A stretch of 64,000 nt of DNA from Synechococcus sp. CS-1329 (GTDB taxonomy: Bacteria > Cyanobacteriota > Cyanobacteriia > PCC-6307 > Cyanobiaceae). The notes below the pieces were generated by a model. That model was not told the DNA's origin. It did no database searches and was given only the letters and a program-made list of their open reading frames with translations. Location of the stretch: assembly GCF_025128055.1 (NCBI RefSeq), contig NZ_JAHLYS010000001.1:1-64000 (forward strand). Reading direction: 5' to 3'. The position numbers and the translations under genes are program-made. This document shows positions 1 to 64,000 of this stretch, piece by piece; position 1 is the first letter of the stretch, and each line of letters opens with the position of its first letter.

Positions 1-666
1 CCGGTGGGGCCCCAGCGGCAGACGGCAGGGAAGTTGTTCTTCGCGCAGAGCGGTGGCCAGCCGCAGCACGGGGCCCTGGTGGCGCACCACCTCTGTGAGT
101 TCAGCGCCAGCCGCCCGCTGCAACGCGAACACCGGACTGCTGGCTTCCCCCACGGGTGGCAACTGGGCGGGATCGCCCACGAACACCAGCCGGGTGCCGT
201 AGGGGTGGGCCCCCTGCAGGCTGAAACGCAGCAGGCTGCCATCCACCATCGAGGCCTCATCGATCAGCACCAGTCCGAGGTGCTCCAGGGCCAGGGCGGT
301 CTGGTCGGTCTCCTCGCAGACCTCACGCCCCCCCTGGCGGCGCAGCTTCAGCCGCAACAGCCGATGCAGGGTGGAGGGGTGCCAGGTGGGGCGCAGACCC
401 GCCAGCTCCAGATAGCCCCGCAGCACCCCGACGGCCTTGTGGGTGGGCGCCACCGCCGTCCAGCAGAGGCCCCTGGCTTCGGCCGCAGCCAGAAAGACCA
501 TCGAGAGGAAGGTCTTGCCCGTGCCGGCGTAGCCACTGAGCACGAAGGGTTCGTCCCGGGCGGGCCGCGCCAGCCATTGGCTGAAGGCCTCCACGGCGCG
601 GCCCTGGCAGGGGGTGAGCTCCTGGTGGCCAGCGGGAGGGCTGTCGTTCAGGCCAGGGGCAGCCAA
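1..666 (-). CDS. RecD-like AAA helicase/ATPase, N-terminal part (runs off the left edge)
   Basis: Reading leftwards, this frame stays open to base 1 and encodes the N-terminal 222 residues of a superfamily 1 RecD-like ATPase. The Walker A motif is GYAGTGKT near residue 45, the Walker B-like motif is LIDEAS, and a VGDPAQLPPV motif typical of RecD/UvrD-type helicases follows. Such proteins couple ATP hydrolysis to DNA unwinding in repair. The start is uncertain: TTG at 666 or GTG at 672 are the in-frame candidates, and both overlap the end of the PAP2-like gene upstream. This implies a shared transcript with crtE. The C-terminal motor domain lies outside the window, so the exact subfamily cannot be settled. 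Confidence 0.8.
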   Translation of the reverse strand, partial: MAAPGLNDSPPAGHQELTPCQGRAVEAFSQWLARPARDEPFVLSGYAGTGKTFLSMVFLAAAEARGLCWTAVAPTHKAVGVLRGYLELAGLRPTWHPSTLHRLLRLKLRRQGGREVCEETDQTALALEHLGLVLIDEASMVDGSLLRFSLQGAHPYGTRLVFVGDPAQLPPVGEASSPVFALQRAAGAELTEVVRHQGPVLRLATALREEQLPCRLPLGPHR

Positions 667-1208
667 CCCCACCCCTGGGCGATCTGCAGTGGTGAGCCAG
701 CCAGCGCCAGCCCGGTGAGGGCGATCGCTGGGCCCAGCAGGCTGCCGGCCAGCACCTCAGCGCGGGTGTGGCCAAGACTTTCCTTGAGACGATCCAGCGG
801 CGCCACCGCAGTCGTTGGCTGGGGGGGCGTGGTTTGCGCAGAGGGCTCGGTGGTCCAGAGCGTGGTGGGCAGGGCATTGAGGCGGGCAGCCTGCAGGCCC
901 GCGGCCCGGCGCACACCGCTGGCGTCGTACATCACGATGAAGGCGATGGTGCAAGCGAAGGCGAAGAGGGGATCGGCCAAGCCCAGCTCCCAGCCGATGC
1001 CGGCGCAGGCACCGGTGACGAGGGCGGAGTGGCTGGAGGGCATGCCACCGGTTTCGAACAGCACCGCCGGCCGCCAGCGGCCATGCTCCACCAGTTCCAC
1101 CAGCAACTTGCCCAGCTGGGCCAGACCGCAGGCGATCAGGGACCAGGCCAGCACACCGTTATCGAGCAACTGAATCAGGGGGCCATCCAAGAGAGAGCTA
1201 CCGATCAT
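648..1208 (-). CDS. Divergent PAP2 family protein (DUF212), membrane
   Basis: This encodes 186 residues with several hydrophobic segments and the block [15 protein letters not shown] near residue 53, which is the signature of the divergent PAP2/DUF212 family found in cyanobacteria and plants. PAP2 relatives are membrane phosphatases for lipid phosphates or prenyl diphosphates, but the reaction of this branch is not established. The ATG at 1208 overlaps the crtE stop codon (ATGA arrangement), so the two are probably co-translated. Placement directly behind crtE fits a role in isoprenoid or lipid phosphate handling, but that is inference. The family call is firm and the function is open. Confidence 0.85.
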
Positions 1209-2107
1209 CGGTCGCGGCTGGTGATGTAGTCGGCCAGGGCCAACAGGGGCTGGGCGCTGGCCTGCCAGGGCTGGAGGGCGGCCTTGGCCTCCGCCACCAG
1301 GGCATCGGCCCGCTGCCTGGAGGCCTCCAGGCCCAGCAATTTGGGGTAGGTGGTCTTGTCGGCGGTGAGATCCTTGCCGGCGGTCTTGCCCAGCACCTCG
1401 CTGCTGGCAGTCACATCGAGGATGTCGTCGATGATCTGAAAGGCCAGGCCGATGCCGCGGGAGTAGGTGCGCAGGCCCTCCAGCAGAGGTTCAGGAGCGC
1501 CGGCGATCATGGCGCCGGTGAGCACGCAGGCCTGCAGCAGGGCACCCGTCTTGTGCAGGTGGATGTACTCGAGGGTGGCGAGGTCCACGTCCTTGCCCTC
1601 CGATTCCAGGTCGACCACCTGACCACCCACCAGCCCCGGTGCTCCGGCGGCGAGGGACAGCTCACCCACCACCTGCAGCAGACGTTCTGCCGGCACGCCG
1701 GGGCTGCGCAGGGCCACCATCTCAAAGGCCCTGGTCAACAGGGCATCACCGGCCAGGATCGCCTGGGCATCGCCGTAGACCTTGTGGTTCGTGGGGCGGC
1801 CGCGACGCAGGTCGTCGTTGTCCATGGCGGGGAGATCGTCGTGGATCAACGACATCGTGTGGACCATCTCCAGCGCCACCGCCGTGGGCAGGGCCAGGGC
1901 CACCTCCCCGCCGGCCAGCTCACAGGCCGCCAGGCAGAGAATCGGCCGCAGGCGCTTCCCGCCCGCCAGCAGCGAGTAGCGCATGGCCTCGCGCAGCGAT
2001 TCGGGCCGCTCTGGGCCCAGAGAGGCCTCAAGCGCCAGCTCCACCTGCGCCCGAGCCGACTCCAGGTAGGCGGCGAAATCAAATTCCGTGCTCACCGCCA
2101 CGGCCAT
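1205..2107 (-). CDS. crtE: Geranylgeranyl diphosphate synthase (short-chain trans-prenyltransferase)
   Basis: This 300-residue cytosolic enzyme condenses isopentenyl diphosphate with allylic diphosphates to give C20 geranylgeranyl diphosphate, the precursor of carotenoids, phytyl chains and quinone side chains. The first aspartate-rich motif ([10 protein letters not shown], residues 90-99) carries the two-residue insertion typical of bacterial FPP/GGPP synthases. The second motif is DDILD at 227-231. The GGKRLRP substrate-binding block is at about residue 49. Length is normal for the family. It sits in a minus-strand run folD-crtE-PAP2-helicase, 52 bp after folD. A farnesyl diphosphate synthase specificity cannot be excluded from sequence alone, but cyanobacteria normally use one such enzyme for both products. 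Confidence 0.93.
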
Positions 2108-2159
2108 GGGTACCAGCGCGCTGGCGGGGATTCTCTCAGGCCATCGGCCCAGCGGTGGC

Positions 2160-3062
2160 TCAAGGCAACAGATCAGCCAATGGATGGTCCTGGCAGAGCG
2201 GCCCTGGATCGCCCCCCTCCGTCCGCTTCCACCAGCTCACCACGGTGTTCACCAACAGCATCGTCACCGTCATCGGGCCCACACCACCGGGCACCGGTGT
2301 GATGGCGCTGGCCAGCGGCTCCACCTCCTCAAAGCGCACATCACCACAGAGGCCGCCCTCCAGACGGTGAATGCCCACGTCCACCACCACCGCTCCGGGG
2401 CTGATGTGCTCGGCGCCCAGCAGGCGTGGCCGGCCGGCCGCCACCACCAGGATCTCCGCCTGGCGGGTGAGTGCCGCCAGCTCCCGGGTGCGGGAATGGG
2501 CCACGCTCACGGTGGCATCGGCGGCCTGCAGCATCAGGGCCATCGGCTGGCCCACGAGGATGCTGCGGCCCACCACCACCGCCCGCCGGCCGGCGGGGTC
2601 GATGCCATGGCGGGCCAGCAGGGCCATCACCCCGGCCGGCGTGCAGCTGCGCGGCCCCGGCTCGCCCTTGAGCAGCCGACCGAGGTTGAGGGTGTGCAGG
2701 CCATCGGCGTCCTTGGCCGGATCGATCGCCGCCAGCAGGGGAGCCTCCTCCAGCCCGGCGGGCAGGGGCAGTTGCAGCAGGATCCCATCCACCGCTGGAT
2801 CCCGGTTGAGCGCCGTGATCGCGGCCAGCAGCTCCGCCGGTGCGGAGTCGGCCCGGAGATGCTGCACGCGGCTGTGGAGGCCCACCCGGGCACAGGCCTT
2901 GACCTTGTTGGCCACATAGACGCCGCTGGCGGGATCGTCCCCCACCCGCAGCACCGCCAGGCCGGGGGGACGGCCGGCCCTCCCCAGCCCCTCGCTGATC
3001 ACGGCGCGCAGGCGGTTCTCCAGCTCCGCCGCCAGTTGGCGGCCGTCGAGGCGAAGGGCCAT
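2160..3062 (-). CDS. folD: Methylenetetrahydrofolate dehydrogenase / methenyltetrahydrofolate cyclohydrolase
   Basis: This bifunctional cytosolic enzyme interconverts 5,10-methylene-, 5,10-methenyl- and 10-formyl-tetrahydrofolate for purine and formyl-methionine synthesis. The 300 residues show the family signatures: [17 protein letters not shown] near residue 40 with the catalytic lysine, [10 protein letters not shown], the Rossmann block [11 protein letters not shown], and the closing [18 protein letters not shown]. The length is typical. It is followed on the same strand by crtE after about 50 bp and is divergent from the HD-domain membrane protein, with about 80 bp between starts. The ATG start matches the usual FolD N terminus. 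Identification is unambiguous. Confidence 0.96.
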
Positions 3063-3144
3063 CAGTTCATGCTCGCGTTCGGCTCCAGCATGCAGGGGAG
3101 CGTGCGCAGGCGCCCTCGCTAGCGTTTGGTCTCAAGCGACAACA

Positions 3145-5232
3145 ATGGTGCTGCGACGAGGTCGCCTCAAGAACTTCTGGCGGCGGCTGCTGCGGCAGGA
3201 ACGCCCATGCCAGGCCCTCTGCTCCTGGGGTCGACTCGACTGGGCGATGATTCTGCTGGCCAGCGTGCTGGTGGCCGTCATCTCCAGCTGGCCCTGGCTG
3301 GTGGAGCCCAGCCTGCGCCCGGGCATCCCCGCCCCAATCAGCGTCAGCGCTCCCGCGGACGCCACCGTGCTCAACACGGAGGCACTGGAGCAGCGACGCT
3401 CCCAGCTGGGCACCCGCACCCATGTGCAGGTGGTGGATCTGGAGGCCAACCAGATGCTGCAGGAACGGCTGGAACGTCAGCTCAAGGAGCTGGATCTGGT
3501 GTCGCGCAGCAACCAGTCCCGGGTGGGACCGCTCAACCTCAGCCCCCTGGAGCAGGCCTGGCTGGTGGGGCGTGACGCCAAAGACCTCAACGGCTGGAAG
3601 CTGGCCCTGCGCAAGGCCCAGCAGCGCATGCTCAGCCAGGGGATCGTGGGCAACCTGGCCAAGCGTCAGCTGGAGCAGGCCGCCCGCCTCCAGCTCGCAC
3701 CGATGGAGGAACCGGGACTGGGCCTGGGGGGCCGCCTGCTGGCGACGAACCTGCAGGGCCGCACCAACCTGCGCACTGATCCGCTGATGAGCCAGCAGCT
3801 GATCGAGGAGCTGCTCAACCAGCAGGGCATTCCCCGCATCGTCGTCAAGCAGGGGGATCTGATCGCCCGCCAGGGGGAACCGATCAGCCCCCAGGCCTAC
3901 GACGTACTCGATTATTTCGGACTGGTGAACCGCCGGCCCCTGCTCTGGGCCTGGCTGGGCTATTTCCTCGAAGCCCTGGCGGGCTGCGTGGTGATGGTGC
4001 TGATCCTGCGGCGCTGGCGCTGCAGCCTGGAGCCCCGCCATGGTCTGCTGGCGCTGGCGATGCTGGCAGTGGTGCAGGGTCTCAAGCTCTGGCTGGGCAA
4101 CGCCGCCAGCCCGCTGGCGTTGCTGGTGCCCCCCACGCTGCTGTTGGCCCAGGCCCTGGGAACGCCTGCGGGCCTGGGCTGGCTGGCGGTGGCCAGCCTG
4201 CTCTGGCCCCAGCCGCTGGATGATTTCAGCGAAGTGCGGCTGCTGGTGGCGGCCCTGGTGGCGGCGGCGGCGGCGGTGCTGGCTGGACGCCAGCGCAGCC
4301 GGGCCCAGCTGGTGCAGCTGGCGATCGTGCTGCCGATCGGCGCCCTGGTGCTGCAGTGGCTTGTGCTGCAGAGCGTGGCCCTCTGGCATGGGCGCACCCG
4401 GGTGCCTCCGAGCGGCACCGAGCTGGCCGCCGAGGCCCTGCTGATGGGGGGGCTGCTGATGGGAGGTCTGCTCCTGGGACCGTTGGTGGAGAGCTTCTTC
4501 GGGTTGCTGACCCGCGCCCGTCTGCTGGAGATGGCCGATCTGGAGCTGCCGCTCCTGCGCCGGCTGTCCACCGAAGCACCGGGCACCTTCGAGCACACGC
4601 TGATGATCTGTGGTCTGGCGGAGGAGGGCGCCCGGGCGATCGGCGCCGACGTGGATCTGATCCGAACGGGTTCGCTTTATCACGATGTAGGCAAACTGCA
4701 CGCGCCCCAGTGGTTCATCGAGAACCAGTCCGAGGGTCCCAATCCTCACGACGAGCTCAATGATCCCTTCGGCAGCGCCAGGGTTCTGCAGGCCCATGTG
4801 GATGAGGGCCTCAAGCTGGCCCGCAAGTACCGCCTGCCCCGCCCCCTCGAAGACTTCATTCCCGAGCACCAGGGCACCCTGCGGATGGGGTATTTCTTCC
4901 ACCAGGCCCGTGAGCGCGACCCCTCCACCCCGGAGTCCGCCTTTCGTTACCGCGGCCCCACCCCCCAGAGCCGCGAAACAGCGATCCTGATGCTGGCCGA
5001 TGGCTGCGAAGCGGCCCTGCGTTCGCTGCCACCGGGCACTTCGGAGCAGGAGGCCGCGGCGATGGTGCGACGCCTGATCGATGCCCGCCGGCTGGATGGT
5101 CAGCTGCGCGACAGCGGCATCAGCCGCGGCGAACTGGAGCTGGTGATCCGCTCGTTCGTGAGGGTGTGGCGGCGCATGCGACACCGCCGCATTCCCTACC
5201 CGATTCCAGCGCGCAAGGCCTACAGCGCCTGA
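3145..5232 (+). CDS. 7TM-type HD-domain phosphohydrolase (PgpH/YqfF-like)
   Basis: This 695-residue membrane protein has one early transmembrane segment (about residues 33-52), a periplasmic domain to about 250, a cluster of membrane helices from about 265 to 460, and a C-terminal HD domain. The metal-binding HD pair is His513-Asp514 in the motif LYHDVGK, with HTLMICGLAEEGA upstream and further HD-domain helices (VDEGLKLARKYRLP, IPEHQG). Relatives in Firmicutes degrade cyclic di-AMP, so a second-messenger phosphodiesterase role is likely but not proven here. It converges with the nitrilase gene downstream and overlaps its last 13 bases. The ATG start is followed by a basic N terminus suited to membrane insertion. 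Confidence 0.9.
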   Translation: MVLRRGRLKNFWRRLLRQERPCQALCSWGRLDWAMILLASVLVAVISSWPWLVEPSLRPGIPAPISVSAPADATVLNTEALEQRRSQLGTRTHVQVVDLEANQMLQERLERQLKELDLVSRSNQSRVGPLNLSPLEQAWLVGRDAKDLNGWKLALRKAQQRMLSQGIVGNLAKRQLEQAARLQLAPMEEPGLGLGGRLLATNLQGRTNLRTDPLMSQQLIEELLNQQGIPRIVVKQGDLIARQGEPISPQAYDVLDYFGLVNRRPLLWAWLGYFLEALAGCVVMVLILRRWRCSLEPRHGLLALAMLAVVQGLKLWLGNAASPLALLVPPTLLLAQALGTPAGLGWLAVASLLWPQPLDDFSEVRLLVAALVAAAAAVLAGRQRSRAQLVQLAIVLPIGALVLQWLVLQSVALWHGRTRVPPSGTELAAEALLMGGLLMGGLLLGPLVESFFGLLTRARLLEMADLELPLLRRLSTEAPGTFEHTLMICGLAEEGARAIGADVDLIRTGSLYHDVGKLHAPQWFIENQSEGPNPHDELNDPFGSARVLQAHVDEGLKLARKYRLPRPLEDFIPEHQGTLRMGYFFHQARERDPSTPESAFRYRGPTPQSRETAILMLADGCEAALRSLPPGTSEQEAAAMVRRLIDARRLDGQLRDSGISRGELELVIRSFVRVWRRMRHRRIPYPIPARKAYSA

Positions 5233-6206
5233 GGCTGGGCCAGGGCTCCATAGAGGTCGGTGCGACGGTCGGAGAGGTAGGTGGTGCCCTCGGGATGGCT
5301 GGGACCGTAATCGCCCGGGCGGCAATCGGCGATCAGCAGGGTGGGTTCATCGCTGGCCGCCAGCAGCAGCGTGCCATCGGGGGCCGCCACCACGCTGTTC
5401 CCCAGATAGGCCCCCCTGACCTGTCCGTCCACGCTCTCCTCGCCGCAGCGGTTGGCATAGGCCACGAAGCACTGGTTCGAGAAGGCATGGGCCGGCAGCA
5501 GGGTGCGCGACACATCCGGGTAGGGGCGGTCGGTGCGGCGCCCATCGGAGAGCAGCATCCAGGCATCGGCAGCGGTGGGAATCAGCACCAGCCGGGCCCC
5601 GGCCAGCACCAGCAAGCGGGTGAGTTCAGGGAATTCGCCTTCGTAGCAATTGAGCAGGCCCAGGGGAAAACCGTTCACCTCCTGCACCGTGTAGGCCGGT
5701 CCCTCCTCGGCTTCCCTGTAACCGGCCGTCCAGAGCAGGGCTTCATCGGGGCCCCACAGGTGGGTCTTGCGGTAATTGCGCAGCAGCTGTCCGCCCTGAT
5801 CGAACAGGGCGATGGCGTCATAGAGGCACTCACGGCCCGCCACCACAGCCCGCTCCGGATAGGGGCAGGCGATGGCCAGACCATGGCGGCGGGCCGTGGC
5901 CGCCACCCGCTCAAGGCTGGGACCGTTGGGCGCTTCTGCCAGCCGCCAGGCCGCCTCGGCGCCGAGGGCATAGCCGGAGAGATAAAGCTCTGGGAAGGCC
6001 AGGAGCTGCACCTGATGGCTGGCGGCGCAGGCAGCCACGGATTCGAGGCGCTCGAGGTTCTCTACCAGGGCCTCGGGGGTACCGGCCGCCCCTGCTCCCT
6101 GCCAGAGGCCCAGACGAACTCCCTGGCCCCAGGCCGGCGGTTGGCGGCGGACAGCACTGCGAATGAGGGGATCGATGGAGTCGATGGCGACCAAGGAAGG
6201 CTCCAT
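5220..6206 (-). CDS. Carbon-nitrogen hydrolase (nitrilase superfamily)
   Basis: This 328-residue enzyme has the nitrilase-superfamily catalytic triad: Glu73 in FPELYLSG, Lys147 in RKTHLW and Cys187 in LLNCYEGEFPE. The superfamily hydrolyses amides, carbamoyl groups or nitriles. Cyanobacterial members of this size are often annotated only as carbon-nitrogen hydrolases, and I cannot assign a substrate. The CYEGEFPE form of the cysteine motif resembles amidase or N-carbamoyl-hydrolase branches more than true nitrilases. The ATG at 6206 is the only good methionine; the first 30 residues lie before the conserved fold. It overlaps the 3' end of the convergent HD-domain gene by 13 bp. Confidence 0.88.
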   Translation of the reverse strand: MEPSLVAIDSIDPLIRSAVRRQPPAWGQGVRLGLWQGAGAAGTPEALVENLERLESVAACAASHQVQLLAFPELYLSGYALGAEAAWRLAEAPNGPSLERVAATARRHGLAIACPYPERAVVAGRECLYDAIALFDQGGQLLRNYRKTHLWGPDEALLWTAGYREAEEGPAYTVQEVNGFPLGLLNCYEGEFPELTRLLVLAGARLVLIPTAADAWMLLSDGRRTDRPYPDVSRTLLPAHAFSNQCFVAYANRCGEESVDGQVRGAYLGNSVVAAPDGTLLLAASDEPTLLIADCRPGDYGPSHPEGTTYLSDRRTDLYGALAQPQAL

Positions 6207-6336
6207 GGTTGAGGCGTGCTGGCGGACCCAGCACCTGGAAGTCTCCTCAGAGTGGGCCCCTGAGACACCCGGGTCATCAGCTGCTCGGCTCAGGGGCGCT
6301 GATCAGTGGCTCGGTTCAACCGCCAGAGACGGAAGC

Positions 6337-6564
6337 TCAACCCTGGAAGAAAAGGGTGCCCAGGCCGATCTGGTGGATGATTCCCTGGCCGGTGAGGGCT
6401 TCGGTGAGCACGCCGATCACAAAACCGAGCATGGCGGCACGGCCGTTGAACAGCTCCACGCGGCGCAGCTGCTCCTCATGAATCTGGGCGGCAGAGGCGT
6501 TCTCGTACCAGGACTGGCCTGCGGCAGCCGCGGCAGAGGAGGGGGAGCTGGTGGTGGTGGTCAT
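6337..6564 (-). CDS. High-light-inducible protein (HLIP, chlorophyll a/b-binding-like)
   Basis: This encodes a 75-residue single-helix thylakoid protein. The chlorophyll-binding helix motif is ELFNGRAAMLGFVIGVLTE, with the conserved Glu, Asn and Arg of the ELFNGRxAM core. HLIPs protect photosystem assembly intermediates and bind chlorophyll and carotenoid under excess light. The frame is open further upstream to 6609, but the ATG at 6564 is preferred because it gives the usual short polar Ser/Thr/Ala-rich N terminus. An HLR1-like sequence lies just upstream. A second HLIP gene is at 49189-49404. Confidence 0.9.
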   Translation of the reverse strand: MTTTTSSPSSAAAAAGQSWYENASAAQIHEEQLRRVELFNGRAAMLGFVIGVLTEALTGQGIIHQIGLGTLFFQG

Positions 6565-6578
6565 GGATCGTGAAGCGA

Positions 6579-6595
6579 ACTTGAAGCAATGTAAC
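6579..6595 (-). promoter_or_regulatory. Possible HLR1-like (RpaB) half-site upstream of the HLIP gene
   Basis: On the minus strand the sequence GTTACATTGCTTCAA begins 31 bases before the HLIP ATG. The first half matches the HLR1 half-site consensus KTTACAWW that RpaB binds in front of cyanobacterial high-light genes. The second half matches only about half of its consensus. The half-match is seen; regulation by RpaB is inferred from gene type and position. Confidence 0.3.
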
Positions 6596-6708
6596 AGTAT
6601 CTTGCGCAAGGTTGACAGCCCAGTGAGTCAGCCTGCCACTCGCTGCCCATCCAGGCTTCTGGGCTGCGCCAGGGGAGAGCGATAGGGTCGCTTGAGGCAG
6701 GATGGCCC

Positions 6709-7890
6709 ATGGTTTCTTCTTTCGTGCAACCGCTCACGGCCCTTGGCCCCCACGGCAAACTCGGCGTGATGGTCTGCGGCCACGGCAGCCGCAACCGCCT
6801 GGCCGTGGCCGAATTCGCCCAGCTGGCCGAGGGGCTGCGTGAGCGCTTGCCGGGCGTGCCTGTCGACTACGGCTATCTGGAATTCGCCCGGCCGATCCTG
6901 CGCGATGGCCTCGACAACCTGCGCGCCCAGGGGGTGGAGCATGTGCTGGCGGTGCCGGGAATGCTGTTCGCGGCCGGCCATGCCAAAAACGACATCCCCT
7001 CGGTCCTCAACACCTATGCGGCCGAAACCGGCCTGCGCATCGACTACGGCCGGGAGCTGGGGATCGATCGCAAGATGATCCAGGCCGCCGCCGCCCGCAT
7101 CAGCGCCTGCCTGGAGCAGGCCGACCCCTCGGTGTCACGGCACGACACGCTGCTGGTGGTGGTGGGCCGTGGCTCCTCGGATCCCGATGCCAACTCCAAT
7201 GTCAGCAAGGTGACGCGGATGCTGGTGGAGGGCATGGGCTTCGGCTGGGGGGAAACCCTCTATTCGGGGGTCACCTTCCCGCTGGTGGAACCGGGCCTGC
7301 GCCACGCCCTCAAGCTGGGCTTCCGCCGCATCGTCGTCTTTCCCTATTTCCTCTTCTCGGGGGTGCTGGTGAGCCGGATCCAGCAGCACAGCCAGCGGGT
7401 GGCCGACGACCATCCCGAGATCGAGTTCCTCTCGGCCAGCTATCTGGGGGATCACACCCTGGTGCTGGACACCTTCCGCGAGCGGGTGGAGGAGGTGATC
7501 CGGGGGGACACGCAGATGAACTGCTCCCTGTGCAAGTACCGGGATCAGGTGCTGGGCTTCGAGAGCGAGGTGGGGGCCCCCCAGCGCAGCCACCATCACC
7601 ACGTGGAGGGCCTGGTGGAGAGCTGCACCCTCTGCGAGCGGGAGTGCACCGGCGCCTGCCAGCCCGATGGGGTACCGATCCCCCTGGGCCACACCCACGA
7701 CCACCACGGGCACGACCACAGCCATGACCACAGCCACGGTCCGGCTGGAGACCATGGCCCCGCCGGGGAGCACGCACACACCCATGCGCCCTACCCCCAG
7801 GCGGATCATCCCCTCGGCCCCCTCAGCCTCGCCTCAGCTGGCTCACCTGTCTCGATCCCAGCCGAGTCGCAGGAGACACGACAGGCATAA
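6709..7890 (+). CDS. cbiX: Sirohydrochlorin chelatase, CbiX long form with Fe-S motif and His-rich tail
   Basis: This 393-residue protein inserts a metal (cobalt or iron) into sirohydrochlorin in the siroheme/cobalamin branch of tetrapyrrole synthesis. The N-terminal chelatase half has His25 in VMCGHGSRN and His91 in FAAGHAKND as candidate metal ligands. A second, degenerate chelatase repeat follows (VVVGRGSSDPDAN, YFLFSGVLV). The MxCxxC motif at 270-275 (MNCSLC) is the [4Fe-4S] signature of long CbiX proteins, and more cysteines follow (CTLCERECTGAC). The C terminus carries a histidine-rich stretch from about 310 to 365, probably for metal storage or delivery. It stands alone on the plus strand after the divergent HLIP gene. 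Cobalt versus iron specificity is not decided by sequence. Confidence 0.92.
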   Translation: MVSSFVQPLTALGPHGKLGVMVCGHGSRNRLAVAEFAQLAEGLRERLPGVPVDYGYLEFARPILRDGLDNLRAQGVEHVLAVPGMLFAAGHAKNDIPSVLNTYAAETGLRIDYGRELGIDRKMIQAAAARISACLEQADPSVSRHDTLLVVVGRGSSDPDANSNVSKVTRMLVEGMGFGWGETLYSGVTFPLVEPGLRHALKLGFRRIVVFPYFLFSGVLVSRIQQHSQRVADDHPEIEFLSASYLGDHTLVLDTFRERVEEVIRGDTQMNCSLCKYRDQVLGFESEVGAPQRSHHHHVEGLVESCTLCERECTGACQPDGVPIPLGHTHDHHGHDHSHDHSHGPAGDHGPAGEHAHTHAPYPQADHPLGPLSLASAGSPVSIPAESQETRQA

Positions 7891-7910
7891 GCCCTGCTGA
7901 TGTGTCAACG

Positions 7911-7966
7911 ATTTCCCCAGGTCGAGGGGGTTTTCCCCAGGTCGAGAGGGGTTTTTCCACAGGTTG
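7911..7966 (+). repeat. Three phased DnaA-box-like repeats
   Basis: Three copies of a roughly 21-bp unit lie in the 310-bp gap after cbiX. The 9-mers are ATTTCCCCA (7911), TTTTCCCCA (7931) and TTTTCCACA (7953), each followed by GG, then TCGAG in the first two copies and TTGAG in the third. The third equals the TTTTCCACA DnaA box used by Synechococcus. The spacing of 20 and 22 bp is about two helical turns, so all three lie on one DNA face. The rest of 7891-8200 shows no gene or clear hairpin. Binding by DnaA is inferred, not shown. Confidence 0.55.
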
Positions 7967-8200
7967 AGGGCCCGAACAGGCCGCCACGGCGTTGGGCCTG
8001 GGGATTCCGCCCTTCCCCAGGCCCGCAACTTGACAGTCCGCCGTCAGCCCTTTTCGCCCTCTGCCCAGGGGCTCGCCAAGGGGGCCCAGAGCGCTCATGG
8101 GCTGGCTGTCTCAGCCTTGGGCCGGATGGATTCACCGCCGCAGGGCCGCTTTGACGACACCCCCCTCCCCGTGGCTTTCTGGGTCCAAGCGAAAGGATCC

Positions 8201-8440
8201 ATGCCCATGCATCACGATGGTCAAGAGCCCCGGGGCAGCGCTGACATCAGCCTGGAAGCGGAAATCCCCGAAGACCTCTTCAACGGCATGCACGAGTTCA
8301 TGCGCAGCCACCCCCACTGGGATCAGTACCGCCTGATCACCTCTGCGCTGGCCGGCTTCCTCTTCCAGAACGGCTGCAGCGATCGCTGTGTGACCCAGCA
8401 CTACCTCGATGGCCTGTTCATGAAGGCCGGCTCCAACTAG
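8201..8440 (+). CDS. DUF2811 family protein
   Basis: This encodes 79 residues matching the small cyanobacterial DUF2811 family, with ISLEAEIPEDLFNGM followed by HPHWDQYRL and a short C-terminal helix ending YLDGLF. The function is unknown; the protein is soluble and acidic with no signal peptide. The frame is open to 7964, but the ATG at 8201 is chosen because the purine-rich GAAAGGA lies just before it and the conserved family sequence starts soon after. It converges with the GMC oxidoreductase on the opposite strand. Confidence 0.82.
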   Translation: MPMHHDGQEPRGSADISLEAEIPEDLFNGMHEFMRSHPHWDQYRLITSALAGFLFQNGCSDRCVTQHYLDGLFMKAGSN

Positions 8441-8465
8441 GGCACAACTGGGGCATATCTGGCAC

Positions 8466-8488
8466 AAAAAAAAGCGGAAGCTGCCGCT
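8466..8488 (-). terminator. Rho-independent terminator of the GMC oxidoreductase gene
   Basis: On the minus strand, an AGCGG/CCGCT stem with a six-base loop is followed directly by a run of eight T. It lies about 115 bp past the stop codon of the 8603-10282 gene and fits a classical intrinsic terminator. Confidence 0.7.
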
Positions 8489-8602
8489 CCCGCCGTATCT
8501 CCCTTGCCCGACCCGTTGAAAGGTCGCCCGCAGATTGTGCGGCCTGGGATCCAGAGCGGTTGTGGTGATCGACACCAGTTTGCGCCGCTGGTGTGCAGCC
8601 GC

Positions 8603-10282
8603 TCACAGAGCCGAGCCGCGCAGATCCGCCGCCGCCCGCTCACAGGCCCGCCAGGTGATCGCCATTTCGGTCAGCGTCGGGCTCTGCCAGCCGGCACTGG
8701 GCCAGCAGGAGCCATCGCTCACCAGCAGGTTCGGCGCCTGCCAGTGGCGGTTCCAGGGATCGAGCACACCATCCTGCGGGCGTGAGGCCATCCGAGCCCC
8801 GCCCAGCTCGTGGATGTAGTAGCCGGGCGGGGCCGCCGTGGGGGCCAGGGCCACGCCGCGGCAGATCAGGGGTTCAGCCAGGGGGAAGACGAACAGATCC
8901 TGGAGGGGGCGGATCTCGCCGCCGCCGGCCGCCACCACTTGCCCCATGCGCTCCTGCATGTGGGCCACCATGCGCAGCTCGTTCTCCCCCCAGTGGCAGT
9001 CGATGTGGGCGGCCGGCAGCCCCCAGGCATCTCGGAGCGAGGAGCTGAGCGTGAGCCGGTTTTCAGCCCGGGGCAGCACCTCACCGTGGCCGATCAGGAA
9101 GCCCACCGCCTCGCTGGGGTGGCGCTTGAGCGGCCCCGGTGGGTCAAAGCGCTGCACCCCCACCCAGAGGCCGTAACCACGCAGAAAGGGCAGATCAGCG
9201 CCGCTCCCGAGGTTCACCGTGTTGGGGATGAACGCGCTGCCGGCCCCGGAGAGCTCCACCGCCTCAGCCGGCGGCGGCTGATCGGGCAGGGCGAAGAAGC
9301 GACTGCTGGAGATGTGATCCATCAGGTACCGCCCCAGGCAACCGGAGCCGTCAGCCAGGCCCCCGGCCTGGTGCGCTTCGCCGGAGTGCAGCAGGATGCG
9401 CACGCTCTCCAGCGTGGAGGCGCAGAGCACCACCAGCCGGGCGCGGGCGCGCTGGCGCACACCGCTGAGGCGATCGAGAAAGACGACAGCTTCGGCGTGG
9501 CCGCCGGGGCCGATCTCCACATGGCTGACCACCGCATCGCTGCGCAGGCAGACCTTGCCGCTGGCCAGGGCGCGGGAGAGGGCACCGCCCTGGGCACAGG
9601 AGCGGGGCCAGGGGCTGGCAGCCGTGCGCCGCTGCAGCCGGAAACCGCGGGAGTGGATCAGGGGCAGGCCCAGCTCGCGGGCGACCGCACCACCCAGGTG
9701 CTCCTCGGCAGGGGTGAAGGGCAGGGGAGGCAGGTACTGGCCATCCGGAAGCTGGGGCAGACCGTCGCGCTGGCCATGGACCCCGAGCATGCGCTCCAGC
9801 CGGTCGTAGTAAGGGGCCAGATCCTCACCGGCGATCGGCCAGGGCAGGCCATGGCCATCCCGCTCGGCCGCCTTGAACTCGTGGTCGGAGAGGCGCAGGG
9901 TGATGCCGCCCCAGGTGAGGCTCCTGCCGCCCACCTGGCGGCCGCGGCTCCAGAGGAAGGGCCGCTGCTCGGGGGTGCTGTAGGGGTTCTGGATCTCATC
10001 GACATAGAGATCAGGGTTGGCCTTCCAGTACCCCGGGTGCTGGCTCTGCAGCTTCTGGCGACCACTGCTGAGGTTGGCCAGGCGCCGCAGGCTGTTGCCT
10101 GGCTCCCGGCCGAAGGCCTGCGCCGGGCTCAGGTCGGGGCCCGCCTCGAGCACCAGCACCCTCAGGCCCGCCTCCGCCAGCACCATCGCCGCCACCCCAC
10201 CGGTGGCTCCAGAGCCCACCACCACCGCGTCGTAGGTGAGGGATGGATCGAAGCGGGGGGACACGGCAAGGCCAGACGACAT
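8603..10282 (-). CDS. GMC family FAD-dependent oxidoreductase
   Basis: This 559-residue flavoenzyme has an N-terminal FAD-binding dinucleotide fold (VVVGSGATGG at about 21-30, VLVLEAG further on), the GMC substrate region with GGRSLTWGG, and the C-terminal block LLVSDGSCWPSAGWQSPTLT where the active-site His/Asn region of GMC enzymes lies. GMC oxidoreductases oxidise alcohols, sugars or choline; the substrate here is not predictable. No signal peptide is seen. A clear terminator follows on the same strand at 8466-8488. Start is the ATG at 10282. Cyanobacterial relatives are often described as glucose-methanol-choline oxidoreductases of unknown role. Confidence 0.88.
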   Translation of the reverse strand: MSSGLAVSPRFDPSLTYDAVVVGSGATGGVAAMVLAEAGLRVLVLEAGPDLSPAQAFGREPGNSLRRLANLSSGRQKLQSQHPGYWKANPDLYVDEIQNPYSTPEQRPFLWSRGRQVGGRSLTWGGITLRLSDHEFKAAERDGHGLPWPIAGEDLAPYYDRLERMLGVHGQRDGLPQLPDGQYLPPLPFTPAEEHLGGAVARELGLPLIHSRGFRLQRRTAASPWPRSCAQGGALSRALASGKVCLRSDAVVSHVEIGPGGHAEAVVFLDRLSGVRQRARARLVVLCASTLESVRILLHSGEAHQAGGLADGSGCLGRYLMDHISSSRFFALPDQPPPAEAVELSGAGSAFIPNTVNLGSGADLPFLRGYGLWVGVQRFDPPGPLKRHPSEAVGFLIGHGEVLPRAENRLTLSSSLRDAWGLPAAHIDCHWGENELRMVAHMQERMGQVVAAGGGEIRPLQDLFVFPLAEPLICRGVALAPTAAPPGYYIHELGGARMASRPQDGVLDPWNRHWQAPNLLVSDGSCWPSAGWQSPTLTEMAITWRACERAAADLRGSAL

Positions 10283-10383
10283 CCGAGGGCTTCCCAGCCG
10301 GCAGCAGAGATCGAAGCTAGGCCAGGGCTTCAGAGGGAGGCTGAGCCTTGAGCTCAGCAGCAGAGATGGGCCGTGCAGCCATC

Positions 10384-10415
10384 AAAAAGCCCGGCCATCT
10401 GGGATGACCGGGCTT
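10384..10415 (-). terminator. Intrinsic terminator downstream of tRNA-fMet
   Basis: On the minus strand a 12-bp near-perfect stem (AAGCCCGGTCAT / ATGGCCGGGCTT, with one G-T wobble) closes a 5-base loop and ends in a run of five T. It begins eight bases after the tRNA 3' end, so it terminates the tRNA transcript. Confidence 0.85.
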
Positions 10416-10422
10416 CGTGATG

Positions 10423-10499
<77 letters not shown>

Positions 10500-10550
10500 G
10501 CGCCGAAATGAGAGTACCAGCCCGAGGTACCCGCCAGCAAACCCCTGCCC

Positions 10551-11534
10551 TCAGGAGCTGGCCGCGTCGAAGCGCAGCTCGCCGCTCACGGCCAGCTCCA
10601 GACCTTCACCGGGCACCAGGAACTGGCGCTTGAGATCCTCAAGGGTGATCGGCGTGAGCCAGTCGAGCTGCTCAAGCAGGTGCAGAGCCACGGCGTGTTT
10701 GGCGCGGCTGGCGCCGTCCTCCACCTTGATGGCCAGACCCAGACCCTCACCCACGCGGCTGAGGCATTGGATGCCCTCGGCACCGCCCTTGCTGATCACC
10801 ATCCCGTGCCCCCCGGCCATCAGCTCGGTGTCGAAGCGACCTTCGCCGGCCACCAGCTCCGGGTGGGCCAGCATCGCCCGGCTGAGCCGCTCCAGGTCCG
10901 CGTGCTCCGAGGAGCCGAGGTGAGCAAAGAGCAGGGCCATCTGGGCCAGGGGCAATTGCAGGGTGGGGGCGCCGCAGTCGTCGCGGGCAGTGACCAGCTC
11001 AGCCCCCGGCAGCCCCAGCAGCTCGCCCACCCGGCGCAGCATCTGCTGCTGCAGCGGATGGTCCACGTGGAGGTAGCTCTCCAGCGGCCAGTGCAGGCGC
11101 CGGCAGGTGGTGAGAAAAGCCGCATGCTTGCCGGAGCAGTTGTGCTGCAGCGGACTGTCAGCCCCCACCGGGGTGGGGCACTGCAGCTGTTCGGCCTCGA
11201 TGTCGGCGCTCCAGAGCAGCTTGAAGGCCTCGCGGGCATGGGCGGCGGTGCCGGCATGGGAGGCGCAAGCGATGGCCAGTCCGCGGTCGCCGCTGCCGGT
11301 CTGATCGGCGGCGCCGCTGCTGACGAAGAGCATGGCCTGGAACGGCTTCAGCGCCGAGCGCACAAAACTGAGCTGCTGGGGGTCACCGGCACGCATCAGC
11401 ACCCGGCCGCGCTTGTCGCAGACCGCCGCATGGACGCGATGGAGCGACTCCGCGATGCCGTTGCGCAGCAGGCGCACCTCCAGGGGAGGGACCCCGGGGC
11501 GTTGGGGGCTGCCGAAGCTGGAGGACAGGGTCAT
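10551..11534 (-). CDS. Type II (AnsA-like) L-asparaginase family protein
   Basis: This encodes about 327 residues of the Pfam asparaginase_II family (the rhizobial, thermolabile-type enzyme), which hydrolyses asparagine to aspartate and ammonia. Supporting motifs include RSALKPFQA, a HNCSGKHAAFL block near residue 140, and DDCGAPTLQLPL. The family is unrelated in fold to E. coli-type asparaginases. The frame opens at 11594, but this overlaps the upstream CGLD27 gene; the ATG at 11534 (MTLSSSFG) is more likely. It is the last gene of a minus-strand run DUF3318-rsfS-CGLD27-asparaginase. Substrate is inferred from family only. Confidence 0.85.
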   Translation of the reverse strand: MTLSSSFGSPQRPGVPPLEVRLLRNGIAESLHRVHAAVCDKRGRVLMRAGDPQQLSFVRSALKPFQAMLFVSSGAADQTGSGDRGLAIACASHAGTAAHAREAFKLLWSADIEAEQLQCPTPVGADSPLQHNCSGKHAAFLTTCRRLHWPLESYLHVDHPLQQQMLRRVGELLGLPGAELVTARDDCGAPTLQLPLAQMALLFAHLGSSEHADLERLSRAMLAHPELVAGEGRFDTELMAGGHGMVISKGGAEGIQCLSRVGEGLGLAIKVEDGASRAKHAVALHLLEQLDWLTPITLEDLKRQFLVPGEGLELAVSGELRFDAASS

Positions 11535-11565
11535 CGGGGATCGAAGGGGACCGCGGATCGGGCGT

Positions 11566-12078
11566 TCACAGAGCCTGGCAGAGGCCAGCACCACCCAGGA
11601 GCAGAGCCAGGGCGAGGCTGAGGGCCTGGCGCAGACGCACCAGCACGGGCCGCACCTGGTGGCGCGCCACCAGCAGATCCTGCTGGCGCCAGGCCAGGGG
11701 TTTCTCCCACACCTGACCGTCGTACCAACCGGATTCCTCGTACTCCACCCGCTCGGAGATCAAGCGGCGGTTGACGTAGGACCAACCCAGCCACTGACGC
11801 GTCAGCAACAGCAGGGCCGGCAGCACCGCCGCCACCGCAGCTGAGGCCGCCAGCCGCAGCGGGTCGTGGCGCAGGGGCCAGCTGCCGTAACTGATCAAGG
11901 CGGTGAACGGCAGGGCCAGAACCCAGCTGATCAACAGCGGCTTGCGCAGCCCCGCGTTGGTGAGCGCCGGCCAGGCGAAGAACCAGGAGGCGCAGAGCTG
12001 GCGGTACTCCTCAAGGGGGCGCTGCTCGGGCGGCACCGGGCAGGGACTCTCCGAGCAGGCCTGATCCATGGCAGTCAC
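11566..12078 (-). CDS. CGLD27 (DUF1230) family membrane protein
   Basis: This encodes 170 residues matching the CGLD27/DUF1230 family, conserved in cyanobacteria and plastids (Conserved in Green Lineage and Diatoms). Features are the early CPVPPEQRPLEEY motif, two hydrophobic segments at about 45-95, and ESGWYDGQVWEKP near 118. Plant members have been linked to plastid metal or iron homeostasis, but the molecular function is unknown. It lies between rsfS and the asparaginase on the minus strand. Confidence 0.85.
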   Translation of the reverse strand: MTAMDQACSESPCPVPPEQRPLEEYRQLCASWFFAWPALTNAGLRKPLLISWVLALPFTALISYGSWPLRHDPLRLAASAAVAAVLPALLLLTRQWLGWSYVNRRLISERVEYEESGWYDGQVWEKPLAWRQQDLLVARHQVRPVLVRLRQALSLALALLLGGAGLCQAL

Positions 12079-12133
12079 AGGGACGTCCCCGGGAAGTGGC
12101 TGGGTTGATGCCGAGCGGTCCCCGGGGGACAGC

Positions 12134-12541
12134 TCATTGGGGCTGTGGCTCCTGCGAGCTTAGGAATGGCTCGTGCTCGCCGTGTCCCCAGAAGGATTCC
12201 AGGTCGTAGTAACGGCGCTCGGCCGGGGTGAGCACATGCACGATCAGCTCGCCGTAATCGAGCAGCACCCAGCGGCCTTCGCTCTGGCCTTCCTTGCGCA
12301 GGGGCAGGCGATCGGCCTCCAGCTCCAGCCGGTCTTCAACGGAGCGGGCGATGGCACGCACCTGCACATCGGAGAGGCCGGAGCAGATCACGAACCAGTC
12401 GGCGAGGGAGGACACCTCCTCCACCCGGATCATGCAGATCTCGACGGCCTTGCGGTCGTCACAGGCCTCGGCGGCCAGCAGGGCCAGGGCCCGGCTGTCA
12501 GCAGAGGCCACAAGGGCTGGACTGGGGGCTGACTCAGCCAT
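12134..12541 (-). CDS. rsfS: Ribosome silencing factor RsfS (Iojap family)
   Basis: This encodes 135 residues of the Iojap/RsfS family, which binds ribosomal protein L14 and blocks subunit joining under nutrient stress. The conserved blocks are [33 protein letters not shown] and [11 protein letters not shown]. The start is the ATG at 12541, which overlaps the stop codon of the DUF3318 gene (ATGGCTGA). An alternative TTG-class start four codons upstream is less convincing. The call is firm. Confidence 0.93.
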
Positions 12542-13169
12542 AGACGTTCTCACTGGTCACGGACTCGCGGCTTCCCTGTTGCTGAGCCATCTCAGCTCTG
12601 GCACGGCCCGCACTCTTGCGCAGAGCCTCCAGCCGGTCTTCGTAGAACGAGCGCCGACGCTTCTTGCGGGTCTGCTCCAGCAGTTCCTTGAGGGCACCCC
12701 CCAGGCTCTTGTAGGCGTTGGGCAGGGTGTAGCCGAAACGGCAGGCCAGGGAGATGGCCCGCTCATCGGCGGCGATGGCCTCCTGCAGGCGCTTCTCGTT
12801 GTTGTTCTTGAGGTAGAGGCGGTAGCCGGCGAAACCGGAGAGCCCCAGGGCCATCATCAGCAGCAGCCCGTCCTGCACCCAGAGCTCACCGATGGCGCCG
12901 CCGAGGCCGATGGCCAGGGCCGCCATCTCCCAGCCGTCGCGAGGAACGGCATCGTTCTGGATGCGCCCCACCTCATGCCAGAAGAGCAGGTTGCGGTGGT
13001 CGAGGGCGAAGGGTTCCCACTTGAGCAGGTCCACCTGCACCTCCACCTCATCGCGGCCGATCTCCTCGATGGTGATCAGCGGGGGGTCAGCGGAGGCTGC
13101 CGCTTCCACGAACACCCAGCTCTGCATCTCCGGAGGGAGGAGCCCCTTCAGGCGCTGGAGTTCGCTCAT
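12534..13169 (-). CDS. DUF3318 domain protein, membrane-associated
   Basis: This encodes 211 residues found as a cyanobacterial DUF3318 family. The N-terminal half is soluble and begins [19 protein letters not shown]; two hydrophobic segments lie at about 95-125; the C-terminal third is basic ([21 protein letters not shown]) and probably cytosolic and helical. Function is unknown. It overlaps rsfS by 8 bp, so the two are translationally coupled. The ATG at 13169 is preferred over an upstream in-frame start at 13190 because the family begins at this methionine. Confidence 0.8.
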
Positions 13170-13286
13170 GGAGCCACGACCTCTGATCACAAGATCCTCA
13201 CGTTAGCGAGGACAGAGCACCCCACCGACCAGATCGGTGATGGGGCCGTGAGAGGCTGGCGTCGTTTGGCAGCTCAAGCTCCGCCC

Positions 13287-16607
<3,321 letters not shown>

Positions 16608-16633
16608 GGTTGAGGGCCTTCGCGTCTGGATCC

Positions 16634-17362
16634 TTGACCGGTACCGCCACCCCCCCCATCAGCGCCAGCACCAGCGCCTCGATCGCTCCGGGCAGCGACA
16701 TCCGCGAGCTGTTCCGCGCCGCCTACGAGAACCGTTACACCTGGGAGCCGGGCTTCGGCGGCTACCGCGGACGCTGCGTCTGGGAGCAGGGAGAGCAGCG
16801 GGCGGAGGGCCAGTTCCATGTGGGCGCCGATCTCAAGGCCAGCGTGGAGGGCATCGAAGATGAGGAGATCACCAAGGCGGTCGGCTCCCAGCTCTGGGAG
16901 GTGTGCATCCACCGGGTGCGCCGCAGCTTCGAGCAGACCCATGGCGCCAACACCTTCAGCGCCGGCGACAGCGACGCCGTGGGCCTTGAGGTGATCGTGG
17001 GCGGCAAGAACGCCGGGGATCGCTACCGCATCAAGGATTCGGTGGTGACGATGGTGCATCGCCAGATCCACGGCACCGTGGTGACGATCTTCACCGGCAG
17101 CACCACCGACACCGGAGCCGGCTACCTCAGCCACACCTACAGCAGCCAGTACAGCGATCCGGCCACGGGCGAAGCCCGCGGCGGCAAGAGCACCTTCACC
17201 GACACCTTCGTGCCCCTGGCGGGCGTGGGGCCCTGGGTGCTCTCCGAGCGGGTGATCAGCAGCGAGGATCCCGAAGCTCAAGGTGGCCAGAGCGTGCAGA
17301 CCTTCCGCTTCGAGGCCCTCGAGCCGCTGCCCCAGGCGGCCCAGGAGACTCCCGCCTCCTGA
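16634..17362 (+). CDS. DUF3386 family protein
   Basis: This encodes about 242 residues of the cyanobacterial/plastid DUF3386 family. Family blocks include LFRAAYENRYTW near the N terminus, GGYRGRC, and the DSVVTMVHRQIHGTVVTIF strand region. No signal peptide or membrane segment is evident. Function is unknown. There is no in-frame ATG near the conserved start; TTG at 16634 (or TTG at 16611) must be used, 26 bp after carB, so it may be co-transcribed with carB. It converges with the small gene at 17395. Confidence 0.8.
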   Translation: MTGTATPPISASTSASIAPGSDIRELFRAAYENRYTWEPGFGGYRGRCVWEQGEQRAEGQFHVGADLKASVEGIEDEEITKAVGSQLWEVCIHRVRRSFEQTHGANTFSAGDSDAVGLEVIVGGKNAGDRYRIKDSVVTMVHRQIHGTVVTIFTGSTTDTGAGYLSHTYSSQYSDPATGEARGGKSTFTDTFVPLAGVGPWVLSERVISSEDPEAQGGQSVQTFRFEALEPLPQAAQETPAS

Positions 17363-17364
17363 GA

Positions 17365-17384
17365 TGATCAGCGGCTGCTGATCA
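17365..17384. terminator. Perfect hairpin between convergent genes
   Basis: TGATCAGC and GCTGATCA form a perfect 8-bp stem around a 4-base loop, placed 2 bp after the DUF3386 stop and 10 bp from the end of the opposing gene. No T run follows, so a bidirectional terminator or RNA 3' stabiliser role is inferred from position. Confidence 0.45.
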
Positions 17385-17394
17385 ACCGTTCCGC

Positions 17395-17625
17395 TCAGAC
17401 CCCGTCCGGCAGGGCGGGGATGGTCTTGAGCCGCTCGTTCAGCTGAAAGGCCATCGACTGGCGGCCCACCGCCAGCACCTTGAGGGTGTCCTCGTAGAGG
17501 CGCAGCTGGGCATCGGCCACCTGCATGCCCCGCACCAGTTCCTTGACATCGTCAGGAAGAACGTTGAGCTCGTAGCGCTTGCCCTCGAAGGTGAGCACGG
17601 GGGGCTGGTTGGAAGAGGCCGTCAA
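17395..17625 (-). CDS. Small conserved protein (DUF6447-like)
   Basis: This encodes 76 residues with a pattern FEGKRYELNVLPDDVKELVRGMQVADAQL that resembles small proteins now grouped as DUF6447: a short beta hairpin, then two helices with conserved leucines. Function is unknown. It is cytosolic, with no membrane segment. It follows the DUF4177-like gene on the same strand by 29 bp and may be in one operon with it. The family assignment is from memory of the pattern and is tentative; that the frame is a real gene is more certain. Confidence 0.68.
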   Translation of the reverse strand: MTASSNQPPVLTFEGKRYELNVLPDDVKELVRGMQVADAQLRLYEDTLKVLAVGRQSMAFQLNERLKTIPALPDGV

Positions 17626-17654
17626 GGGTCACCACTTGTGTCGTCGGGGGCAGG

Positions 17655-18029
17655 TTAAGCCGCCCCCGGCGGGCCTTCGGCGGCTGGAGCGCTCAGCGAC
17701 GGGCCGGCCGGAGGCAGCTTGGCCGGAGCGGGGCGACGAATCCGCTTGAAGAAGAACATCAGCAGCGGACCCACCTGGGCCGCCTCCACCATCTCCCAGC
17801 CCTCCTTACCCAGCAGATTCATGAAGAACTGCAGCTGCTCAGCCGGGTGGCGGGGGGTCTGGGTCTGGGAGGCGCCGTAGAACTCGGGAAATTCCCGGGC
17901 GATGAATTCAGGGCTGAGGATTCCCTGCAGCTTCTGGCTGGCGGCCTGGGGATCCGGCGGTTGGGGTGGGGAGGTGTTCTCCACATTGATGTGGATCACC
18001 CGGTACTCCCACTGGGGCATTTCAGCCAT
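17655..18029 (-). CDS. DUF4177-like small protein with Pro/Ala tail
   Basis: This encodes 124 residues. The N terminus WEYRVIHINVEN, the later LGKEGWEMVEAAQ and the closing FFFKR follow the beta-strand/GWE/strand pattern of DUF4177 proteins, with an inserted proline/glutamine-rich loop (about 20-65). The last 25 residues are Pro/Ala-rich and disordered. Function is unknown. The start is ATG at 18029 (MAEMPQWEY). Its upstream region carries the 12-bp tandem repeat at 18069-18144. Confidence 0.72.
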   Translation of the reverse strand: MAEMPQWEYRVIHINVENTSPPQPPDPQAASQKLQGILSPEFIAREFPEFYGASQTQTPRHPAEQLQFFMNLLGKEGWEMVEAAQVGPLLMFFFKRIRRPAPAKLPPAGPSLSAPAAEGPPGAA

Positions 18030-18068
18030 GATCGCTCGAGCGTGGAAGGGAACGGCGGAACCTGGAGG

Positions 18069-18144
18069 GTGGCCTCAGGAGTGGCCTCAGGAGTGGTCTC
18101 AGGAGTGGTCTCAGGAGTGGTCTCAGGAGTGGTCTCAACGGTGG
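18069..18144. repeat. 12-bp tandem repeat, six copies
   Basis: Six head-to-tail copies of GTGGYCTCAGGA (two with C, then three with T, then one ending ACG) fill most of the 119-bp gap between the ABC transporter stop and the start of the DUF4177-like gene. On the minus strand, in frame with the ABC transporter after its TGA stop, the repeat reads as Thr-Thr-Pro-Glu units. In the frame of the downstream gene each unit contains a TGA. Confidence 0.9.
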
Positions 18145-18148
18145 CCGC

Positions 18149-19888
18149 TCAGGCAGCCACGCGGATCAATTGACGGTCGCACAGCTCGCGGTAGCGGCCG
18201 GGACGTGCCATCAGCTGATCATGACTGCCACGCTCGATGATGCCGCCACCCTCGAGCACCAGGATCTGGTCGGCCCCCTGCACCGTGGAGAGACGGTGGG
18301 CGATCACCAGCACGGTGCGCCCGGCCATGGCCTGCTTGAGGCCCTGCTGCACCGCCTCCTCCGCCTCGGCATCGAGGGCGCTGGTGGCCTCATCCAGCAG
18401 CAGCACGGCGGGATCGCCGAGCACCGCCCGGGCGATGGCGATGCGCTGGAGCTGACCACCGGAAAAATTGCTGCCCCGCTCCTCGAGGCGGGAGTGGTAG
18501 CCCTCGGGGAGGGCCTCGATGAAGCCGGCGGCATTGGCCAGCCTGGCCGCCTGAGCCACCTGCTCGTCGCTGGCGGGACGCCCGAAGCGGATCGCCTCGG
18601 CGACGCTGCCGGAGAACACCCGGCTCTGCTGGGGCACCAGGGCCACGGCCCGGCGCAGGTCGGCGGCCCGCAGGCTGGCCAGATCCTGGCCGTCGAGCAG
18701 CACCCGCCCACGCTGGGCGGTGTTGAAGCGCAGCAGCAGCGAAAACAGAGTGCTCTTGCCAGCTCCCGAGGGTCCCACCAGGGCCACCAGCTGGCCGGGC
18801 TGGGCGCAGAGATCGAGATCGCGCAGCACCGGTTGGTCGGCGTCGTAGCCAAACCAGACATGCTCCAGACGCAGCTCTCCGCGCACCGCTCCCAGGGGCT
18901 GGGCCGTGGGGCTGTCAGGGATCTCCACCGGCTCGCGCTCGATCTCGCGCAGACGGTTCAAGGAGGCCTGCCCCTGCTGCATCTCGTTGTAGTTGGTGGT
19001 GAGGTGGGAGATCGGGTCGATCAGCATCAGCAACGCCGCCACGTAGGAGCTGAAGCCCTGGCTGTCGAGCCCACCGGCCTGGATGCGGGCCGCACCGATC
19101 AGCAGCACCGAGAGAATGCCGGCCGCTTCGATGAAACCCACCACCGGATGCTGCAGGGCCAGCAGGCGCAGGGTGCGGTATTTGGCACGACGATGCAGAT
19201 CGATCTCCTGCTCGAAGCGGTTCTGCAGCCAGTCTTCGGCGGCGAAGGCGCGAACCAGGGGCAGACCACCGATGGCCTCCGCCAGCAGCCCCGCCAGTTC
19301 GCTCACCTGTTTCTGGCTGCGCTCGGCCGCGCCCATCACCCGGGCGCCGAAGCCGCTCACCATCAGCGCCACCAGCGGCGCCAGCAGCAGGGTGGCCAGG
19401 GACAGCTTCCAATCAAGGAACACCATGTAGCCGAACACCACCACCAGCTGCAGCAGGCTGGGGGTGGTGTCCTGGATCGTCTTGTAGATCACCTCACCGA
19501 CCCGGTCGGCGTCTTCGGTGAGGCGGTAGGTGAGATCGCCGGCCGAGAGCTTCTCCAGGGCCGCGAATTCCAATCGCTGCAACCGGGCGAACAGCTGACT
19601 GCGCAACGCCTGGCTCACCTGGAGCGCCGGTGAGGCCAGCAGGGTGTCCTGGCCGAACTGGGCCAGCTTCTGCACCAGGAACACCAGCAGCGCCAGGGAG
19701 ATCGCCCGCAGCACCCCAGGAAAGTCGCCCGCGCCGATGGCCGGGATCAGCTGACCGGCCAGGGCCGCCAGCAGTGGCCAGCAGGCCACAAACACGAGCA
19801 TGCAGAGCCCGCCGTCCACCAGCCTGCGGCGATGGGGCTTCAGCAGCGGCAGCAGCCCGCGAAAGCCGGCCGGTGGGGGTGCGAGCAT
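18149..19888 (-). CDS. ABC exporter, fused permease-ATPase (MsbA-like)
   Basis: This 579-residue half-transporter has six membrane helices in the first about 310 residues followed by an ATPase domain. Walker A is GPSGAGKST at about 371-379, the signature is FSGGQ at about 475, Walker B with D-loop is LLLDEATSALD at about 495, and the switch His is in VIAHRLSTV. It should dimerise and export a lipid, peptide or drug at ATP cost; MsbA-like lipid flipping is the default guess. The start is ATG at 19888. After the TGA stop the frame continues in Thr/Pro/Glu repeats (see findings). It is divergent from the S4-domain gene. Confidence 0.92.
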   Translation of the reverse strand: MLAPPPAGFRGLLPLLKPHRRRLVDGGLCMLVFVACWPLLAALAGQLIPAIGAGDFPGVLRAISLALLVFLVQKLAQFGQDTLLASPALQVSQALRSQLFARLQRLEFAALEKLSAGDLTYRLTEDADRVGEVIYKTIQDTTPSLLQLVVVFGYMVFLDWKLSLATLLLAPLVALMVSGFGARVMGAAERSQKQVSELAGLLAEAIGGLPLVRAFAAEDWLQNRFEQEIDLHRRAKYRTLRLLALQHPVVGFIEAAGILSVLLIGAARIQAGGLDSQGFSSYVAALLMLIDPISHLTTNYNEMQQGQASLNRLREIEREPVEIPDSPTAQPLGAVRGELRLEHVWFGYDADQPVLRDLDLCAQPGQLVALVGPSGAGKSTLFSLLLRFNTAQRGRVLLDGQDLASLRAADLRRAVALVPQQSRVFSGSVAEAIRFGRPASDEQVAQAARLANAAGFIEALPEGYHSRLEERGSNFSGGQLQRIAIARAVLGDPAVLLLDEATSALDAEAEEAVQQGLKQAMAGRTVLVIAHRLSTVQGADQILVLEGGGIIERGSHDQLMARPGRYRELCDRQLIRVAA

Positions 19889-19926
19889 CGGCGAACCTTA
19901 TCAGCGCCGATCCGGCTCCCCTTCCC

Positions 19927-20112
19927 TTGCGGCTTGACCAATTCCTCAAGTACCAGGGCCTGGTGGCCACCGGTGGTGAAGCCAAGGTGAGGGTGCAGGC
20001 CGGCGAAGTGCGGGTCAACGGAGCGGTGGAGCGTCGCCGCGGCCGCCAGCTGTTGCCTGGGGACACGGTGGAGTTGGGGCGGGCCCGCGAGGTGGTCCCC
20101 ACCGACACCTAA
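19927..20112 (+). CDS. Small S4-domain RNA-binding protein
   Basis: This encodes about 61 residues covering a single S4 domain: [21 protein letters not shown] then [17 protein letters not shown] and PGDTVEL. Such free-standing S4 proteins (YbcJ/YaaA-like) bind structured RNA, probably rRNA. No ATG is available; TTG at 19927 gives the normal family start (M-R-LDQFLK). GTG at 19879 would add 16 residues and overlap the divergent ABC gene, which is less likely. It is followed 32 bp later by tpiA. Confidence 0.82.
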
Positions 20113-20144
20113 GTTGTGGGGCACTTCTGGGCGAGGACAATCCT

Positions 20145-20885
20145 GTGCGTCAAGCCGTGATTGCAGGCAACTGGAAGATGCACATGACCTGCGCCGAAGC
20201 GCGGGCCTATGTCGCCGCCTTCCTGCCGCTGCTGGGGGATCTGCCCAGCGATCGGGAGGTGGTGCTGGCTCCGCCGTTCACCGCCATTGCCGCCACCAGT
20301 GAGGCTCTGACGGGCAGCGTGGTGCGGATCGCCTCCCAGAACGTCCACTGGGACGATGGCGGTGCCTACACCGGCATGATCTCCGCGCCGATGCTGCTGG
20401 AGCACGGCGTCAGCCACACAATCGTGGGCCACAGCGAGCCGCGCAAGTACTACAGCGAAACCGACGAGCAGATCAACCTGCGGGCGCGCACGGCCCAGAA
20501 ATCGGGGATGGTCCCGATCCTGTGCGTGGGCGAGAGCGATTCCCAGCGGGAGGCCGGCGAGGCCGAGCGGGTGATCCGCCGCCAGGTGGACCAGGGCCTT
20601 GAGGGCCTCGATCCCACCCAGTTGGTGGTGGCCTACGAACCGATCTGGGCGATCGGCACCGGCAAGACCTGCGGCGCCGAAGAGGCCAACCGCCTCTGTG
20701 GCCTGATCCGTGGCTGGGTGGGCTACGAGGATGTGGTCATCCAGTACGGCGGTTCGGTCAAGGCGGAGAACATCGATCTGCTGATGGCCCAGCCCGAGAT
20801 CGATGGCGTGCTCGTGGGCGGCGCCTCCCTCGATCCCGCGGGCTTCGCCCGCATCGCCCGCTACCAGGTGCCGGTGGCCGTCTGA
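20145..20885 (+). CDS. tpiA: Triosephosphate isomerase
   Basis: This 246-residue TIM-barrel enzyme interconverts dihydroxyacetone phosphate and glyceraldehyde 3-phosphate in the Calvin cycle and glycolysis. Asn9 and Lys11 (GNWKM), His96 (VGHSEPR) and the catalytic Glu165 ([11 protein letters not shown]) are all present, as are the phosphate loop GGSVK and the closing VGGASL. The start is GTG at 20145 ([11 protein letters not shown]). It is probably co-transcribed with the S4-domain gene and converges with glcD. Confidence 0.97.
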
Positions 20886-20898
20886 GCCTGGTTCAGCT

Positions 20899-22440
20899 TC
20901 AGAACACCTCGATCGCCTCCGTCCGTGACGGATCGGCCGTTTCTGCCCCAGGGCCCTCAGCGCCGGCGTCTTCATACCCATCCACCTGAACGCGCACGCT
21001 GCGGGCACGGCGGGCCGATTCGCCGCAACTGCGGGGGGTGGGGAAGAGCTTGCCGGGGTTGGCGCGGCCTTCAGGATCGAAGGCGTTGCGCACCAGCTGC
21101 ATCGTGCCCAGGTCGTCGGGGGAGAACATCCAATCCATGTAGCAGCGCTTGTCGGCGCCGACGCCATGCTCGCCGGTGATGCTGCCGCCGGCCTCGATGC
21201 AGAGGCGCAGGATGTCGGCACCGAGGGCCTGAACCCTCTCGTGCACGTCGACTTCGCTGGCGTTGTAGAGGATCAGCGGGTGCAGATTGCCATCGCCGGC
21301 ATGGAAGACGTTGGCCACCGGCAGCGCATAGCGGCGACTGAGCTCCTCGATCGACGCCAGCACCTTCGGCAGGGCGCTGCGGGGCACGACCCCGTCCTGG
21401 ACGTAATAGGTGGGGGTGATCCGGCCCACGGCCGCAAAAGCCGACTTGCGGCCCTTCCAGAGCAGGGCCCGATCGGCTTCCGATTCAGCCCGGCGCAGGG
21501 AGCGGGCACCAGCCTGGCAGCACAGCTCCATGGCCCGTTCCGCCGCGGCACCCACCTCCTCCAAGCGGCCGTCGAGCTCGATCAGCAGCACCGCCGCGGC
21601 ATCGCGGGGGTACTCATCGCAGCCGAAGAGGTCATCGACAGCGTTGATCGTGAAGTTATCCATGATCTCCATCCCCGCCGGCAGCACCCCCGCTTCGGTG
21701 ACCAGGCGCACGGCCTCCCCGGCCGCCTCCATCGAGGGAAAGTCCGCCAGCAGCACCTGCACCGTCTGGGGCTGGGGCAGCAGCCGCAGGGTGATGGCGG
21801 TGGCGATGCCGAGGGTGCCCTCGCTGCCGATGAAGACCCCGCGCAGGTCCAGGCCGGGCATTTCCGCCAGGCCTCCCCCCAGGCGGGTGATGCGGCCATC
21901 GGGGAGCACCACTTCCAGCTCCAGCACGTGGTTGCTGGTGACGCCGTACTTGAGGCAATGCACCCCACCGGCGTTCTCGGCCACATTGCCGCCGATGCTG
22001 CAGACCACCTGGCTGGAGGGGTCAGGGGCGTAATAGAAACCATCGCCGGCCACGGCGCGGGTGACCCAGCTGTTGATCACCCCCGGTTGCACGGTGATGC
22101 GCTGGTTCTCCAGATCCAGGGCCAGCACCGAGCGCATGCGGCTGGTCACCACCAGCAGCGACTCCTGCTCGGCCACCGCACCCCCGGACAGACCGGTGCC
22201 ACTGCCCCGCGCCACGAAGGGCAGCCCTTCCTCCTGGCAGAGGCGCAGCACGGCCGCCACCTGCTCGGTGGTTTCGGGCAGCACCACCAGGGGGGGCTCA
22301 TGACGATGCAGGGTCAGGCCATCGCTGTCGTAGGTGAGCAGCTCCGGGCGACGGGCCACCACGGCCCGGGCGGGCAGCAGCCGGCGCAGACGCCGCTCGA
22401 TCCGCCCCCAGGGCAGGGTCAGGGCAGGCGGCTCAGCCAA
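20899..22440 (-). CDS. glcD: FAD-linked glycolate oxidase/dehydrogenase subunit GlcD
   Basis: This encodes about 513 residues of a flavoprotein that oxidises glycolate (or D-lactate) to the keto acid; in cyanobacteria this serves photorespiratory glycolate. The N-terminal FAD_binding_4 domain has FVARGSGTGLSGGAV and SSQVVCSIGGNVAENAGGVHCLKYG, and the C-terminal domain has NVFHAGDGNLHPLI and GGSITGEHGVGADKR. The frame is open to a TTG at 22569, but that N-terminal stretch is not family-like; TTG at 22440 (M-AEPPALTLPW) is proposed, with 22452 also possible. The last about 35 residues form an acidic, low-complexity extension. No glcE or glcF is adjacent. Confidence 0.9.
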   Translation of the reverse strand: MAEPPALTLPWGRIERRLRRLLPARAVVARRPELLTYDSDGLTLHRHEPPLVVLPETTEQVAAVLRLCQEEGLPFVARGSGTGLSGGAVAEQESLLVVTSRMRSVLALDLENQRITVQPGVINSWVTRAVAGDGFYYAPDPSSQVVCSIGGNVAENAGGVHCLKYGVTSNHVLELEVVLPDGRITRLGGGLAEMPGLDLRGVFIGSEGTLGIATAITLRLLPQPQTVQVLLADFPSMEAAGEAVRLVTEAGVLPAGMEIMDNFTINAVDDLFGCDEYPRDAAAVLLIELDGRLEEVGAAAERAMELCCQAGARSLRRAESEADRALLWKGRKSAFAAVGRITPTYYVQDGVVPRSALPKVLASIEELSRRYALPVANVFHAGDGNLHPLILYNASEVDVHERVQALGADILRLCIEAGGSITGEHGVGADKRCYMDWMFSPDDLGTMQLVRNAFDPEGRANPGKLFPTPRSCGESARRARSVRVQVDGYEDAGAEGPGAETADPSRTEAIEVF

Positions 22441-22713
22441 GGTGTCAGCCAACAACAACAGGCAGCTCCGTGACCATAGCGAGCGTGGCGGCTGAGCACC
22501 CGCATGGAGCCCGGGGCTGGGGAAACTCGTTGCGAAATCAGGCCTGGGCCGGGGATGGACTGGCACCAAAAGGGATGATCAGCCAGAGTTGAAGGCCTTG
22601 GCTGCCGCATCGGCAGCGCCTTGGGCGAGAATGCGTCTTGGTCTGGTGAGGCCAGGGCAACCCTCAGGGTCGGCCCCAGCCCCAAACTCCCCTGAACGTT
22701 CGCGGATCACGCC

Positions 22714-24030
22714 TTGACTTCGGCCCCTGTTTCGGTTCCTGCTCTGAACACCTCCCGTTCCCAGGACCTCTTCAGTGCCGCCCAGACTCTGATGCCCGGC
22801 GGGGTCAGTTCACCGGTGCGGGCGTTCCGTTCCGTGGGTGGTGACCCGATCGTCTTCGACCGGGTCAAGGGCGCCTACGCCTGGGACGTGGACGGCAACC
22901 GCTACATCGATTACATCGGCAGTTGGGGGCCGGCGATCTGCGGCCATGCACGGCCCGAGGTGATCGGTGCCCTGCACGAAGCCCTCGACAGGGGCACCAG
23001 CTTCGGTGCCCCCTGCGCCCTGGAGAACACCCTGGCGGAGATGGTGATCGAGGCGGTGCCCAGCGTTGAGATGGTCCGCTTCGTCAATTCCGGCACCGAG
23101 GCCTGCATGTCGGTGCTGCGGCTGATGCGGGCCTTCACCGGCCGCGACAAGCTGATCAAGTTCGAGGGCTGCTACCACGGCCACGCCGACATGTTCCTGG
23201 TGAAGGCCGGCTCGGGCGTGGCCACGCTCGGGTTACCGGATTCCCCTGGAGTGCCCCGCTCCACCACCGCCAACACCCTCACCGCCCCCTACAACGATCT
23301 GGAGGCGGTGAAGCAGCTCTTCGCCGACAACCCCGGTGAAATCGCCGGCGTGATCCTCGAGCCGGTGGTGGGCAACGCCGGCTTCATCACCCCCGAGCCT
23401 GGCTTCCTGGAGGGTCTGCGCGAACTCACCACGGAGCACGGCGCCCTGCTCACCTTCGATGAGGTGATGACGGGCTTCCGCATCAGCTACGGCGGTGCCC
23501 AGGCCCGCTTCGGCATCACCCCCGACCTGACCACCCTGGGCAAGGTGATCGGTGGCGGCCTGCCCGTGGGGGCCTACGGCGGCAAGGCCGAGATCATGGC
23601 GATGGTGGCTCCGGCCGGACCGATGTATCAGGCCGGCACCCTCAGCGGCAATCCCCTGGCCATGACCGCCGGCATCAAAACCCTCGAGCTGCTGAAGCAA
23701 CCCGGCAGCTACGAGCGGCTCGAGGCCATCACCAAGCGTCTCAGCGACGGCATCCTGGCGGCGGGGCGCGAGGCCGGCCTGCCCATCTGCGGGGGCTCGA
23801 TCAGCGCCATGTTCGGCTTCTTCCTCTGTGATGGTCCCGTGCGCAATTTCGAGGAGGCCAAGGCCACCGACAGCCAGCGCTTCGGCCGCCTGCACCGGGC
23901 CATGCTCGAGCGCGGTGTTTACCTGGCCCCCAGCGCCTTCGAGGCCGGCTTCACCTCCCTGGCCCACAGCGACGCCGACATCGACGCCACCCTCAGCGCC
24001 TTCCGCGACTGCTTCGCCGCCATCGCCTAA
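22714..24030 (+). CDS. hemL: Glutamate-1-semialdehyde 2,1-aminomutase
   Basis: This PLP enzyme makes 5-aminolevulinate from glutamate-1-semialdehyde, the committed step to chlorophyll and heme. The 438 residues have [15 protein letters not shown], the YHGHAD loop, the cofactor Asp in [12 protein letters not shown], and the Schiff-base lysine Lys277 in [12 protein letters not shown]. Length is normal. The start is a TTG at 22714; the next methionine (residue 27, LMPGG) would remove conserved sequence. It converges with an Rrf2-type regulator. Perfect 7-bp stem GCTGCCG/CGGCAGC at 22601-22617 lies upstream, of unknown meaning. Confidence 0.97.
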
Positions 24031-24045
24031 GGACTGCGGCAGCGA

Positions 24046-24498
24046 TCAGCCCAGCATCAGGCCACCCTCCTGGCGCAGGCACTCCTGGGTGCTGCGCAGG
24101 TCGTAGAGCAGCTCTTCAAGGCTGAGCCGGGCCAGCTCCCGCTCCAGCGCCAGTTGCAGGCGTCGCTCCAGGGCGAGGGCCACCTGCTCGCCGGCCTGCT
24201 CAGCGTTCAACTGGGAGACTTCGGTGGCCTCCAGCTGCTGGGAGGGATCGGCCTCCACCGCCCGCAGCACCTCCAGCAGTGGGATGGCGGCGGTGGAACG
24301 CTGGAGTCTGTAGCCACCGTGGCGCCCCCTTCGCGCCTCCACCAACCCGGCGCGGCGCAGCTGCAGCAGCACCTGCTCCAGCATCGGCTCGGGAATTCCC
24401 TGGCTGGCCGCCAGATCGGGCCCTGAGCGCCAGCGCCCGGGCTCCAGGGCCAGTTCCAGCAACGCCTGAATCGCCTGCAGGCCCCGGCGCTTGAGCAT
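24046..24498 (-). CDS. Rrf2 family transcriptional regulator without Fe-S cysteines
   Basis: This encodes 150 residues with the Rrf2 winged helix: an [16 protein letters not shown] helix, then [34 protein letters not shown], the recognition and wing region. Iron-sulfur members such as IscR have three cysteines in the central loop; here that loop has none and the only cysteine is near the C terminus (TQECL). It therefore probably does not bind a cluster like IscR. The C-terminal half is a long Leu/Glu-rich helix for dimerisation. Start is ATG at 24498, immediately after a GTG. It lies 24 bp after ubiD on the same strand. Confidence 0.85.
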
Positions 24499-24522
24499 CA
24501 CCGCCCCAGAGAGTGCATCGGC

Positions 24523-26088
24523 CTAGGCGCTGCGGGCGGCCAGGCGCTCCAGCACGTGCTCCAGGGTGTAGCCGAACAGCGCCGGATCGGGATCACTGGC
24601 GTCGATGTCGGCCAGGCCCAGCTCCACCCAGCGCCGATCCACCCGGGCCTCCTGCTCAGCGGTGCGCCGCAGCGGCTCGCCCCAGTCGTGGCGCTTCTCC
24701 GGCCCGATCTTGGTGGTGGCATCAATCGCCAGACGGCCACCGAGCCCCAGCCGCTCACTGGCGAAATCCAGGGTGTCGAAGGGGGTGTCCTCGAGCACGA
24801 ACAGATCCCGCTGGGGGTCCACCTGGGCGCTGATCGCCCAGATCACCTGGCGTGGATCGCGGATGCTGATCGTCTTGTCGACCACCACCACGAATTTGGT
24901 GTAAGTGAACTGGGGCAGGGCACTCCAGAAGGCCATCGCCGCACGCTTGGCCTGGCCCGGATAGGCCTTGTCGATGGCGATCACCGCCAGCTTGTAGCTG
25001 AGGCCCTCCATCGGCAGGAAGAAATCAACGATCTCCGGCACCTGCTGACGAAGGATCGGCGTGTACATCCGGTTGAGGGCGATGGCCAGCATCGCCTCCT
25101 CCTTGGGCGGCCGGCCGCTGAAGGTGGTGAGGAAGACCGGATCACGCCGCTGGGTGACGCAGTGGAAGCGCACCAGGGGGGAGTCTTCAAGGCCGCCATA
25201 GAAGCCCATGTGATCGCCGAAGGGGCCATCGGGGAGCACCTCGCCCGGAGCGATCGTGCCCTCCAGCACCACCTCGCTATGGCTGGGCACCTCCAGGTTG
25301 AGCGTCTTGCACTTCGCCAGACGCACCCCCTCCCCGGCATAGATGCCGGCGAACAGCCACTCGGAGAGCTGCACCGGAATCGGGGTGGCGGCGGCCATCA
25401 CCAGCAGGGGATGCACGCCAATCGCCACCGCCACCTCCAGGGGCTTGCCCAGGGCTGCGGCCTTGCGCAGGTGGCGGGCGCCGCCGCGCACGCTCAGCCA
25501 GTGCACGGTCATCGTGTTCACCGACTGGCGCTGCAGGCGATAGACCCCCACGTTGGGCACCCCTGTTTCCGGGTCCTTGGTGATCACCAGGCCCAGGGTG
25601 ACCACCCCACCGGCATCACCAGGCCAGGGGCGCAGCAGCGGCAGGGCCTCGAGGTTCACCTGATCACCCCTGAACACCTGCTGGTGGCAGGGGGGCAGCA
25701 GGTCGAGGTCGGGGCGGGCCTTGACCACATCCCAGAGCACACCACCGAAGCGGGCCGCCTCGCGCAGGCCCTTGGGGGGGCGCGGCTGCTGCAGCAGGGC
25801 CAGGCGCTCCCCCAGGTCTTCGAGCTGCTCGGCCCGCTCCAGGCCCATGCTCCAGACCACCCGCTCCACGGTGCCCAGCAGGTTGACCGCCACCGGCATC
25901 GGGCTGCCGATCACGTTCTCGAACAGCAGGCCTGGGCCGCCGCGGGCCAGCACCCGGTCGGCGATGGCCGCCAGCTCCAGATCGGGATCCACCGGAGCGG
26001 TGATCCGCCGCAGCTGACCACGCTGCTCCAGCAACGCCAGGAAACCCCGCAGGTCTCGGGTGGTGCTCCGCGGCAACACTGCCTGCAT
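24523..26088 (-). CDS. ubiD: UbiD family prenylated-FMN decarboxylase
   Basis: This 521-residue enzyme belongs to the UbiD family, which uses prenylated FMN to decarboxylate aromatic or unsaturated acids; in cyanobacteria the homologue is thought to act on the plastoquinone ring precursor. Supporting blocks are [18 protein letters not shown], a PNVGVYRLQ strand, [15 protein letters not shown], and [11 protein letters not shown] near the C terminus. The conserved Arg/Glu active-site region ([21 protein letters not shown]) is intact. No ubiX flavin prenyltransferase is in the window. It lies upstream of the Rrf2-type gene, with which it may be co-transcribed. Start is the ATG at 26088. Confidence 0.93.
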
Positions 26089-26142
26089 TCAGTTCAGATC
26101 CGTTGCTGCCTACTGTGGCGCACCCTCCCCGCCCGCCGTGCC

Positions 26143-26898
26143 GTGCTGATCCAGACCTTCCACACCTCCGAGTGCGTGCCGGCGGCGGAGCGTGCCGAAG
26201 GCGGCAGCCCGGATGCGGCGGTGGTGATCGATGTGCTGCGGGCCACCACCACCATGGCCTGGGCCCTGGAGAACGGCGCCGAGGCGATCCAGGCCTTCGC
26301 CGACCTCGAAACCCTCAAGGCCAGTGCCGCCGCCTGGCCCGCCGAGCAGCGTCTCACCGCCGGCGAGCGCGGCGGGGCCCGGGTGGAGGGCTTCGACCTG
26401 GGCAATTCACCCCTGGGGGTGACCCCGGAGCTGGTGAGGGGCAAGCGCATCTTCATGAGCACCACCAACGGCACCCGCTCCCTTGATCGGGTGCGGGATC
26501 TGCCCTTGCTGCTCACGGCCTGCCTGCCGAACCGCACTGCCGTGGCCAGACGCTTGATCGAGCGGGGTGTCCAGAACGTCTGGATCGTGGGCAGCGGCTG
26601 GGAGGGCGCCTATTCGCTCGAGGACACCCTGGCGGCCGGCGCCGTGGGCGCCGCGCTGATGGAGCTGGCGCCTGCGGCCGGCATCAGCGTGGCGGCAGGC
26701 AACGATGAGATGGTGGCGGCCCTGGCCCTCTGGCAGCAGTGGGGGCATGACCCCGAGGGCTGCCTGCGCACCGCCAGCCACGGCCAGCGGCTGGAGAGAC
26801 TGGGCAACCACGACGCCGATTTTCAGTGCTGTGCCGCCCTCGACACCCTGACGATCGTGCCGATGCAGGCGGAACCCGGGGTGCTCAAGGCCAGCTGA
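26143..26898 (+). CDS. comB: 2-phosphosulfolactate phosphatase (ComB family)
   Basis: This encodes 251 residues of the ComB family, Mg-dependent phosphatases of the coenzyme M pathway that are widespread in cyanobacteria, where the true substrate is unclear. Family blocks are [13 protein letters not shown] near the N terminus, [31 protein letters not shown], and [18 protein letters not shown]. Lacking an ATG at the right place, it starts at GTG 26143 ([12 protein letters not shown]). It is divergent from ubiD, with only 54 bp between starts. Sulfolactate synthesis is a reasonable but unproven role here. Confidence 0.9.
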
Positions 26899-26955
26899 GG
26901 CCGGCCCCCTGACGGACCTCCCCCTAAAGTTCCGCCGACCTGGCACTTTCTTCTG

Positions 26956-27774
26956 GTGACGAGCTTTCTGGCTGCCGCCGTGCAACTCACCAGCACGCCC
27001 GATCCGGACGCCAACTTCGCCGCCGCTGAAGAGCAGATCGAACTGGCCGCCCGGCGCGGTGCCGAGCTGGTGGGACTACCCGAGAACTTCGCCTTCATGG
27101 GCGACGACGACCGCCGCCTGGAGCTGGCCCCCAGCCTGGCCGACCGTTGCAGCCGCTTCCTGGTGACCATGGCCCGGCGCTACCAGGTGACCCTGCTCGG
27201 TGGTGGCTTTCCCGTGCCCGCCGGTGAGCGGGTCACCTACAACCGTGCGGAGCTGGTGGGGCGCGACGGCCAGCTGCTGGCCCGCTACGACAAGATCCAT
27301 CTCTTCGATGTGGACCTGCCCGACGGCAACACCTATCGGGAATCGGAGACCGTTCAATCCGGCACCGCCCTGCCGCCGGTGGTCGATGCCCCCGGCCTCT
27401 GCCGGATCGGCCTCTCGATCTGCTACGACGTGCGCTTCCCTGAGCTCTACCGCCACCTGGCCGATGCCGGCGCTGAGCTGATCATGATTCCGGCGGCCTT
27501 CACCGCTTTCACCGGCAAGGATCACTGGCAGGTGCTGCTGCAGGCGAGGGCGATCGAGAACACCGCCTACGTGCTGGCCCCGGCCCAGACAGGGCTGCAC
27601 TACGGCCGGCGCCAGAGCCACGGCCATGCCCTGGTGATCGATCCCTGGGGCACGGTGCTGGCTGATGCAGGCATCGGCGTGGGGCTTGCGGTGGCCCCCG
27701 TCGACCCCGACCATGGCCAACGGGTCCGCGCCCAGATGCCGAGCCTCAACCACCGCCACCCTTCGCTGTTCTGA
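26956..27774 (+). CDS. Nit1/Nit2-type carbon-nitrogen hydrolase
   Basis: This encodes 272 residues of the nitrilase superfamily with the triad Glu43 (LPENFAFMG), Lys113 (RYDKIHLFDVD) and Cys156 (SICYDVRFPELYR). The motifs DKIHLFDVDLPDG and CYDVRFPELYR are those of Nit1/Nit2-like omega-amidases and deaminated-glutathione amidases, so metabolite repair of deaminated glutathione or glutamine keto-acid hydrolysis is the best guess. The start is GTG at 26956. It belongs to a plus-strand run with the amidase, murI and sds. It differs clearly from the nitrilase at 5220-6206. Confidence 0.9.
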   Translation: MTSFLAAAVQLTSTPDPDANFAAAEEQIELAARRGAELVGLPENFAFMGDDDRRLELAPSLADRCSRFLVTMARRYQVTLLGGGFPVPAGERVTYNRAELVGRDGQLLARYDKIHLFDVDLPDGNTYRESETVQSGTALPPVVDAPGLCRIGLSICYDVRFPELYRHLADAGAELIMIPAAFTAFTGKDHWQVLLQARAIENTAYVLAPAQTGLHYGRRQSHGHALVIDPWGTVLADAGIGVGLAVAPVDPDHGQRVRAQMPSLNHRHPSLF

Positions 27775-27833
27775 TCCTGAGCAAGCCACGCCTGCCCCGA
27801 CTCGGCCCGCTGAGCACCGTTGTTGTCGGCGGA

Positions 27834-28883
27834 ATGCTGCAGGCGGCCCTGCTGCTGGCCGCCCTGCCGGCATGGGCGGCCAGTGCACTGGCGGCCTGGC
27901 GCATCAACAGCGATGGAGTGCTGGAGCTGCGCACTTCACCGTCGATTTCCCTGCAGGCCTTCTACGAGGCCGGCCAGGGCAACACCGGCCCCAGGGTCTG
28001 GATCGATCTGCCGGGAGCCCCCGGCCGCACCCGCAACATCCGTGGCAACGGCGTCCTGCGGGAGGTGCGCATCGGCAAACCCGATCCCACCACCACCCGG
28101 CTGGTGCTGGAGTTCCAGCCCGGCACCCGGCTCGATCCCAGGCGCCTGAGGTTGGTGGGCACCTCCCCAGACCGCTGGAAGCTGGACTTCGAGGGTCTGC
28201 CCAATCGCAGCCTGCGCACGATGGGTGAAGGAAACATCAATGCCGCTTCGGTCCCCTGGCGCTCCAATCCGGGTTTCACCCCTGGCATCAGCCGCCGGCC
28301 TATCTCCTCCGCCGGCCTTCCCGATGTGCCCCGTGGCCGCTTCCGGGTGGTGATCGATCCGGGCCATGGGGGTCCCGACCCGGGCGCGGTGGGCATCGGC
28401 GGTCTGCGTGAAACCGATGTGGTGCTCGATATCAGTCTTCAGGTGGCCCGGCTGCTCCAGACCAAGGGGGTGCAGGTGGTGCTGACGCGCACCTCGGAAA
28501 TCGACGTGGACCTGCCACCCAGGGTGTCCCTGGCCAACAGCAGTCGCGCCAATGCCTTCGTGAGCATCCACGCCAACGCCCTGAGCATGGCCCGGCCCGA
28601 TGTCAACGGCATCGAAACCTTCTATTTCCAGAGCTCCCTCTCCCGTGCTCTGGCGTCGGCGATCCAGTCGGAGGTGGTGGCGGCGTCACCGGGCAGTCCG
28701 GATCGGGGCGTGCGCACGGGGCGTTTCTTTGTGATTCGCCGCACCGTGATGCCCGCGGCCCTGGTGGAAACCGGCTTCGTCACCGGCAACATCGACTCCC
28801 CCCGCCTGGCCACCGCCTCTCACCGTCAGCAATTGGCACAGGCAATCACCACAGGTATTCTGCGTTATCTGGCTGGGGGCTGA
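27834..28883 (+). CDS. N-acetylmuramoyl-L-alanine amidase (AmiC-like, AMIN domain)
   Basis: This secreted enzyme cleaves the amide bond between muramic acid and the stem peptide during cell separation. A signal peptide ends at about ALA (residue 20), an AMIN-like domain spans about 22-120, and the Amidase_3 domain starts at FRVVIDPGHGGPDPGA (about 166) with RETDVVLD, VSIHANA and ALVETGF zinc-site and catalytic blocks. From the first ATG (27834) the signal peptide lacks positive charge. The same frame open upstream offers CTG at 27777, which adds a basic n-region (SKPRLPR); the true start may be there. The stop overlaps the murI ATG by one base. Confidence 0.9.
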   Translation: MLQAALLLAALPAWAASALAAWRINSDGVLELRTSPSISLQAFYEAGQGNTGPRVWIDLPGAPGRTRNIRGNGVLREVRIGKPDPTTTRLVLEFQPGTRLDPRRLRLVGTSPDRWKLDFEGLPNRSLRTMGEGNINAASVPWRSNPGFTPGISRRPISSAGLPDVPRGRFRVVIDPGHGGPDPGAVGIGGLRETDVVLDISLQVARLLQTKGVQVVLTRTSEIDVDLPPRVSLANSSRANAFVSIHANALSMARPDVNGIETFYFQSSLSRALASAIQSEVVAASPGSPDRGVRTGRFFVIRRTVMPAALVETGFVTGNIDSPRLATASHRQQLAQAITTGILRYLAGG

Positions 28884-29713
28884 TGGAGCAGCGGATCGGC
28901 CTGCTGGACAGTGGATTGGGCGGGCTGACGGTCTTGCGGCGGATGCTTGAGCATTACCCCGACGTTCCCTTTGTGTATCTGGGCGACACCGCCCGTGTGC
29001 CCTACGGCCATCGCTCCCCCAATGAGATCCGCCGAATTGCGGCGGAAGTGGTGGGCTGGCTGCGCCAGCAACAGGTGGGTACGGTGCTGATGGCCTGCAA
29101 CACCACCAATGCGCTGGCCTTCGACATCGCCCAGGCCGAGGCCGGCAGCGGGCTGCCCGTGTTCGGGCTGATCGACTGCGTGGCCAGTCAGTTGAACTTC
29201 CGCAGGGTGGGGGTGCTGGCCACGCCGGCCACGGCCTCCAGCGGCGCCTACGGCCGGGCCCTGCGCCTGGTGGATCCCTCCTGCCATGTGATCGAGATCG
29301 GCTGCCCCGCCTTTGTGCCCCTGATCGAAGACGGCAATTTCGCCGACCCACGCCTGCGCGCCGCAGCCATCGCCTACCTCGAGCCGCTGCTGGCGGAGGG
29401 GGTGGAGGCAATCGTGCTGGGCTGCACCCACTACCCCCTGCTGGAGGAGCTGCTGCGGGAGCTGCTGCCGCCTGAGATGGTGCTGGTGGATCCGGCCCAG
29501 GCCGCGGTGGCTCAGCTGGGCCGACGGCTGGGGTGCAGGCCCCTGCAGCAGATCCGCAGCTGCGGCCTGCACCCCAGGGAGGTGTCGGCGGAGCGGGGAC
29601 GGTTCTGCGTCACCGGCGATGCCGAGGCCTTTGCGCTGGCCGCAGCCCCCTGGCTGGGCTGGCAACCCCAGGTGGAGCAGGTCTGCCTGCGTTCGACGGT
29701 GGGAGCCTTCTAG
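28883..29713 (+). CDS. murI: Glutamate racemase
   Basis: This 276-residue cytosolic enzyme makes D-glutamate for peptidoglycan. The substrate loop DSGLGGLTVL, the first catalytic cysteine Cys72 (MACNTTNA) and the second Cys181 with His183 (LGCTHYPLL) are intact. Length is typical. The ATG shares a base with the amidase stop (TGATG), so the two cell-wall genes are translationally coupled. sds follows 23 bp later. Confidence 0.97.
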   Translation: MEQRIGLLDSGLGGLTVLRRMLEHYPDVPFVYLGDTARVPYGHRSPNEIRRIAAEVVGWLRQQQVGTVLMACNTTNALAFDIAQAEAGSGLPVFGLIDCVASQLNFRRVGVLATPATASSGAYGRALRLVDPSCHVIEIGCPAFVPLIEDGNFADPRLRAAAIAYLEPLLAEGVEAIVLGCTHYPLLEELLRELLPPEMVLVDPAQAAVAQLGRRLGCRPLQQIRSCGLHPREVSAERGRFCVTGDAEAFALAAAPWLGWQPQVEQVCLRSTVGAF

Positions 29714-29736
29714 GATCTGCTCACCGGGCGGGAGAC

Positions 29737-30708
29737 ATGGCCACCGTTGCAGAGCTGCTCCAGCCGGTCGAGAACGACCTGGAAACTCTTCTGAGCGATC
29801 TGCGCTCTTTGATCGGAGCAGGGCACCCCATTCTTCAGGCCGCCGCTGAGCACCTGTTCAGCGCTGGAGGCAAGCGGATCCGGCCGGGCATTGTGCTGCT
29901 GCTCTCCCGCGCCCTCTCTCCAGACGGCGAACTCTCCAGCCGCCACCGGCGCCTGGCGGAGATCACCGAGATGATCCACACCGCCTCGCTCGTCCACGAC
30001 GATGTGGTGGATGAGGCCTCCACCCGGCGCGGTGTGGACACGGTTCACAGCCGCTTCAACAACCGCCTGGCGGTGCTGGCGGGCGATTTCCTCTTTGCCC
30101 AGGCCAGCTGGCACCTGGCCAACCTCGACGACCTCGCAGTGGTGAAGCTGCTCTCCCGCGTGATCATGGATCTGGCCGATGGCGAGGTGCGCCAGGGGCT
30201 CTATCGCTACGACACCGGTCAGAGCTTCGAGACCTACCTCGACAAGAGCTATTGCAAGACGGCTTCACTGATCGCCAACAGCGCCAAGGCCTCAGGCGTA
30301 CTCAGCGGCCTTGGCAACGACCGTCTCGAAGACCTCTACCGCTTCGGGCGCCAGCTCGGCCTCGCCTTCCAGGTGGTCGATGACATCCTCGATTTCACCG
30401 GCAGCGACCAGCAGCTGGGCAAGCCCGCCGCCAGCGACCTGGCCACGGGCTACCTCACGGCTCCGGTGCTCTATGCCCTGGAGGAACGCCCCGCCCTGGC
30501 GGGGCTGATCGAGCGTGAACTCTGCGAGCCCGATGATCTCTCTCAGGCTCTGGCCCTGGTGCGGGGCTGCGAGGCGATCCCCCGCTCCAGAGCCTTGGCG
30601 GAAGGGTTTGCCCGCGAGGCCGGTGAGGCCCTGCAATGGCTCAACCCCTCCGACTCACGCACGGCCCTGCTCAGCCTGCCCGAGTTCGTGCTCAGCCGGC
30701 TTTATTAG
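29737..30708 (+). CDS. sds: Long-chain (solanesyl-type) polyprenyl diphosphate synthase
   Basis: This 323-residue trans-prenyltransferase extends allylic diphosphates to the C40-C45 side chain of plastoquinone. Motifs are GGKRIRP (about 44), the first aspartate motif DDVVD at 88-92 without the insertion seen in CrtE, and the second DDILD at 215-219. The small residue pattern before the first motif (TASLVHDD) is that of long-chain enzymes. The ATG at 29737 follows a purine-rich GGGAG. The frame is open further upstream only in the murI shadow. It converges with the DoxX gene and overlaps it by 4 bp. Confidence 0.94.
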   Translation: MATVAELLQPVENDLETLLSDLRSLIGAGHPILQAAAEHLFSAGGKRIRPGIVLLLSRALSPDGELSSRHRRLAEITEMIHTASLVHDDVVDEASTRRGVDTVHSRFNNRLAVLAGDFLFAQASWHLANLDDLAVVKLLSRVIMDLADGEVRQGLYRYDTGQSFETYLDKSYCKTASLIANSAKASGVLSGLGNDRLEDLYRFGRQLGLAFQVVDDILDFTGSDQQLGKPAASDLATGYLTAPVLYALEERPALAGLIERELCEPDDLSQALALVRGCEAIPRSRALAEGFAREAGEALQWLNPSDSRTALLSLPEFVLSRLY

Positions 30709-31118
30709 TCCCGCAGCCTCCTTCGCCGCTCCCCGGGCTGGTTGACCACCAACAGCAGCCCGGCCACGATCGCCAGGTTCTTCAGCAGCTGAATGCGCTC
30801 GCCGGGGTCGCCCAGATCATGATGAAAGATCAGGCTGGTGGGCACCAGGAAGAGCAACAGCAGCGCGGCCCCCAGGCGCTGACGCCACCCCAGGATCAGC
30901 AGGGCCGACCCCACCGCCAGCACCAGCAGCACAGGGGCCAGGGGAAGGCCGGTGGCGGCGATCTTCTCGGTCACCCCCGCAAAGTTCGTGAACTTGCCCA
31001 CCAGGGCATGGACGAACACCAGGGCCAGCAGAACGCGGGCCAACCCGTCGATCCAGACGCCGGCCCGGGGCCGTTGGGCTGATCGGGAGAGACGCAGCCG
31101 GGACCTGGAGCTGCTCAT
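30705..31118 (-). CDS. DoxX family membrane protein
   Basis: This encodes 137 residues with four predicted membrane helices and the DoxX-type start RVLLALVFVHALVGKFTNFAG, followed by ATGLPLAPVLLVLAVGSALLILG. DoxX proteins are small membrane proteins linked to quinone-dependent oxidation or redox stress in other bacteria; here no partner is present. The N terminus is basic. It is convergent with sds (4-bp overlap) and divergent from the RodZ-like gene. Confidence 0.85.
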   Translation of the reverse strand: MSSSRSRLRLSRSAQRPRAGVWIDGLARVLLALVFVHALVGKFTNFAGVTEKIAATGLPLAPVLLVLAVGSALLILGWRQRLGAALLLLFLVPTSLIFHHDLGDPGERIQLLKNLAIVAGLLLVVNQPGERRRRLRD

Positions 31119-31167
31119 CGGGACTCATGCATCGAACCGCAGTCTGCGTCGGCTGGCCGTCGGCGCG

Positions 31168-32148
31168 ATGCAGCAGAGCGCCCTGACACCATCAGACCTT
31201 GCGTCCATGATGGGGCCATCCATCGATGGCAGCCCCAGCGTGAGTGAGCGAGTGTCCCAGCCAGCGGAGTCCGTCGAGCCGGCAGTGGCGGCCGACTCCT
31301 CCGCCAGCGAGCGACTGCCTGCCCTGGTGAACCTGGGTCGGGCGCTGGCCGAGGCCCGCGAGGCCCAGGCCATCCCCCTGGCGGTGCTGGCGGAGCAGAA
31401 CTACATCTCCAGCGACCGGCTCGAGGCCCTGGAGTCGGGCGATCACACGCGCCTGCCCGAGCGGATCTATCTGATTGCCCAGGCCCGGCGGGTGGCCACC
31501 AGCCTCGGCCTCAATGCCGAGGGGCTGACCGAGCCCCTGCTGAACCTCGACCTGCCTGGAGTCAGACGCACAGCCTCCCCTAGCCCAGCTCCTGTGGCCA
31601 GGGTGAGCCTAGCGGCTCCCGCCATGGCCCCGCGCGAGCCCGGCTCGCCCTCCCTGCTTGGGCCAACCCCACAGCTGCGCCGCACCGGAATCGGCTGGCG
31701 ACTGACAGGGGCTGCCGGCGTGCTGGCGCTGGCGGGGGGTCTGGCCTTCGGCTGGAAGCAGAGCCAACCGGCCGCCAGCAACCCGGCGAGCCCCCCCGTG
31801 GCAGCTGAGGCCAGCGAAGCCACAGCCATCAGCCCCACCAGCCAACCCAGTGAGACCGCCAAACCCGCCCAGCTCAGCCAGGGGAGCCTTCAGCTCAGCA
31901 GCCGGGAACCCTGCTGGCTGGAGGTGCGCAACGGCGAAGGCCAGGAGCTGTTTCGGGGTCTGTTCAGTGGCAGCAGCACCTTTTCCCTGGCAGCGGGACT
32001 GCAGGTGTTGGCAGGCCGCCCGGATCTGATCACGCTGACCACCGCCTCAGGCCAGACCCAGACGCTGGGCACCATTGAGCAAGTGCGCTGGCAGCGCTTT
32101 TCCAGCAGCGGGGAGCGCCAGCCGTCCACGGGCAGCAGCAGCCGCTGA
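31168..32148 (+). CDS. RodZ-like membrane protein: helix-turn-helix, TM segment, DUF4115 domain
   Basis: This encodes about 326 residues in the RodZ layout: an N-terminal Xre-like helix-turn-helix (LVNLGRALAEAREAQAI...EQNYISSDRLEALESGD at about 50-100), a disordered Pro/Ser linker, one membrane helix (GAAGVLALAGGLAFGW at about 182), another low-complexity linker, and a C-terminal beta-rich DUF4115 domain (EPCWLEVRNGEGQELFRGLFSG). RodZ anchors MreB to the membrane in rod-shaped cells; a comparable cytoskeletal role is inferred. The start is unsure: ATG at 31168 or 31207. No mre genes lie in the window. Confidence 0.82.
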   Translation: MQQSALTPSDLASMMGPSIDGSPSVSERVSQPAESVEPAVAADSSASERLPALVNLGRALAEAREAQAIPLAVLAEQNYISSDRLEALESGDHTRLPERIYLIAQARRVATSLGLNAEGLTEPLLNLDLPGVRRTASPSPAPVARVSLAAPAMAPREPGSPSLLGPTPQLRRTGIGWRLTGAAGVLALAGGLAFGWKQSQPAASNPASPPVAAEASEATAISPTSQPSETAKPAQLSQGSLQLSSREPCWLEVRNGEGQELFRGLFSGSSTFSLAAGLQVLAGRPDLITLTTASGQTQTLGTIEQVRWQRFSSSGERQPSTGSSSR

Positions 32149-32217
32149 ACCGATCCGAGGGAAGATGGCCATGGCCCCTGGAGCAGCCCGATCGAGCGCA
32201 TCTGCGAACCCGAACTG

Positions 32218-32880
<663 letters not shown>

Positions 32881-32971
32881 AGCTGTCCCCTTGAGAGCGT
32901 TGGTTGATCCACTCGGGCGGAACTGCCGGCCACCTTTACCCTGACCGCACCGTCAGTCTTCACCGAAGCCG

Positions 32972-33868
32972 TTGCGCCGAACTGTTCTTGCCCTCACGGC
33001 TCTGATCTCCGCCCTGATCGCCCCAGCTGCTGCCGTCGCCGAGGAGATCGACATGGAGATGGAGATGGAGATGGAGATGGAGATGGAGATGGAGGTGGAG
33101 GTGGAGGTGGAAGTGGAAACCGCCGAGGCACCAGCCCCTTCGCCCTGGAGCTCCACGGTGGAGGTCTATGGCTTCCTGCCCCTGCGCACCACCGGCAGCA
33201 CCACGGTGAGGGACCTCACGGCCGATCTGAATCTGGATCTGGATCAGGTGCTGCGGCCGCTGACCATGGCCGCCTATGTGCGGGGCAGCGTCGAGTACAA
33301 CCGGCTCGGCATGCTCACCGACCTCAGCTATGTGTCCGTGCGTGGCCAGGAGGGCAGGACATCCCGGGATGGAAGGCGGCGGCTGGATGCCTCACTCAAC
33401 AACATCCAGGGCATCTACGACCTGGCTGCGCGCTACCGCTTCGGTGACCGGGAAGAAGCCATCGCCAAGGCCGGCAGCTTCAGTGTGATTCCCTATGCCG
33501 GCGTGCGTTTCGTCGAGATGCGCTACGACCTGGATGTTCAGTTCGAAGGGCCGAACCTGAGCGCCTCCCGCTCCCGGAGCTTCGGCGGCACCGTGGCCCA
33601 ACCGTTGATCGGCACCCAGGCCATGGTGTTTCTCACACCACGGCTGCGCCTGTTCGCCCGCGGCGATCTCGGTGGCTTCGGCGTTAACAACTCCGATGAT
33701 TATTCCGCCAACGCCCAGGTGGGCCTCGGCTATGCCGTGGGGAACAACACTCAGCTCAATCTCTCCTGGCGCTACATGCACCTGGGCGGCACGAATGATC
33801 GGTCCCCCGAAAATTCCTACAGCATCAACCAGAACGGCGTTGAGCTGGGGGCAAAATTCTTTTTCTGA
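32972..33868 (+). CDS. Outer-membrane beta-barrel-like protein with (Met-Glu)7(Val-Glu)4 repeat
   Basis: This encodes 298 residues with an Ala/Leu-rich signal peptide (cleavage near AVAEE, residue 24), then an alternating Met-Glu/Val-Glu stretch (residues 28-49), a Pro/Ala linker, and a barrel-like part of amphipathic strands ending in FFF, the aromatic C terminus typical of outer-membrane proteins. Strand-rich blocks include VEVYGFLPLRTTG, VIPYAGVRFVEMRYD and QVGLGYAVGNNTQLNLSWRYMHLGG. The function is unknown; porin-like or outer-membrane structural roles are possible. It starts at a TTG (MRRTVLAL). The EamA transporter gene begins 8 bp later. Confidence 0.75.
   Translation: MRRTVLALTALISALIAPAAAVAEEIDMEMEMEMEMEMEMEVEVEVEVETAEAPAPSPWSSTVEVYGFLPLRTTGSTTVRDLTADLNLDLDQVLRPLTMAAYVRGSVEYNRLGMLTDLSYVSVRGQEGRTSRDGRRRLDASLNNIQGIYDLAARYRFGDREEAIAKAGSFSVIPYAGVRFVEMRYDLDVQFEGPNLSASRSRSFGGTVAQPLIGTQAMVFLTPRLRLFARGDLGGFGVNNSDDYSANAQVGLGYAVGNNTQLNLSWRYMHLGGTNDRSPENSYSINQNGVELGAKFFF
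33053..33118 (+). repeat. Hexanucleotide repeat (ATGGAG)7 (GTGGAR)4
   Basis: Eleven in-frame hexamers follow the signal peptide codons of the beta-barrel gene: seven ATGGAG, then two GTGGAG and two GTGGAA. The unit is two codons, so gain or loss of copies would change length but keep the frame. Confidence 0.95.
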
Positions 33869-33876
33869 GTTCAGCC

Positions 33877-34791
33877 ATGGCCTGGCTGCCCCTGGGGCTT
33901 TATGTCCTGCTGAAGGGGCTCAACGCCACCGCATTGAAAGGACTGCAGGCCTATGGGGCGGCCAATCCGATCGGCGGTGAGAACCCGATCAGCTTCTGCA
34001 ACGTTTTCTTTGTGGCCCAGCTGATCGTTGGGCTCGCGGCACTGCTGCCTGGGCGGCGGCAACTGCCCGCACTGCTGAGGCAACTCCGTGGAGGCGATCG
34101 CCGTCTGCTGGCCCTCGACACCCTGCTGGGATTGCTGCTGGGACCCGTGGCCTTCTACTTCTCCCTCGAGTCGCTCACGGTGATCAGCCAGACCCTGCTC
34201 TTTGCCCTGGTGCTCCCCCTCTCGGCACTGCTGGCCCGGCGGTTCCTGGGGGAGGCACTGCCGCGGGGCTTCTGGCTGAGCTTCGGCCTGATCGCCCTGG
34301 GATTGCTGCTGCCCCAGCTGGGGATGGCTGGCCTGGGCGGCCCGATGGATGAACTGCGGGGGGTGATCTGGGCGCTGCTGGGGGTGCTGGCCTTCGCCGG
34401 GGCTGGGGTGAGTGGCCGTGCCATCGCCCAGCGCGGCTGGCCCATCTCCCTCACGGTCGGGTTCACCACCACCATCTCAGCGCTGATCTTCGGTGCACTG
34501 GCCCTGGTTCTGTTCGGCCCCACCCATTTCCACCTGCTCAGTGCCCGCTGGGTGGTGGGGGTGATCATGGTCTATGGGATCGGCCTGTCCCTGGGCAGTG
34601 AACTGGCGCTGCGCCAGGCCTACCGCCGCTGGAGCGTGGCCCAGGTGTCGCTGTGGGGGTCGCTGACGATCGTGGTGTCGGTGGTCAGTGCGGCCCTGCT
34701 GCTGGGGGAACCGGTCCTGCCGGCAACGGTGCTGGGACTGGTGCTGGTGCTGCTGGGCACCAGGATGGGAACCATCGTCGGTGGGGCATGA
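33877..34791 (+). CDS. EamA/DMT family transporter
   Basis: This 304-residue membrane protein has about ten hydrophobic segments in two EamA-type halves (first to about 150, second starting at MDELRGVIWALLGVLAFAGAG). The second half ends in the typical GEPVLPATVLGLVLVLLGTRM helix. DMT transporters export or import small metabolites, amino acids or drugs; no substrate is predictable. It starts 8 bp after the barrel gene and is followed 1 bp later by the META-domain gene, forming an operon-like run to 40751. Confidence 0.87.
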   Translation: MAWLPLGLYVLLKGLNATALKGLQAYGAANPIGGENPISFCNVFFVAQLIVGLAALLPGRRQLPALLRQLRGGDRRLLALDTLLGLLLGPVAFYFSLESLTVISQTLLFALVLPLSALLARRFLGEALPRGFWLSFGLIALGLLLPQLGMAGLGGPMDELRGVIWALLGVLAFAGAGVSGRAIAQRGWPISLTVGFTTTISALIFGALALVLFGPTHFHLLSARWVVGVIMVYGIGLSLGSELALRQAYRRWSVAQVSLWGSLTIVVSVVSAALLLGEPVLPATVLGLVLVLLGTRMGTIVGGA

Positions 34792-34792
34792 C

Positions 34793-35623
34793 ATGAGCAA
34801 ACGCAGCGCAGGCGCCTGGGCTTGCCTCGGGCTGGCCCTGGCGGGCCTGCTCACGGTCCCGCTCGCAGCGCCGCTGGCCCAGGCCCGCCCGCCGGCTGAG
34901 CCGGCGGGCGAAGCACCCCGTCGCTCGCCCCTGGAGGGGAGTGCCTGGCTGCTGGAGTCGCTCCCAGGACGCAGGGCCTTGATTGCACCCACTCCGACGC
35001 TGCGCCTGGAGCAGGGCCGCGTCAGCGGCAGCGACGGCTGCAACCGCTACTCCGCTGCTGTGCAGGTGCGGGATTCGATCTTTCGGCTGAACGAACAGGG
35101 TCCCTCCACCCAGATGGCCTGCCCCGACAAGCAGATGCGCCAGGCCGAAGCCTTCAGGGCCGCCCTGACGGCAGCGAGGGGCTACGCCCTGCGCAACGGC
35201 CAGCTGGAGCTGATGGCCGCCAATGGCAAGCCGCTGGCCCGCTTCCGGCCCCAGCCCCAGGAGATCGCCGGTGCCCTCTGGATCGTCACCGGTCTGAACA
35301 ACGGCAAGCAGGCGGTGGTGAGCACCCTGACCGGTACCACCCTCAGCCTGGAGCTCAGCTCCAGGGGCCGCCTGGCTGGAACGGCTGGCTGCAACCGTTA
35401 CAACGCAGCGGCGGTGGTGGGCCAGGGAACGATCCAGGTGAGTCGTCCACCGGCGGCGACCCGCAGGGTCTGCGTGCGGCCCCGGGGCGTGATGGAGCAG
35501 GAAATCCAGTTTCTGAACGCCCTTCAATCCGCCAGCCAGTGGCAGATCGAAGCGAACCGGCTGGAGTTGCGCCGCCCCGATGGGGCCCTGGCGATCACCC
35601 TGCGCCGCGCCGACGGCCGATGA
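34793..35623 (+). CDS. Secreted protein with two META-type domains
   Basis: This encodes 276 residues with a signal peptide (hydrophobic core at about 9-28, cleavage near AQARP). Two META/HslJ-like repeats follow: the first has SGSDGCNRYSAA and QMACPD, the second has LAGTAGCNRYNAA and a later RRVCVRP. META domains occur in HslJ-type lipoproteins tied to envelope stress or inhibitor resistance. It overlaps the aspartic protease gene (ATGA). A partner role with the downstream protease, for example as inhibitor or substrate, is speculation. Confidence 0.8.
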   Translation: MSKRSAGAWACLGLALAGLLTVPLAAPLAQARPPAEPAGEAPRRSPLEGSAWLLESLPGRRALIAPTPTLRLEQGRVSGSDGCNRYSAAVQVRDSIFRLNEQGPSTQMACPDKQMRQAEAFRAALTAARGYALRNGQLELMAANGKPLARFRPQPQEIAGALWIVTGLNNGKQAVVSTLTGTTLSLELSSRGRLAGTAGCNRYNAAAVVGQGTIQVSRPPAATRRVCVRPRGVMEQEIQFLNALQSASQWQIEANRLELRRPDGALAITLRRADGR

Positions 35624-36621
35624 GCGGCAGGGCCGCCGCCATGGGTCATCCTCTGGGGCTGGGATTGGGGCTCGCGGGCCTGCTGCTCGCGGGTTCGGCC
35701 CCCAGCTCTGGGGCTGAGGCCATCACCACAGCGGCCTTGATTCAGCTGGGGGGGCCACCGCTGGCGCCCGGTCGCAGCAGCGGCCAGGTGAGTGCTCCCC
35801 TGGAGCGGGCCAGCGGCGGTGACACCCCCGTGCTGAGCCTCCAGAGCAGCGGCGGCCCAGTGCGGTTGCTGCTCGACACCGGCGCCTCCACCACCCTGGT
35901 GAGCCCCGATCTGGTGCGCCGCCTGGCTCTTGAGAGCCAGCTGGTGGATCCGAAGACCTTTGCCCTCGCCGGTGCCGGTGAGGCCTGCCCCGACCTCAAG
36001 CCGCGGCGGGTGCGTCTGCCCGACCTGGAGATCAGCGCAGCTGGCAACCGACTCCAGATCAAAGGCATGGAGGCGCTGGTGCTGCCGGTGGCAGGGCTGC
36101 CGGAGGGGGTGGATGGGGTGCTGGGGGCGCCGCAGCTGCGGCAGCAGCCGCTCTGGATCGACCCCCTGGGCCAGCGCCTCAGCCTGGGTCCGCTGGCCCT
36201 CGTCGATGCCGAGCGCTTTCGCCGGGCAGCCCCCGCCACCATCCTGCCGCTGCTCTGGCGCGAAGGAGTGCCGCTGATGCCCTTGCGGACCCCCGCGGGT
36301 TCGGCCCTCGCCCTGGCCGACACCGGCGCCGAGGGGCTGTTCATCACGGCGGGCCTGGCGACAAAGCTGCGGCCCCTGGCACCCGCCAGTGCTGTGCGGC
36401 TGGCGGGGTTCTGCGGCGAGCAGAGCGCCAGCCTCCAGACCCTCTCCGGCCTGGCTCTGCCGGGGGGTGATCCAGCCCAGCGCGTTGAGGCCATCGTGAC
36501 CGCCAACCCGATCTTCGAGAGCCTGCGGGTGGAGGCGATCGTGGGGCAGGAGTTGTTGCGCCGAAGGGCCCAGCTCTGGCGGCTGGATGCGCTGCCTGCA
36601 ACGCTGAGCCTCTGGCCCTAG
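35620..36621 (+). CDS. Retropepsin-like aspartic protease with two DTGA motifs in one chain
   Basis: This encodes 333 residues with a signal peptide or anchor at about 10-30. DTGAST at 86-91 is a full retropepsin active site in the LLLDTGAS context with downstream VDGVLGA, the second structural signature. A second DTGAEG sits at 234-239 followed by AIVGQELL. Retroviral-type enzymes dimerise so that two DTG loops meet; here both are in cis, as in pepsins, so the protein could be an active monomer. It acts outside the cytoplasm if the signal peptide is right. Substrate unknown. It overlaps the META gene and precedes the zinc-ribbon gene by 10 bp. Confidence 0.8.
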   Translation: MSGRAAAMGHPLGLGLGLAGLLLAGSAPSSGAEAITTAALIQLGGPPLAPGRSSGQVSAPLERASGGDTPVLSLQSSGGPVRLLLDTGASTTLVSPDLVRRLALESQLVDPKTFALAGAGEACPDLKPRRVRLPDLEISAAGNRLQIKGMEALVLPVAGLPEGVDGVLGAPQLRQQPLWIDPLGQRLSLGPLALVDAERFRRAAPATILPLLWREGVPLMPLRTPAGSALALADTGAEGLFITAGLATKLRPLAPASAVRLAGFCGEQSASLQTLSGLALPGGDPAQRVEAIVTANPIFESLRVEAIVGQELLRRRAQLWRLDALPATLSLWP

Positions 36622-36631
36622 CACCGCGCTG

Positions 36632-37963
36632 ATGCCGCAAGGAGTCCCGTTCACCGCCCGCCTGAGCCGTGCCCGCCACCGGCTGGGGCGGCTGATGGGC
36701 AGGCTGCTGCAGCGCTCGGGGAGCCTCAATGGCCAGCCCCTGAACAAGGCCAGCCTGCTGGTGATCCTGCTGGTGGATCTGCTGTTGCTGGTCAACATCT
36801 TCAACGGCATGGCCGCCATCGCCGAATGGCCCCTGAGCCCCCAGCAGGCCTTCCCCTGTCAGGCCGAGTGGAGCCTCCAGCGCACAGGCAGCCCGGATCG
36901 GCGTGAGCAGAACCTCGCGATCCTGCGCCGGGCCATTCCCCGCCGCTCGCCGGGAGAGAGCCAGGCGTCAGCCCCAGAACCGGGAGTCCGGGCCCGGGCC
37001 ATCGGGGACGGCCGCGACCGCCTGGGCCAGGTGGCGCCCCTCTGCCTGGAGTTCGCGGGCCATCAGGACCGCATCGCCGCCCAGCCGCAGCTGCGCCAGC
37101 GGCAGAGGGAGCTGGATGCGGCCGAAAGCGAGATCACCGGCCTGGAGCAGGACACCGCCGCCATCCGCTCCCAGTACGACTCCAGCCTGCTGGAGCAGAT
37201 CGCCGGGCAACCGGCCTCCCAGTCGATCCAGACGGTGCCGGCCTCCCAGGCCCGGCGTGAGATCGAGGCCAACAAGGCCCGCACTACCATCCTGCGCTCC
37301 GAGGTGGTGACGCTTGGCCAGGACCTGCTGGAGGCCCCTGAGAGCCAGGCGTTTCTGGCCTTCCTCAACCGCAGCGGCAACTTTGAGGCGATGGAGCGGG
37401 GCTTCGCGCGGGCTCAGTTCTGGGCCCCCAGCCAGCGTCTGCTGCTGCAGGGCCTCTTCCTGGTGCCCCTGGTGCTGCTGAGCCTGCTGATCCACCGCCA
37501 CGCCCTGCGCCACAACCACGGCCTGCTGGCCCTGGTGAGCTGGCACCTGCTGGTGATCTCCCTGATCCCGCTGCTGCTGAAGCTGGCGGAAGTGGCCCAG
37601 GTGGGGGTGATCTTCGAGCTGCTGCTGGCGGCGGTGCGAGCCCTGGCGGGCAATCTGCGCTTCCTGGTGAATTACCTCTACCTGCTGGCGGTGCCAGTGG
37701 TGGGTTTCGCCCTGATCAAGCTGCTGCAGGCGCTGGTGTTCAACCCCAGGCTGCAGGCGGCGGAGCGGGCCCAGCGCGGCCGCTGCCTGCACTGCGCGCG
37801 CAAGCTCGCCAACGCTGATCGTCACTGCCCCCACTGCGGCTACGCCCAGCTCCGCGACTGCGTCCACTGCCACGAGCCCACCCGCCGGCACCTGCCCTAC
37901 TGCAGCCACTGCGGTGCCGCCCAGCTGGAGGTGGCCCCAGCGGCCCAAAGCCCCCGACCATGA
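36632..37963 (+). CDS. Membrane protein with coiled coil and C-terminal double zinc ribbon
   Basis: I do not recognise a named family. The 443 residues show an N-terminal basic region, a first membrane helix (about 43-62), an extra-cytoplasmic region with a coiled-coil stretch (about 150-235, QRQRELDAAESEITGLEQ), three further hydrophobic segments between about 270 and 370, and a C-terminal cytosolic zinc-binding module. Four CxxC knuckles (Cys385/388, 399/402, 410/413, 424/427) would form two zinc ribbons. It lies between the aspartic protease and the CPBP membrane protease and overlaps the latter by 4 bp, suggesting coordinated expression. A regulatory or scaffold role is inferred only from context. 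Confidence 0.72.
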   Translation: MPQGVPFTARLSRARHRLGRLMGRLLQRSGSLNGQPLNKASLLVILLVDLLLLVNIFNGMAAIAEWPLSPQQAFPCQAEWSLQRTGSPDRREQNLAILRRAIPRRSPGESQASAPEPGVRARAIGDGRDRLGQVAPLCLEFAGHQDRIAAQPQLRQRQRELDAAESEITGLEQDTAAIRSQYDSSLLEQIAGQPASQSIQTVPASQARREIEANKARTTILRSEVVTLGQDLLEAPESQAFLAFLNRSGNFEAMERGFARAQFWAPSQRLLLQGLFLVPLVLLSLLIHRHALRHNHGLLALVSWHLLVISLIPLLLKLAEVAQVGVIFELLLAAVRALAGNLRFLVNYLYLLAVPVVGFALIKLLQALVFNPRLQAAERAQRGRCLHCARKLANADRHCPHCGYAQLRDCVHCHEPTRRHLPYCSHCGAAQLEVAPAAQSPRP

Positions 37964-40380
37964 GATCGGCATTACCCCCCGGGCGGCGACCAGGCCCCTG
38001 GTCCCGTGCTCGGCGGCCACTGCTGCTGCTGACCCTGGTGGTGTCGCTGCTGCTGGCTCCCTCCCTGGCCGGCCCGCCCTCCCCTGGCAGCAGCTACGCC
38101 CTGGCCCAGGCCGCCCCCTTCAACCGACCCAGCCACTACCCGCTGGCCCAGCGCCCCGATCCGCGCCTGTATCAGCCGCATGCCGACTGGATCGGGCGGT
38201 TGATCCTGCCCAGCGCCGCTGAAACCGAGCGGGATCCCGGCGACTGGGTGTGGGTCGAGATCGAGCACGCGCCCACGCCAGCCGTGGCGCTCCAGGGGCA
38301 GGTGCTGCGCCTGGGCTGGGCCCAGCGGCCGGCCCTGCAGGAGCTGGTGGAGCGGGTGAGCACCGATGTGCGCTTCGCGCCCGAGGCCCAGGCGATCGAG
38401 GCCCAGGGCAACCTGCTGCCAAGGCGGCTGGATGGGCGCCGGCGGGTGGGACCGCTGCAGTCGCTGGCGGGAGCGCGCCCCAACGACGATCTGATCGTGC
38501 AGCTGGAGGAGGTGGAGCTGGAGCCAGCTGTGGCCGGCTCCAGCCGGCTGAGCATCGGCCGACCGCCGCTGCAGATCAGCGGCCGCTACGTGGGTCTGGG
38601 GCAGATCCTTGGGCCCGTTGCCGGCCAGCCGGAGCGTTTCCGCGTGCGCCACTGGAGCCCGGAGCAGGGGGACTTCAGCGGCCCCGAGGATGTGGTGCGG
38701 GTGCCCCAGCAGCCCCGCGACCGCTCCGGCCGCTGGATCTCCACACCGCGGGGGCTCAGCTCCAATCCCGTGGGGGCCCAGGGCTGGTACCTCTATGGCG
38801 CGCCCGATGCCGAGGGGCTGTTCACGGTGCAGGCCATCCGGCCCAGGGCCCTGAACCTGCTGAGCCCCGATGACGTGCTGCCCACCACCCGCGAGGGAAT
38901 CGCCTACATCCTCCGCGGCAACTGGGCCGACACCCCCCGCCAACGGGGGCGGATCAGGCGGGTGTTGCTGGGCGAAAACTGGCAGGCCGGGGATAGGGCC
39001 CTGCTGATCCACAGCTTCGGTGGCATCGGCGGGCCGGGCGGTGAGCGGATCAGCGGCGCCACCGTGACCGGCCACTTCGCCTTCGGAGAAGCGCGGGTGG
39101 TGAACGATGCCATCACCGGCGAGCCCCGCTTCGACCTGCGCTACCACCAGATCTATGCCAACAACCCCAATGGCATCGTCTCGGGGACCCAGGACTGGAC
39201 GGCCTTCAGCGGTGATCTGCAGCGGGGCTGGCTGGGCTCGCGGCCCATCTCCGATGTGCTGATCAAGCTGCGCCCCTTCGATGACCTGACGGTGGCCGGC
39301 CAACCCCTGTCGTTGCTGCAGGAGCTAGCGATCCAGGCGGAGGTGCTGATGGCCCGCTACCGCAGTGGCGATGGCAGCGGCGTCTCCACGGTGACCCCGG
39401 CCACCTCCTGCGTGCAGGATTCGAGCCAGGCGCTGTTCATCGCCATCGATCGCCTGCGCCAGCGCACGGCCAACGAACCCGAGCTGCGCCGCTGGATCAA
39501 AGCCCACCCCCAGGAGAACTCCAGCCAGGCCTTCCGCCAGCTGGCGCACCTTTCCTCCTCCCTCGATGAGCTGCTCAGCCCCTTCGGCATGGTGCGCTCC
39601 GATTGGCGCCACAACGCGGCGGTGGTGGCGGGTGGGAGCTTCATGCGCGGTGAAACGGGTGTGGATGCGCTGCTGAGCTGGCGCTCGATGCTGCCCCGCC
39701 GCGCCCACGACGACATGGCGCGGGTGTTCCTGCAGCACGGCGCCAGCCTCTGGTTCCTGCGCAGCAACCAGCTGGCCGGCGGCGACACCAGCCTTGAGCC
39801 GCTGGCCCCCACCCTGCTGCTGGGTCAGATTCCGGTCCTCTCCACCCTGCTGCGACGCCTCAGCGATGCCCTGTTCGCGCCCCTCGGGCCTGCCAGCCTG
39901 GGGAGCGCCGTAGCGGTGGTGGCGGCCTACGCGGCGCTGGCTCTGCCGCTGGGCTGGCGCTCGGGTTTTCTGAGCCCCTGGAGGCTCGAAGCAGTGGGGC
40001 CGGCGCTGCGGGCCGTGCCGGGCCTGCTGCTGATGCCGGCCCTGGGGGAGGAACTTCTGTTCCGCGTAGCCCTGCTGCCCCACCCGCTTGAAGGGGAATC
40101 CCTGGCCAGCTCAGCCGCCTGGGGAGCCCTGAGCGTGGGCCTGTTCGTGCTGTATCACCCTCTGGCGGCCCGTTGCTGGTACCCGGCGGGGCGAGGGGTG
40201 TTCGGCGACGGCCGCTTCCTGATCCAGTGCACCCTGCTGGGGGCGGCCTGCGTGCTGATCTACGGGCTGAGCGGCTCCCTCTGGCCGCCGGTGTTGCTGC
40301 ATGGGCTGGCTGTAACGCTCTGGCTCTGGGGCCTGGGGGGCAGAGCGAGGATGCAGGAGCAGCCGCAGCCCTCGCCGTGA
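37960..40380 (+). CDS. Large secreted/membrane protein ending in a CPBP-family intramembrane protease domain
   Basis: This encodes 806 residues with an N-terminal signal/anchor (about 20-40), a long extracytoplasmic beta-rich region to about 640, and C-terminal membrane helices carrying the CPBP (Rce1-like) glutamic protease motifs: Glu697-Glu698 in GEELLFR, His733 in LYHPL and His781 in LLHGLAV. CPBP enzymes cleave within the membrane, for example prenylated or peptide substrates. The first about 640 residues resemble no domain I can name. The ATG overlaps the stop of the zinc-ribbon gene, and the stop overlaps the GTG of the next gene, so all three should be translated together. Confidence 0.8.
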   Translation: MRSALPPGRRPGPWSRARRPLLLLTLVVSLLLAPSLAGPPSPGSSYALAQAAPFNRPSHYPLAQRPDPRLYQPHADWIGRLILPSAAETERDPGDWVWVEIEHAPTPAVALQGQVLRLGWAQRPALQELVERVSTDVRFAPEAQAIEAQGNLLPRRLDGRRRVGPLQSLAGARPNDDLIVQLEEVELEPAVAGSSRLSIGRPPLQISGRYVGLGQILGPVAGQPERFRVRHWSPEQGDFSGPEDVVRVPQQPRDRSGRWISTPRGLSSNPVGAQGWYLYGAPDAEGLFTVQAIRPRALNLLSPDDVLPTTREGIAYILRGNWADTPRQRGRIRRVLLGENWQAGDRALLIHSFGGIGGPGGERISGATVTGHFAFGEARVVNDAITGEPRFDLRYHQIYANNPNGIVSGTQDWTAFSGDLQRGWLGSRPISDVLIKLRPFDDLTVAGQPLSLLQELAIQAEVLMARYRSGDGSGVSTVTPATSCVQDSSQALFIAIDRLRQRTANEPELRRWIKAHPQENSSQAFRQLAHLSSSLDELLSPFGMVRSDWRHNAAVVAGGSFMRGETGVDALLSWRSMLPRRAHDDMARVFLQHGASLWFLRSNQLAGGDTSLEPLAPTLLLGQIPVLSTLLRRLSDALFAPLGPASLGSAVAVVAAYAALALPLGWRSGFLSPWRLEAVGPALRAVPGLLLMPALGEELLFRVALLPHPLEGESLASSAAWGALSVGLFVLYHPLAARCWYPAGRGVFGDGRFLIQCTLLGAACVLIYGLSGSLWPPVLLHGLAVTLWLWGLGGRARMQEQPQPSP

Positions 40381-40751
40381 CCCTCGATCGTTTCAAGCAG
40401 GCCCTGGCGGCTCTGATGGAGAAGGCGCCGTCGGACCCCCTGGAGCGTGATGAATTCTTTGAAATCACCCCCCTGCCCGCCGAGGACGGACCGTTCGAGG
40501 TGGTGGTGGTGGATGAGGAGGCCTCAATCTTTGCGGTGCTCTACCTCGATCGGCTCTTCAGCGATGAGGAGAGTGAGGGCCAGCAGGAGGTGGAAGCCCT
40601 GGTGCCCCACTACCTCAGGTCACATTTTCAGCTTGAAGAGGGGGAGTGGGCCTCCACAGCCCCGTTTGATCTGGGCTGGAGAAGCCGCGACTTCCTCTGG
40701 TTCCAGGAGTTCACGGTGCCGGGACTGAGCCCGGCCTGCCGCTACGACTGA
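40377..40751 (+). CDS. Small acidic conserved-type protein
   Basis: I do not recognise this gene. It encodes about 124 residues, strongly acidic and with no membrane segment; a GTG start overlaps the stop of the CPBP gene (GTGA). The middle part (EVVVVDEEASIFAVLYLDRLF) looks like a beta-alpha fold, and the C terminus is aromatic (RDFLWFQEFTVPG). Being coupled to the protease gene, it may be a regulator or chaperone of it, but nothing in the sequence proves this. The last gene of the plus-strand run; the prohibitin gene converges 3 bp away. Confidence 0.7.
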   Translation: MTLDRFKQALAALMEKAPSDPLERDEFFEITPLPAEDGPFEVVVVDEEASIFAVLYLDRLFSDEESEGQQEVEALVPHYLRSHFQLEEGEWASTAPFDLGWRSRDFLWFQEFTVPGLSPACRYD

Positions 40752-40754
40752 GCC

Positions 40755-41558
40755 TCAGCGACGCCCGTTGACGATCACCGGGGTGCCACCGCCGACTGTG
40801 CCCGGCAGGGCCGGCACCACGGAGGTCTGGCCGTCCCACTTGTCGAGGAAGAGCTTGAAGAGCACCTGATCATCCAGGCTGGAATTGAGGATCTGGTAGC
40901 GCTTGGCCTCCTGTTCGGCGATCTTCACTTCGGTCTGGGCGCGCAGCAGCCGCTGGTCGGCGATCTGCTTCTGCTCGATCGCTGCGCGGTATTCCTCGGC
41001 GATCTGCAGGCCGGTGAGGTCGAGCCCCTGCACCTGCACATAATCGAACTTGACCAGTTCCTGGGCCACCTTGTCCTGGACAAGCTCAGAGATGCTGTTC
41101 CATTCAGTGGCGATGGTCACCAGCTCGTACTGGGAGAACACCGACTTGAGTGCTTTGAGCAGCGACGGCTGAATGATGCGGGGGTAGATCTGCTGGTTGT
41201 CGGTGGCGATCGTTTCGTAGATTCGCCCTGCTTCTTTGGGCTTGATGGCGTATTTCACCGTGGCCGTGGCCTCGATCACCTGTAGATCCTTGGTGAGCGT
41301 GGAGAACTGCTCAGGGCGCACCTGGGTGCGCACATCAAAAAACGAAGTGGCCTGAATCAGCGGCACCTTGACGTTCGGGCCGGGGCTGCGCTGACCGCCC
41401 GTGACGCGTCCCAGGGTGGTGACCACGGCGACGGTGCCGGCCGGAACGATGAAGATCGTCTGGGTCAGCAGGATCAGCAGCGCCACAGCCACCGCAGCGA
41501 TCAGCTGAAAACCAGTTCCTGGTCCATCACCACCGGCCGGGCGCATCGAACTCTGCAT
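40755..41558 (-). CDS. Prohibitin/SPFH family membrane protein
   Basis: This encodes about 267 residues with one N-terminal membrane helix (FQLIAAVAVALLILLTQTIFIVPAG) followed by an SPFH/band-7 domain (VAVVTTLGRVTGGQRSPGPNVKVPLIQ) and a helical C terminus (AAIEQKQIADQRLLRAQTEVKIAEQEAKR). Prohibitins form membrane ring assemblies that stabilise or protect membrane proteins and FtsH-type proteases. The start is ATG at 41558; a TTG two codons upstream is less likely. The neighbouring intergenic stretch is long and lower in GC. Confidence 0.9.
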   Translation of the reverse strand: MQSSMRPAGGDGPGTGFQLIAAVAVALLILLTQTIFIVPAGTVAVVTTLGRVTGGQRSPGPNVKVPLIQATSFFDVRTQVRPEQFSTLTKDLQVIEATATVKYAIKPKEAGRIYETIATDNQQIYPRIIQPSLLKALKSVFSQYELVTIATEWNSISELVQDKVAQELVKFDYVQVQGLDLTGLQIAEEYRAAIEQKQIADQRLLRAQTEVKIAEQEAKRYQILNSSLDDQVLFKLFLDKWDGQTSVVPALPGTVGGGTPVIVNGRR

Positions 41559-41945
41559 GAACAAAGGAATCCAGGGGCCCAGACCCTAGGGCCACCACCA
41601 CGCCCACTGACCTGGCCAGAACGCCATCCGCCCATGGTCGTGACAGAAGAACGGATGCATGGCTTGCAGCAACCGAGACCGAGAGAACGATCTGCTCCAT
41701 CCAATCTGGAAAGAAACGCGCACACTTTACTGGGCATAGTCCCTGCTGATCCAGCGCTTGAACGCCGCTCAGATGGCGGCATTCAGCTCCAAGGTCTTCA
41801 ACAATCGTGACACATTTCAAACAGGCTGCAGCAACTGTCTGATTGGCATCGCTCAACCGCAGACCACATCAAGGGGCACCCATCTGCGTTGACTGACATC
41901 AACTATGGCTAGCCTTTGGTTGAGTTCCGCGTAGGTGTGAGTTTT
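41559..41945. other. Divergent intergenic region, no gene recognised
   Basis: These 387 bp separate the divergent prohibitin and CsbD genes. GC is visibly lower than in the flanking core genes. A 109-codon minus-strand frame (41527-41856) is open but starts with TTG, runs into the prohibitin gene and matches nothing. TTGACT at 41889 could be a -35 element for the CsbD gene, but the nearest -10-like hexamer (TAGCCT at 41910) is only 15 bp away. No terminator or RNA gene is evident. Confidence 0.5.
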
Positions 41946-42296
41946 ATGCGTATTCAGCTGGGTGATCTTGTTGCCGCTCTCACAGCAGCGCTTCTCACGG
42001 TCTTCACAATGCTGACCCCAATGACGGCTACAGCTGTCGCCTCAGACCACATTTCTATCCCCATCACAATTGGAACCATGTCAAATAACTTAGACGCTTC
42101 CACCAAAGACGCAGAAGGGAAACTGGAATCCGCCTATGGTGAACTCACAGGTGACGCTGGACATCAGATCAAAGGAAAGGCCAAGCAGGTGCAGGCGTCG
42201 GCCATGAATACCGCAGACAATCTCAAGCAGGGCGCCAAAACAGTTGCCAAGGGCATCAGCAAGGCGGCAGACAATCTGGCTGATGATCTGAGCTGA
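41946..42296 (+). CDS. CsbD-like stress protein with N-terminal hydrophobic leader
   Basis: This encodes 116 residues. The C-terminal about 70 residues are a CsbD-like domain (STKDAEGKLESAYGELTGDAGHQIKGKAKQ, an amphipathic helical hairpin) as in general-stress proteins of Bacillus and others. The first about 40 residues contain a hydrophobic segment (VAALTAALLTVFTMLTP) that may be a signal or anchor, not usual in the short cytosolic form. Start is ATG at 41946. AT-richer codon use than the neighbours hints at transfer. It is followed by a hairpin and the lmo0937-type gene. Confidence 0.82.
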   Translation: MRIQLGDLVAALTAALLTVFTMLTPMTATAVASDHISIPITIGTMSNNLDASTKDAEGKLESAYGELTGDAGHQIKGKAKQVQASAMNTADNLKQGAKTVAKGISKAADNLADDLS

Positions 42297-42302
42297 AGAT
42301 CA

Positions 42303-42334
42303 CAGCCGTCCCCGCCTCATGGCAGGGACGGCTG
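42303..42334 (+). terminator. Terminator-like hairpin after the CsbD gene
   Basis: CAGCCGTCCC and GGGACGGCTG form a perfect 10-bp stem with a 12-base loop, 6 bp after the CsbD stop codon. No T run follows, so it may stabilise the RNA end rather than act as a classical terminator. Confidence 0.55.
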
Positions 42335-42422
42335 CTGACTACCGGACACCATTGACAGATAGAAGCTCTGAAACCAGAGCCGTATAGCCATATTGCGACA
42401 TCTCTCCACACACGCGGACTGA

Positions 42423-42572
42423 ATGATGCTGGGATTCATTGCAACTGCATTGGTCATACTCTGGTTACTGGGTCTGCTGACCAGCTATACACTGGGTGGC
42501 TTGATTCACGTCTTACTGGTGATCGCAGTGATTGCGATCCTGCTCCGCTTGATTCAAGGGCGCGGCATCTGA
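42423..42572 (+). CDS. lmo0937-type small membrane protein
   Basis: This 49-residue open frame (MMLGFIATALVILWLLG at the start, ending LRLIQGRGI) has two hydrophobic helices and fits the lmo0937 family of tiny membrane proteins, which are common beside CsbD-type stress genes in many bacteria. The family pattern (L.GLLTSYTLGGLIHVLLVIAVI) is clear. It is too short for ordinary ORF searches. The start is one of two adjacent ATGs at 42423 and 42426. Function is unknown; a membrane stress role is inferred from co-occurrence. Confidence 0.78.
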   Translation: MMLGFIATALVILWLLGLLTSYTLGGLIHVLLVIAVIAILLRLIQGRGI

Positions 42573-42614
42573 ATACTTTCGGACTGGCATGGGGCCTGCA
42601 ACAACCTCTCAACC

Positions 42615-43133
42615 TTGGCGACCAACAGGTGGGCCAGTGAAGCAGACTCTCTGCTCCTGAAGCTTGTCCTTGCCGTGGTACCTGAGCCGTTGATCGAGCA
42701 CCCTGAAGGCGGGCGGTTCTGTGAACTGTTCCGCTCCAGCCAGCGTGTATGTACAGCAGCAGGGCAGGGCCGTTGCGCACTCACCCACATTTATTTCCAG
42801 TTGCGTGCTGGTGAACGAAGCCTGTTTCACCGGGTGGCCTCCGACGAGGTCTGGAACCTCTACCAAGGCTGCGGTCTGCGGCTATACAGCTGGGATGGAA
42901 CCAGCAGCTCCCCTAGCTGTGTCACGCTCTCAGCCGAGACCCGCACGTTCTGCCACGTGATTCCAGCTGGCCTCTGGCAAGCCGCTGAACCGATCAGCGA
43001 TGAGGTCTTGGTGGGATGCACCGTGGCCCCTGGCTTCGAATTCAGTGATTTCCAGCTGCTGAGCCCTGATTCAGAGCAAGCTCAGCAGCTCATCAACCGG
43101 GATGCGGCGATGGCCAGGTTTGTTCCCCACTGA
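42615..43133 (+). CDS. Cupin (DUF985-like) protein
   Basis: This encodes 172 residues with the DUF985 cupin pattern: EHPEGGRFCELFRS near residue 28, HIYFQLRAGERSLFHRVASDEVWNLYQG (the first metal-binding cupin motif with His residues), and the second part ending APGFEFSDFQLL. DUF985 members are small beta-barrel proteins of unknown enzymology. The start is a TTG at 42615 with few alternatives. Codon use is less GC-biased than in core genes, like its neighbours upstream. No signal peptide. Confidence 0.78.
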   Translation: MATNRWASEADSLLLKLVLAVVPEPLIEHPEGGRFCELFRSSQRVCTAAGQGRCALTHIYFQLRAGERSLFHRVASDEVWNLYQGCGLRLYSWDGTSSSPSCVTLSAETRTFCHVIPAGLWQAAEPISDEVLVGCTVAPGFEFSDFQLLSPDSEQAQQLINRDAAMARFVPH

Positions 43134-43252
43134 ATCTCAAGATCTCCAAACAACGCCGAGGCGTTCATGCTGATCAAAACCTCACGCTCACTGCTGATGG
43201 ACTGGATCTTGGCTTGGTGCCTGGGCCAGCGATTGGAGCAGGCGCCTCAACG

Positions 43253-45454
43253 ATGACGACCATGAAGGATCACGGATCCTTGATCCAGGTTCGTGCCCTG
43301 AAGCTCCTGGCAGAGCTCACCACATCCGAAAAGCTGGCGCTGCTCGACGGCGACACCCCGTTCTGGTCCGGCATGGCGGACATCGCTCTCCACCAGGCGT
43401 CCCACCGCCATCCCTGGCCGGCGGCGGGGATCCCGCGTCTTGGCCTGGCGGGGCTTCAGTTTGTCGACGGCCCCCGCGGCGTGGCGCTGGAGGGAGGAGC
43501 CACCACTTTTCCGGTGCCGATAGCGCGGGGTGCCTGCTGGGACCCTGATCTGGAGGAGCGTATCGGCGAGGCCATTGGCCGTGAGGCCCGATCCTTCGGG
43601 GCGAACTGGGTGGCCGGGGTGTGCATCAACCTTCTCCGCCATCCGGGCTGGGGCAGGGCCCAGGAGACCTACGGGGAGGACCCTGTTCATGTGGGCGCCA
43701 TGGGTGCCGCCATGACCAGGGGGCTGGAACGCCATGCCGTGGCCTGCGTCAAGCACCTGGCCCTCAACTCGATCGACAGCTCCCGCTTCCTGGTGGACGT
43801 CCAGGTCAGTGAGCGGGTGCTGCATGAGCTCTATCTACCCCACTTCCGTGACTGCGTGGAAGCGGGCGCCGGTTCGCTGATGAGCGCCTACAACCAGGTC
43901 AACGGCCTGTGGTGCGGCCAGCACCCGCAGCTGCTGCGGCGGATCCTCAAGGAGCGCTGGGGATTCGGCGGCTTTGTTGTCACGGATTTCATCTTCGGCG
44001 TGCGGGATGGCGTTGGCGCCCTGTTGGCCGGCCAGGACCTGGAAATGCCGTTTCGCATGGTCTTCGCAGGCTGCCTGCCCGAGGCGGTGGCTGACGGCCG
44101 GGTGCCGATGCAGTGCATCGACGAGGCTGTGCTGCGGCTGCTGCAGGTGCAGCTGGGCGTGCCCCCAGGGGCGTATCCAACCTCGCTTCGCTCCTGCCAG
44201 CAGCACCGAGCCCTGGCCCGCGAAGCAGCCACCAGCTCGATCGTGCTGCTGCGCAACGAGGGCCAGGTGCTGCCCTTCAACGGTCTCAGCTCGCTGGCGG
44301 TGATCGGCCGGCATGCGTCGGTCGCCAACCTGGGAGATCGAGGCTCCTCAGACACCAGGCCCATGGCTGGATCGGTGGTGACACCGCTCAGCGGCTTGCA
44401 GGCCGCCGCTCCTGATCTGCGCATTGAGCAGGCCAATGGCAGCAGCCCCCAGGCCGCGGCGGAGCTGGCGGCGCGCTGCGACGCTGCCGTGGTGGTGGCC
44501 GGTCTGGACTGGCACCTGGAGGGCGAGCACATCCACCCCGGGGACATCGCCCCGATCCTGCGCCTGATCCCCCCGCCCGAGTGGATGCTGCGTCTGCTGG
44601 GGCGGCACCGGCTGATGCCGCTGTGGCGTCCAGTGGCCCACTGGCTCGCCTGGATCACCAGCTTCGCCTCAGCCCGCCAGGGTGGCGACTTTGCCGCCGG
44701 GGATCGCACCGACCTGAGCCTGCCCGCCGAGCAGGTGGCCCTGATTCGCCAGGTCGCCGCCGCCAATCCACGCACCGTGGTGGTGCTGATGGGTGGTGGA
44801 GCCCTGGTCATCGAGGAATGGCGGCAGCTGGTTCCAGGCCTTCTGCTGCTCTGGTATCCAGGCGAACAAGGCGGTGCGGCCCTGGCCGATGTGTTGCTTG
44901 GCAGGGTGTCGCCCTCGGGGCGCCTGCCCTTCTCCATGGTGGCCGACACCTCCCAGCTGCCGCCCTTCGAACCGCGGGCGCGGCGGGTCGTCTACGACCT
45001 CTGGCATGGCTACCGGCGCCTGCAGCGTGACGGCCATCCCGCCGCCTATCCCTTTGGCTTCGGGCTGTCCTACAGCCAGTTCACAGCGTCCGACCTGACA
45101 GCTGAGCTCCAGCGCAGCGATGGGCGGATGGATCAGCTGAAGGCGAGTGTCACCATCACCAACACAGGCGAGGTGGAGGCGGCCGAGGTGGTTCAGCTGT
45201 ACCTGGAGCCGCCCGCTCGGGAGATTGAGCGTCCGGCTCGAACGTTGGTGGCGTTTCAGCGCCTGCTCCTGGCCGCTGGTGAATCCCGGCGCCTCACCCT
45301 GGTCATCCCCCTGCGGGCCTGCGCCACGTTTGATCCGGTCATGGATGGCTTCGTGACCGAAGGGGGAGTGCACCGGCTTGTCCTGGCCCGGCATGTGGAG
45401 GAGGAGGGCCTGGCGGTGGAGCTGGAGCTGGAGGCTGCGCTGGTGTGCCGCTGA
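43253..45454 (+). CDS. Glycoside hydrolase family 3 enzyme (beta-glucosidase-like)
   Basis: This encodes about 733 residues: a GH3 (beta/alpha)8 domain, a second alpha/beta sandwich domain, and a C-terminal Ig/FnIII-like domain (VTITNTGEVEAAEVVQLYL). The nucleophile Asp245 lies in GGFVVTDFIFG; further GH3 blocks are RGPRGV-type FVDGPRGVALEGG, the KHLALN loop and the PFGFGLSYSQF strand. There is no signal peptide, so it acts in the cytosol, unlike most secreted GH3 enzymes. Beta-glucosidase or beta-xylosidase activity is likely; substrate unknown. Start is ATG at 43253, the first of two close methionines. It converges with the CrtO-like gene. Confidence 0.9.
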   Translation: MTTMKDHGSLIQVRALKLLAELTTSEKLALLDGDTPFWSGMADIALHQASHRHPWPAAGIPRLGLAGLQFVDGPRGVALEGGATTFPVPIARGACWDPDLEERIGEAIGREARSFGANWVAGVCINLLRHPGWGRAQETYGEDPVHVGAMGAAMTRGLERHAVACVKHLALNSIDSSRFLVDVQVSERVLHELYLPHFRDCVEAGAGSLMSAYNQVNGLWCGQHPQLLRRILKERWGFGGFVVTDFIFGVRDGVGALLAGQDLEMPFRMVFAGCLPEAVADGRVPMQCIDEAVLRLLQVQLGVPPGAYPTSLRSCQQHRALAREAATSSIVLLRNEGQVLPFNGLSSLAVIGRHASVANLGDRGSSDTRPMAGSVVTPLSGLQAAAPDLRIEQANGSSPQAAAELAARCDAAVVVAGLDWHLEGEHIHPGDIAPILRLIPPPEWMLRLLGRHRLMPLWRPVAHWLAWITSFASARQGGDFAAGDRTDLSLPAEQVALIRQVAAANPRTVVVLMGGGALVIEEWRQLVPGLLLLWYPGEQGGAALADVLLGRVSPSGRLPFSMVADTSQLPPFEPRARRVVYDLWHGYRRLQRDGHPAAYPFGFGLSYSQFTASDLTAELQRSDGRMDQLKASVTITNTGEVEAAEVVQLYLEPPAREIERPARTLVAFQRLLLAAGESRRLTLVIPLRACATFDPVMDGFVTEGGVHRLVLARHVEEEGLAVELELEAALVCR

Positions 45455-45470
45455 GGGGATGTCCACCCCC

Positions 45471-45992
45471 TCAGCCCCCCATGGAGGAACGCTGACGCTG
45501 GTTGGGGTGTTGCCTGCCGAGTGTCCGGCGCAGCGTCCTACCGAGGCGCAATCGGTTGTAGCGCTGCAGCAGCAGGCAGGGCAGGTTGAACAGGGTCGCG
45601 AAGAGCAGGTTGATCAGCACCCCAGCCGGAGGCAGCCAAAGGGCCGTGACCATCCAAGCGGGCCAGAGCAGGCAGTGCACCAGCTCCGCCCGACGGGTCT
45701 CCAGGCTGAGCCGTTGCAGGGCCAACGGGTCACGACGGGCCAGGCTCCCCTTGCGGATGCCTCCGGGTAGGGCGTTACCGGCATCGGGGATCCAGGGCTT
45801 CCAGATCCGGATCCGCAGCCACTGTTCGTAGAACCGCAGCGGTGCCGCACCCGGATGGTCAGGTTGGCAGGGATCACGCCCGCCGAGCAGCCGATCCGGA
45901 AGTTGGTTGGCGAGGGCCCCGATCACCAGCGACCAGACCAACCACAGCATCGCCGTGGCGACCACCGCACCCCATCCACTGAGTGTGGCCAT
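45471..45992 (-). CDS. CrtO-type glycosyl-carotenoid acyltransferase (staphyloxanthin family)
   Basis: This encodes about 173 residues with four hydrophobic helices. It shows the family blocks of staphylococcal glycosyl-4,4'-diaponeurosporenoate acyltransferase (CrtO): ANQLPDRLL, RFYEQWLRIRIWKPWIPDAG, SLETRRAELVHCLLWP and NLPCLLLQRYNRLRLGR, in the same order and spacing as in the S. aureus protein. In that organism the enzyme esterifies the glucose C6 of a carotenoid glucoside with a fatty acid. Its start overlaps the stop of the CrtQ-like gene. This CrtO must not be confused with the cyanobacterial ketolase CrtO. The carotenoid acceptor here is unknown. Confidence 0.85.
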   Translation of the reverse strand: MATLSGWGAVVATAMLWLVWSLVIGALANQLPDRLLGGRDPCQPDHPGAAPLRFYEQWLRIRIWKPWIPDAGNALPGGIRKGSLARRDPLALQRLSLETRRAELVHCLLWPAWMVTALWLPPAGVLINLLFATLFNLPCLLLQRYNRLRLGRTLRRTLGRQHPNQRQRSSMGG

Positions 45993-47149
45993 CAACGGGT
46001 GCTGAACAGGCGGCCCTTCCAGAGCACCTCACCGCTCTCCAGTTTGACAATTGCCTGCACAAATACCCCGAGGAAGAACAGCACCGGGATGGGGAACAGC
46101 AGATTGATCCAGGTGAAGCGACCAATCGACCGGGTGATCACCAGCAGCTGGATCACATAGGCCCCGTAGACCAGCGCATTGCTGAGTATGGAGTGGTCAC
46201 CCACCAGTGGCCAACCCAGGAGCGAGGCCGGCAGGCACCAGGCGGCCCAGAACAGGCCGGAGAGCCAAAGCACTACCGCCAGCATCCAGATCCAGCGCAC
46301 TTCACCGGCAGCAGTGGCGAAATTCTTGTTGAACCCCACCACCATGTCGCGCAGTCCGCCCGGGTACATGCGGTAGGCGATCTGGCCATGGCCGAGGAAC
46401 GCGCTCACCGGCAGAGCGGCCCGTTCGTAGGCATGGGCCAGGAACCAGTCCTCGACCACCTTGCCGGCGACGGCCTCATGACCGCCGCTGCGGTCATAGT
46501 CGGCGCGGCTGGTGACCATCGCCGGCCCGAAAGCCACCCCACAGGCGGCCCCCAAGGGCACGGCCATCAAGCCCACCAGGTTGAACAACAAGGAGAGCTG
46601 CTCATAGGGCTTCTCCGTGCGGTGATAGGGCTGCACCGACACCAGCCCACCGAGCTGCTGGTGCGCCGCCACCAGGCACTGGAGGAAGTCAGGGGTGGGC
46701 TCGGTGTCGGCATCAAGGAACATCAACAGCTCCCCCCGACTGGCCAACACGCCGTTGTGCAGGGCCCAGGTCTTCCCGCACCAGCCCTGGGGCAAAGAGG
46801 GCGCAGCGCACACGGTCACAGTGAGGTCGCTCCAGGGCTCACTGGCGATGGCGGTGGTGAGATCTGTGGAGTGGTCGTCGATCACGATCACCTCCAGGGG
46901 CATCAGGCTCTGTCGGGCAAGACAACTCAGTAGACGGGGAAGCGTGGACTCCTCGTTACGGGCTGGGATCAGCACGGAAAGCCTGGGCGGGTCCACTGGC
47001 GAGCCCCGGGGAAGCACGGGAAACCGCAGGCCCAAGACCCAGCCCACGAGCCACCGCACCACGATCGAAACGCCAACCCAGCCCATGGACAGCAAACCAG
47101 CTGAACCAATCAATCCTATGGGCAGGGGGAACGCCCAGGGCTCGCTCAC
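45992..47149 (-). CDS. CrtQ-like family 2 glycosyltransferase (carotenoid-type)
   Basis: This encodes about 385 residues: a GT2 domain with IPARNEE, the IDDHSTD and LDADTEPTP (DxD) nucleotide-sugar motifs, then membrane helices near the C terminus. Stretches SVQPYHRTEKPYEQLSLLFNL, AFGPAMVTSRADYDRSGGH and a closing WKGRLFSTR mirror S. aureus 4,4'-diaponeurosporenoate glucosyltransferase (CrtQ), which adds glucose to a carotenoid acid. Start is GTG at 47149 (overlapping the stop of the hydrolase gene as GTGA). It is translationally linked with the CrtO-like acyltransferase. Acceptor and sugar are inferred, not proven. Confidence 0.85.
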   Translation of the reverse strand: MSEPWAFPLPIGLIGSAGLLSMGWVGVSIVVRWLVGWVLGLRFPVLPRGSPVDPPRLSVLIPARNEESTLPRLLSCLARQSLMPLEVIVIDDHSTDLTTAIASEPWSDLTVTVCAAPSLPQGWCGKTWALHNGVLASRGELLMFLDADTEPTPDFLQCLVAAHQQLGGLVSVQPYHRTEKPYEQLSLLFNLVGLMAVPLGAACGVAFGPAMVTSRADYDRSGGHEAVAGKVVEDWFLAHAYERAALPVSAFLGHGQIAYRMYPGGLRDMVVGFNKNFATAAGEVRWIWMLAVVLWLSGLFWAAWCLPASLLGWPLVGDHSILSNALVYGAYVIQLLVITRSIGRFTWINLLFPIPVLFFLGVFVQAIVKLESGEVLWKGRLFSTR

Positions 47150-47748
47150 TCTCGGATCAACTCCTTGGCCAGAGGTCTGATGGCGGCCTGGTCCCGCAGC
47201 AGCTGGGGATGGGTCGCCACAGGCAGCTGCGTCCTTGCACCGATCGGGAGAACGGCTCGCCATCCCGGAAGCACGGCCAGATCAATGGCGGAGTAGAAGC
47301 TGTGGCACTCAATGCGATGGAGGGTGTCGAGGTTGCCGTTCAGGGTCTCCAGCAGGCCACTGCCCCACTTGAGATCAGCCAGGCCCTTGAAGATGCGTCC
47401 TGGCCAGGGCTGAGCCGTGAGGGTGCCCTGCTGGGGGCTGCCCACGCTGATGAAGCGACGTGTCCGCTCGTGTCCCCCCTGGAGCTGAATCCAGGTGCGG
47501 GCAATGACGCCACCGATCGAGAAGCCCAGCAGGTCGATGGGGTCGTCGAGTCCCAGGTTTTCCCGGATGTGGGCTCCCAGCAGTTCAGCGGCCTCTGCGA
47601 TCGGGGTGAGACCCAGGCGCAGCGGCAGTGCCGGGATGAGGAGAGCCTGTCGGCGCCCCCCCAGCGCCTGACGGAGTCGGTTGAACACCGCTGGACTGTC
47701 CAGCAGCCCATGAACCAGAACCAGGGGAGGAGTCGAAATCAAGAGCAC
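47146..47748 (-). CDS. Alpha/beta hydrolase (lipase/esterase-like)
   Basis: This encodes about 200 residues of an alpha/beta-hydrolase with the opening LVLVHGLLDSPAVFNRLRQ, the nucleophile elbow GFSIGG (Ser in GxSxG) and a VGSPQQGTLTAQPW block, like triacylglycerol lipases. The frame is open upstream to 47919 but that part is not family-like; GTG at 47748 (MLLISTPPLVLVHG) is proposed. It overlaps the GTG of the CrtQ-like gene. A role in removing or supplying acyl groups for the glycolipid made by the next two genes is plausible from the operon, but not shown. Confidence 0.75.
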   Translation of the reverse strand: MLLISTPPLVLVHGLLDSPAVFNRLRQALGGRRQALLIPALPLRLGLTPIAEAAELLGAHIRENLGLDDPIDLLGFSIGGVIARTWIQLQGGHERTRRFISVGSPQQGTLTAQPWPGRIFKGLADLKWGSGLLETLNGNLDTLHRIECHSFYSAIDLAVLPGWRAVLPIGARTQLPVATHPQLLRDQAAIRPLAKELIRE

Positions 47749-47944
47749 GCTGATGAAGCCTATCCATTCAAAACGATGACAACCCTGAGCAGTGAAAAGC
47801 GTGAACACCCCACCGGCGGGGGGCAAGAACTCTTGCGCTGTGATTCCAGCGGGGCCCAACAGCTCCTGGCGCTCGATCCGGCCATGGCGCGCTTCCTTGC
47901 CGGGTGATGAGTGGCACAATGCCGCTCATCACTGGGATGGGAGC

Positions 47945-48490
47945 ATGGCCACAGCCAAGGCGAGCAGAGGCCACCAGTTCCATCCACTGACCTTGCTACG
48001 GGGTCACGGTCTTGGGCTGAGCCTGACTCTGGGGCTGGCAGGGGCCGGCGGCCTGGTGCTGGGCCTGCCGAGCGCGGGCCTGGCTGAGGCCCCACCCAAG
48101 TGCACCTTCCTCAATCCGATCGGCGGTAACGGCGTCAGCCCGATCGTGGCCAAGTCGGTGGGGCGCGACAAATTGATCGGCCGATCGAACTGGAACACGG
48201 ATTTCATCGTGGATCAGCCCTTCACCAGCTTCAAGTTCTTCTTCACCGCCAACTCCTCCGACAGCGGCGCCAAGTACCCCGTGGAGGCCTTCATGAAATT
48301 CAGCGATGGCAGCTCGCTTCAGGTGGTGAATGAAACGATGAATCCACCGATCGGCACCGGTCGCATGTTCGGTCCCTTTGCGGCCGTCGCCGGCAAGCAG
48401 GCCAGCCAGATGAACTTCAAGGTGGGAGCCAGCAGCGACCCCGGCGCCCTGGGGTTCAGCTACCGCATCTCCGTTCAGGGCTGCCTCTGA
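47945..48490 (+). CDS. Secreted protein of unknown function
   Basis: This encodes 181 residues with a signal peptide (hydrophobic core at about 22-45, LGLSLTLGLAGAGGLVLGL, cleavage near GLAEA) and a mature beta-rich domain of about 130 residues. The block GRSNWNTDFIVDQPFTSFKFFFTANSSDSG and the C-terminal GFSYRISVQGCL, with two cysteines (one near the start of the mature part and one at the end), suggest a disulfide-linked extracellular fold. I do not recognise a family. The ATG at 47945 follows a purine-rich GGGAGC. It may form a pair with the PEBP gene downstream. Confidence 0.72.
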   Translation: MATAKASRGHQFHPLTLLRGHGLGLSLTLGLAGAGGLVLGLPSAGLAEAPPKCTFLNPIGGNGVSPIVAKSVGRDKLIGRSNWNTDFIVDQPFTSFKFFFTANSSDSGAKYPVEAFMKFSDGSSLQVVNETMNPPIGTGRMFGPFAAVAGKQASQMNFKVGASSDPGALGFSYRISVQGCL

Positions 48491-48566
48491 TCCAGCAGGC
48501 GCTGCCTCTGATCCAGGCCCCGGCGATGGGGCCTCATACCCTCAGCCCAGCCGCACAACCCCCGTC

Positions 48567-49160
48567 ATGACCCTGCTCACCAGAGGCCCCTCAGGGATCA
48601 AGGGAACGGCAGCAGCCCTGCTGGCTGTGGTGGCCACCAGCAGCTGGGGAGCCGTGGTCCGCTCCGGGGAGTTCAGCCTCAGCAGTCCCCAGATCCAAGC
48701 CAACGGCAGCATCGCCGCCAGACACGTATTCAATGGCTTTGGCTGCACGGGGGAGAACATCTCACCGGCCCTGAGCTGGAGTGGAGCCCCGCCCCAGACC
48801 CAGAGCTTCGCCCTGCTGGTGCACGACAGCGATGCCCCCACCGGCGGCAGTGGTTGGTGGCACTGGCTGGTGGTGGACATCCCCGCCGGCAGCTCCCAGC
48901 TCAAGGCCGGCGCGGGCACTGCGGATGGGAAGGGCCTTCCTGCCGCTGCCCGTCAGATCCGCGGCGACTACGGCAGCCCCGGCTGGGGCGGGCCCTGCCC
49001 GCCGCTGGGCAACGCCCCCCACCGCTACACCTTCACCCTGCACGCCCTCAAGGTGAAGACCCTGGAGCTGCCGCCCGACCCCTCAGCCGCTCTGGTGGGC
49101 TTCGTGGTCAACAGCCAGAGCCTGGGCAAGGCTTCCTTCAGCGCCCTCTACGGCCGCTGA
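48567..49160 (+). CDS. YbhB/YbcL-type PEBP (Raf kinase inhibitor-like) protein, secreted
   Basis: This encodes 197 residues with a signal peptide (about 10-30) and a phosphatidylethanolamine-binding-protein fold. PEBP signatures are GENISPALSWSGAPPQTQSFALLVHDSDAPTG and GDYGSPGWGGPCPP with NAPHRYTFTLHAL. Bacterial members of this family bind anionic ligands and may inhibit proteases; in vivo function is unclear. It ends just before a convergent HLIP gene. Confidence 0.92.
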   Translation: MTLLTRGPSGIKGTAAALLAVVATSSWGAVVRSGEFSLSSPQIQANGSIAARHVFNGFGCTGENISPALSWSGAPPQTQSFALLVHDSDAPTGGSGWWHWLVVDIPAGSSQLKAGAGTADGKGLPAAARQIRGDYGSPGWGGPCPPLGNAPHRYTFTLHALKVKTLELPPDPSAALVGFVVNSQSLGKASFSALYGR

Positions 49161-49188
49161 TCGCTGATCCAGCAGAGATCAGCCGGAA

Positions 49189-49404
49189 TCAGCTCAGGTA
49201 CCAGGCCAGCACGGCCCCCAGCTGGCCGACAATCCCTTGGCCGGTGAGCCACTCGCCAACGATGGCGGCGCTGAACCCCAGCATCGCGACGCGGCCATTG
49301 AGCAGCTCCACCCCGGCGAGGGCAGTGGTGTTCCAGGGGCGGCTGGTGCTGAGCCCTTCGCCGAATTTCTCCACCGGCTCGTAGCGGAAGTTGTCGCTGC
49401 TCAT
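49189..49404 (-). CDS. High-light-inducible protein (HLIP), second copy
   Basis: This encodes 71 residues with the HLIP helix ELLNGRVAMLGFSAAIVGEWLTGQG, the conserved Glu/Asn/Arg chlorophyll-binding core and a following GQLGAVLAWYL end. It shares only the motif with the copy at 6337-6564. The start is ATG at 49404 (MSSDNFRYEPVEKFGEG); a TTG-initiated extension upstream is unlikely. Placed in the thylakoid membrane by family knowledge. It converges with the PEBP gene. Confidence 0.9.
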   Translation of the reverse strand: MSSDNFRYEPVEKFGEGLSTSRPWNTTALAGVELLNGRVAMLGFSAAIVGEWLTGQGIVGQLGAVLAWYLS

Positions 49405-49511
49405 GATTGGTGGCTCATCGGGCAAGGATCCGAGGTGATCATTCTCGCCGGCAGGGATTCCAGCAAGGGGCAGCCTATGGGCTGGGCTGCGGACTGCGGG
49501 CTGCGCCGGCG

Positions 49512-49898
49512 TCAGCAGACCAGCAGCAACAGGCGATTGCCCTCCGGATCAGCGATCCAGGCCTCGGCGCCGAAGGATTCCAGCCGGGGCGCCTCCTGGG
49601 CCGTGGCCCCCAGAGCCAGGGCCTGAGCCACCCAGGCCTGCAGCTCCGGCAGGCGCTCCTCGGCGGGGCTGGAGCGTTGCAGGCAGAGGGCCAGGCGACC
49701 TGGACTGCGGGGCTGCGGCCGCTGCGATGAGGGGGCATAGATCTCGAGGCGGCCGCCGCCGGGCCAGGCCAGCCGCCAGTGGCTGGAGGCAAGGCCCTGC
49801 TGGGCTTCGCTGCCGAGCAGGGTGGCGTAGAACCCAGCCAGGCGCTGGGGCTGATCAGCCGCCAGCACCAGGGTGGTGTCGGTCTGGGCGGTGGACAT
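49512..49898 (-). CDS. VOC/glyoxalase-superfamily protein
   Basis: This encodes 128 residues of a single vicinal-oxygen-chelate-like domain: TTLVLAADQPQRLAGFYATLLG at the start, WRLAWPGGGRLEIYAP in the middle and AWIADPEGNRLLLLV at the end. VOC proteins include glyoxalases, dioxygenases and antibiotic-resistance proteins; here no active-site set can be named, so function is open. The ATG at 49898 is chosen over an in-frame start at 49973 that would overlap the divergent phosphoesterase. Confidence 0.8.
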   Translation of the reverse strand: MSTAQTDTTLVLAADQPQRLAGFYATLLGSEAQQGLASSHWRLAWPGGGRLEIYAPSSQRPQPRSPGRLALCLQRSSPAEERLPELQAWVAQALALGATAQEAPRLESFGAEAWIADPEGNRLLLLVC

Positions 49899-49971
49899 GC
49901 TGGCCCTGGTGACGGCAGAAGCCACTCTGGGCGGGCAACGGCAGCATGGGGGCAGCAGCAGTGATCCAGCC

Positions 49972-51060
49972 ATGGCCCCATCCCTCAGCCGACGTCAGGT
50001 TCTCAGCCTGGGGGGCCTGGCCCTGGGGGGGGCGGCCTTCGCCAGCTGGCAGCGGGCCCAGGCTCAGGCGACCCCAGCGGCGGCGCTGGCCGCGGGCGCT
50101 GGCTCAGGCACTGGCGGTCTGAGGCTTCCGGCCCGCGGCGACCGGCGGCTGGTGCTGATCAGTGATCTCAATGCCAGCTACGGCTCCACCAGCTACATCC
50201 CCGAGGTGGGCCAGGGGATCGCCCTGATCCCCTCCCTGCGCCCGGATCTGGTGGTCTGCGCCGGCGACATGGTGGCCGGCCAGAAGCGAAGCCTGAGCAC
50301 CGCCCAGCTGCAGGCCATGTGGGCCGGCTTCGATCGCCAGGTGCTCAGGCCCCTGCGCCGCGCAGGCCTGCCCTTCGCCCCGACGATGGGCAACCACGAC
50401 GCTTCCAACAGCAGGGTGGGCGGCAGCTATGCCTTCGAGCGGGAGCGGCAGGAGGCCAGCCGCTACTGGCGCCGCCAGCAGGCTGACCTCGGACTCAGCT
50501 TCGTCGACGCCTCCGGCTTTCCCTTCTTCTATTCCGTGCTGCAGGGGGAGATGTTCCTGCTGGTGCTCGACGGCTCCTCCGCTCAGATCCCAGCGGAACA
50601 ACTGCGCTGGGCCGAGCGGAGCCTGGCGAGCGCTGGGGCCCGCGGCGCCAGACGCCGCCTGGTGATGGGCCACCTGCCGCTGCTGGGGGTCTCCCAGGGA
50701 CGCGACACCCCAGGCAATGTGCTGGCCCAGAGCCAGGAGTTGCGCCAGCTGCTGGAGCGCCACAGGGTGGAGGCCTACATCAGCGGCCATCAGCACGCCT
50801 ACTACCCCGGCCGGATCGGCCAGCTCGATCTGATTCAGCTGGGTGCGCTGGGCAGCGGACCCCGGAAGCTGCTGGGGCAGAGCGCGGCGCCGTTCCAGAC
50901 CATGACCGTGCTCGATTACGACTGGAGCAGCGGTCAACGCCGGGACAGCACGCTCAACATGCGCAGCAGGCAGCTGCTGGATCCAGCCGGGCTGCCACCG
51001 CGCCTGAGCGACAGCCGCGGCCGCACCCAGGTGCGCCGCTCGGCCGTTACAGGAGGTTGA
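49972..51060 (+). CDS. Tat-exported metallophosphoesterase
   Basis: This encodes 362 residues with a twin-arginine signal (SRRQVLSLGGLALGG, residues 6-20) and a calcineurin-like phosphoesterase domain. Metal ligands lie in LISDLNASYG (a variant of D-x-H with Asp kept), CAGDMVAGQ, MGNHDAS and the later GHLPLLG and GHQHAYYPG histidines. Exported enzymes of this family cleave phosphate esters in the periplasm; the substrate is unknown. Signal and motifs are clear. It overlaps the end of the convergent 2OG-oxygenase gene by 14 bp. Confidence 0.88.
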   Translation: MAPSLSRRQVLSLGGLALGGAAFASWQRAQAQATPAAALAAGAGSGTGGLRLPARGDRRLVLISDLNASYGSTSYIPEVGQGIALIPSLRPDLVVCAGDMVAGQKRSLSTAQLQAMWAGFDRQVLRPLRRAGLPFAPTMGNHDASNSRVGGSYAFERERQEASRYWRRQQADLGLSFVDASGFPFFYSVLQGEMFLLVLDGSSAQIPAEQLRWAERSLASAGARGARRRLVMGHLPLLGVSQGRDTPGNVLAQSQELRQLLERHRVEAYISGHQHAYYPGRIGQLDLIQLGALGSGPRKLLGQSAAPFQTMTVLDYDWSSGQRRDSTLNMRSRQLLDPAGLPPRLSDSRGRTQVRRSAVTGG

Positions 51061-51997
51061 TGCGGTAGAGCACCTCTTCGAGGGCATCGGCCGCCAGCAC
51101 CCCGGCCTGGCGCTGGGGATGCTCCGGGGTGCAGCAGCTTGCCAGGGGCGCCAGCAGGGTGGAGGGCCGGGCGTGGCAGAACTGCACCACGCTCAGCCGC
51201 TCCTGGAGTGAGTCGGGCGGCGCCACCACCCGGTGCAGGCCGGCGGGGATCAGGCCGTTGCTGAGCCGCTCCAGCATCAGGCCGCTGTTGATGATCACCT
51301 GGCCCTCGGGCGGCAGCGCCGGCACCCAGCGGCCGTCCACCTCCACCTCCAGGCCGGCACCGGTGGCCCTGGGCAGGGCGGTGATCAGGTTGATGTCGCC
51401 GTGGGCGGCGGCCCAGAGATGGCCGGGGCCGGGGGCCGCCGCCATGGGCGGGTAGCGGATGGCGCGGCTGAGGGTGGGGGCCTCGCTGACCATCTCCTCG
51501 AAGAAGCCCTCTGCCGCCCCCAGGCCCAGGGCGATCACCCGCAGGACGCGCCGCTGCAGATCAGCCAGCGCCGCATGGAAACTCAGCAGCACCGCGGTGA
51601 TGCCGGGCACCACGGCTTCCGGCAGCAGCGGCTCGGGGTAGAGCAGCGGATAGCGGCGGCGCAGGGGGTGGGCGGCCGGGATCGGCGCCGACCAATTGAG
51701 CATCTCCTTCCAGTCGGCCCGCTCGCTGCCGGCGGCGGTTTCCACCAGCAGACCGGTGTAACCCGTCTGGCCTGAGGCCCCAGCGGCCGTGAAGCGACCC
51801 TTGCTCTCGGCCTCGAGGGCAAAGAAGCGGGCCAGCATCCCGTAGGCCGAATCGAGCAGATCCGTGGAGAGATCGCTGCTGGTGTAAAGGAAGCCGGTGG
51901 CCAGGCTGCGCCTCACCCCCTCCACCACCGCCCGCCGGCGCCGCTCGTCACCCCGCTCGAAGGCCAGCAGATCGACATCGAGGATCGAGGACTCCAT
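51047..51997 (-). CDS. 2-oxoglutarate/Fe(II)-dependent oxygenase (isopenicillin-N-synthase-like)
   Basis: This encodes 316 residues of the 2OG-Fe(II) superfamily. The iron triad is in AHGDINLITALP (His-x-Asp, about residue 195) and LHRVVAP (distal His about 252); RLSVVQFCHA carries the 2-oxoglutarate-binding region. The N terminus begins with the DIOX_N-like part (LDVDLLAFERGDERRRRAVVEGVRRSLATGFLYTSS). Substrate is unknown; relatives act in secondary metabolism or gibberellin-type chemistry. It is close to the MidA-type gene on the same strand (9 bp between). Confidence 0.85.
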   Translation of the reverse strand: MESSILDVDLLAFERGDERRRRAVVEGVRRSLATGFLYTSSDLSTDLLDSAYGMLARFFALEAESKGRFTAAGASGQTGYTGLLVETAAGSERADWKEMLNWSAPIPAAHPLRRRYPLLYPEPLLPEAVVPGITAVLLSFHAALADLQRRVLRVIALGLGAAEGFFEEMVSEAPTLSRAIRYPPMAAAPGPGHLWAAAHGDINLITALPRATGAGLEVEVDGRWVPALPPEGQVIINSGLMLERLSNGLIPAGLHRVVAPPDSLQERLSVVQFCHARPSTLLAPLASCCTPEHPQRQAGVLAADALEEVLYRINLL

Positions 51998-52006
51998 CGG
52001 CGCAAG

Positions 52007-53161
52007 CTACGCCTCACCGCTCGGATCCTGCAGGAACAGCTCGGCGCTGGAGGCCATGGCCGGCGCGGCCTCGCCGCGGCTGAAGGCCAGCCAGCGGAAG
52101 TCGCCGAGGGCGGCGGGATCCACCAGGCGCAGCAGGGCCTCACGCCGGGCCAGCAGATCGGCCAGTGGGCCCGGCTGCTGCAGGCCGTGCAGGCGCTGGG
52201 CCAGTCCCAGGGCCAGCAGGGCTTCCCCCTGGCGGCGCTGGCCCAGGCAGCTCCAGCCGCCCGCCTCGGCGGCCTCCAGCACGCTCTCGATGCAGAGGTG
52301 TGCGGTGAGGTCCCACTGGCCGGGCTCCTGCAGCGGATCGGCGCTGGCCCGCTGGGCGCGGTAGGCCATCAAGGTGCCGTTGCTGCGCTGGGGGGCGTAG
52401 AAGCGCCAGGCCTCATGGGCGTAGTCGATCACCAGCAGGCGGCCGCGGGCCACAGCGGCGGCGCAGGCCGCCAGCCACGGGGCCAGCCCAGGGTGGAGTT
52501 CGCTGCACCAGCCCTCGGGGCGCCGTGGATCGTGGGGCAGCAGCCCGAGGGGCTCCAGTCGCGCCTGATCCTCCGGCTCCAGGGGTTCGCCGGGCTCCAG
52601 CCGCAACACCCCCTGCTGGAGCGTTATGTGCTGGCGGCGCCACTGCTCCCCGCAACGCTCGATTCGCTCCACCGCCAGGGCATCGAGCACCTCATGGGCC
52701 AGCACCACAGCGTTGAGCGGAGCGGCGGCCATCTCCTCAAAGCTGCTCCAGCGCAGCGGCAGCGGGCAGCCCTGGAGGCGCTGACGCTGGCGGGCCGCCA
52801 TGCCGGCGTTGGGCTCCACCAGCACCAGCTCCAGCCGCTGGGCCAGCTGGGGCCAGCCGGCGGCCAGGGCCTCGGCCAGCTGGGCCGCCAGGTTGCCCTC
52901 GCCGGGGCCGGTCTCCACGAGGCTGAGGCGGCCGCCCGGCAGATCCTCCAGCCAGCGGGCGAGCTGGGGGGCGAGCAGGGCCGCGAACTCCGGGCCCAGA
53001 GATGGGGCGGTGGCGAAATCACCGCCGGGGCCGATGCTGAGGCGGCCGGCACCGTAGGCGCCGTGATCGGGGTCGTGGAGCACCCACTCCATGTAGGTGC
53101 GAAAGGGCACGCTGCCGCCGGCCTGGAGCAGGCGCTCATGGAGCCAGGCGGGCAGGGACAC
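52007..53161 (-). CDS. MidA/NDUFAF7-type SAM-dependent methyltransferase (DUF185)
   Basis: This 384-residue protein has the DUF185 layout: HDPDHGAYGAGRLSIGPGGDFATAPSLGPEFAALLAPQLARW at the start, SAM motif ETGPGEGNLAAQLAEAL, then VLAHEVLDALAVERIE, and LLVIDYAHE with the later QWDLTAHLCIE block. Mitochondrial homologues methylate an arginine of complex I; in cyanobacteria a comparable target in the NDH-1 complex is possible but unproven. It starts at a GTG (53161). The 2OG-oxygenase follows closely on the same strand, and the TPM gene is divergent. Confidence 0.9.
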   Translation of the reverse strand: MSLPAWLHERLLQAGGSVPFRTYMEWVLHDPDHGAYGAGRLSIGPGGDFATAPSLGPEFAALLAPQLARWLEDLPGGRLSLVETGPGEGNLAAQLAEALAAGWPQLAQRLELVLVEPNAGMAARQRQRLQGCPLPLRWSSFEEMAAAPLNAVVLAHEVLDALAVERIERCGEQWRRQHITLQQGVLRLEPGEPLEPEDQARLEPLGLLPHDPRRPEGWCSELHPGLAPWLAACAAAVARGRLLVIDYAHEAWRFYAPQRSNGTLMAYRAQRASADPLQEPGQWDLTAHLCIESVLEAAEAGGWSCLGQRRQGEALLALGLAQRLHGLQQPGPLADLLARREALLRLVDPAALGDFRWLAFSRGEAAPAMASSAELFLQDPSGEA

Positions 53162-53208
53162 GGCCGGGAGGCAGCTCAGGGAGAATGCAGGGCCACTGAA
53201 GCAGCCGC

Positions 53209-54048
53209 ATGGCCCCTGGCGCCAGATCTCTCCTCCGCACCATCCTTGCCGGTCTGGCCGCCCTGGTGCTGCTGCTGGCGCCGCTGGGGGGGGCGGCGGG
53301 CGGGATGGCCCAGGCCGCCGACAATCCCTCGCTGCTGCCGGATCACCCCACCCCCGTGATCGATCTGGCCCGGGCGCTCACCGATGGCCAGCGCGCCAGC
53401 CTGGAGGAGCACCTGGAGGCGTTTGAGACCAGCAGCGGCTGGAAGCTGCGGGTGCTCACCCAGTACGAACGCACCCCTGGCCTGGCGGTGAAGCAGTTCT
53501 GGGGGCTGGATGAGCGCAGCCTGCTGCTGGTGGCCGATCCCCGCGGCGGCAACCTGCTCAATTTCAATGTGGGCGATGCGCTCTTCGCGCTGATGCCGCG
53601 CACCTTCTGGGTGGAGCTGCAGACCCGCTTTGGAAACCAGTACTACGTGCGGGACCACGGCGAAGACGGAGCGATTGTCGATGCACTCGCGGCGGTGGAA
53701 ACCTGCCTGGAACGCGGCGGCTGCCAGGTGGTGCCCGGCCTGCCCCAGGAGCAGTGGCTGCTCACCTTCTGCACGTCACTGCTGGGCGGCCTGATCGTGG
53801 GTTTCGCCGGCTATCCGCGCAAACAGGGCGATGTTGTGGCCTGGAGCTGGATCCTGCTGCTCTCGCCGCTGTGGGTGATGCTCTTCGTGGTCTTCGGACT
53901 GGGGCCTGTGGTGACCCGCACCTCCGATCTGCTGCCGGTGCTGCGCAATGCGCTGGGCTTCCTGGGCGGAGCCGTTGGGGCCTACCTCATCGCCCAGAAA
54001 ACCTTGGGGATTCCGGGCGCCACTGAGGGGTCCGGCAGCGGCGAATGA
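53209..54048 (+). CDS. TPM-domain protein (TLP18.3/Psb32-like), membrane anchored
   Basis: This encodes 279 residues with a signal peptide (about 10-38), a TPM domain (PVIDLARALTDGQRASLEEHLEAFETSSGWKLRVL, then RSLLLVADPRGGNLLNF), and C-terminal membrane helices (LLTFCTSLLGGLIVGFAGYP and the WSWILLLSPLWVMLFVVFGLG region). Thylakoid TPM proteins such as TLP18.3/Psb32 support photosystem II repair. The mixed lumen-domain/membrane layout fits. Start is the ATG at 53209, divergent from the MidA-type gene with 47 bp between. Confidence 0.88.
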   Translation: MAPGARSLLRTILAGLAALVLLLAPLGGAAGGMAQAADNPSLLPDHPTPVIDLARALTDGQRASLEEHLEAFETSSGWKLRVLTQYERTPGLAVKQFWGLDERSLLLVADPRGGNLLNFNVGDALFALMPRTFWVELQTRFGNQYYVRDHGEDGAIVDALAAVETCLERGGCQVVPGLPQEQWLLTFCTSLLGGLIVGFAGYPRKQGDVVAWSWILLLSPLWVMLFVVFGLGPVVTRTSDLLPVLRNALGFLGGAVGAYLIAQKTLGIPGATEGSGSGE

Positions 54049-54069
54049 AGCCCTGCCCCTGCGGGTAAC

Positions 54070-54864
54070 TCAGCGGCCGGCGCTGGCTTCCTGCAGGGCG
54101 CAGCTGAGGCTGCCGCCGGTGCAGGCGGGCTTCAGGGGAGGAGCGGCCTGGGCCACATCCGTGCGCAGGGTCCTGTTGGCCTCGATGGCGCGCAGGCTGG
54201 CCAGATTGGCCTCATAGAAGGCCCTGAGCTGGCTGTAGCGCTTCACCGGCTGGCCGTAGAAGCTGCGGCCGGCCAGGGTGGGGAAGGAAGCCCATTCCGG
54301 CGCCAGCTTGGCGGTCAGTTCGGGGGTGAGCACACCGCGATCAGTCTTGGCCAGGGCGCCACGGCGCTGAATCAGGAAAATGGCGGCCTGATCCTGCACT
54401 TCGGGACCGAAGCCCCGGATACCCAGGGCACGGGTGGCCATGGCCCAGGTGGGCGGCATGAACTGGTAGGCACCGGCGGCGGCGCTGGCGTAACCCACGG
54501 TGCGGTTGACCCGATCGGGGTGGCGATCCAGAGAGGCCATCAGGCTGCCGCCGAACATGATCCGGTAACCGACGTCTTCACCGTTGGCCCAGGTGCCCTC
54601 AGCGAAGCGGATGGTGTTGAGCAGAGCCCGCCGCTCAGGGGTGATCTCAAAGACGGCGCGCATCCCCGGCAGGTTCTGGGGAGTGGCGATCGCCAGCGAA
54701 CGGGGCTCGCTGACTGGTGCCTCACCGGGCAGGCGGATCTCCTGCCAGGAGGTGGCGTGGGCTGGTGCGCTGATGGCGACCACCAGAGCCGGCAGGAGGA
54801 GGCGACTGAGGCGGGAGACAGTAGCGAGCAAAGGATTCAGGGGAGAAAGAATAGTTGCAGGCAC
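54070..54864 (-). CDS. Lambda-lysozyme-like (GH104) muramidase / lytic transglycosylase, secreted
   Basis: This encodes about 264 residues with a signal peptide (hydrophobic core about 15-35) and a lambda-endolysin-like fold: LLNTIRFAEGTWANGEDVGYRIMFGG (catalytic Glu in the AEGT segment), HPDRVNRTVGYASAAAGAYQFMPPTWAMA and a later DQAAIFLIQRRGAL. Such enzymes cleave the glycan strand of peptidoglycan. Extra C-terminal about 80 residues are of unknown fold, with two cysteines near the end. The frame opens at a TTG at 54972, but GTG at 54864 (MPATILSPLNPLLATV) gives a proper signal peptide; even this start is uncertain. Confidence 0.85.
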   Translation of the reverse strand: MPATILSPLNPLLATVSRLSRLLLPALVVAISAPAHATSWQEIRLPGEAPVSEPRSLAIATPQNLPGMRAVFEITPERRALLNTIRFAEGTWANGEDVGYRIMFGGSLMASLDRHPDRVNRTVGYASAAAGAYQFMPPTWAMATRALGIRGFGPEVQDQAAIFLIQRRGALAKTDRGVLTPELTAKLAPEWASFPTLAGRSFYGQPVKRYSQLRAFYEANLASLRAIEANRTLRTDVAQAAPPLKPACTGGSLSCALQEASAGR

Positions 54865-55332
54865 GCTTGAGCCCGGTGGATTCCCTAGGAATCGGCCGGA
54901 AGCTGCGCTGCTGTGTTGAAGAAAAGATTTGGAGAGGGAACTTGAGCCGTTCGTAACTGCTGAGCGGGGCAAGAACTGATGGAGCGAGAAGATCTGATGA
55001 CGTCGATCAGAAACACTGATGAATGCAATCAGGCTTGTTGATCGGTGAAGAACTCAGAGAAAACCGTCGAAGCGATGGAAGACTACATCTCGGCTGGCTT
55101 TGGATGCAGGCCAATGTGTCGAACGGGCCCTTCTCCGGGGATCGTATTAGTGACAGTCGCACAACCGTCCACCGGCTATCAGAATTGGCTGCCGGGTTCA
55201 CATCACTGTTCAGCACAGGGTTTGTTGATGCAAAATCATTCGACACTCTGATCATCAGTTCTGCTGATTGAGGCTCCTAACGCGGTAGCGACCGACACAA
55301 GATCGCTTGCGCTGCAATGCTCCCCAGCAATC
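54865..55332. other. Low-GC intergenic region with a doubtful small ORF
   Basis: These about 470 bp have clearly lower GC than the flanks. An 82-codon frame runs 55023-55271 on the plus strand (ATG near 55021), and another 82-codon frame on the minus strand overlaps it, but neither shows a known motif, ribosome binding site or GC-rich third positions as in the neighbouring genes. I see no RNA gene or terminator. It may be a decayed insertion or a spacer. Confidence 0.45.
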
Positions 55333-56400
55333 TCAGCTGTAGGCGAGCGCCTGATCTTCCAGCCAGCTGGCCGCCTGCTGGGCCCCGTCCAGCGCCAGGG
55401 GACCCACGGCGGCCGGCTGCAGGGGCTGATCCAGTTCCCAGTCGCCGCAGCGCAGTTGTTCCTGGCTGAGCAGGCGGTGGCGGCCATGGCGGCGCAGCGC
55501 CTCCTCCAGCACAGGCGCCTCGGCAAAGCCCTCGCGGTGCACCAGATGAATGCCCACATCGTGGGCCAGGGCCTCACAGAAGCTGCTGTATCCGGGCTTG
55601 GTGATCAATCGCTCCACCAGCGGCATGAACTCCAGCAGGCGCAGTCCCTGGGGCAACTGGCGCACATGGGCCGCCCCCGCGGCCGAGGGATCGGTGCTCA
55701 CGAACACCCGATCGGGCCAGCGGTGGAAGGGCTCCTCCCCCAGCTCGAAGCCCAGCCCACCGAAGCTCACCAGCACGCAGCGGCTGCGCTCGGGCAACTC
55801 CAGCCGCCGGCGCAGGTCTTCGGCCCGCTGCCGCGGAGGGGCCACGGTGAGGCCCACCCGGATCTCCGGCAGTCCCCAGTCCATCGGCATCGCCAAGGGG
55901 CAGTGGATCAGCCCCTGGCCCTGGCGGTAGAGCAGGCGGCAGCGCTCAGCCCAGACCAGAAAGGGGCCGCCCATGGGGCTGTAGATGGCATCCCAGCCGA
56001 AATTGCCCACCCAGATCAGCGGCCAGCCGCCGGCCTGCGCCAGCCGCGCCAGCGCCGGTGGCACATCGCCGAGCAGCAGCACCGGTCCGGCCTGGGCCCT
56101 GAGCCAGCGGGCCTCTGCGGCGATCTGATCAGGCAGGCGCCGCTCCAGCTCATCGAGGGCCATGAGGGTGGCGGCGGGGTCAGCGCCGAGGGCATCGGCC
56201 TGCACCACCCCCACATCCCAGCCGCAGGGGCGCAGTTCAAAGGGCACCTCTCCCAGGACCGTGCCCAGGAATGCCGCCGGCAGGGAGGTGGAGAGCACCA
56301 GCCGCCAGCCGGGCTGACGCTGGGCCAGGGCCAGCAGGATGGCGCCGCTGCGGGAACCGTGGCCATAGCCGTGGCCGCTGATGGCGGCGTAGATCAGCAC
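55333..56400 (-). CDS. GT-B-type glycosyltransferase family protein
   Basis: This encodes 355 residues resembling GT28/UDP-glycosyltransferase-like proteins. The N terminus YAAISGHGYGHGSRSGAILLAL has the glycine-rich loop of the first Rossmann domain; the C-terminal half has VSFGGLGFELGEE and the late ITKPGYSSFCEALAHD block that binds the sugar nucleotide. Such proteins are often annotated as glycosyltransferases without a known acceptor. It overlaps the stop of the TIGR04168 gene by 7 bp, so the two form an operon in which this is the second gene. Confidence 0.82.
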   Translation of the reverse strand: MLIYAAISGHGYGHGSRSGAILLALAQRQPGWRLVLSTSLPAAFLGTVLGEVPFELRPCGWDVGVVQADALGADPAATLMALDELERRLPDQIAAEARWLRAQAGPVLLLGDVPPALARLAQAGGWPLIWVGNFGWDAIYSPMGGPFLVWAERCRLLYRQGQGLIHCPLAMPMDWGLPEIRVGLTVAPPRQRAEDLRRRLELPERSRCVLVSFGGLGFELGEEPFHRWPDRVFVSTDPSAAGAAHVRQLPQGLRLLEFMPLVERLITKPGYSSFCEALAHDVGIHLVHREGFAEAPVLEEALRRHGRHRLLSQEQLRCGDWELDQPLQPAAVGPLALDGAQQAASWLEDQALAYS

Positions 56401-57281
56401 GGCAGCGCTTCGGGTTGATCACCCACCGCCTGCTGCTGGACCAGGGGTTGCTGGTGCAGCCGCTGCTCGTAGAGCAACCGCCCCGTGTCCGGCTCGTACC
56501 AACGGTGGCTGGCGTGGATCAGCTGGCCCTGGTCCAGCTCCACCCAGGAGAGATGACAGAGCTGCCGCCCCTCCCCATCGACGGCATGGCGCGGCACGAA
56601 GGCGGCATTGAGATAGGCGGTGCCGCGGCGATCGATCAGGAAGCTGCGCCGCTCCCCCCGCCCGCGCTTGAGGGCGTGGTGCATGTGCCCGAAGACCACC
56701 AGCGGCAGGGGCCGCTCGACGCGGATCTGCTCGATCGCCTGGGCCAGGTCCTGGTCGCCCCAGTCGCAGGCGGGAGATTTCCAGTCGCGGCCGCAGGGAT
56801 CGCTGGCGGTGCTGCCCAGGCCACTGGGACCGCAGTGGGCGAGGAGCACCAGGGGCAGGCGCGGGTCGGCCGAGAGGGCCGCCGCGGCGATCCGCCCGGC
56901 CGACTCCGCCAGTTCGACGGGACCCCAGAGGGCCTGCACCGCCCTGGAGAGGTGATGGCCGCCACCGGCACTGCCGGGACGGCCACCCACCACCGCAAGA
57001 CCGGGTGGATCGAGGTGGCGCAGGGCCCAGCCGCAGTGGCGCTCACCGAGGCGGTCGATCTGGCGCTGCAGCTTGTGGCCGCTGTGGTCCTTGCCGGTGT
57101 CGTGGTTGCCGAGGATGCAGGCCACCGGCAGGGACAGGTCGGCGAGGCTGGCGGCGATGCGTTGGTGGCCGTCGCTGAGATCGCCCACCACCAGCAGGGC
57201 ATCGGGAGCGATCCGGCTGAGCAGGTCCACATCCCGCCGGTCCCATTGCCCGTGCAGATCCCCGGCAATGGCAAGGCGCAT
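56394..57281 (-). CDS. TIGR04168-type metallophosphoesterase
   Basis: This encodes 295 residues of a calcineurin-like phosphoesterase with the full set of metal motifs: GDLHGQW, VGDLSDG, GNHD (ILGNHDTGKDHSG), LLAHCGPSGLG and GHMHHAL. It fits the cyanobacterial TIGR04168 family of unknown substrate. No signal peptide, so cytosolic. It is the first gene of a two-gene minus-strand run with the glycosyltransferase (55333-56400) and is divergent from nadA with about 50 bp between starts. Confidence 0.88.
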   Translation of the reverse strand: MRLAIAGDLHGQWDRRDVDLLSRIAPDALLVVGDLSDGHQRIAASLADLSLPVACILGNHDTGKDHSGHKLQRQIDRLGERHCGWALRHLDPPGLAVVGGRPGSAGGGHHLSRAVQALWGPVELAESAGRIAAAALSADPRLPLVLLAHCGPSGLGSTASDPCGRDWKSPACDWGDQDLAQAIEQIRVERPLPLVVFGHMHHALKRGRGERRSFLIDRRGTAYLNAAFVPRHAVDGEGRQLCHLSWVELDQGQLIHASHRWYEPDTGRLLYEQRLHQQPLVQQQAVGDQPEALPC

Positions 57282-57332
57282 GTGGGCCGTGACGACTACT
57301 CCCTTCCCTAGGCTGGAGTCATCCTGCCCCAG

Positions 57333-58301
57333 TTGAGGTCAAGGTTGGTTTTTGCCGCCCTTGAAGCCCCCACCGTTCCCCACGACCTGCCGGCCGCGAT
57401 TAACGAGTTGCGCCGAACGCGCAGGGCCGTGATCCTCGCTCACTATTACCAGAGCCCCGAGATCCAGGACGTGGCCGATTTCATCGGCGACTCGCTGGAG
57501 CTCTCCCGCCAGGCCGCCGGCACCGACGCCGAGGTGATCGTCTTCTGCGGCGTGCACTTCATGGCCGAGACCGCCAAGATCCTCAGCCCCGGCAAAACAG
57601 TGCTGCTGCCGGATCTGGAGGCGGGCTGCTCCCTGGCCGATGCCTGCCCCGCCGATGGCTTCGCCGCCTTCCGCGCCGAGCACCCGGAGCACCTGGTGGT
57701 GAGCTACATCAACTGTTCGGCGGCGGTGAAGGCCCAGAGCGACCTGATCTGCACCAGCAGCAACGCCGTGCGCCTGGTGCAGCAGCTGCCGCCCGATCGG
57801 CCGATTCTGTTTGCGCCGGATCAGAACCTGGGCCGCTGGGTGGCACGGGAGAGTGGCCGGGAGCTCACCCTCTGGCCGGGGGGCTGCATCGTTCACGAAA
57901 CCTTCAGCGAGCAGGCGCTGCTGCGGCTGAAGCTGGAGCACCCGGGCGCCGAGGTGATCGCCCACCCGGAGTGCCTGCCCAACCTGCTGGATCTGGCCGA
58001 CTTCATCGGCTCCACCAGCCAGCTGCTGGCCCGCGCCGCCAGCAGCGAGGCCCAAAGCTTCCTGGTGCTCACCGAGCCCGGCATCCTCCACCAGATGCGC
58101 CTGCAGCTGCCCCACAAAACCTTCCATGAGGTGCCCGGCCAGGACGGCTGCAGCTGCAATGCCTGCCCCTACATGCGGCTGAACACGCTAGAGAAGCTGT
58201 GGCGGTGCCTGAGCACGATGAGCCCGGCGATCGAACTCGATGAACAGCTGCGGGTCAGGGCGCTGGCACCGATCCAGCGGATGCTGGAGCTGAGCGCCTG
58301 A
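57333..58301 (+). CDS. nadA: Quinolinate synthase A
   Basis: This 322-residue [4Fe-4S] enzyme condenses iminoaspartate with dihydroxyacetone phosphate to quinolinate in NAD synthesis. Iron-sulfur ligands are Cys99 (LEAGCSLA), Cys185 (WPGGCIVH) and one of the C-terminal cysteines Cys273/275/278 (CSCNACPYM). Other blocks are [24 protein letters not shown] and [15 protein letters not shown]. It begins at a TTG (57333), with TTG at 57345 also possible. No nadB or nadC lies nearby. It is divergent from the TIGR04168 gene. Confidence 0.95.
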
Positions 58302-58322
58302 GCAGCAGTGCCTCGATTGGCC

Positions 58323-58529
58323 TCAGCCACCGGGCTCAAGGATCACCATGGATTCAGCAAGACCTTGCTGTTGAGCCAGGTAGTCGCTGCAGGTGGAGGT
58401 ACCGAGGCCATCGCCACCACCGGGATTGCAGAACTCCTCCATGGCCACGGAGCCCGAGCTGGAGCAGGCCGTGAGCGACACCACCAGCGCCAGCAGGAGG
58501 GAGGCCATGAAGGCACGAATCATTGACAT
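58323..58529 (-). CDS. Small lipoprotein
   Basis: This encodes 68 residues with a classic lipobox signal peptide: a hydrophobic core MASLLLALVVSLTAC, with Cys21 as the acylated residue, and a short Gly/Ser-rich mature part (EEFCNPGGGDGLGTSTC) with two further cysteines. It has no recognised domain. The ATG at 58529 (MSMIRAFMAS) is preferred over in-frame starts upstream because it puts the lipobox 20 residues from the start. It is convergent with nadA. Confidence 0.75.
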   Translation of the reverse strand: MSMIRAFMASLLLALVVSLTACSSSGSVAMEEFCNPGGGDGLGTSTCSDYLAQQQGLAESMVILEPGG

Positions 58530-58683
58530 CGAACGGGCAGGCAAAGTTCAGATGGAGGGGATGGGAAGGACTGCGCGAACTCCCACCACTCTGGCCTCCT
58601 GGGAACCCTGCTGCGCGGCCGCCAAGCCCGATCCAGCGGATGGCCCGCGGCAGACTCTGCAACGCTGCCGACTCCTTTAGCCC

Positions 58684-59763
58684 ATGGCGCTCCCGCCCGG
58701 CGGCCTGATCCAGCTCACCCCCCAGGGGCTGTATTGCCCGGCGGCCGGCGCCTGGGTTGATCCCTGGCGGCCGGTGGCGAAGGCCCTGATCACCCACGCC
58801 CACGCCGACCATGCCCGCGCCGGCAGCGGCGCCTACTGGGCGGTGGGCGCTGGCGAGGCGGTGCTGCGCCAGCGCCTGGGGGCCGACATCGCCCTGACGC
58901 CCGTGCGCTACGGCGATGAGCTCAAGATCGGCGAGGCGGTGGTGTCGTTCCACTCGGCCGGGCACGTGCTGGGCTCCGCCCAGGTGCGGCTCACGGCCGG
59001 CGGCGAAACCTGGCTGATCAGCGGCGACTACAAACGCGACCCCGACCCCAGCTGCGCCCCGTTCGAGCCGGTGAGCGCCGATGTGCTGATCACCGAAGCC
59101 ACCTTCGGTCTGCCGGTGTACCGCTGGCGGCCGGGCCGCGAGGTGGCGGCCGACATCCTCAACTGGTGGAAGGGCGCACCAGAGAAGCCATCCCTGCTGT
59201 TCGCCTATGCCTTCGGCAAAGCGCAGCGGCTGCTGGCGGAACTGGCGGCCCTGGGGGTGGAGGAGGAGGTGCTGCTGCACGGGGCCGTGCAGACCCTGAT
59301 GCCCGCCTACCGGCAACAGAACATCGCCATGCTGCCCAGCCGGCCTGTGAGCGAACTGCCGCGCAGCGAAACCCTGGCGGGCCGCCTGGTGATTGCACCC
59401 CCCTCAGCCCATCGCTCGGCCTGGATGAAGCGCTTCAAGGATCCCCAGACCGCCTTCGTGAGCGGCTGGATGGCGGTGCGCGGCGCCCGGCGGCGGCGCG
59501 GCTTCGATCGCGGCTTCAGCCTCAGTGATCACGCCGACTGGGACGGCCTGCTGAACACCGTCAAGCAATCCGGCGCCCGCCAGGTGTACGTGACCCACGG
59601 CAACAGCGACGGCCTGGCCCGCTACTTGCGCGAGGTGGAGGGAATCAACGCCGCACCGCTGGGCCATGTCTTTGAAGGCGAGCGGAGTGAGGAGGGAGAT
59701 GGTGAATCACTGGCTCGCGAACCCGTCGATGGGCCCGGTGTCCAAGCTCCAAGGAACCCCTGA
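58684..59763 (+). CDS. Ligase-associated DNA exonuclease (metallo-beta-lactamase fold, beta-CASP)
   Basis: This encodes 359 residues of a metallo-beta-lactamase-fold nuclease: HAHADHARAG (metal motif) at about residue 38, HSAGHVLGSAQ, and ISGDYKRD; the beta-CASP part follows with FAYAFGKAQRLLAEL and the closing SLSDHADWDGLL. The family is named after its usual clustering with an ATP-dependent DNA ligase and an Lhr-type helicase in DNA repair. Here neither ligase nor helicase is adjacent. The ATG at 58684 gives a normal start. Exonuclease function is from family knowledge. Confidence 0.9.
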   Translation: MALPPGGLIQLTPQGLYCPAAGAWVDPWRPVAKALITHAHADHARAGSGAYWAVGAGEAVLRQRLGADIALTPVRYGDELKIGEAVVSFHSAGHVLGSAQVRLTAGGETWLISGDYKRDPDPSCAPFEPVSADVLITEATFGLPVYRWRPGREVAADILNWWKGAPEKPSLLFAYAFGKAQRLLAELAALGVEEEVLLHGAVQTLMPAYRQQNIAMLPSRPVSELPRSETLAGRLVIAPPSAHRSAWMKRFKDPQTAFVSGWMAVRGARRRRGFDRGFSLSDHADWDGLLNTVKQSGARQVYVTHGNSDGLARYLREVEGINAAPLGHVFEGERSEEGDGESLAREPVDGPGVQAPRNP

Positions 59764-60316
59764 AAAACCCGATAGAATCACCCCGATTGGCACGGGACAG
59801 TGCATCGGCGGAATTCGGGGTGGCGATACGGCCTGGCCAACGCCGGGCTCTACCGGATACACCTGAGCTGAAATAGCAGGATCTGATCAAAGCGGCAAAA
59901 GGGCACATCTGCGCCAAAGTGGAGCATCTCTTCCGGGTCATCTAGTAGCAGTTCGGCCTTCACAAGACCAGGCTGCGGGGCATGGCATGGCCAAGAACTG
60001 CTGCAAGGTCAATATTATCGCAGCATTGCCTAATCTGTTCTTGGCATGCCGCTCATGGCTCTTGGCGACATGAACGGAGGAATGGCATGCCGAAAGGCCT
60101 GATTAGGCCTCCAAAACAAGCAAAAGGGCAGAGGCCCGATGAGAGCCCTGCTCAGTCAAATTGCAGTTCAGCGCGGCAGGTTTGAGATCAGCCTCTTCTC
60201 AAACTCCTGCTGCCCGAGATTCCTTAGATGCGGGGAGAAGGCGCGTTCAGGTGGTTGTAGCCGCTGCCGGACCTGGAGCCCGATGGGCCATTAGGTTTGC
60301 GCCCGTCCGCAGCGGG
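59764..60316. other. Intergenic region, no gene recognised
   Basis: These 553 bp lie between the exonuclease and the nucleoside-transporter genes. Short open frames occur on both strands, but none has a known motif or a good start. GC is lower than in the flanking genes. A short inverted repeat (60181-60203) is the only clear structure near the transporter. The segment may be the remnant of a lost gene. Confidence 0.5.
60181..60203. promoter_or_regulatory. Inverted repeat upstream of the nucleoside transporter (possible operator)
   Basis: TTTGAGA and TCTCAAA form a perfect 7-bp inverted repeat with a 9-base spacer, 114 bp before the transporter ATG. The half-site spacing suits a dimeric regulator, but no regulator is known and it could be chance. 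Confidence 0.25.
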
Positions 60317-61624
60317 ATGGGAAGAGCCATGCTCTGGCAAGCCGTACGAGGCAGCCTGGGAATCCTGCTGCTGCTCCTGGTGGCATGGCTCTTCTCCCAG
60401 GATCGGCGGGCCACGCCGTGGCGGCTGATCGGGGTGGCCATGGCCACCCAGCTGGGCCTCGGCCTGCTGCTGTTCCATGCGGCGATCGGACGGTTGGTGT
60501 TCTCCTGGCTGAACGGAGCCGTGGTGGCGCTGCTGGCCCCGGCCCGCACGGCGGCGGAATTCGTGTTCGGTCCGCTGGCAGTGCCCGGCGGGGAAGAGGG
60601 CAGCCTCGGCCTGATCCTGGCCTTCCAGGCTTTCCCGATCGCGATCTTCTTCTCAGCCCTCACGGCCCTGCTGTACCACCTGGGGGTGATGCAGCGGGTG
60701 ATCCATGGCCTGGCCCGCTTTTTCCGCCGCAGCCTGGGAATCACGGGGGTGGAGGCCACTGCGGCCGCCAGCAATGTGTTCGTGGGGATCGAATCGATGC
60801 TCACGATCCGGCCCTATCTGGCCACGGCCCGGCCCCATGAGCTCGCCGTGGTGCTCACAGCGGGGATGGCCACCATTGCCAGCACCATGCTGGGGCTCTA
60901 TGTGGGGGTGCTGCAACCCCACTTTCCTGGCATTGCCGGCCACCTGATCACCGCCAATCTGCTGAGTGCACCGGCGGCGGTGATGATGGCGCGCATCCTG
61001 GTGCCCGAGCCCCAGCCGCAGCAGCAGCCGCAGCCGCCGCAGGGGCTGCTGCCGGTGCTGGTGGAGGCTGACCGCTGCGGCAGCAGCGTGGAGGCCATCA
61101 CCCAGGGAGCCAACGATGGCCTGAAGCTGGCGCTGGGAATCACCGCCGTGCTGATCGCCTTCGTGGGACTGCTCACCCTGGCCAACACTGGCATCGGCTG
61201 GCTCGGCAGCTGGGTCGGCCAGCCCCAGGTCACCCTGCAATCCCTGCTGGCCTGGGTGTTTGTTCCCTTTGTGTGGATGATCGGCGTGCCCTCTGCCGAC
61301 GCGCTGGCCGCCTCTGAACTGCTGGCTCTGCGCCTGGTGGCGACGGAGGTGCCGTCGTTCGTGAGCCTGGCCGCCAGCCTCGAGGCCGGCACATGGAGCG
61401 ATCCGCGCTCGGTGGTGATCCTCTCCTACGCGCTCTGCGGCTTTGCCCACCTTCCCTCGCTGGGGATTTTTGTGGGGGGATTGTGTGCCCTGGCCCCGGA
61501 GCAGAAGGGCGTGGTGGGCAAGCTGGCCTGGCGGGCGCTGCTGGCTGCCACGTTGGCCTGCCTGCTCACGGGAGCCGTGGCGGGGCTGCTGGGGGGATTC
61601 ACGGGGTTTTCGCTCACGCCCTGA
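60317..61624 (+). CDS. Concentrative nucleoside transporter (NupC/CNT family)
   Basis: This encodes about 435 residues with roughly 10 membrane helices. CNT-family signs are IIFFSAL-type FPIAIFFSALTALLYHLGVMQRVI near residue 110, GVEATAAASNVFVGIESMLTIRPYL (the substrate-binding re-entrant loop region), and SSVEAITQGANDGLKLALGI. These transporters take up nucleosides with a cation gradient. The start is ATG at 60317; ATG at 60329 with GGAAG before it is an alternative. No nucleoside-catabolism gene is next to it. Confidence 0.88.
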   Translation: MGRAMLWQAVRGSLGILLLLLVAWLFSQDRRATPWRLIGVAMATQLGLGLLLFHAAIGRLVFSWLNGAVVALLAPARTAAEFVFGPLAVPGGEEGSLGLILAFQAFPIAIFFSALTALLYHLGVMQRVIHGLARFFRRSLGITGVEATAAASNVFVGIESMLTIRPYLATARPHELAVVLTAGMATIASTMLGLYVGVLQPHFPGIAGHLITANLLSAPAAVMMARILVPEPQPQQQPQPPQGLLPVLVEADRCGSSVEAITQGANDGLKLALGITAVLIAFVGLLTLANTGIGWLGSWVGQPQVTLQSLLAWVFVPFVWMIGVPSADALAASELLALRLVATEVPSFVSLAASLEAGTWSDPRSVVILSYALCGFAHLPSLGIFVGGLCALAPEQKGVVGKLAWRALLAATLACLLTGAVAGLLGGFTGFSLTP

Positions 61625-62007
61625 GGCTGGAGTGGGCCGGTGGGCCTGGCCTGCCGCCGTCAACGCAGAGCAGGCGCCAGCACCAACGCCGCCAGCCTCG
61701 CCGGGATTACCGCAGAGATTCATGGCCACGCCATCGCGAAACTCGACTGGATCTGGCCCAAGCACGAGCCTCAGCCCATCGATCCAGCCGGCGGAACTCA
61801 CAGGCCGCCCCTGACACCAGTCGATGAGTGGACTGTCCGAATAAGTCAGAAACAAAGGACTGTTGCGGCTTCTATCTTGACGCCTCAGGGAATATCGCTT
61901 CATCCCGAGGAATTCGCCGATCATCTAGATCAACCAGGCCAACATAGCGATCAGCGCAACACTTCCATCGCCCCATCTGCCATGATGGCTATCCTCCATC
62001 CTCAGCC
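61625..62007. other. Intergenic region, no gene recognised
   Basis: These 383 bp lie between the nucleoside transporter and the DUF3721 genes. Only short frames are present; none has a known motif. The GC falls toward the DUF3721 genes, so a degraded gene or a transferred boundary is possible. No terminator with a T run was seen. Confidence 0.45.
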
Positions 62008-62265
62008 ATGATCCGTCCACGGCATCGATTGAGATCGTTCACAGCCATCACCTGCCTGATGGCAGCCATCGCTGGCTTACCCTCCCAGGCTCAGCCTGCA
62101 GGCGCAGGAGCCCAGAGGGCCATCTTCAACACCAGGGCGGAAGCTGAGGCGGCCGCCAAGGCATTCAACTGTCAGGGAGCCCACAAGATGGGCCAGCAAT
62201 GGATGCCCTGTGCCAGCCATGGTGAGGCAACCGGAAGCCAGTCCCATCCAGCTGGACATCACTGA
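62008..62265 (+). CDS. Secreted DUF3721 protein
   Basis: This encodes 85 residues with a signal peptide (to about residue 28, SQAQP) and a DUF3721 domain: FNTRAEAEAAAKAFNCQGAHKMGQQWMPCASH with the family pattern Cys-x-Gly-x-His-x-Met then TrpMetProCys. A short His/Ser-rich tail (GSQSHPAGHH) follows. The Cys/His/Met set suggests metal binding, which is inference. Its TGA overlaps the ATG of the next DUF3721 gene (TGATG), so the two are co-translated. Confidence 0.82.
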   Translation: MIRPRHRLRSFTAITCLMAAIAGLPSQAQPAGAGAQRAIFNTRAEAEAAAKAFNCQGAHKMGQQWMPCASHGEATGSQSHPAGHH

Positions 62266-62747
62266 TGCCAGTTGAACTTCCCCCCGATTCTCCATCCATA
62301 CCTGCACCCACACCCGCGCCGATGGGTTGTGGTGGTAAGCCCAAGATTCTGGCCATCGGCATTGCGCCGCTGGGCATCATTTCCATCGGCATTGTTCCCA
62401 TGGGCGTGATCAGCATCGGCATCGTGCCGATGGGCGTGCTGAGCATCGGGGCTGTGGCGATGGGGGTGATCAATGCCTCCGTGGTGGGGATGGGCGTGCT
62501 GATCGCTGGTGTGAATGTGATGGGGGTGTGGTGGGCTGGCGTTGAAGGCATGGGGCCCTACCGATTGGGGGGCCAGAGCGCCCAGGTTCATCACCATCAC
62601 CAGGGCGCTGGCAACCAAGGCGGGAAGAACATCTACGCCTACCCCAGCCGCGAAACCGCTGAGCAGAAAGCCAAGGAGCTCGGCTGCGAAGGCGTCCATG
62701 CCATGGGCTCCCTCTGGATGCCCTGCAGCGAGCACCCAGAGAACTGA
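62265..62747 (+). CDS. DUF3721 protein with seven decapeptide hydrophobic repeats
   Basis: This encodes 160 residues. After a Pro-rich start and a short Gly/Lys turn, residues 31-100 consist of seven ten-residue units of the form I-G-I-V-P-M-G-V-x-S (exact variants: IGIAPLGIIS, IGIVPMGVIS, IGIVPMGVLS, IGAVAMGVIN, ASVVGMGVLI, AGVNVMGVWW, AGVEGMGPYR), then a His-rich patch (VHHHHQ) and a C-terminal DUF3721 domain (YPSRETAEQKAKELGCEGVHAMGSLWMPC). Glycine occupies position 7 of every unit. The repeats may form a membrane or beta-solenoid structure. The tail is the same domain as in the gene before it. No signal peptide is apparent. Confidence 0.78.
   Translation: MPVELPPDSPSIPAPTPAPMGCGGKPKILAIGIAPLGIISIGIVPMGVISIGIVPMGVLSIGAVAMGVINASVVGMGVLIAGVNVMGVWWAGVEGMGPYRLGGQSAQVHHHHQGAGNQGGKNIYAYPSRETAEQKAKELGCEGVHAMGSLWMPCSEHPEN
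62355..62564 (+). repeat. Seven 30-bp repeats encoding decapeptides
   Basis: Seven in-frame units of 30 bp encode residues 31-100 of the DUF3721 repeat protein. The second and third differ at only a few bases; copies diverge toward the 3' end. No perfect long direct repeat remains, so expansion is old rather than recent. Confidence 0.85.
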
Positions 62748-62764
62748 ATCACCAGCCCGGCACC

Positions 62765-63496
62765 ATGAAGCCCATGCCCGCCCAGCCGATCGTGATCCTC
62801 GGGGGCTTCCTGATCAGCCCCGAGGCCTACAACCCGATGCGGGCCCGGCTTGAGCAATTGAGTGGTCAACCGGTGCAGCTGGTGGCGGTGGGCAAACCCG
62901 AATGGCTGCTCACCGTGTTCGCCTTCGCCTGGGCCCGCATCCTGGATCGGGTCGCCAGCAGCGTGGCCGAGCTGGCCGCCCGCTCCCCCACCGGCCGCGT
63001 CACCTTGGTGGGCCACAGCTCCGGCGGGATCATGCTGCGGCTGTTCCTGGATGACGCCCCATTCCAGGGCCGCCGCTACAACGGCAAGGCCCTGGCCGAC
63101 ACGCTGGTGATGCTGGGCAGTCCCCACACTGCGCTCAAGGCCACGCTGCTGCGTCAGATGGTGCAGCGGCGCCTGCCGGGATCAGCCTTCGCCGATCGGG
63201 TTCGTTATGTCTCCGTAGCGGGCGACCTCGATCTGCGAGGTGCCACCCCGATGGCCCAGCGCCTGGCACCCACCGCTCACCGCAACAGCAGCGGCATTGA
63301 CGACGATCGCGGTGATGGCCTGGTGCCGGTGCCCTCAGCTCTGCTGGAGGGCTCCACGCCGCTGGTGTTGCCGGGGGTGGCCCACGGCGGCGCCTTCGGG
63401 CCCAGCTGGTACGGCAGCCCCGAAGTGGTGGAGCGCTGGTGGCCCCTGGTTCAGGAGGCTGGATCGAGCAACTCCCCGAGCGGCACGAAGCGGTAG
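62765..63496 (+). CDS. Alpha/beta hydrolase (esterase-like)
   Basis: This encodes 243 residues of an alpha/beta-hydrolase. The start IVILGGFLISPEAYNPMRARL is the oxyanion-loop strand, VGHSSGGIML holds the nucleophile Ser in GxSxG, and GIDDDRGDGLVPVPSALLEG followed by LPGVAHGGAFG contains the likely acid and His. It resembles cyanobacterial esterases of the lipase_PGAP1-like group. It begins 17 bp after the DUF3721 pair and overlaps the convergent deacetylase gene by 46 bp. Substrate unknown. Confidence 0.85.
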   Translation: MKPMPAQPIVILGGFLISPEAYNPMRARLEQLSGQPVQLVAVGKPEWLLTVFAFAWARILDRVASSVAELAARSPTGRVTLVGHSSGGIMLRLFLDDAPFQGRRYNGKALADTLVMLGSPHTALKATLLRQMVQRRLPGSAFADRVRYVSVAGDLDLRGATPMAQRLAPTAHRNSSGIDDDRGDGLVPVPSALLEGSTPLVLPGVAHGGAFGPSWYGSPEVVERWWPLVQEAGSSNSPSGTKR

Positions 63497-64000
63497 CCGC
63501 GCCGGCGCAGCTCGGGCACGATCCAGCGCAGGCTCTCCAGGGTGCGGCCGCTCAGGGCTGGCGTGTCATGCAGCACCAGAATGCCGCCGGGGTGGGCGTT
63601 GAGGCGCACGAACCAGCGCACGAACCACAGCGGTGGGCGGAAGGTGTCCCAGGGAAAGATCGAGCCCAGCACCAGCTGGTAGCGGCGTGACGCGAGCCGC
63701 TGGAGCATGGCCCCATGGAACCAGCCCTGACCAGGGCGGAACCAGCGCCAGGTGAGTGACTCAGGAGCAGCGGCCCGCTCGATCAGCCTTTCGGTGTCGT
63801 GGAGCTCCTGCCAAAAGGGGGCCTCCGCCAGCTCGGCGGCGCAGGCATCGCGCCAGAGGTGGTTGCCCAGGTCGTGGCCCTTCTGCAGGGCCAGGCGTGG
63901 GAAGGCGGGGTCGCGCTCCAGGTGGGAGCCGATCAGGAAGAAGGTGGCCGGCACGCCGAGCTCCTGGAGCAGCGCAAGCAGGGCCTGGGATCCAGAGCCG
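63451..64000 (-). CDS. Polysaccharide deacetylase family protein (N terminus beyond the window)
   Basis: The frame is open from the right edge and encodes the C-terminal about 183 residues. It has the family pattern PATFFLIGSHLERDPAFPRLALQKGHDLGNHLWRD (the two metal-binding histidines are in the GHDLGNH motif), WRWFRPGQGWFHG, and NAHPGGILVLHDTPALSGRTLESL. Such enzymes remove N- or O-acetyl groups from peptidoglycan or other glycans. The first catalytic Asp motif and the start are outside the window. It overlaps the convergent hydrolase gene by 46 bp. Confidence 0.85.
   Translation of the reverse strand, partial: GSGSQALLALLQELGVPATFFLIGSHLERDPAFPRLALQKGHDLGNHLWRDACAAELAEAPFWQELHDTERLIERAAAPESLTWRWFRPGQGWFHGAMLQRLASRRYQLVLGSIFPWDTFRPPLWFVRWFVRLNAHPGGILVLHDTPALSGRTLESLRWIVPELRRRGYRFVPLGELLDPAS

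Follow-up and report, generated by a model that had tools for sequence, protein, structure and literature searches.

In staphylococci, CrtQ adds a sugar and CrtO then adds a fatty acid to the golden carotenoid of these bacteria. The GT2 glycosyltransferase and CrtO-family protein described here belong to the same families as the staphyloxanthin enzymes CrtQ and CrtO found on plasmids of S. pasteuri and S. xylosus, and share conserved residues with them. The gene arrangements differ: the picocyanobacterial GT2 and CrtO genes are adjacent, whereas staphylococcal operons have an FAD oxidoreductase gene between them. The staphylococcal operons with CrtQ also include genes annotated as phytoene/squalene synthase and phytoene desaturase, which, together with the FAD oxidoreductase gene, we take to be crtM, crtN and crtP. 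The picocyanobacterial pair, in contrast, adjoins no carotenoid synthase, desaturase or oxidase gene, is accompanied by an extra hydrolase and a GH3 gene, and lies in a genome that gave no indication of a C30 acid route. Thermus thermozeaxanthins, which are fatty-acyl glucosides of zeaxanthin, would be the closest product type. The CruF–CruG pathway to myxol 2'-glycoside also uses a GT2 enzyme on a carotenoid, and we know of no acyl group in its product; CruG, however, forms a separate clade, and CruF was found in none of 201 Cyanobiaceae genomes.

In the available part of a review (PMC11857680, section 11), CruG is named as a functionally confirmed cyanobacterial carotenoid glycosyltransferase. 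Methylobacterium extorquens likewise has a glycosyltransferase and acyltransferase pair, META1p3663/3664, for acyl-glucosyl-diapolycopenedioic acid, and according to the available text its role on the carotenoid was demonstrated through gene deletion (PMC10448405). The M. extorquens acyltransferase is lysophospholipid-acyltransferase-like and, in the same available text, its authors report finding no homologue of CrtO there (PMC10448405). The names clash with those in cyanobacterial papers, where CrtQ denotes zeta-carotene desaturase and CrtO a ketolase in the parts available (PMC2889829, PMC11857680 section 11).

The window, i.e. the whole analysed stretch of 64,000 nucleotides from Synechococcus sp. 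CS-1329, contains three minus-strand genes at 45471–47919, encoding an alpha/beta hydrolase, a GT2 enzyme and a CrtO-family acyltransferase (Table 1). The sequence-only reading had named a lipase-like hydrolase, a GT2 and an acyltransferase, and the open reading frames and Pfam matches bear this out. It had placed the module at 45471–47748, however, which is too short, as the conserved GH3 gene on the plus strand was missed; this gene is part of the module. It is convergent with crtO, with 16 bases between its end and the CrtO stop. The minus-strand genes had been described as overlapping; the large overlaps arise in part because the ORFs are over-long. The candidate starts of the GT2 gene are GTG 47149 and ATG 47086, with sequence conservation beginning near 47086. 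The GTG start would give a 4-base overlap with the hydrolase stop, and the CrtO ATG at 45992 has one base in common with the GT2 stop. The genes are thus packed closely together, and translational coupling between them is possible. Rfam and promoter/terminator scans found nothing above chance.

Table 1. Genes of the four-gene module, with positions given in the window.
Feature	Coordinates	Strand	Assignment and basis
Alpha/beta hydrolase ORF	47146..47919	-	Lipase / palmitoyl-protein-thioesterase-like; PF02089; conserved stretch from near 47735
GT2 glycosyltransferase, CrtQ clade	45992..47149	-	PF00535, tree, co-occurrence with CrtO; ORF extends 45992-47263
CrtO-family membrane protein	45471..45992 (ORF 45471-45995)	-	PF18927, alignments, model
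GH3 beta-glucosidase	43214..45454	+	PF01915, PF00933, PDB match, co-inheritance with hydrolase

The acyltransferase belongs to the CrtO family, as had been proposed, and its putative activity is to acylate the sugar of a carotenoid glycoside. PF18927, the glycosyl-4,4'-diaponeurosporenoate acyltransferase family, was the sole Pfam family at E ≤ 1 (E = 2.6e-25, 89.5 bits, curated cut-off 27.3). Alignments showed the ETRRAE..H and QRYNR blocks of the protein to be intact, and 17 columns were identical throughout eight rows including the window and two staphylococcal proteins; a Cytobacillus row was left out because of a stop codon within its range. Identity to the staphylococcal plasmid copies was 23–29%. 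The PDB sequence search produced zero matches at E ≤ 1, and so did Foldseek at E ≤ 0.001 with the AlphaFold2 model (pLDDT 75). Fold comparison of the model with VIA gave Z scores of at most 6.8 to helical proteins and no informative fold match.

The GT2 protein matched PF00535 (E = 7.8e-23, 81.7 bits) and is a member of the CrtQ clade, which makes carotenoid glucosylation its putative function. In the midpoint-rooted tree of 34 rows, in which long branches were flagged, it grouped with staphylococcal CrtQ apart from CruG and the CruG/HpnB-like GT2 proteins, the split of 22 versus 12 rows having a support of 100/99. The earlier wording 'very close' to CrtQ thus stands as a clade placement but is too strong for an identity of 31–35% to the staphylococcal plasmid copies. 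Profiles of HpnB (TIGR03469, 91.9 bits, cut-off 379) and of the next named family, CruG (NF045692, 72.5 bits, cut-off 600), both scored under their cut-offs.

PF02089 matched the hydrolase with 33.5 bits (cut-off 26.8), and its PDB matches were weak, including palmitoyl-protein thioesterase 2 (1pja, E = 8e-4) and a secreted lipase. The serine of the GFSxGG motif and the candidate Asp and His were kept in all 14 aligned rows, and the protein is putatively a deacylase. The GH3 protein would be a deglycosylase, judging from its domains (PF01915, 157 bits; PF00933, 119 bits; also an Fn3-like domain) and its top PDB match, the beta-glucosidase 2x40 (E = 5e-89). Its (T/S)DF motif, presumably containing the nucleophile, was kept in seven aligned rows, and a simple hydropathy scan found no hydrophobic segment.

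Co-occurrence of the pair in cyanobacterial genomes, suggested earlier as a check, was perfect among the Cyanobiaceae sampled: GT2 and CrtO were present in the identical 56 of the 201 genomes, in eight of these on separate contigs or more than 0.8 Mb apart. GT2 was detected at 72 of 80 CrtO loci. The module is therefore present in a cyanobacterium, as had been claimed, but not in a single one, and also some deeper cyanobacteria carry the pair. The carriers are many freshwater and coastal picocyanobacteria, usually with the hydrolase and GH3 genes beside the pair. Culture strains with the module or the pair include Synechococcus sp. WH 5701, Vulcanococcus limneticus LL, Cyanobium usitatum Tous and Picosynechococcus PCC 7003, and the relative RedBA-s has no more than fragments. 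Since module proteins, mostly of 50–90% identity, recur with their gene order preserved on dozens of further picocyanobacterial contigs, the module is not a product of chance. Of 49 Cyanobiaceae loci, 38 had both the hydrolase and the GH3 gene and nine had neither, so that the two agreed in 47. At the five loci read from deeper cyanobacteria (L033, L035, L036, L112, L115), the pair or CrtO always stood without these two genes nearby. A search of 72,556 plasmid records (E ≤ 1e-30 for GT2, E ≤ 0.01 for CrtO) matched both proteins to the same 11 records, nine from Staphylococcus, one from Cytobacillus and one from Picosynechococcus PCC 7003.

The host genome contains a single PF00494 synthase gene, located beside a phytoene desaturase gene, and PSY, PDS, ZDS, CrtH, CrtW-like and OCP genes are present. 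A CrtH-like paralogue, L170, was also observed. The staphyloxanthin genes crtM, crtN and crtP, for the C30 synthase, the desaturase and the oxidase, were sought in this genome and not identified. The seven PF01593 genes there include none with the name of an oxidase or aromatase of CrtN/CrtP type, CruE and CruH lying outside the named test. Because of the one PF00494 gene and the lack of a PF01593 gene named as CrtN/CrtP-type, the earlier suggestion of an acceptor from the ordinary C40 pathway, or of another lipid, remains a fair guess.

Outside the Cyanobiaceae, carotenoid genes were found near the pair. In Nocardioides potassii, SQS_PSY and crtI-family genes (crtI_fam, 536 bits) end about 2 kb upstream of it, and in Hydrococcus rivularis an OCP gene lies 0.9 kb upstream of GT2 with one gene intervening. 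The 17 Cyanobiaceae loci compared had no conserved carotenoid neighbour, and besides the four module genes no family was common to more than five of them. Ten genomes (six g8, three g187 and one g15) had OCP 4–31 kb from CrtO. OCP was present in 53 of the 56 CrtO carriers and in 33 of the 145 other genomes, a difference confounded by ancestry. OCP linkage was rejected as proof of a carotenoid role and kept as weak support, since the g8 and g187 cases largely represent one common arrangement and OCP was more than 110 kb (linear distance) from CrtO in nine of the 11 CrtO carriers whose genomes consist of one or two contigs.

On balance we lean slightly towards the view that the four-gene module makes an acylated glycoside, and probably breaks it down too, with a hydrophobic molecule as acceptor, most likely a C40 hydroxy-carotenoid. 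From its CrtQ clade, the membrane-bound GT2 would put a hexose, probably glucose, on the acceptor, and the small membrane protein CrtO would, as in its family, attach a fatty acid to the sugar. The enzyme families and co-inheritance suggest that the hydrolase could then strip the fatty acid and the GH3 protein the sugar, yielding the free acceptor. A carotenoid is favoured because the Staphylococcus and Nocardioides pairs are near carotenoid genes and the Hydrococcus pair is near OCP. The likeliest picocyanobacterial acceptor would be zeaxanthin, beta-cryptoxanthin or a hydroxyketo-carotenoid, and the product would then be a carotenoid O-glycoside bearing an acyl group.

The identical chemistry could also serve a non-carotenoid lipid acceptor (acyl-glucosyl-diacylglycerol or another alcohol), which we consider possible but somewhat unlikely. 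GT2 enzymes serve glycerolipids too, the Cyanobiaceae loci compared have no conserved adjoining carotenoid gene, and three of the six actinobacterial genomes with the pair examined (G538, G540, G541) gave no PF00494 match, so that neither a C30/C40 carotenoid route nor a hopanoid route was visible in them. These three, however, are all MAGs and may be incomplete, two of them with the pair on a contig of less than 20 kb, and the members with informative neighbours, Staphylococcus and Nocardioides, adjoin carotenoid genes. A myxol or hopanoid acceptor is unlikely in the Cyanobiaceae given the missing CruF and a hopene cyclase in only one of the 201 genomes, which is not the host genome. That the GT2 substitutes for CruG and makes myxol-type glycosides is highly improbable. 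CruG does follow HpnB among the named families, and a CrtD-type desaturase is encoded in the host genome (739 bits, cut-off 549.7), but the two GT2 groups are separate in the tree, and CruF is present in all six deeper genomes tested. Furthermore, all five deeper cyanobacteria tested for CruG have a true one above the cut-off (606–693 bits), provided by a different GT2, and four of them carry the module-type GT2 as well. In staphyloxanthin biosynthesis CrtQ acts on a carboxylate, and the pair might similarly act on a carotenoid carboxylic acid, e.g. a synechoxanthin-like acid, to form a glucosyl ester as in S. aureus. The Methylobacterium glycosyltransferase, 27% identical to CrtQ, does act on a carotenoid dioic acid in the available text (PMC10448405), but the naming of the host PF01593 genes makes this reading improbable. 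Also against the CruG substitute, no myxoxanthophyll was seen in Cyanobium LEGE 07175 in the available part of PMC9785593.

There is a real, if less than even, possibility that the hydrolase and GH3 proteins are bystanders or have a synthetic role (trimming, transglycosylation), the pathway then consisting of GT2 and CrtO only, without a turnover branch; this would fit either acceptor. The nine Cyanobiaceae and five deeper loci without the two genes nearby are consistent with it, as is the opposite strand of GH3, while the joint presence or absence of the two genes in 47 of 49 loci, the packing of the hydrolase with GT2 and the conservation of its candidate catalytic residues argue against it. 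A more specific form of the favoured reading, which we hold to be rather unlikely, is that lake and coastal picocyanobacteria maintain acylated xanthophyll glycosides as a reversible pool, in which GT2 and CrtO would anchor the pigment, and the hydrolase and a cytosolic GH3 would release it, e.g. as free hydroxy- or ketocarotenoid for OCP. To our knowledge, cyanobacteria have no known acylated carotenoid glycoside and no known pathway dedicated to carotenoid deglycosylation, so if this reading is true, both would be firsts.

The available parts of three Cyanobium pigment papers (PMC7551005, PMC9785593, PMC8012758) report no acylated carotenoid glycoside, and the tables seen in two of them (PMC7551005, PMC9785593) include unidentified carotenoids. 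Peaks at 12.02 and 12.51 min are exclusive to the two Cyanobium strains in the available part of PMC7551005. Such peaks were rejected as evidence of the module product, as the early unidentified ones in that of PMC9785593 appear in other strains as well. Among the matches listed from the open-licence PMC literature, none dealt with cyanobacterial acylated carotenoid glycosides or with cyanobacterial genes for CrtO-family acyltransferases.

The picocyanobacterial carriers thus probably make a sugar-lipid that is acylated and most likely a carotenoid, and no report of it was found in the literature searched. If this is true, a large freshwater and coastal picocyanobacterial group makes acylated glycosides overlooked by pigment and lipid profiling. 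These would be tractable, non-pathogenic organisms for studying CrtO acyltransferases, a family in which no relative of solved structure turned up, and a build-and-release cycle of carotenoid glycosides becomes a testable idea.

The staphyloxanthin-type glycosyl/acyl module proposed in the sequence-only reading proved to be real and coherent, a variant of the CrtQ-CrtO end module. The genome carrying it, that of a picocyanobacterium of the Cyanobiaceae, comprises 2.58 Mb in 49 contigs (completeness 99.98%), and the GC content of the window ranged from 0.61 to 0.71 in 4-kb steps. The three minus-strand genes, noted as overlapping, are tightly packed, but the large overlaps were in part due to over-long ORFs. 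The GT2 ORF starts at 47263 and is conserved from about 47086 only; a GTG at 47149 may serve as an alternative start, with a 4-base overlap with the hydrolase stop. The CrtO ATG at 45992 has one base in common with the GT2 stop.

Locations of the module genes, in ORF order, and of other features mentioned in the text
Feature	Location	Strand	Profile match (cut-off)
Alpha/beta hydrolase gene	window, 47146-47919	minus	PF02089, 33.5 bits (26.8)
GT2 gene	window, 45992-47263	minus	PF00535, 81.7 bits
CrtO-family gene	window, 45471-45995	minus	PF18927, 89.5 bits (27.3)
GH3 gene, convergent, end 16 bases from CrtO stop	window, 43214-45454	plus	PF01915, 157 bits; PF00933, 119 bits
Second GT2 gene, own genome	G000 C31:1102-2205 (L010)
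CrtD-type C-3',4' desaturase, own genome	G000 C39:31529-32959 (L169)		739 bits (549.7)
Squalene-hopene cyclase match	G119 C26:5237-6817 (L180)
Small protein, Picosynechococcus PCC 7003, plasmid-borne	L125:8251-8784
Same stretch as the preceding, second locus number	L033:9168-9701
Small protein, Hydrococcus rivularis	L112:8200-8742

By profile and residues, the acyltransferase of the window is a CrtO, as had been proposed: PF18927 scored over its cut-off, and residues are shared with staphylococcal CrtO. The alignment of the window, Hydrococcus, Picosynechococcus, three actinobacterial and two staphylococcal sequences included 17 columns identical in all eight rows, among them ETRRAE, then a His, and QRYNR. 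A sequence search of the PDB gave no match at E up to 1. The AlphaFold2 model (36 sequences; pLDDT 75, pTM 0.68) was all-helical; Foldseek found no matches to it at E up to 0.001, and the VIA-align scores (Z at most 6.8) were uninformative on function.

The kinship of the GT2 with CrtQ held against other GT2 families. The NCBIfam search listed 24 families, none named CrtQ, and the window GT2 remained far under the cut-offs of HpnB (91.9 of 379 bits) and CruG (72.5 of 600 bits); a staphylococcal CrtQ behaved likewise (49.4 and 50.8 bits, respectively). In a tree of 34 proteins, midpoint-rooted and with long branches flagged by the tool, the window GT2 fell inside a 22-row group together with staphylococcal, Cytobacillus and actinobacterial GT2 proteins encoded near CrtO genes, and this group was separated from five true CruG and seven CruG/HpnB-like GT2 with a split support of 100/99. 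BLAST identity was 32-33% over 335-356 columns to staphylococcal CrtQ (E about 1e-51 and 1e-56) and 25-30% over 220-372 columns to the latter twelve (E 1e-21 or weaker). The own genome also contains a second GT2 of the same clade (L010), 69% identical to that of the window and followed by a transposase gene of the Mutator/IS256 type (PF00872, 435 bits). Over 1175 bases, this second GT2 gene shares 86.5% DNA identity with the GT2 of Cyanobium usitatum Tous (L079), which is located apart from CrtO, and transfer between picocyanobacteria is possible.

PF18927 exceeded its cut-off in 15 of the 388 cyanobacterial genomes drawn from the class, including 12 Cyanobiaceae (own genome counted) and three deeper genomes, and two further genomes fell below it. 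Within the Cyanobiaceae draw it was present in 56 of 201 genomes (48 of the 130 good ones), and the GT2 profile (E up to 1e-60) matched the identical 56. For the 58 CrtO genes, a GT2 was found within 2.5 kb in 47 and at 4-10 kb in three, and unlinked in the remainder (six on another contig, two more than 0.8 Mb off). Also among 72,556 plasmid records, GT2 (E up to 1e-30) and CrtO (E up to 0.01) matched an identical 11. Because the co-occurrence in Cyanobiaceae is perfect even without linkage, it provides strong evidence for a joint function of GT2 and CrtO, although related genomes do not count as independent.

Scanning of 84,980 species genomes revealed 171 stretches encoding a relative, the best 80 of which were retained as loci. 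These best 80 included 72 picocyanobacterial-looking loci (one from a strain titled Microcystis elabens), two from deep cyanobacteria, one of them Hydrococcus, and six from Actinomycetota; GT2 was present in 72, hydrolase in 51 and GH3 in 49. One of the 72 picocyanobacterial-looking loci, carrying the GT2-CrtO pair, came from a MAG titled Bifidobacterium breve (L077, CALPNT020000106.1), which is probably mislabelled or contaminated. Two genomes (G415 and G490) each had two CrtO and two GT2 genes in separate places. In both Picosynechococcus PCC 7003 and Hydrococcus rivularis, a gene for a small protein (about 180 aa) is located directly upstream of GT2; the two small proteins, which have no good Pfam match, were grouped into one family. 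In Synechococcus sp. RedBA-s (L114), the nearest named relative of the sequence around the module, only fragments of GT2, CrtO and GH3 were present between well conserved flanks, apparently because deletions removed the module.

Hydrolase and GH3 were counted from the 49 of the 72 picocyanobacterial loci that extend 4 kb or more upstream and 3 kb or more downstream of CrtO, the 23 shorter ones being left out. GT2 was directly upstream of CrtO in 37 by rule, and in 41 when L057, L096, L106 and L107, which failed the rule solely through overlap of two matches, were included; it was elsewhere in the locus in two and not seen in six. Hydrolase was found upstream in 39 loci; GH3 was in convergent orientation at no more than 2 kb in 36, and anywhere in the locus in 39. 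Both were present in 38, neither in nine and one alone in two. Among the class-draw loci over the cut-off, both occurred in all 11 other Cyanobiaceae loci and in none of the three deeper ones. The GFSxGG serine and candidate Asp and His of the hydrolase were retained in 14 aligned rows; the best PDB match of GH3 was the beta-glucosidase 2x40, and a simple hydropathy scan found no hydrophobic segments in it. On the simplest reading, the hydrolase would deacylate the product and GH3 would then deglycosylate it.

The acceptor, proposed to be a C40 carotenoid or other lipid, is likely a carotenoid. This is suggested by the staphylococcal operons, by Nocardioides potassii, in which genes of the SQS_PSY and crtI families precede the pair by about 2 kb, and by an OCP gene 0.9 kb upstream in Hydrococcus. 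An Acidimicrobiales MAG (L122) has a crtI-like gene about 5 kb from the pair (148.7 bits, cut-off 238) and yet no PF00494 match. Counting against a carotenoid, no PF00494 enzyme was seen in three of the six actinobacterial genomes with the pair, all three MAGs of completeness not given; were these genomes complete, the pair could act on another substrate. OCP was present in 53 of the 56 CrtO-bearing and 33 of the 145 other Cyanobiaceae genomes, an association that ancestry alone could explain, and was not near CrtO in most of the former. Myxol is an unlikely acceptor in Cyanobiaceae, since CruF (PF04240) was found in none of 201 genomes, versus all six deeper cyanobacteria tested, and so is a hopanoid, since hopene cyclase was found in one of 201 (G119).

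The own genome has phytoene synthase (PF00494), phytoene and zeta-carotene desaturases, CrtH and, without CruF, a CrtD-type desaturase; its OCP gene is adjoined by a CrtW-like ketolase gene (CrtW 214.5 bits, below the cut-off of 350), and its seven PF01593 genes include none that was named as an oxidase of the CrtN/CrtP type. In the available parts of the sources, zeaxanthin is prominent in Cyanobium (PMC8012758, PMC9785593) and no myxoxanthophyll was seen in Cyanobium LEGE 07175 (PMC9785593). A 2025 review (PMC11857680), as far as available, includes glycosides of myxol and oscillol among the carotenoids of cyanobacteria and CruG as a glycosyltransferase whose function is confirmed; no word in its main text starts with 'acyl'. 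Among the top-ranked titles of the open-licence PMC library, none dealt with cyanobacterial acyltransferases of the CrtO family or with acylated carotenoid glycosides of cyanobacterial origin, which does not equal absence from print.

The module is a variant CrtQ-CrtO end module, usually extended by two hydrolases, and it is common in a group of picocyanobacteria whose strain and sample names point largely to lakes, ponds and coasts as their source.
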